13,501 bases of DNA from an uncultured beta proteobacterium (GTDB taxonomy: Bacteria; Pseudomonadota; Gammaproteobacteria; Burkholderiales; Burkholderiaceae): contig CAILON010000133.1 of the NCBI GenBank assembly GCA_903835865.1, forward strand, positions 1 to 13,501, in the 5' to 3' direction. Shown in pieces: positions 1-13,501 of this stretch. A program made the position numbers and the translations under genes. The notes beneath the pieces were generated by a model. It was not told the origin of the DNA, made no database searches, and saw nothing but the letters and a program-made list of their open reading frames with translations. Positions within the stretch are counted from its first letter, which is position 1. Each line of letters begins with the position of its first letter.

Positions 1-216
1 CATGGTGCCAAAGTGCTTTTGAAGTACAAGTTGTTGGAGTGGCAGAAAAAAGAAATCACATTAGTGAATGAGTGGATAGACAACACTCCAGCCCTTAGAG
101 AGGCTGCCAAGCAATTGAATCTGGGAGCGGATGAATTTTCTCAATGGCTAGCTCAGGCTCTGGTGAAATCGGGCGCCGCCAAAATAGACGGCGCATACTT
201 AATAGATCATGGATAA
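1..216 (+). CDS. C-terminal part of an unrecognised protein, cut by the left edge
   Basis: The reading frame is open from the first base of the window to a TAA at 214-216, so this is probably the 3' end of a gene that starts outside. A GTG at 13 could serve as a start and would give 67 residues, but no convincing Shine-Dalgarno precedes it. The visible part is soluble and mostly helical in composition, with a charged stretch (EWQKKE) followed by a segment rich in Ala, Leu and Glu. It has no signal peptide, membrane segment or motif I can name. The next gene begins 24 nt downstream on the same strand, so the two may be cotranscribed. I do not recognise the family. Confidence 0.45.
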   Translation, partial: HGAKVLLKYKLLEWQKKEITLVNEWIDNTPALREAAKQLNLGADEFSQWLAQALVKSGAAKIDGAYLIDHG

Positions 217-240
217 ATTTTTCAAAAGGTAAATCGCGAT

Positions 241-1011
241 ATGGAACACATAGTTTTAGTCACAGGCGCTACTTCTGGATTTGGGGAGGCTATTGCACGT
301 CGCTTTTTAGCCAATGGTCATAAAGTGATTGCAGCCGGCAGGAGAGTAGAGCGTTTAGATGCATTAAAAGCATCACTTCCTCTAGAGCAGCAGAAAAAGC
401 TATTGACGGTGGCGCTTGATGTTTGCGATAGCGTGATGGTCGACGCCTTTCCGAAAACTTTGCCCGCAGATTTTTCTAAGGTCACCATCTTAGTCAATAA
501 CGCTGGTCTAGCCTTGGGCTTGGAGCCTGCGCCCAAAGCATTTTTAGAAGATTGGGATCGGATGATTGACACCAATATCAAAGGCTTGGTTCATATGAGT
601 CGAGCATTTTTACCTGGCATGGTTGATCGCAAGCGCGGTCATATTATTAATATTGGATCGGTAGCGGCTAACTATCCCTATCCGGGCGGCAATGTATATG
701 GCGGCACCAAGGCTTTTGTAAAGCAATTTAGTCTCAATATGCGGGCCGATCTCATTGGGACGCCGGTACGTGTGAGTTGTATTGAGCCGGGTATGTGTGG
801 CGGAACTGAATTTTCTAATGTGCGCTTTAAAGGCGATGATGAGAAAGTAGAAAAGATCTATAGCGGTGTGCAATTTCTGAGTGCGGATGATATTGCTGAG
901 ACGGTGTATTGGTCAGCTACATTGCCGGCACATATGAATATCAATGTTTTAGAAGTCATGCCAGTACAACAATCTTTTAATGCATTCAACATCCACCGCG
1001 GCGAGCTTTAA
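241..1011 (+). CDS. ydfG: YdfG-type NADP-dependent short-chain dehydrogenase
   Basis: A classical short-chain dehydrogenase/reductase of 256 residues. The Rossmann cofactor motif TGATSGFG lies at residues 8-15, NNAG at 86-89, and the catalytic Ser140, Tyr153 and Lys157 are in place (YGGTK around the Tyr). Residues 33-35 (GRR) supply basic side chains typical of NADP preference. The C-terminal half (GGTEFSNVRFKGDD, then LPAHMNIN and MPVQQS) is very close to E. coli YdfG, which oxidises L-allo-threonine and serine-type 3-hydroxy acids and reduces malonic semialdehyde. E. coli YdfG has 248 residues, so length agrees. The ATG at 241 has an AAAGG about 9 nt upstream. The stop codon overlaps the stop of the convergent DUF2889 gene by 4 nt. 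Family assignment is firm; the physiological substrate is inferred from the homologue. Confidence 0.95.
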   Translation: MEHIVLVTGATSGFGEAIARRFLANGHKVIAAGRRVERLDALKASLPLEQQKKLLTVALDVCDSVMVDAFPKTLPADFSKVTILVNNAGLALGLEPAPKAFLEDWDRMIDTNIKGLVHMSRAFLPGMVDRKRGHIINIGSVAANYPYPGGNVYGGTKAFVKQFSLNMRADLIGTPVRVSCIEPGMCGGTEFSNVRFKGDDEKVEKIYSGVQFLSADDIAETVYWSATLPAHMNINVLEVMPVQQSFNAFNIHRGEL

Positions 1012-1556
1012 GACTTCACTTCCCGATTCTTCCATTGATAAAACTTGGGATAGATGCGCATCACAACTGGACCATCAAAATCCCAAGATTTGCATTTGCC
1101 CAAATAGAGCGGTGGCTTGGCTTCATCTGGATCAAATAGGGCGCCTGGAATCGATTGATAGGCTGCAGTAGCAACATTATTGAGAAGCTCGCGTAAATGC
1201 GTGCATCCTTTAATGCCGCCCAAATGGGTTTCAATGGTTTTGCGCCACCCTTTGCCTATACGCGCCCCAATGAGTCCATCCATTGGTGGGATAACTTCAG
1301 GACATTCTGGATGTGGATGGCTATCCATTGCTACTTCAATATCGTGAATGACCAATTGACTATCAACGGTCACCCGAATCCACATGTCATGAATGGGCTC
1401 CCCGGGAACCCAGGTTTTGGCACCAGTAGTGAATGGGTGGGATTTGGTATCTTTAAGATGTGCCTCGATATCCCAGAATCCATCTTCACGAGCAAAGCCT
1501 TCAAAGCAGATTTCTCGAGTATGAAGTGGTGAGCGGGGTGTAGGTGATGAGAGCAT
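1008..1556 (-). CDS. DUF2889 domain protein
   Basis: A 182-residue soluble protein with hallmarks of the DUF2889 family as I know it: an N-terminal HTR-x-I-x-F-x-G-F-x-R-x-DG-x-WDIE block (about residues 12-31), a central acidic strand segment ending in IGKGW (100-104), GCTHLREL (117-124) and a C-terminal Cys-x-Ser-Trp segment (155-158). The conserved His, Cys and acidic residues would suit metal binding, but no function is established that I can cite. The ATG at 1556 is the first plausible start and no clear Shine-Dalgarno precedes it, so the exact start is less certain than the frame. It is convergent with ydfG, sharing the TTAA at 1008-1011, and divergent from rsuA. Confidence 0.88.
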   Translation of the reverse strand: MLSSPTPRSPLHTREICFEGFAREDGFWDIEAHLKDTKSHPFTTGAKTWVPGEPIHDMWIRVTVDSQLVIHDIEVAMDSHPHPECPEVIPPMDGLIGARIGKGWRKTIETHLGGIKGCTHLRELLNNVATAAYQSIPGALFDPDEAKPPLYLGKCKSWDFDGPVVMRIYPKFYQWKNREVKS

Positions 1557-1663
1557 GATGTTAGGGAAGAGTTAAAAGCAATACCTTTGATAATAATGAA
1601 TTGCTTGTAATGCCGAGCAGTATCTCGTTTTAAGGGCTCTCTGTAGTATCCTTTGCGGCATAT
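1557..1663. promoter_or_regulatory. Divergent intergenic region between the DUF2889 gene and rsuA
   Basis: This 107-bp gap must carry promoters for the leftward DUF2889 gene and the rightward rsuA-phhB pair, because the two transcription units start at its two ends. I could not pick a convincing -35/-10 pair on either strand. The only notable composition is an AT-rich patch around 1585-1615. The regulatory role is inferred from gene orientation only. Confidence 0.4.
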
Positions 1664-2389
1664 ATGGCAAAACCCATTTCTCTCGAAAAAATCCTCTTCA
1701 GCCAGGGCTTTGGTACGCGTAGGTATTGCGCAGATCTCGTATATGCAGATCTAGTGAAGGTAAACGGCGTATTGGCTGGGACTCCGGATGAGCGCATTCC
1801 GCCAGATGGCTTAGTGCTGAATGTGGAAGGAAAAGATTGGGAGTATCACGAGAAGGCCTATATTGCTTTTCATAAGCCACTCAATTATGAGTGCTCTCAT
1901 AAAACCACTCATCACCCTAGCGTCTATAGCTTACTGCCCAGTCCATTTGTAGAGCGTGGCTTGCAATGTGTGGGACGCCTAGACTATGACACTACTGGTT
2001 TGCTCTTGATCTCTGATGATGGTCAATTTATCCATAAGATGACCACACCTAAGAAAAATATTGGCAAGGTATATGAAATTACTACACCTGATCCCATCAC
2101 CGAAAAGCAAATTGATCATCTGCTGAAGGGCGTTGTATTGGATGATGATCCAAAGCCGTGTTTTGCTAAAGCCTGTGACTTGCTGTCGGAAAAAACCTTG
2201 GCAATGACGATCGTAGAAGGGCGTTATCACCAAGTAAAACGCATGATGGCTGCAGCCGGTAATCATGTAGAGCAGTTGCATCGCACGCAGATTGGTGCCT
2301 ATGTAATGCCGCAAGATTTAGCTCCAGGTGAATGGCGCTGGCTTTATCCAAATGATCTTCAATTACTTTCTCAGAGCGTGGACGCTTAA
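1664..2389 (+). CDS. rsuA: 16S rRNA pseudouridine synthase RsuA
   Basis: A pseudouridine synthase of the RsuA/RluB family, expected to convert U516 of 16S rRNA to pseudouridine during small-subunit assembly. Residues 6-50 look like the N-terminal S4 RNA-binding domain (LEKILFSQGFGTRR, then VKVNG). The catalytic core carries GRLDYDTTGLLL with Asp107 as nucleophile, followed by SDDG (117-120). The motif EGRYHQVKRM (185-194) is typical of RsuA rather than RluB. The length of 241 residues is close to the 231 of E. coli RsuA. The ATG at 1664 precedes the S4 domain by the usual few residues. phhB begins at the very next base after the stop, so translational coupling is likely. Confidence 0.93.
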   Translation: MAKPISLEKILFSQGFGTRRYCADLVYADLVKVNGVLAGTPDERIPPDGLVLNVEGKDWEYHEKAYIAFHKPLNYECSHKTTHHPSVYSLLPSPFVERGLQCVGRLDYDTTGLLLISDDGQFIHKMTTPKKNIGKVYEITTPDPITEKQIDHLLKGVVLDDDPKPCFAKACDLLSEKTLAMTIVEGRYHQVKRMMAAAGNHVEQLHRTQIGAYVMPQDLAPGEWRWLYPNDLQLLSQSVDA

Positions 2390-2713
2390 ATGAACGCTTC
2401 AGTGCTACCTCAGGATTTTGATTTTCAGGGCGCGATACCCCTATGGAAAGTTGACTTACAAACGCAAACGATTTTCAGAGAATTTATATTTTCCGACTTT
2501 AGTTTGGCATTTGAGTTTATGAAGCAATGCGCTCAGTATGCAGAGGAGATAGATCACCATCCCGATTGGTCAAATTCCTGGAATAAAGTTCTCGTCCACT
2601 TAAGTACCCATTCCGCCCAAGGATTGACGGTGCTGGATATTCAGATGGCTAAGATGATGGATGTCTTAGCCCAGAAAATTAATGCTCTTCCCCTTCGGAA
2701 TCCTCTTCGTTGA
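2390..2713 (+). CDS. phhB: Pterin-4a-carbinolamine dehydratase
   Basis: A 107-residue enzyme that dehydrates 4a-hydroxytetrahydrobiopterin, recycling the pterin cofactor of aromatic amino acid hydroxylases such as PhhA. The family signature is complete: Glu52-x3-His56-His57-x6-Trp64-x9-His74-x8-Asp83, within the typical EEIDHHPDW stretch. Length matches the family (about 95-120 residues). The start ATG follows the rsuA TAA directly (TAAATG), so it is probably translated by ribosomes finishing rsuA. The last 35 nt overlap the 3' end of the convergent small acidic gene. No phenylalanine hydroxylase gene is in the window, so the partner is elsewhere or the protein serves another pterin. Assignment is firm. 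Confidence 0.93.
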   Translation: MNASVLPQDFDFQGAIPLWKVDLQTQTIFREFIFSDFSLAFEFMKQCAQYAEEIDHHPDWSNSWNKVLVHLSTHSAQGLTVLDIQMAKMMDVLAQKINALPLRNPLR

Positions 2714-2894
2714 TGCTCATGAGGATAGTGGCCAATAAGCCGTAAACTACTTCTGTGGAAATCATGCCATCCTCGTCTAGTTCATCAATGAGGTCATTTA
2801 GACAGTCTTCAGTGGGTTCGTTCAGTAAGGTCATGGCGCACTCACACCCGTAGTCAAAATCTTCGTCGTTTTGGGTTTGGTCTTCGTTAGTCAT
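2679..2894 (-). CDS. Small, extremely acidic protein of unknown function
   Basis: A 71-residue protein with 23 Asp/Glu and no Lys or Arg. The start is taken at 2894 because AAGG lies 6 nt upstream of that ATG; a longer frame from 2927 would add 11 basic, unlikely residues. Acidic clusters sit at residues 10-14, 34-42 and 63-70. A short Cys-Glu-Cys at 17-19 plus Cys31 could bind metal. A hydrophobic stretch (VVYGLLATILM, 49-59) probably forms the core helix rather than a membrane span. It overlaps the convergent phhB by 35 nt. I do not recognise it; composition would fit a DNA-mimic or a binding partner of a basic protein, but that is speculation. Coding status rests on the ribosome site and the clean open frame. 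Confidence 0.68.
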   Translation of the reverse strand: MTNEDQTQNDEDFDYGCECAMTLLNEPTEDCLNDLIDELDEDGMISTEVVYGLLATILMSINEEDSEGEEH

Positions 2895-2966
2895 ATATAT
2901 CCTTAGTTTGAATCTTGAGAATAGCAAATAAAAGGGGCTTAGAGTGATTAATCTCAGTCTAAATTT

Positions 2967-3200
2967 TCATTCTTTAAGTCCAATATGATTTTGGTACTTA
3001 CACATTCTTGTGTTGACATAACGGTGGCGATATTCAATGACTTCATCCCCATAAGAAATAGCGTGACGGCTAATTTTGAGGCTTGCATCTGTTTTTTTCA
3101 GGTGTCATTCCTGCCCGACAAAGTCGGGTGGATTAATTGCTGGTCGAACAGATATAGCTTTACCAGACATGATTGCTGCGATGCAATTAATTAAATACAT
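2967..3200 (-). pseudogene. Possible remnant of a GntR/UTRA-type regulator
   Basis: On the minus strand one frame of 78 codons runs from ATG at 3200 to TGA at 2967-2969 with a single internal TGA at 3105-3107. The second half (about residues 42-74) contains LKISRHAISYGDEVIEYR and then VNTRMCKYQNHIG. This pattern, a basic strand, a short turn with Gly-Asp, (V/I)E-x-R and Asn-Thr-x4-Tyr near the end, resembles the C-terminal end of UTRA effector domains in GntR regulators. No helix-turn-helix part is found upstream. A GGAGG lies 7 nt before the ATG at 3200, so a 31-residue peptide ending at the internal stop could alternatively be expressed. The resemblance is by eye only and the plus strand also gives coding-like pieces here, so confidence is low. 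Confidence 0.33.
3114..3128. repeat. Perfect hairpin CCCGAC-AAA-GTCGGG
   Basis: Two 6-nt arms are separated by a 3-nt loop and are GC-rich in an AT-rich spacer. No T-run follows on either strand, so this is not a standard intrinsic terminator. It may be a leftover of a repeat or simply part of the decayed coding sequence that spans it. Confidence 0.4.
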
Positions 3201-3396
3201 TCCTATGCCTCCGATCAATTTACGGAATTTATAGTCAAGGCTTTAGATAAGAGGACTGGATTAGTAAAGGCTCGTGATATTCAGTCTGAGGCTTAGTTAG
3301 GTATTAGATTAAAATGAACGAAGAGTTTCAATGGAACATTAGCCGTTAATAATGTCTTGAAATATCCTTGTTTGATGTCTGTGAACTGGAGACGGT

Positions 3397-4842
3397 ATGA
3401 AAGTATTTAGCATCTCATCTATTGTGGTTTTTTTCTGTGCGCTGACCAATGCTGCGATGGCGCAGGGCGTTGACTCAGCAAAGAATATGGTCCTAGAAGG
3501 CTATAACGATTTGCAGGGAAGAACTGCCTATCAACCCACTATTCAAAAACAAGGTAATCGATGGATTGCCTATATTGGACATCATGGTGATAACAAGCTA
3601 AATCCTCTGAATGGAAAAATGGAGGAGAACGGTACCTCTATTGTTGATGTCACTGATGTAAAGCATCCAAAGTATTTAGCCCACGTACCTGGAGAAGAAG
3701 GTAAGGCTGAGCAGGGCGGAGCCCAGATGGTTCGTGTTTGTAGTGGCGAGACACTTCCTAAGGCTAATAAGAATAAGTTTTATATGCTTCGGGTCTTCGG
3801 CAACCAAGCGCATGAAATTTGGGATGTGACTAAGCCGGAAGATCCTGTTCTATTGACAACAGTGGTAAAGGGCTTGAAAGGGACTCATAAGAGTTTTTGG
3901 GAATGCGATACAGGAATTGCATATCTTGTATCAGGCAATCCTCAATGGCGAACTAATCGCATGACCCAAATCTATGATCTTTCTGATCCTGAGAAGCCAG
4001 TATTCATTCGTGATTTTGGTTTAGTTGGTCAACAACCTGGTGCTTCAGGTGATGTTCCAGTGCAACTGCATGGTGCAATGTCTACTGGCCCTAAAGGCAA
4101 TCGTGTGTACTTTGGATATGGCACAAATACCAATGGCATTATTCAGATTGTTGATCGTGACAAATTGTTAAATGGCCCTAAAGACCCAACGCCAGAGAAC
4201 CTACTCTACCCCCAGATTTCTAGAGTGGATATGCCAGTCATGCATGGCGCACATACGACATTTCCATTAATGGATGTCAAGATTGAAGAATTCTCAAAAA
4301 ATTTACTGGGTTCTAAGCGAGACTTTTTAGTGGTTACCAATGAGGCAATTCAGAAGGAGTGCCTAGAGGGACGCCAAATGGTGTGGGTTGTGGACATCAG
4401 CAATGAGAAGAAGCCATTTGGTGTAGCCAACTGGGGAGTGCCTGAGAAAACTGCTAATTACTGCTCTAAGGGCGGTCGCTTTGGTACGCATTCTTCAAAT
4501 GAAAATATGACTGATGTCTTCTATCGTAAGTTGATGTTCTTCTCCTACTTTAATGCTGGGGTTAGGGCGGTAGATATAAGAGATCCATTTGCCCCAAAAG
4601 AGGTGGGCTATTTCATTCCTGCAATGAATGCAAATACTGTAGTACTGGAGACGCCTGTAACTCAAAGGGGTAAGTTACCGTTTACTGCAGCATCCGATAA
4701 GAAGGTAATTCAAACAAACAACGTAGAAGTAGATTCACGGGGTTACATTTATATCGTTGATCGCGCTAATACTGGGATGCATATTATTTCCCTTACCGGG
4801 CCTGCTAAAGCGATTGCCAATTGGAAGGCTGCCGATCGGTAA
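3397..4842 (+). CDS. Exported LVIVD-type beta-propeller protein
   Basis: A 481-residue secreted protein. Residues 1-22 form a signal peptide with an AMA cleavage site before Gln23. The mature part holds at least five copies of the LVIVD-repeat pattern (strand, D-(I/V/L)-(S/T/R), Pro-x2-P): near residues 80-99, 139-156, 190-208, 329-347 and 389-408. This points to a beta-propeller. Histidines recur at loop positions (HH at 62-63, His164, His225, His283, His286, His365), which could be a metal or substrate site, and four cysteines (115, 170, 322, 356) could form disulfides in the periplasm. The start is supported by GGAGA at 3388-3392. It is the first gene of a tight four-gene cluster, with the next gene 3 nt away. 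The catalytic or binding role is unknown; distant similarity to selenium-binding-protein-type propellers is possible but unproven. Confidence 0.9.
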   Translation: MKVFSISSIVVFFCALTNAAMAQGVDSAKNMVLEGYNDLQGRTAYQPTIQKQGNRWIAYIGHHGDNKLNPLNGKMEENGTSIVDVTDVKHPKYLAHVPGEEGKAEQGGAQMVRVCSGETLPKANKNKFYMLRVFGNQAHEIWDVTKPEDPVLLTTVVKGLKGTHKSFWECDTGIAYLVSGNPQWRTNRMTQIYDLSDPEKPVFIRDFGLVGQQPGASGDVPVQLHGAMSTGPKGNRVYFGYGTNTNGIIQIVDRDKLLNGPKDPTPENLLYPQISRVDMPVMHGAHTTFPLMDVKIEEFSKNLLGSKRDFLVVTNEAIQKECLEGRQMVWVVDISNEKKPFGVANWGVPEKTANYCSKGGRFGTHSSNENMTDVFYRKLMFFSYFNAGVRAVDIRDPFAPKEVGYFIPAMNANTVVLETPVTQRGKLPFTAASDKKVIQTNNVEVDSRGYIYIVDRANTGMHIISLTGPAKAIANWKAADR

Positions 4843-4845
4843 GTT

Positions 4846-5229
4846 ATGGGGTCTCATGCTTTTCATTCTCTGAAACTGCTTAAGTTAGCTCTAGCGGGCA
4901 TCTTCATACTTGGTGCGCTCTGTTGCCAGGCTGCCGAGAAGGAGTTTGAGTTAAATATTCAAAACGGTAAGGTTCCAAAAGGATCTTACTTAATGAAAGT
5001 GCAAAAGGGTGATCGCATTCGCTGGAAAGTGCTCAGTGATGCTGATGGTGAGCTCCACATTCATGCCTACCATATAGATCAGACAATTAAAGCTAAGGAT
5101 CCAAGCGTGTATTCGTTCATTGCTACTGCTACTGGTCGCTATCGAGTGGAGTGGCATCCTGAGAGTGAGCGTGGCAAAGGTATTCATCATTCTGAACCCT
5201 TGGCTTTACTTGAGATCTATCCGAAGTAG
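4846..5229 (+). CDS. Exported cupredoxin-like His-rich protein without Cys or Met ligands
   Basis: A 127-residue protein with an N-terminal signal peptide (hydrophobic 12-27, cleavage probably after Ala29 or Ala30). The mature part of about 97 residues has cupredoxin-like order: an N-terminal strand (EFELNIQNG), KGD-x-IRW (54-60), a His-rich loop LHIHAYHID (70-78), a strand ending in FIATATGRYRVEWH (91-104) and a C-terminal HHSEPLALLEI strand. A typical type 1 copper site needs Cys and usually Met, but the mature protein has no Cys and its only Met (50) is not in the ligand loop. Candidate ligands are His71, 73, 76, 104, 114 and 115, so a non-blue copper or other metal site is possible. It lies 3 nt after the propeller gene and overlaps the next by 1 nt. 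The fold is inferred from the pattern, not proven. Confidence 0.78.
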   Translation: MGSHAFHSLKLLKLALAGIFILGALCCQAAEKEFELNIQNGKVPKGSYLMKVQKGDRIRWKVLSDADGELHIHAYHIDQTIKAKDPSVYSFIATATGRYRVEWHPESERGKGIHHSEPLALLEIYPK

Positions 5230-6695
5230 TGCGTTCCTTAGTCGTTAGCTCCGTATTAAGCTTTTTTCTTATCCCATTTAATGTGGGTGCTCATAGTTTT
5301 GATGAGCGCTATGACCTTCCCATTCCCCTAGAATTTTTTCTGATGGGCAGTGCCATGATCTTGGGATTGAGTTTTTTGCTCATTCTGATATCAACTCAGT
5401 ATTGGAGCTACTTTGATAGATGGAAGGGGCAATACACTTTTGCCTTTTCAAGGAGTCCTTTGCTTGGCTGGCTAATATATTTTCTGCGGGCGATCAGTCT
5501 GTTACTGCTGGTTCTAGTAATCGCGGCGGGCTATTTTGGCCCCCAAAATCCCTTGATGAATTTAGCCCCAACTTTTATTTGGATTAATTGGTGGGTCGGA
5601 TTCTCCTTATGCATTTCACTCGTGGGCAATTTTTGGCCTCTCCTTAATCCATGGAGTGCATTATTTGATTGCCTTCATAAGGCCTTGCAACACTTCGGTT
5701 TAAAAAGACGTTTCCCTACCTTTACTGTGCCAGCTAAAGTGGGGATCTATCCTGCCACTTTCTTTTTGTTGATGTGGGGTTGGATGGAAGTAGTTTATCC
5801 AATTGCATTCGTTCCTCAAAAGATTGCTACGCTCGCTCTCATTTGGACGATTGTCAGTATGTTGGGTATGGCAGTACTTGGAAAAAGTGTATGGATTAAG
5901 CAATTTGACTTTTTCTCGATCTGCTTTAATTTGCTCGGAGAGTTCGGGATACTGGGTTTTCAAGCGCAGTCATCAATGGTGACGGTAAGGCTTCCTGGCC
6001 GTGGAATTTTATTGTCTGGGGACCACTATCACACCTCTAAGGGCTTAACCGCTTTCATTATTGCCATGTTAATTATCGTATTGTTTGATGGTATTCATGG
6101 GAGTGGTGCATGGCCATTTTTTCAAGAAGCTTTAAATATCATTGGACTTGACGCTACTCTAGGCAATGGGTACTTAGAGGGAACTATCGGCTTAATCTCT
6201 CTTTGGCTTTCTTTTTTTGGGGTCTACTACTTCGCTTGTTGGGTATCACATCAAATTGTGCCAACGGTCTCTATCGGCCAGATTATGCAACGTTTTTCTC
6301 GCCCTCTCATTCCTATAGCGATTGCCTACCTCTTTGCTCACAATTTCTCAAGTTTGTTTACACAAGGTCAGAGCATCATCTTTTTGATCTCTGATCCCTT
6401 TGGGCTTGGCTGGAATCTTATTGGTGGGGCTCAATTTCGACCAGTGATTGGCTTAATTGATGTTAGTCAGATTTGGTATCTGGCGGTATGTTCGATTGTT
6501 CTTGGGCATGTAATTGCTTTGGTATTAACGCATGCATATGCCATGCGCATCACTTCATCAGCAAAATACGCGACCTTAATGACTATCCCGCAAACTATTT
6601 TTATGATTTTACTGACAATGATGAGTCTCATCATTCTCGCTGAGCCATTAACCTCCTCTGAATTTTCTTTGCTTAATATGTGGCTTAGTAAATGA
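5229..6695 (+). CDS. Polytopic membrane protein, 'fenitrothion hydrolase'-like family
   Basis: A 488-residue integral membrane protein with a signal-like first segment (ending VGA before His22) and then roughly ten to twelve membrane spans. The sequence HSFDERYDLPIPL after the first segment, WINWWVG (118-124), NPW (140-142), FDGIHGSG (286-293), FAHNFSS-x-FTQGQ (369-381) and the span containing GHVIALVLTHAY (426-437) appear to be its conserved features. From memory, relatives in databases are often named fenitrothion hydrolase; that name comes from insecticide-degrading strains and says little about the native job. Several histidines (290, 371, 427, 435) sit in or next to spans and could bind a metal or haem. 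The GTG start overlaps the previous stop (TAGTG), indicating coupling, and the end overlaps the next gene by 4 nt (ATGA). Confidence 0.87.
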   Translation: MRSLVVSSVLSFFLIPFNVGAHSFDERYDLPIPLEFFLMGSAMILGLSFLLILISTQYWSYFDRWKGQYTFAFSRSPLLGWLIYFLRAISLLLLVLVIAAGYFGPQNPLMNLAPTFIWINWWVGFSLCISLVGNFWPLLNPWSALFDCLHKALQHFGLKRRFPTFTVPAKVGIYPATFFLLMWGWMEVVYPIAFVPQKIATLALIWTIVSMLGMAVLGKSVWIKQFDFFSICFNLLGEFGILGFQAQSSMVTVRLPGRGILLSGDHYHTSKGLTAFIIAMLIIVLFDGIHGSGAWPFFQEALNIIGLDATLGNGYLEGTIGLISLWLSFFGVYYFACWVSHQIVPTVSIGQIMQRFSRPLIPIAIAYLFAHNFSSLFTQGQSIIFLISDPFGLGWNLIGGAQFRPVIGLIDVSQIWYLAVCSIVLGHVIALVLTHAYAMRITSSAKYATLMTIPQTIFMILLTMMSLIILAEPLTSSEFSLLNMWLSK

Positions 6696-7459
6696 TGGTG
6701 AAAAAATTAATACCGCTAGCGCTTTTTTGGACTTATCTATTTTCATCATCAGCCTGGTCAATGGATTTTCAGATCTATTCAGCCGCCGGCGTGAAGCTCC
6801 CAATGGTGCAATTTGCCGCTGTCTTCAATGGCTTAAATCCAGGTGATCGAGTGGTGAATTCTTTTGATACTGCTGGAGCAGCAGAGAAACATTTTTTCGA
6901 GGACGCCAACAGCTCATGCTTAATCACTACCGAATCTAGAATAAATGAAGCATTAAGGACAGGGAGATTGAAGGCTTCAGCCCCCATTGCGCTTGCAGAT
7001 ACTGTCGCAGGTATTGCGAGCTCTAGCAAGGTAAGGCAACCCATCGAAACTAGCGAGCAACTAAGGAAGGTCCTGTTAAATGCACGCAGCATTGCATTCT
7101 CAGATCCAGCCAGGGGTGCAACCGTTGGCCGATATTTTCAATCCTTAATTCAACAGCTAGGCATTGAAAAGGAGGTGATGGCGAAAGCGATTTTGGCCTC
7201 TGATGGTGTAGAGACAATGAAGCTGGTTAAATCAAAAAAGGTCGAATTGGGCATCACTCAAGTGAGCGAAATCATTCAAGCCTGGCCTGAAAGTTTGCTT
7301 GGCCCTTTCCCGGGGGATATTGAGCTAGCAACTCGCTATTCTCTGTGGTGCAAAGATCCACATCAGGCGCAGATGGCCCAATTGATTAGTTTGATGCAAT
7401 CGACTTGGGGTTCTAGGGTTTTTACGGACAATGGCTTGCGTCCAGTCAGGAAGCCTTGA
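6692..7459 (+). CDS. Exported ModA-like substrate-binding protein
   Basis: A 255-residue periplasmic binding protein of the molybdate-binding (ModA, SBP_bac_11) type. Residues 1-23 are a signal peptide (cleavage near AWS). The mature part begins with a strand and IYSAAGVKLPM, matching the ModA first strand and Ala-Ser/Ala-Gly turn, followed by SSCLITTESRI (54-64), a position where ModA has its PADVFIS-type segment, PIALADTVAGIA, a SDPARGATVGRYF loop and a late KVELGITQVSEI strand. It starts 4 nt inside the preceding membrane gene. No permease or ATPase gene (modB, modC) is adjacent, so it may act as a sensor, chaperone or ligand supplier rather than an ABC-transport part. The nearby molybdenum hydroxylase makes molybdate or a related oxyanion an attractive ligand, but this is inference. 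Confidence 0.83.
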   Translation: MMVKKLIPLALFWTYLFSSSAWSMDFQIYSAAGVKLPMVQFAAVFNGLNPGDRVVNSFDTAGAAEKHFFEDANSSCLITTESRINEALRTGRLKASAPIALADTVAGIASSSKVRQPIETSEQLRKVLLNARSIAFSDPARGATVGRYFQSLIQQLGIEKEVMAKAILASDGVETMKLVKSKKVELGITQVSEIIQAWPESLLGPFPGDIELATRYSLWCKDPHQAQMAQLISLMQSTWGSRVFTDNGLRPVRKP

Positions 7460-7548
7460 TTCATGAGGGGGCTGCATCCTTGCGCCAATAATGATTTATA
7501 GTCATTTAAAACATAAAAAAGTATTAAAAATAGACTAAGGAGATAGGA
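7460..7548 (+). promoter_or_regulatory. Spacer with strong ribosome site before the molybdenum hydroxylase genes
   Basis: An 89-bp gap separates the ModA-like gene from the iron-sulfur subunit. It is AT-rich from about 7485 and ends with a perfect AAGGAG at 7537-7542, 6 nt before the ATG. No intrinsic terminator is visible, so readthrough from upstream is possible. No clear -35/-10 pair was found, though the AT-rich part could hold a separate promoter. Confidence 0.5.
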
Positions 7549-8046
7549 ATGCAATTAACCATTAATGGCCAAATTCATAATATTGATGTTGAGCCTAATA
7601 TGCCCTTACTTTGGGCGATTCGCGAGGTAGTTGGCTTAACAGGAACAAAGTATGGGTGCGGAGTTGCGCAATGCGGTGCATGCACTGTTTATATGAATGG
7701 TGAGCCAGTGCGCTCCTGTTCGGTGCCTGTATCGAGTGTTGGGGCAGCCAAAATTACAACGATTGAGGCGCTCTCTAAAGATAATTCCCATCCAGTACAA
7801 AAAGCTTGGATTGCATTGGATGTTCCTCAGTGTGGATATTGTCAGTCAGGCCAAGTGATGGCAGCAGCAGCCTTACTCAAGAGAAATCCTAAGCCAACGG
7901 ATGCTGATATTGATAATGCGATGTCCAATGTATGTCGTTGTGGAACCTATCAAAAAATTCGGGATGGTATACATGTGGCATCTGGGCAGAAAAAATTAGC
8001 AGATGTCCTTGCGCAATACGACGCTTCTCTAGCGACACGTGGATAA
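7549..8046 (+). CDS. [2Fe-2S]2 small subunit of a molybdenum hydroxylase (IorA-like)
   Basis: A 165-residue iron-sulfur subunit of the xanthine oxidase family. The plant-type ferredoxin cluster is bound by CGVAQCGAC (Cys37, 42, 45) and Cys57. The second, helical-domain cluster is bound by CGYC (Cys95, 98) and CRC (Cys129, 131). All eight ligands are present. It carries electrons from the molybdenum centre in the large subunit to an external acceptor. It has no export signal of its own, so if the complex is periplasmic it would travel folded with the Tat-bearing large subunit. Start is fixed by AAGGAG at 7537. The large-subunit gene starts a few bases after the stop. Family assignment is firm; substrate unknown. 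Confidence 0.94.
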   Translation: MQLTINGQIHNIDVEPNMPLLWAIREVVGLTGTKYGCGVAQCGACTVYMNGEPVRSCSVPVSSVGAAKITTIEALSKDNSHPVQKAWIALDVPQCGYCQSGQVMAAAALLKRNPKPTDADIDNAMSNVCRCGTYQKIRDGIHVASGQKKLADVLAQYDASLATRG

Positions 8047-8053
8047 GGGGAAG

Positions 8054-10282
8054 ATGATGAACACACAGAACAAGACATTGGAAAATCTTTCCCGTCGCGA
8101 TTTTATTATCAAGGGCACCCTAGTGGGTGGCGGCTTGATGCTGGGAATAGGCGCATTGCCAGAACTTGCCTTTGCGCAAGCAGATAGTAAATATGATCCC
8201 AATACCCCAACCCAATTTGGCGAAGCAGAGGTCAATGCATGGGTCAGCATTAAACCGGATGACACTGTATTTATCAGAATCGCCCGCTCCGAAATGGGCC
8301 AAGGCACCCGTACTGGTTTAGCGCAGTTAGTGACCGAAGAGTTGGAGTGCAACTGGAAAAAAGTTAAAACACAATCTGCTACTCCAGGGCAAAGCTTAGT
8401 GCGTAAGCGCGTTTGGGGTGAGCATGGCACCGGTGGTAGCCGTGGTATCCGGATTTCTGAAGACTACGTTCGTCGTGGCGCAGCAGCAGCGCGCATCATG
8501 TTGGTTCAAGCTGCTGCCAATCAGTGGAACGTTCCTGTTAGCGAATTAATCGTTGATAAGGGTGTTATTACCCATGTGCCAACAGGACGTAAAACTACTT
8601 ATGGAAAGGTGGCTGAACTTGCCTCTACCCTGACGCCACCCGATCCAAAGTCCATTACCTTAAAAGATCCTAGAACTTGGAAGGTGGCTGGACAGCCATA
8701 CGCTCGTATCGATACTGCCAATAAGGTCAATGGCACTAAGGTCTATGGTTTAGATTTGCAGATGCCTGGCATGCTTTGTGCTGCCGTCAAATCATGCCCC
8801 GTATTTGGTGGAAAGTTAGTGAGTTATGACGAGGCTAAGGTCAAAAATCTGCGTGGTGTCAAAGGCGTTGTCAGGGTAAATGACAATACGGTTGCACTGG
8901 TGGCAGATACCTGGTGGCGCGCCAAGACTGCCTTAGATGTTCTGCCTATTTTGTGGGATGAAGGTAAGGGTGCGAACGTATCACAAGCTGACATTTACAC
9001 AATGATGCGCGATGGATTGGATGAGCAGGGTGATTTCTGGCAACGTAAAGTGGGTGATGCACCCGCAGCAATATCTGGATCTGCCAAAAAAGTAGAGGCC
9101 ATTTATTACACGCCATTCCGTGCGCATGTCACCATGGAGCCCATGAATGCCACTGTGAAGATCACGGGCGATCGTGCGGAGGCATGGGTTCCTACGCAAA
9201 ATGGTGAAGGATCTTTTGCTGCACTATCTGAGGCCACTGGCTTTCCATTGGAGAAGTGCGAAGTTTATAAATTAGATTCAGGTTGCGGTTTAGGTCGTCG
9301 TGGATCTACGCAAGACTTTGTCAGATATGCAGCTAAGGTAGCCCAAGCGTATCCTGGAGTGCCTGTCAAAGTCATTTGGAGCCGTGAAGAAGATATGACG
9401 CACGATTTCTACCACCCAATAGCCATGGCAAAAATGACCGCTGGTATTGATGGCTCTGGCAATGTGACAGGCATGCATATTAAAGTAGCAGGTCAGTCAA
9501 TTAATGCACTGGCATCACCTCAATCTATCAAAGACGGCAAAGATGAGCGCCAGCTTCAGGGCTTTTATGAAAAAGGTCCAGATGCGCAGTTGGGATACAC
9601 CTTCCCCACTTTGCTAACAGAATATGTCATGAAGAACACCCTTGTTCCTGTTGGACCATGGCGTGGCGTAAATACTAATCAGAATGGCCTCTTCATGGAG
9701 TGCTTTATGGATGAGTGCGCCAAAGCAGCAGGCAAAGACCCTGTGCAATTTAGACAAGTCTTAATGCAAAGTCATCCGAAGCATTTAGGCGTATTAAATG
9801 CTGCCGCTAAAAAAGCCAACTGGGATAAACCTTTGCCTCCTGGACACTTTAGAGGCGTAGCGCAGTTTATGGGTTATGCCAGTTACTCTGCATGCGTTGC
9901 TGAAGTTTCTGTGCAAAACAATATCGTGAAGATCAACCGCTTGGTATTTGCTTTGAATTCTGGTCACGTAGTTAATCCGTATCTCACTCGCGAGCAAATT
10001 GAAGGTTCAGTAGCAATGGCTTTGGGTGCAATTTTTAATCCCGAGATCACTGTTGAGAATGGCCGCATCAAGGAGCAAAACTTGGATTCTTATCCTTTGC
10101 TCAAGTTAGCTTCCACGCCTCGTATCGAAACCGTTCTCGTGCCTACTTATGATTTTTGGGGCGGCGTAGGGGAACCTACAATTTGTGTAGTCGGTCCCGC
10201 TGTAGCAAATGCCATTTCCGCTGCCATCGGAAGGCCAGTTCGAAACTTCCCGCTTTATAAAGAAGGGCTGAGTTTGGCTTAA
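8054..10282 (+). CDS. Molybdopterin-binding large subunit of a xanthine-oxidase-family enzyme (IorB-like, Tat-exported)
   Basis: About 742 residues with a twin-arginine signal near the N-terminus (SRRDF at residues 13-17, hydrophobic stretch, then AFAQA), the layout of periplasmic IorB-like or membrane-associated aldehyde/isoquinoline oxidoreductases. Cofactor and active-site motifs follow in order: GQGTRTGLAQ (83-92), GSRGIR (128-133), HVTMEPMNA (358-366), GLGRRGSTQD, VGPWRGVN (533-540) and the terminal GGVGEPT with the catalytic Glu707. I take the ATG at 8054; the ATG at 8057 has better spacing to AAGGGG at 8045-8050, and a GTG at 8039 would overlap the small-subunit gene. Neither FAD subunit nor cytochrome c subunit is encoded next to it, so its electron acceptor is open. 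The substrate, a hydroxylated N-heterocycle or aldehyde, cannot be decided. Confidence 0.94.
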   Translation: MMNTQNKTLENLSRRDFIIKGTLVGGGLMLGIGALPELAFAQADSKYDPNTPTQFGEAEVNAWVSIKPDDTVFIRIARSEMGQGTRTGLAQLVTEELECNWKKVKTQSATPGQSLVRKRVWGEHGTGGSRGIRISEDYVRRGAAAARIMLVQAAANQWNVPVSELIVDKGVITHVPTGRKTTYGKVAELASTLTPPDPKSITLKDPRTWKVAGQPYARIDTANKVNGTKVYGLDLQMPGMLCAAVKSCPVFGGKLVSYDEAKVKNLRGVKGVVRVNDNTVALVADTWWRAKTALDVLPILWDEGKGANVSQADIYTMMRDGLDEQGDFWQRKVGDAPAAISGSAKKVEAIYYTPFRAHVTMEPMNATVKITGDRAEAWVPTQNGEGSFAALSEATGFPLEKCEVYKLDSGCGLGRRGSTQDFVRYAAKVAQAYPGVPVKVIWSREEDMTHDFYHPIAMAKMTAGIDGSGNVTGMHIKVAGQSINALASPQSIKDGKDERQLQGFYEKGPDAQLGYTFPTLLTEYVMKNTLVPVGPWRGVNTNQNGLFMECFMDECAKAAGKDPVQFRQVLMQSHPKHLGVLNAAAKKANWDKPLPPGHFRGVAQFMGYASYSACVAEVSVQNNIVKINRLVFALNSGHVVNPYLTREQIEGSVAMALGAIFNPEITVENGRIKEQNLDSYPLLKLASTPRIETVLVPTYDFWGGVGEPTICVVGPAVANAISAAIGRPVRNFPLYKEGLSLA

Positions 10283-10301
10283 TAGTGGATTGATTTCTGT
10301 G

Positions 10302-10325
10302 AAAGCCACCGTAAGGTGGCTTTTT
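10302..10325 (+). terminator. Intrinsic terminator after the molybdenum hydroxylase genes
   Basis: A perfect 9-bp stem (AAAGCCACC with GGTGGCTTT) closed by a GTAA tetraloop of the stable GNRA class, with the T-run TTTTT ending at 10325. It lies 19 nt after the stop codon and should end transcripts of the 3397-10282 block before msrQ. Confidence 0.85.
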
Positions 10326-10368
10326 CGTATACAGGCAATCTTTAAAAACAAGTCGTCTAATATGTCTT

Positions 10369-10959
10369 ATGCCTTATTTAAAACCTAGTTTCTTTATCCT
10401 CTCTTTGTTGCCAATCATGCGTCTGCTGTGGCTCGGGACGCACGATGGCTTGGGTGCCAATCCAGTGGAATGGATAACGCGCTCGACGGGAACCTGGGCC
10501 TTGGTATTTTTATGTGTCACTTTGGCAATGACTCCCTTACGCCTTCTTACCACTTGGACAATATGGATCAAGATGCGGCGGATGTTTGGCCTCTTTTGCT
10601 TTTTCTATGCCTTAATACATTTTTCGATTTGGCTCTGGCTTGATCAGAACTTTGATTGGCATGCGATGTTAAAAGACGTCATGGACAGACCCTTTATCAC
10701 AATGGGCTTTATCAGCTTTGTTTTGTTAATACCCTTAGCCTTGACTTCTAACCGTTGGGCCGTGCGTACCCTTAGTAAATATTGGAGCATGTTACATAAA
10801 TTAGTATATGTAATTGCTTGTACTGTTATAGCCCACTACTGGTGGCATAAGGCTGGGAAGAATGATGTTGGAACTGTGGCGATTTACGGCCTCATCCTAT
10901 TACTACTACTGTCTTTTAGAGTAACTATGATTAAACGGTATTTTAAAAAATCTGCTTAG
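10369..10959 (+). CDS. msrQ: MsrQ, haem-b membrane subunit of the methionine sulfoxide reductase system
   Basis: A 196-residue membrane protein of the MsrQ/YedZ family with six hydrophobic spans (about 7-22, 40-58, 73-91, 108-126, 141-160, 168-186). The haem-ligand histidines are visible: His84 (ALIHF), His143 (MLHKLVY) and His156 (AHYWWH). In E. coli MsrQ passes electrons from the quinone pool to the periplasmic molybdoenzyme MsrP, which repairs oxidised methionines in envelope proteins. No msrP gene lies beside it here; the upstream neighbour is an unrelated Tat-exported molybdenum hydroxylase, separated by a strong terminator. The ATG at 10369 is the only reasonable start; no clear Shine-Dalgarno precedes it. 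The stop overlaps the convergent outer-membrane gene by 4 nt. Confidence 0.92.
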   Translation: MPYLKPSFFILSLLPIMRLLWLGTHDGLGANPVEWITRSTGTWALVFLCVTLAMTPLRLLTTWTIWIKMRRMFGLFCFFYALIHFSIWLWLDQNFDWHAMLKDVMDRPFITMGFISFVLLIPLALTSNRWAVRTLSKYWSMLHKLVYVIACTVIAHYWWHKAGKNDVGTVAIYGLILLLLLSFRVTMIKRYFKKSA

Positions 10960-11846
10960 AACGATTTTTGATAACGGACGGCTAATCTACGACTTTCAAA
11001 AAAGCCATTCTTGATTTCCATATCCCGGCCATATTGAATCGTAATTCGTCCAATCGGATAATGCCCCACAGCGCTTAGTAAATATCGTTGGGTGTTCACC
11101 GTATTATTTTGGTAAGCATTGCCAATAGTTGTTGCTCCGCCAGCAACATAAAAATAACTTGCTGCAAGCGTATATGTTTCATCAATCTTATAAATGGGAC
11201 CAAGTTGTGTAGTGGTCAATGGTTTTTGATTGAGGCTTTGGTTGGTCGCAGAAAAACATGCAGCCGAGCATTCATTATTGGCGCTAAACCACATGGTATC
11301 GACAGCGATCATGCCATCTACATTATTTGTTATAGGTTGTTGATAACCCATTTGTAAATCCGCCTTCCAACGGTTCTCCCCAATAACGAATGGCTGTTGA
11401 TTGTTATAACTTCCTGTCGGAGCAATCACATAAGCTGCAACCCCTAGATATTTGCGCGTCTCTCTATTGGAGTAAGGCCAAAGTGCCGTCATGAATGCGG
11501 TATCTCCAATGCCGGTATTTGAGGGGTATGAAGAAAGGGATCCAGCGGGCTTAATGCTGCCATAAGGCAGTTGTATATAAGAAGCTGCGGGCAGATCACC
11601 AACGGTGTATGTAGTGCTGATGCGCAGTTGCGCCGCTTGCCCATCAATGTCTGGGCTGGCAAAGGGCTTGGATTTCACAACCGAACCATTTTTATAAAAA
11701 GTATTATTTTCAGTATTGAGATAACTAATACTGACTGAATGCCTGCCCGGTGGAGGCGCCACAACATCGTTAGGTTGTAGATCAATACCCCAAGCGCTGC
11801 ATGTACAAGTTATCAGAATAAAAGGGGCGATCCGTCTTAAGTACAT
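10956..11846 (-). CDS. Outer-membrane protein, phenol-degradation MetA-type transporter
   Basis: A 296-residue protein with a signal peptide (cleavage near AWG, residues 18-20) and a mature part built of alternating strands with aromatic girdle residues. The sequence ends in RYQKSF, with the terminal Phe expected for a protein inserted by the BAM machinery. The N-terminal PPGRHSVSISYLNT, the central IAPTGSYN and GENRWKADLQMGYQ, and the late YTLAASY strands are typical of the 'MetA-pathway of phenol degradation' family (PF13557). Despite the name, these are beta-barrels of mostly unknown substrate. Cys193 and Cys197 lie in a loop and could form a disulfide. It is convergent with msrQ and shares TTAG (10956-10959) at the stops. 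The start at 11846 has a weak TAAGG upstream. Confidence 0.83.
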   Translation of the reverse strand: MYLRRIAPFILITCTCSAWGIDLQPNDVVAPPPGRHSVSISYLNTENNTFYKNGSVVKSKPFASPDIDGQAAQLRISTTYTVGDLPAASYIQLPYGSIKPAGSLSSYPSNTGIGDTAFMTALWPYSNRETRKYLGVAAYVIAPTGSYNNQQPFVIGENRWKADLQMGYQQPITNNVDGMIAVDTMWFSANNECSAACFSATNQSLNQKPLTTTQLGPIYKIDETYTLAASYFYVAGGATTIGNAYQNNTVNTQRYLLSAVGHYPIGRITIQYGRDMEIKNGFFESRRLAVRYQKSF

Positions 11847-11874
11847 GCCTTATTTTATACAAATATTTAGAATC

Positions 11875-11891
11875 ATATTAATTATTAATAT
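11875..11891. repeat. AT-only palindrome upstream of the outer-membrane gene
   Basis: ATATTAAT and ATTAATAT form perfect 8-nt arms around a single central T, within the 61-bp gap between the SRAP gene and the outer-membrane gene. It lies about 30 nt before the start codon, where an operator could sit. The whole gap is AT-rich, so chance is a real alternative. Confidence 0.3.
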
Positions 11892-11907
11892 AACCCTTTT
11901 AATAGCT

Positions 11908-12525
11908 TTAGAGTGTGAGTTCTGGGATTGAGTAAAGACTTAGAAGATCTCTTGCCGTATCTGGTGTGGCATTTAGCCAATCATGAAATAACTCTGACTT
12001 AAGAGGCACAATAGTGCGTTTTTCATCTTTAGGTTTATGAAAACGATTCATTACAGGGTGCTCATCAGCATTGATGGTGAGCATGGAGAACGAGACAATC
12101 AATTCGCCTGTTTCGGGTTCGGTCCAGGTATCCCAGATAGAGGCAATTCCCATTGGCTCACCATTCGCTTGTCTAATGCTCGTACGAACGGCTTTACCGG
12201 TTTCATAATTGGGCTCATAAAATGCATCGGCAATTACTAATGCGTAATGTCGTTTAACCCAAGCAGCTTTATAGGATGGCTTCTCAGAAACCGTTTCTGC
12301 TCTGGCGTTGTAAGTCTTTCTGCCAAAATTCCCATCTTTTGCCCATGAAGGAATTAAGCCAAAGCGCGCTAGACCAATAGCAGTGCGTTCGGTGTTGTAA
12401 CTTTTAAGAACAATCGGCCCGGGATAAGTAGGAAAAACATCATGCGCTTCTAAGACTGGAAGTTCGAGATCAAATTGGGTCTTGACCCAGTCAACGTTAA
12501 CGGTAGTGAGATATTGAACGCACAT
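11908..12525 (-). CDS. SRAP-family (YedK/HMCES-like) abasic-site crosslink protein
   Basis: A 205-residue SRAP domain protein. After removal of Met1 the catalytic Cys2 becomes the N-terminus and crosslinks to abasic sites in single-stranded DNA, shielding them. Other active-site residues are visible: YNARAET with Asn73 (72-78), FYEP with Glu104 (102-105), and His163 in RFHKPKDEKR, where the common form is IHDRMP. Length fits the family (about 200-230). The start is fixed by the need for Cys at position 2, even though no Shine-Dalgarno is present and the bases just upstream are a T-run. It follows the carboxylesterase gene by 25 nt with a possible terminator between. The altered motif around His163 suggests a distinct subfamily. 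Confidence 0.92.
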   Translation of the reverse strand: MCVQYLTTVNVDWVKTQFDLELPVLEAHDVFPTYPGPIVLKSYNTERTAIGLARFGLIPSWAKDGNFGRKTYNARAETVSEKPSYKAAWVKRHYALVIADAFYEPNYETGKAVRTSIRQANGEPMGIASIWDTWTEPETGELIVSFSMLTINADEHPVMNRFHKPKDEKRTIVPLKSELFHDWLNATPDTARDLLSLYSIPELTL

Positions 12526-12529
12526 CGCT

Positions 12530-12563
12530 AAAAAAAATCAGCCTAATGTTTTACGCTTTAGGC
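12530..12563 (-). terminator. Possible intrinsic terminator between the carboxylesterase and SRAP genes
   Basis: On the minus strand GCCTAA (12563-12558) and TTAGGC (12546-12541) form a 6-bp stem with an 11-nt loop, followed after three bases by eight T (12537-12530). The first arm lies in the last codons of the esterase gene. The stem is short, so termination may be partial. The T-run ends 4 nt before the SRAP start codon. Confidence 0.5.
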
Positions 12564-13228
12564 AAAACTGTTTGCAAAAAGCGAGAGATATCACTGAGCT
12601 CTTCGTGATTCACTGAATGCTCCATGGGATACTCATTCCAGTCTATCTGGTAGCCCAATTTTTCCAATAGAGCATAGGAGGCTTGGGCGCGATCTAAAGC
12701 CACTACAGGATCATAAGTGCCATGCGCCATAAAGATAGGCGTACTTTGATTGGCTGAGTGTTTTTCAAGCTTAAGCGACATGGCTAGAGGTAGGTAACCT
12801 GAGAGAGCAAGAATTCCTGCAAGTTGATGGGGTAAGCGTAAGCCAATATAAAGTGCCATTGCACAGCCTTGAGAGAATCCTGCAAGGACAATATTTTGAT
12901 ACGCAATGCCACGTTGAACTTCTCTCTCAATGAGTTCTATAACTGATTTAGCTGAGCGTTTTATACCCTCACCATCTTCCTGATCCATGAGATTTTGGCC
13001 GACGATGTCATACCAAGCTGGCATGACATAGCCGCCATTGACGGTAACAGGCATACTTGGAGCGCTTGGAAAGATAAAACGAATTGCAGGATTTTCGGGA
13101 AGATGTAGCTCGGGAATGATGGAAACGAAATCATTGCCATCAGCCCCTAGGCCGTGCAGCCAAATTACTGAGCAAGTGGGGTTTGGTGCTGTTTCAAGTT
13201 CAATGCAAGGTAGCATGCTGGTAATCAT
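12551..13228 (-). CDS. Carboxylesterase / acyl-protein-thioesterase-type alpha/beta hydrolase
   Basis: A 225-residue cytoplasmic serine hydrolase of the phospholipase/carboxylesterase family (PF02230; YpfH and EstB type). The oxyanion-side motif WLHGLGADGNDF is at 23-34, PSAP at 54-57, and MPAWYDI at 69-75. The catalytic triad is Ser119 in GFSQG, Asp173 in GTYDPVV and His204 in MEHSV. Length matches the usual 215-230. No signal peptide. The ATG at 13228 lies about 20 residues before the HGLGADG strand; an internal ATG at 13216 is also possible, and neither has a clear Shine-Dalgarno. Natural substrates are unknown; family members cleave short-chain esters. A gene on the same strand ends 57 nt upstream. 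Confidence 0.92.
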   Translation of the reverse strand: MITSMLPCIELETAPNPTCSVIWLHGLGADGNDFVSIIPELHLPENPAIRFIFPSAPSMPVTVNGGYVMPAWYDIVGQNLMDQEDGEGIKRSAKSVIELIEREVQRGIAYQNIVLAGFSQGCAMALYIGLRLPHQLAGILALSGYLPLAMSLKLEKHSANQSTPIFMAHGTYDPVVALDRAQASYALLEKLGYQIDWNEYPMEHSVNHEELSDISRFLQTVLPKA

Positions 13229-13285
13229 CCGCTAGTGAATATGGAATGATCATTGTATTAGGTGTAGACCTAACTCCGAAGTAGC

Positions 13286-13501
13286 TTAATCCTCTAGAAC
13301 CACGAAGTCACCCAGAGAAACCTTTTCTCTAAATTGTGAGAAAGAGAAAAAGGCCTTGATTTGCCTAGTGACTAAGACCTCAATTTGTCCGTCTGGTGTA
13401 AGGTTGGCAAGATACTCACCTGCAGGAAAAAACCTTGCCGGATTTTCTTGTGAGGGGCTCTCTTGGGTGTCGAGCGCCTGGCTTTTGGTAATTTTGATGC
13501 G
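13286..13501 (-). CDS. C-terminal 71 residues of an unrecognised protein, cut by the right edge
   Basis: The minus-strand frame is open from the last base of the window to TAA at 13286-13288. It reads as real coding sequence: a polar Gln/Glu/Ser-rich piece, then PARFFPAGEYL, TPDGQIEVLV and a C-terminal KVSLGDFVVLED. The latter parts look like a short beta-strand domain. There is no membrane segment or motif I can name. It lies upstream of the esterase gene on the same strand with a 57-nt gap, so cotranscription is possible. Confidence 0.72.
   Translation of the reverse strand, partial: RIKITKSQALDTQESPSQENPARFFPAGEYLANLTPDGQIEVLVTRQIKAFFSFSQFREKVSLGDFVVLED

Follow-up and report, generated by a model that had tools for sequence, protein, structure and literature searches.

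A recurring three-gene unit of a propeller, a cupredoxin-like protein and a membrane protein, separable from the adjoining molybdenum hydroxylase genes

Three neighbouring genes in the window, the 13,501-nucleotide stretch of DNA analysed here from a freshwater bacterium, an uncultured beta proteobacterium, form a recurring, conserved unit that encodes a propeller protein (PROP), a small cupredoxin-like protein (CUP) and a polytopic membrane protein (MEM). The molybdenum (Mo) hydroxylase genes downstream, FES and MOCO, are part of an older conserved locus that is separate from this trio, and the gene MODA is a loose companion of the trio. As for a joint role, we favour the reading that CUP and MEM handle copper, or electrons, for PROP as a secreted propeller metalloenzyme, to which we assign slightly less than an even chance. 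PROP would be secreted and hold a metal at the axis of its propeller. It would be served at the envelope by CUP, whose histidines would bind copper, and by MEM, which has a scaffold in common with membrane ferredoxins, though not their iron-sulfur domain, and would hand over copper or electrons at the periplasmic face of the membrane. Metal binding itself, copper as the metal, the direction of transfer and catalysis by PROP are parts of this scheme that we infer.

All six genes lie on the forward strand. PROP (3397..4842) encodes a 481-residue LVIVD-type propeller and CUP (4846..5229) a 127-residue protein, each with an apparent export signal, N-terminal in PROP; these signals were called by eye rather than by a signal-peptide program. 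The two genes are separated by 3 nt, and CUP is joined by a TAGTG overlap to MEM (5229..6695), which starts at GTG and encodes 488 residues. An ATGA overlap connects MEM to MODA (6692..7459), encoding a solute-binding protein. The following gap of 89 nt (7460-7548) contains a putative promoter-like element, TGATTTATAG (7492..7501), upstream of FES (7549..8046), the gene for the Mo hydroxylase subunit with two [2Fe-2S] clusters. The molybdopterin-binding subunit is encoded by MOCO (8054..10282), for which the listed open reading frame begins at GTG 8039 rather than at the gene start, 8054. An intrinsic-terminator-like stem-loop with a T run (10302..10325) lies 3' of MOCO. The region 10283-10340 folds with -21.5 kcal/mol (z -4.76), which none of 200 shuffles equalled. 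A simple consensus scan listed five terminator-like sites, fewer than the shuffle mean of 7.9, and this stem-loop was not among them. The genes, junctions and terminator given in the initial annotation were recovered from the sequence. The trio sits here between PTER, a pterin dehydratase gene, and FES-MOCO.

The evidence that the trio is a unit comes from its distribution. Within the genus, the 12 of 121 genomes that carry MEM are exactly those with a PROP orthologue (at least 73% identity), and both are on one contig in nine of the 12. The part of the earlier proposal that is supported is a conserved unit of the first three genes with metal or redox features. Of the 74 loci with 600 nt or more of sequence upstream of MEM, 68 have CUP no farther than 2.5 kb from it; PROP lies within 2.5 kb in 37 of 68 loci that extend 2.5 kb or more upstream. 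The 112 MEM loci yielded 44 LVIVD-type propeller matches, spread over 43 loci, and none is more than 1.8 kb away from MEM. These include two loci from elsewhere in the class (L141, L143), a Variovorax plasmid (L082) and, with a weak match of 34 bits, a Rubrobacteraceae locus (L077). On the Variovorax plasmid, we considered the two genes downstream of MEM as a Mo hydroxylase, which the HMM searches did not support; by score, the larger of the two is an LVIVD-type propeller. Counting against the proposed joint role, only 4 of 13 additional loci from the class and 10 of 19 plasmid loci have CUP close to MEM. Across 274 genomes of the class, PROP in the strict sense occurs in two, one copy being a fragment, and full-length MEM in 11. 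Mean pairwise identity over the same 34 loci is 0.73 for the strongly conserved PROP, 0.35 for CUP and 0.41 for MEM. The wider propeller family can do without CUP and MEM, because none of three plasmid regions encoding LVIVD propellers of 31-33% identity has a CUP or MEM match nearby.

CUP carries three histidines (71, 73 and 104) that are invariant in all 53 aligned rows (52 distinct). It has no conserved cysteine, so that the Cys ligand of the copper site in blue (type 1) cupredoxins is missing, and its score against Pfam Cupredoxin_1 (PF13473) is below the gathering cut-off (14.9 vs 27 bits). The CUP of M. dioxanotrophicus, which adjoins CuMMO genes, appears by eye to lack the third histidine. 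No Pfam entry exists for the widespread membrane family of MEM, and MEM itself matched no Pfam family. Its conserved residues are Ala21-His22 near the start, Asp287, His371, Asp389, His427 and His435, which 85-89 of the 92 aligned rows retain. The Ala-His motif of Actinobacteria is close to the annotated start, which makes it doubtful that signal peptidase exposes an N-terminal histidine there. Neither Foldseek nor VIA-align recognised a PDB fold for MEM, a result as compatible with a new fold as with a known one. The label 'fenitrothion hydrolase' for MEM-like proteins found no usable support in the literature and is not used here.

MEM matches long membrane ferredoxins. Profile comparison with hhalign gave a probability of 99.8 (E 3.4e-28, 385 columns) against the ferredoxin alignment (A4), in which cysteines are invariant, whereas the conserved columns of the MEM alignment (A1) contain none. 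It is possible, though we consider it rather unlikely, that CUP and MEM are purely an electron-transfer pair, in which MEM would exchange electrons with quinones of the membrane pool, to be relayed by CUP to or from PROP as a periplasmic oxidoreductase, without any copper delivery. Besides the ferredoxin match, the neighbourhoods are consistent with this idea: the single ferredoxin gene cluster viewed closely (L133) contains NapC/NirT cytochrome, NapG-like and NapH-like genes, and MEM homologues have NicAB, a Mo oxidoreductase and Dyp-type peroxidases as redox neighbours. However, MEM is without the ferredoxin cysteines and has no demonstrated haem motif, and blue copper electron carriers have a cysteine that CUP lacks.

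For PROP, a Pfam search returned no match at E 0.1, and LVIVD repeat is at most the name it carries among the matches listed. Six residues, His62, His225, His286, His365, Glu316 and Glu369, are invariant in 26 aligned rows reaching down to 31% identity. In the predicted model (pLDDT 77.1), His164, His225, His286 and His365 begin the inner strands of four consecutive blades, as assigned by hand without coordinates, and the histidines may cluster on the propeller axis. With Foldseek, the model best matched 5hrm (E 8.6e-19, TM 0.62), the next different protein following at 1.5e-8. We also considered SBP56 (methanethiol oxidase) as the identity of PROP and rejected it; hhalign gave a probability of 25 (E 0.00076) over 56 columns, and PF05694 (SBP56) has no match in genome G000.

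The nearest solved relative of PROP is thus a hydrolase, which counts against the copper reading. PROP might accordingly be a hydrolase akin to the Sphingobium phosphotriesterase, with CUP as a binding protein and MEM as a transporter for its substrate or product. We regard this as improbable despite the haloalkylphosphorus hydrolase 5hrm being the best relative of PROP in both fold and sequence, as the sequence match is good only over PROP residues 358-469, the neighbour families scanned have no common enzyme or transporter theme, and CUP and MEM retain histidines and acids.

The initial annotation had tentatively joined all six genes in one envelope system centred on an exported Mo hydroxylase, which we now consider very unlikely. 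For the hydroxylase itself, Pfam domains above the cut-offs are Fer2 and Fer2_2 in FES and MoCoBD_1 and MoCoBD_2 in MOCO, the composition of a xanthine oxidase-family Mo hydroxylase. As to its export, a twin-arginine motif (SRRDFIIKG) is visible in MOCO, but the NCBIfam Tat model TIGR01409 stays below its cut-off (13.3 vs 16.7 bits). A single six-gene system would fit the shared strand and tight spacing of the genes here, in the cultured Polynucleobacter strain AP-Melu-500A-A1 (L002) and in L117, and the trio abutting FES in L003 and L004. It would also fit the distribution in the genus, where 11 of the 12 genomes with MEM have a MOCO orthologue (at least 65% identity), compared with 36 of the 109 that lack MEM (Fisher p 1.1e-4, uncorrected for kinship and genome size), so that a weaker link between the trio and MOCO persists. 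Yet seven genomes (L101-L106, L116) keep FES-MOCO at the corresponding position with no trio beside it, and in G073 the trio lies about 1 Mb away from MOCO. Only 8 of 80 MEM loci have MOCO within 10 kb, or 5 of the 32 whose flanks are nearly complete to either side; of the 30 PROP loci that extend 3 kb or more downstream, two have MOCO within 10 kb. In total, MOCO is within 10 kb in just 4 of 39 PROP loci. The first genes regularly occur without the Mo hydroxylase, the very outcome that the initial annotation named as refuting its proposal, and membership of the hydroxylase was abandoned on this separability. The element TGATTTATAG in the 89-bp gap is common to trio-free FES-MOCO loci; it is absent from L003 and L004. 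The Mo hydroxylase should accordingly be kept out of any annotation of the trio. A further idea, that MsrQ works with the Mo hydroxylase alone, was dropped as well, because the usual partner family of MsrQ, MsrP (NF003767), is present in 115 of the 121 genomes of the genus, G000 among them.

MODA takes an intermediate position. Its assignment to the solute-binding family SBP_bac_11 is above the Pfam cut-off, but the ModA-like identity first suggested does not extend to the ModA equivalog TIGR01256 (32.2 vs 62.5 bits). Orthologues of at least 48% identity occur in 6 of 12 MEM-bearing and 4 of 109 other genus genomes, two of these four being broken or truncated. MODA is present in 10 of 80 MEM loci, which also speaks against a six-gene system. 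Finally, that the trio is a chance neighbourhood without joint function is hardly credible: the genes flanking it differ from lineage to lineage, but PROP and MEM are found in the same 12 of 121 genomes and adjacency is strict even in distant lineages.

We therefore return to copper or electron handling by CUP and MEM for PROP. Of 18 annotated plasmid regions viewed around distant homologues of MEM, five hold copper-linked genes and the other 13 none of those listed; the regions were chosen by hand, partly after copper genes had been noticed, and the proportion has no background rate to set it against. The neighbours comprised CuMMO genes; CopC with a metal-sensitive regulator; PCu(A)C; and a heavy-metal P-ATPase with a cbb3-type oxidase. 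More speculatively, and in our view doubtfully, CUP-MEM could be an undescribed copper-handling or copper-reducing membrane pair of Pseudomonadota, Actinomycetota, Nitrospinota and Chloroflexota; haloarchaea, too, have MEM homologues. The membrane part of the pair would descend from membrane ferredoxins that lost their iron-sulfur domain, and the pair would serve varied exported metalloenzymes, including PROP as a new class of copper propeller and copper membrane monooxygenases. If CUP-MEM does supply exported enzymes with copper or electrons, a missing step in periplasmic metalloenzyme assembly would be named, possibly extending to hydrocarbon-oxidising copper monooxygenases, and PROP would gain a testable cofactor. 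In agreement with the initial annotation, we found no named system with this gene set in open-licence PMC papers; gene order itself was outside these searches, and we make no claim that the set is unpublished.

Several known systems resemble parts of the region. The xanthine oxidase family includes two-subunit Mo hydroxylases such as PaoAC and IorAB, and FES and MOCO share the domains and order of such enzymes (PDB 8gy3 for the large subunit), although they score under every NCBIfam equivalog cut-off listed and stand apart from the trio. The Sphingobium sp. TCM1 enzyme 5hrm, an LVIVD-type propeller reportedly seven-bladed with a binuclear metal centre, is 18% identical to PROP across the fold match, and one of its histidines aligns opposite PROP His365. 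The kinship of MEM with the membrane ferredoxins CcoG and NapH is indirect, through the long membrane ferredoxins, which match NapH (95.4) and CcoG (94.3) over about 100 columns. Direct membership was rejected, as MEM scored no better than unrelated controls (probability 0.2-0.3 vs 0.1-0.3, hhalign) and is without the Fe-S cysteine motifs that CcoG and NapH possess. CcoG reduces Cu(II) (PMC7558416). The mtoX-SCO1/senC-mauG cluster differs in gene content, no SCO1 or MauG match being present among the window proteins scanned. As described in PMC5739008, mtoX encodes a copper enzyme (SBP56 methanethiol oxidase) with strictly conserved His89, His90, His140 and His412 and is encoded together with a putative copper chaperone, and this pairing of a conserved-histidine copper enzyme with its putative chaperone offers a functional parallel to the trio.

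The six genes at 3397..10282, put forward in the initial annotation as one candidate envelope redox/metal module, are better described as a real unit of three genes with loose company, adjoining a separate molybdenum (Mo) hydroxylase. The trio comprises PROP (LVIVD-type propeller, 3397..4842), CUP (cupredoxin-like, 4846..5229) and MEM (membrane protein, 5229..6695), followed by the solute-binding MODA (6692..7459) and the hydroxylase subunits FES (7549..8046) and MOCO (8054..10282). The layout proposed there was borne out by the sequence in its coordinates, 3-nt gap, TAGTG and ATGA overlaps, 89-nt gap and terminator, a strong stem-loop being present 3' of MOCO, the last gene. The Pfam scan assigned MODA to SBP_bac_11, FES to Fer2 and Fer2_2, and MOCO to MoCoBD_1 and MoCoBD_2, with zero matches for PROP and MEM and CUP under the Cupredoxin_1 cut-off. 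The draft genome, G000, has 478 contigs (completeness 83%, contamination 5%). Its placement in Polynucleobacter is based on a named relative (locus L002), whose MEM is 83% identical to that of the window.

FES-MOCO is part of another, older locus, apart from the trio. Seven genomes (L101-L106, L116) have the trio-free order (SDR) - DUF(-) - RSU - PTER - FES - MOCO - MSRQ - SRAP(-), where PTER is a pterin dehydratase gene; absence of the trio was judged over each fetched stretch, and some carry a few extra ORFs. One of them, G073 (L104), holds the trio elsewhere (L111), ~1 Mb distant. The window, L002/L117 (one and the same region), L003 and L004 carry the trio between PTER and FES. Only 4 of 39 PROP loci contain MOCO (L002, L003, L004, L018), and 2 of 30 once at least 3 kb of downstream flank is required; together with the trio-free loci, this count argues against a six-gene module. 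Seven further FES-MOCO copies have different neighbours (L108, L109, L112-L115, L120). Among 121 genus genomes, MOCO orthologues (at least 65% identity) occur in at least 47, two as broken copies, and MEM in 12. By the available coordinates, G000 and G029 are the only genomes in which MEM adjoins MOCO; the two share a contig in G042, with 20 kb between, and lie on separate contigs in the remaining genomes with both. The MOCO-side contigs inspected in G111 and G015 showed no trio beside MOCO. MOCO is present in 11 of 12 MEM genomes vs at least 36 of 109 others (Fisher p 1.1e-4), a weak statistic because kinship and genome size are uncorrected; the single MEM genome without MOCO, G021, is 79% complete.

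On the minus strand at 2679-2894, a small acidic protein of 71 aa (counted from an inner ATG) overlaps the end of PTER. Relatives were recognised from conceptual translation in L101, L104, L106 and L004; in L102, L105, L116, L117 and L003 the equivalent place is occupied by an ORF of equal length. Downstream of the hydroxylase lies msrQ (10369-10959), with msrP on a separate contig (G000:C394); in several genomes with the FES-MOCO locus msrP is found ~5-7 kb upstream, and in L004 a 327-aa gene is directly 5' of msrQ.

The window FES-MOCO pair seems to retain a promoter-like element of its own, since the exact core TGATTTATAG lies 39-58 nt upstream of FES there, in L117 and in all seven trio-free same-locus genomes. 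The core was absent ahead of FES at the rest of the 18 loci searched, namely L003, L004 and the seven FES-MOCO copies with different neighbours; among the latter, a diverged look-alike was discerned by eye in L109, L112, L115 and L120. Trio and FES adjoin in L003 and L004 with no core between them, and could be transcribed jointly there. A simple promoter scan gave 4 sites in the region vs 15.6 in shuffles and zero within the 89-nt gap, so conservation alone points to a promoter function of TGATTTATAG.

PROP orthologues (at least 73% identity) and MEM occupy an identical set of 12 genus genomes, a thirteenth PROP match (G045) reaching 32% identity. Nine of the 12 carry both on the same contig, a few hundred bases apart; the two are on separate contigs in G021, G111 and G114, near a contig end in the latter two. 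In the best 80 of at least 568 confirmed MEM-profile places, many with short flanks, CUP lies within 2.5 kb of MEM at 71 and PROP at 39, and MODA and MOCO within 10 kb at 10 and 8, respectively. Propeller matches (44, across 43 of 112 MEM loci) lie at most 1765 nt from MEM; those of L082, L141 and L143 are rows of the profile that scored them, found previously at 40 bits (L143), 21 bits (L141) and, through similarity to L143, 57 bits (L082), and the L077 match is weak (34 bits). The class sample of 274 genomes yielded MEM-like matches in 23 (11 full length, 12 partial) and strict PROP in two, one a fragment with stops. CUP was near MEM at 4 of 13 further class loci (L137-L149) and 10 of 19 plasmid loci. 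MODA orthologues (at least 48% identity, leaving out weaker matches of 27-37%) occur in 6 of 12 MEM genomes and in four of the 109 without MEM, where two are broken or truncated. A second and apparently independent association of MEM and a MODA homologue is seen in a different Burkholderiales group (L053, L057, L058, L062, L072, L075), in which MODA is encoded immediately 3' of MEM on the opposite strand.

An alignment of the window CUP with members shorter than 260 aa (53 rows, 52 of them distinct) has His 71, 73 and 104 in every row. The same rows hold no conserved cysteine; CUP does not have a blue copper site. Eight plasmids, seven actinobacterial and one from Variovorax, have a gene upstream of MEM whose product scored 32-111 bits with the CUP profile; three of them (those of Variovorax, Pseudonocardia and M. 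dioxanotrophicus) already belonged to the source set of that profile. By eye, the M. dioxanotrophicus CUP is without the third histidine, and the Haladaptatus gene upstream of MEM had no CUP-profile match.

Surroundings of MEM homologues were viewed in 19 plasmid records, 18 annotated, from 62 matching the window MEM plus 11 matching the M. gallinarum MEM. Copper-related genes were nearby in 5 of the 18 annotated regions, a biased sample because records were hand-picked for spread, the last ones after copper genes had been seen in mycobacterial plasmids. The five carry CuMMO C, A and B (M. dioxanotrophicus), CuMMO B (M. chubuense NBB4), CopC with a metal-sensitive regulator and haem-copper oxidase subunit III (M. 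gallinarum), PCu(A)C (Sulfitobacter), and a heavy-metal P-ATPase with a cbb3-type oxidase (Halomarina). Left out of the count were Halolamina (a cation P-ATPase, metal unstated, and a propeller gene adjoining MEM) and Pseudonocardia (a galactose-oxidase early-set domain protein); the remaining 11 regions held no copper-related genes. The copper association is a lead, not a test. The anatomy is best fitted by PROP as a secreted propeller metalloenzyme, which would be served by a CUP-MEM pair handling copper or electrons for it; the copper step is one that we infer.

His22 of MEM is present in 88 of 88 non-gap rows, preceded by Ala21 in 84; given this conserved pair, mature MEM in Proteobacteria could begin with histidine. 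The actinobacterial proteins have an Ala-His motif close to the annotated start. Asp287, His371, Asp389, His427 and His435 are conserved in 85-89 of 92 rows. In some Alphaproteobacteria (L046, L049, L056, L063, L069) MEM reading frames span ~900 aa and appear fused to an extra part, which matches a 786-aa protein without Pfam match; full-length relatives of the latter are nearby in L049, L063 and L069. Related proteins of ~770-830 aa adjoin MEM at L139:8519-11020, L142:4926-7313, L144:4300-6600 and L146:2168-4495, those of L142 and L144 having no Pfam match and an HxH motif at the same position.

MEM matched A4, an alignment of ~510-aa membrane ferredoxins drawn from five inspected of the 12 partial MEM matches in the class sample, with a profile probability of 99.8 over 385 columns. 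A cysteine-rich stretch in A4 occupies the position of a short linker in MEM. The MEM proteins of L074 and L077 (Rubrobacter, Rubrobacteraceae) have cysteine motifs at that position and are possible intermediates between the two forms. The ~510-aa proteins (L132-L136) have no assigned name and are kin of MEM. The A4 gene lies beside NapC/NirT, NapG-like and NapH-like genes in L133 and beside a NapH-like gene in L136. Direct profile comparison of MEM with the named membrane ferredoxins CcoG and NapH gave no match; A4 matched CcoG at 94.3 and NapH at 95.4, over ~100 columns.
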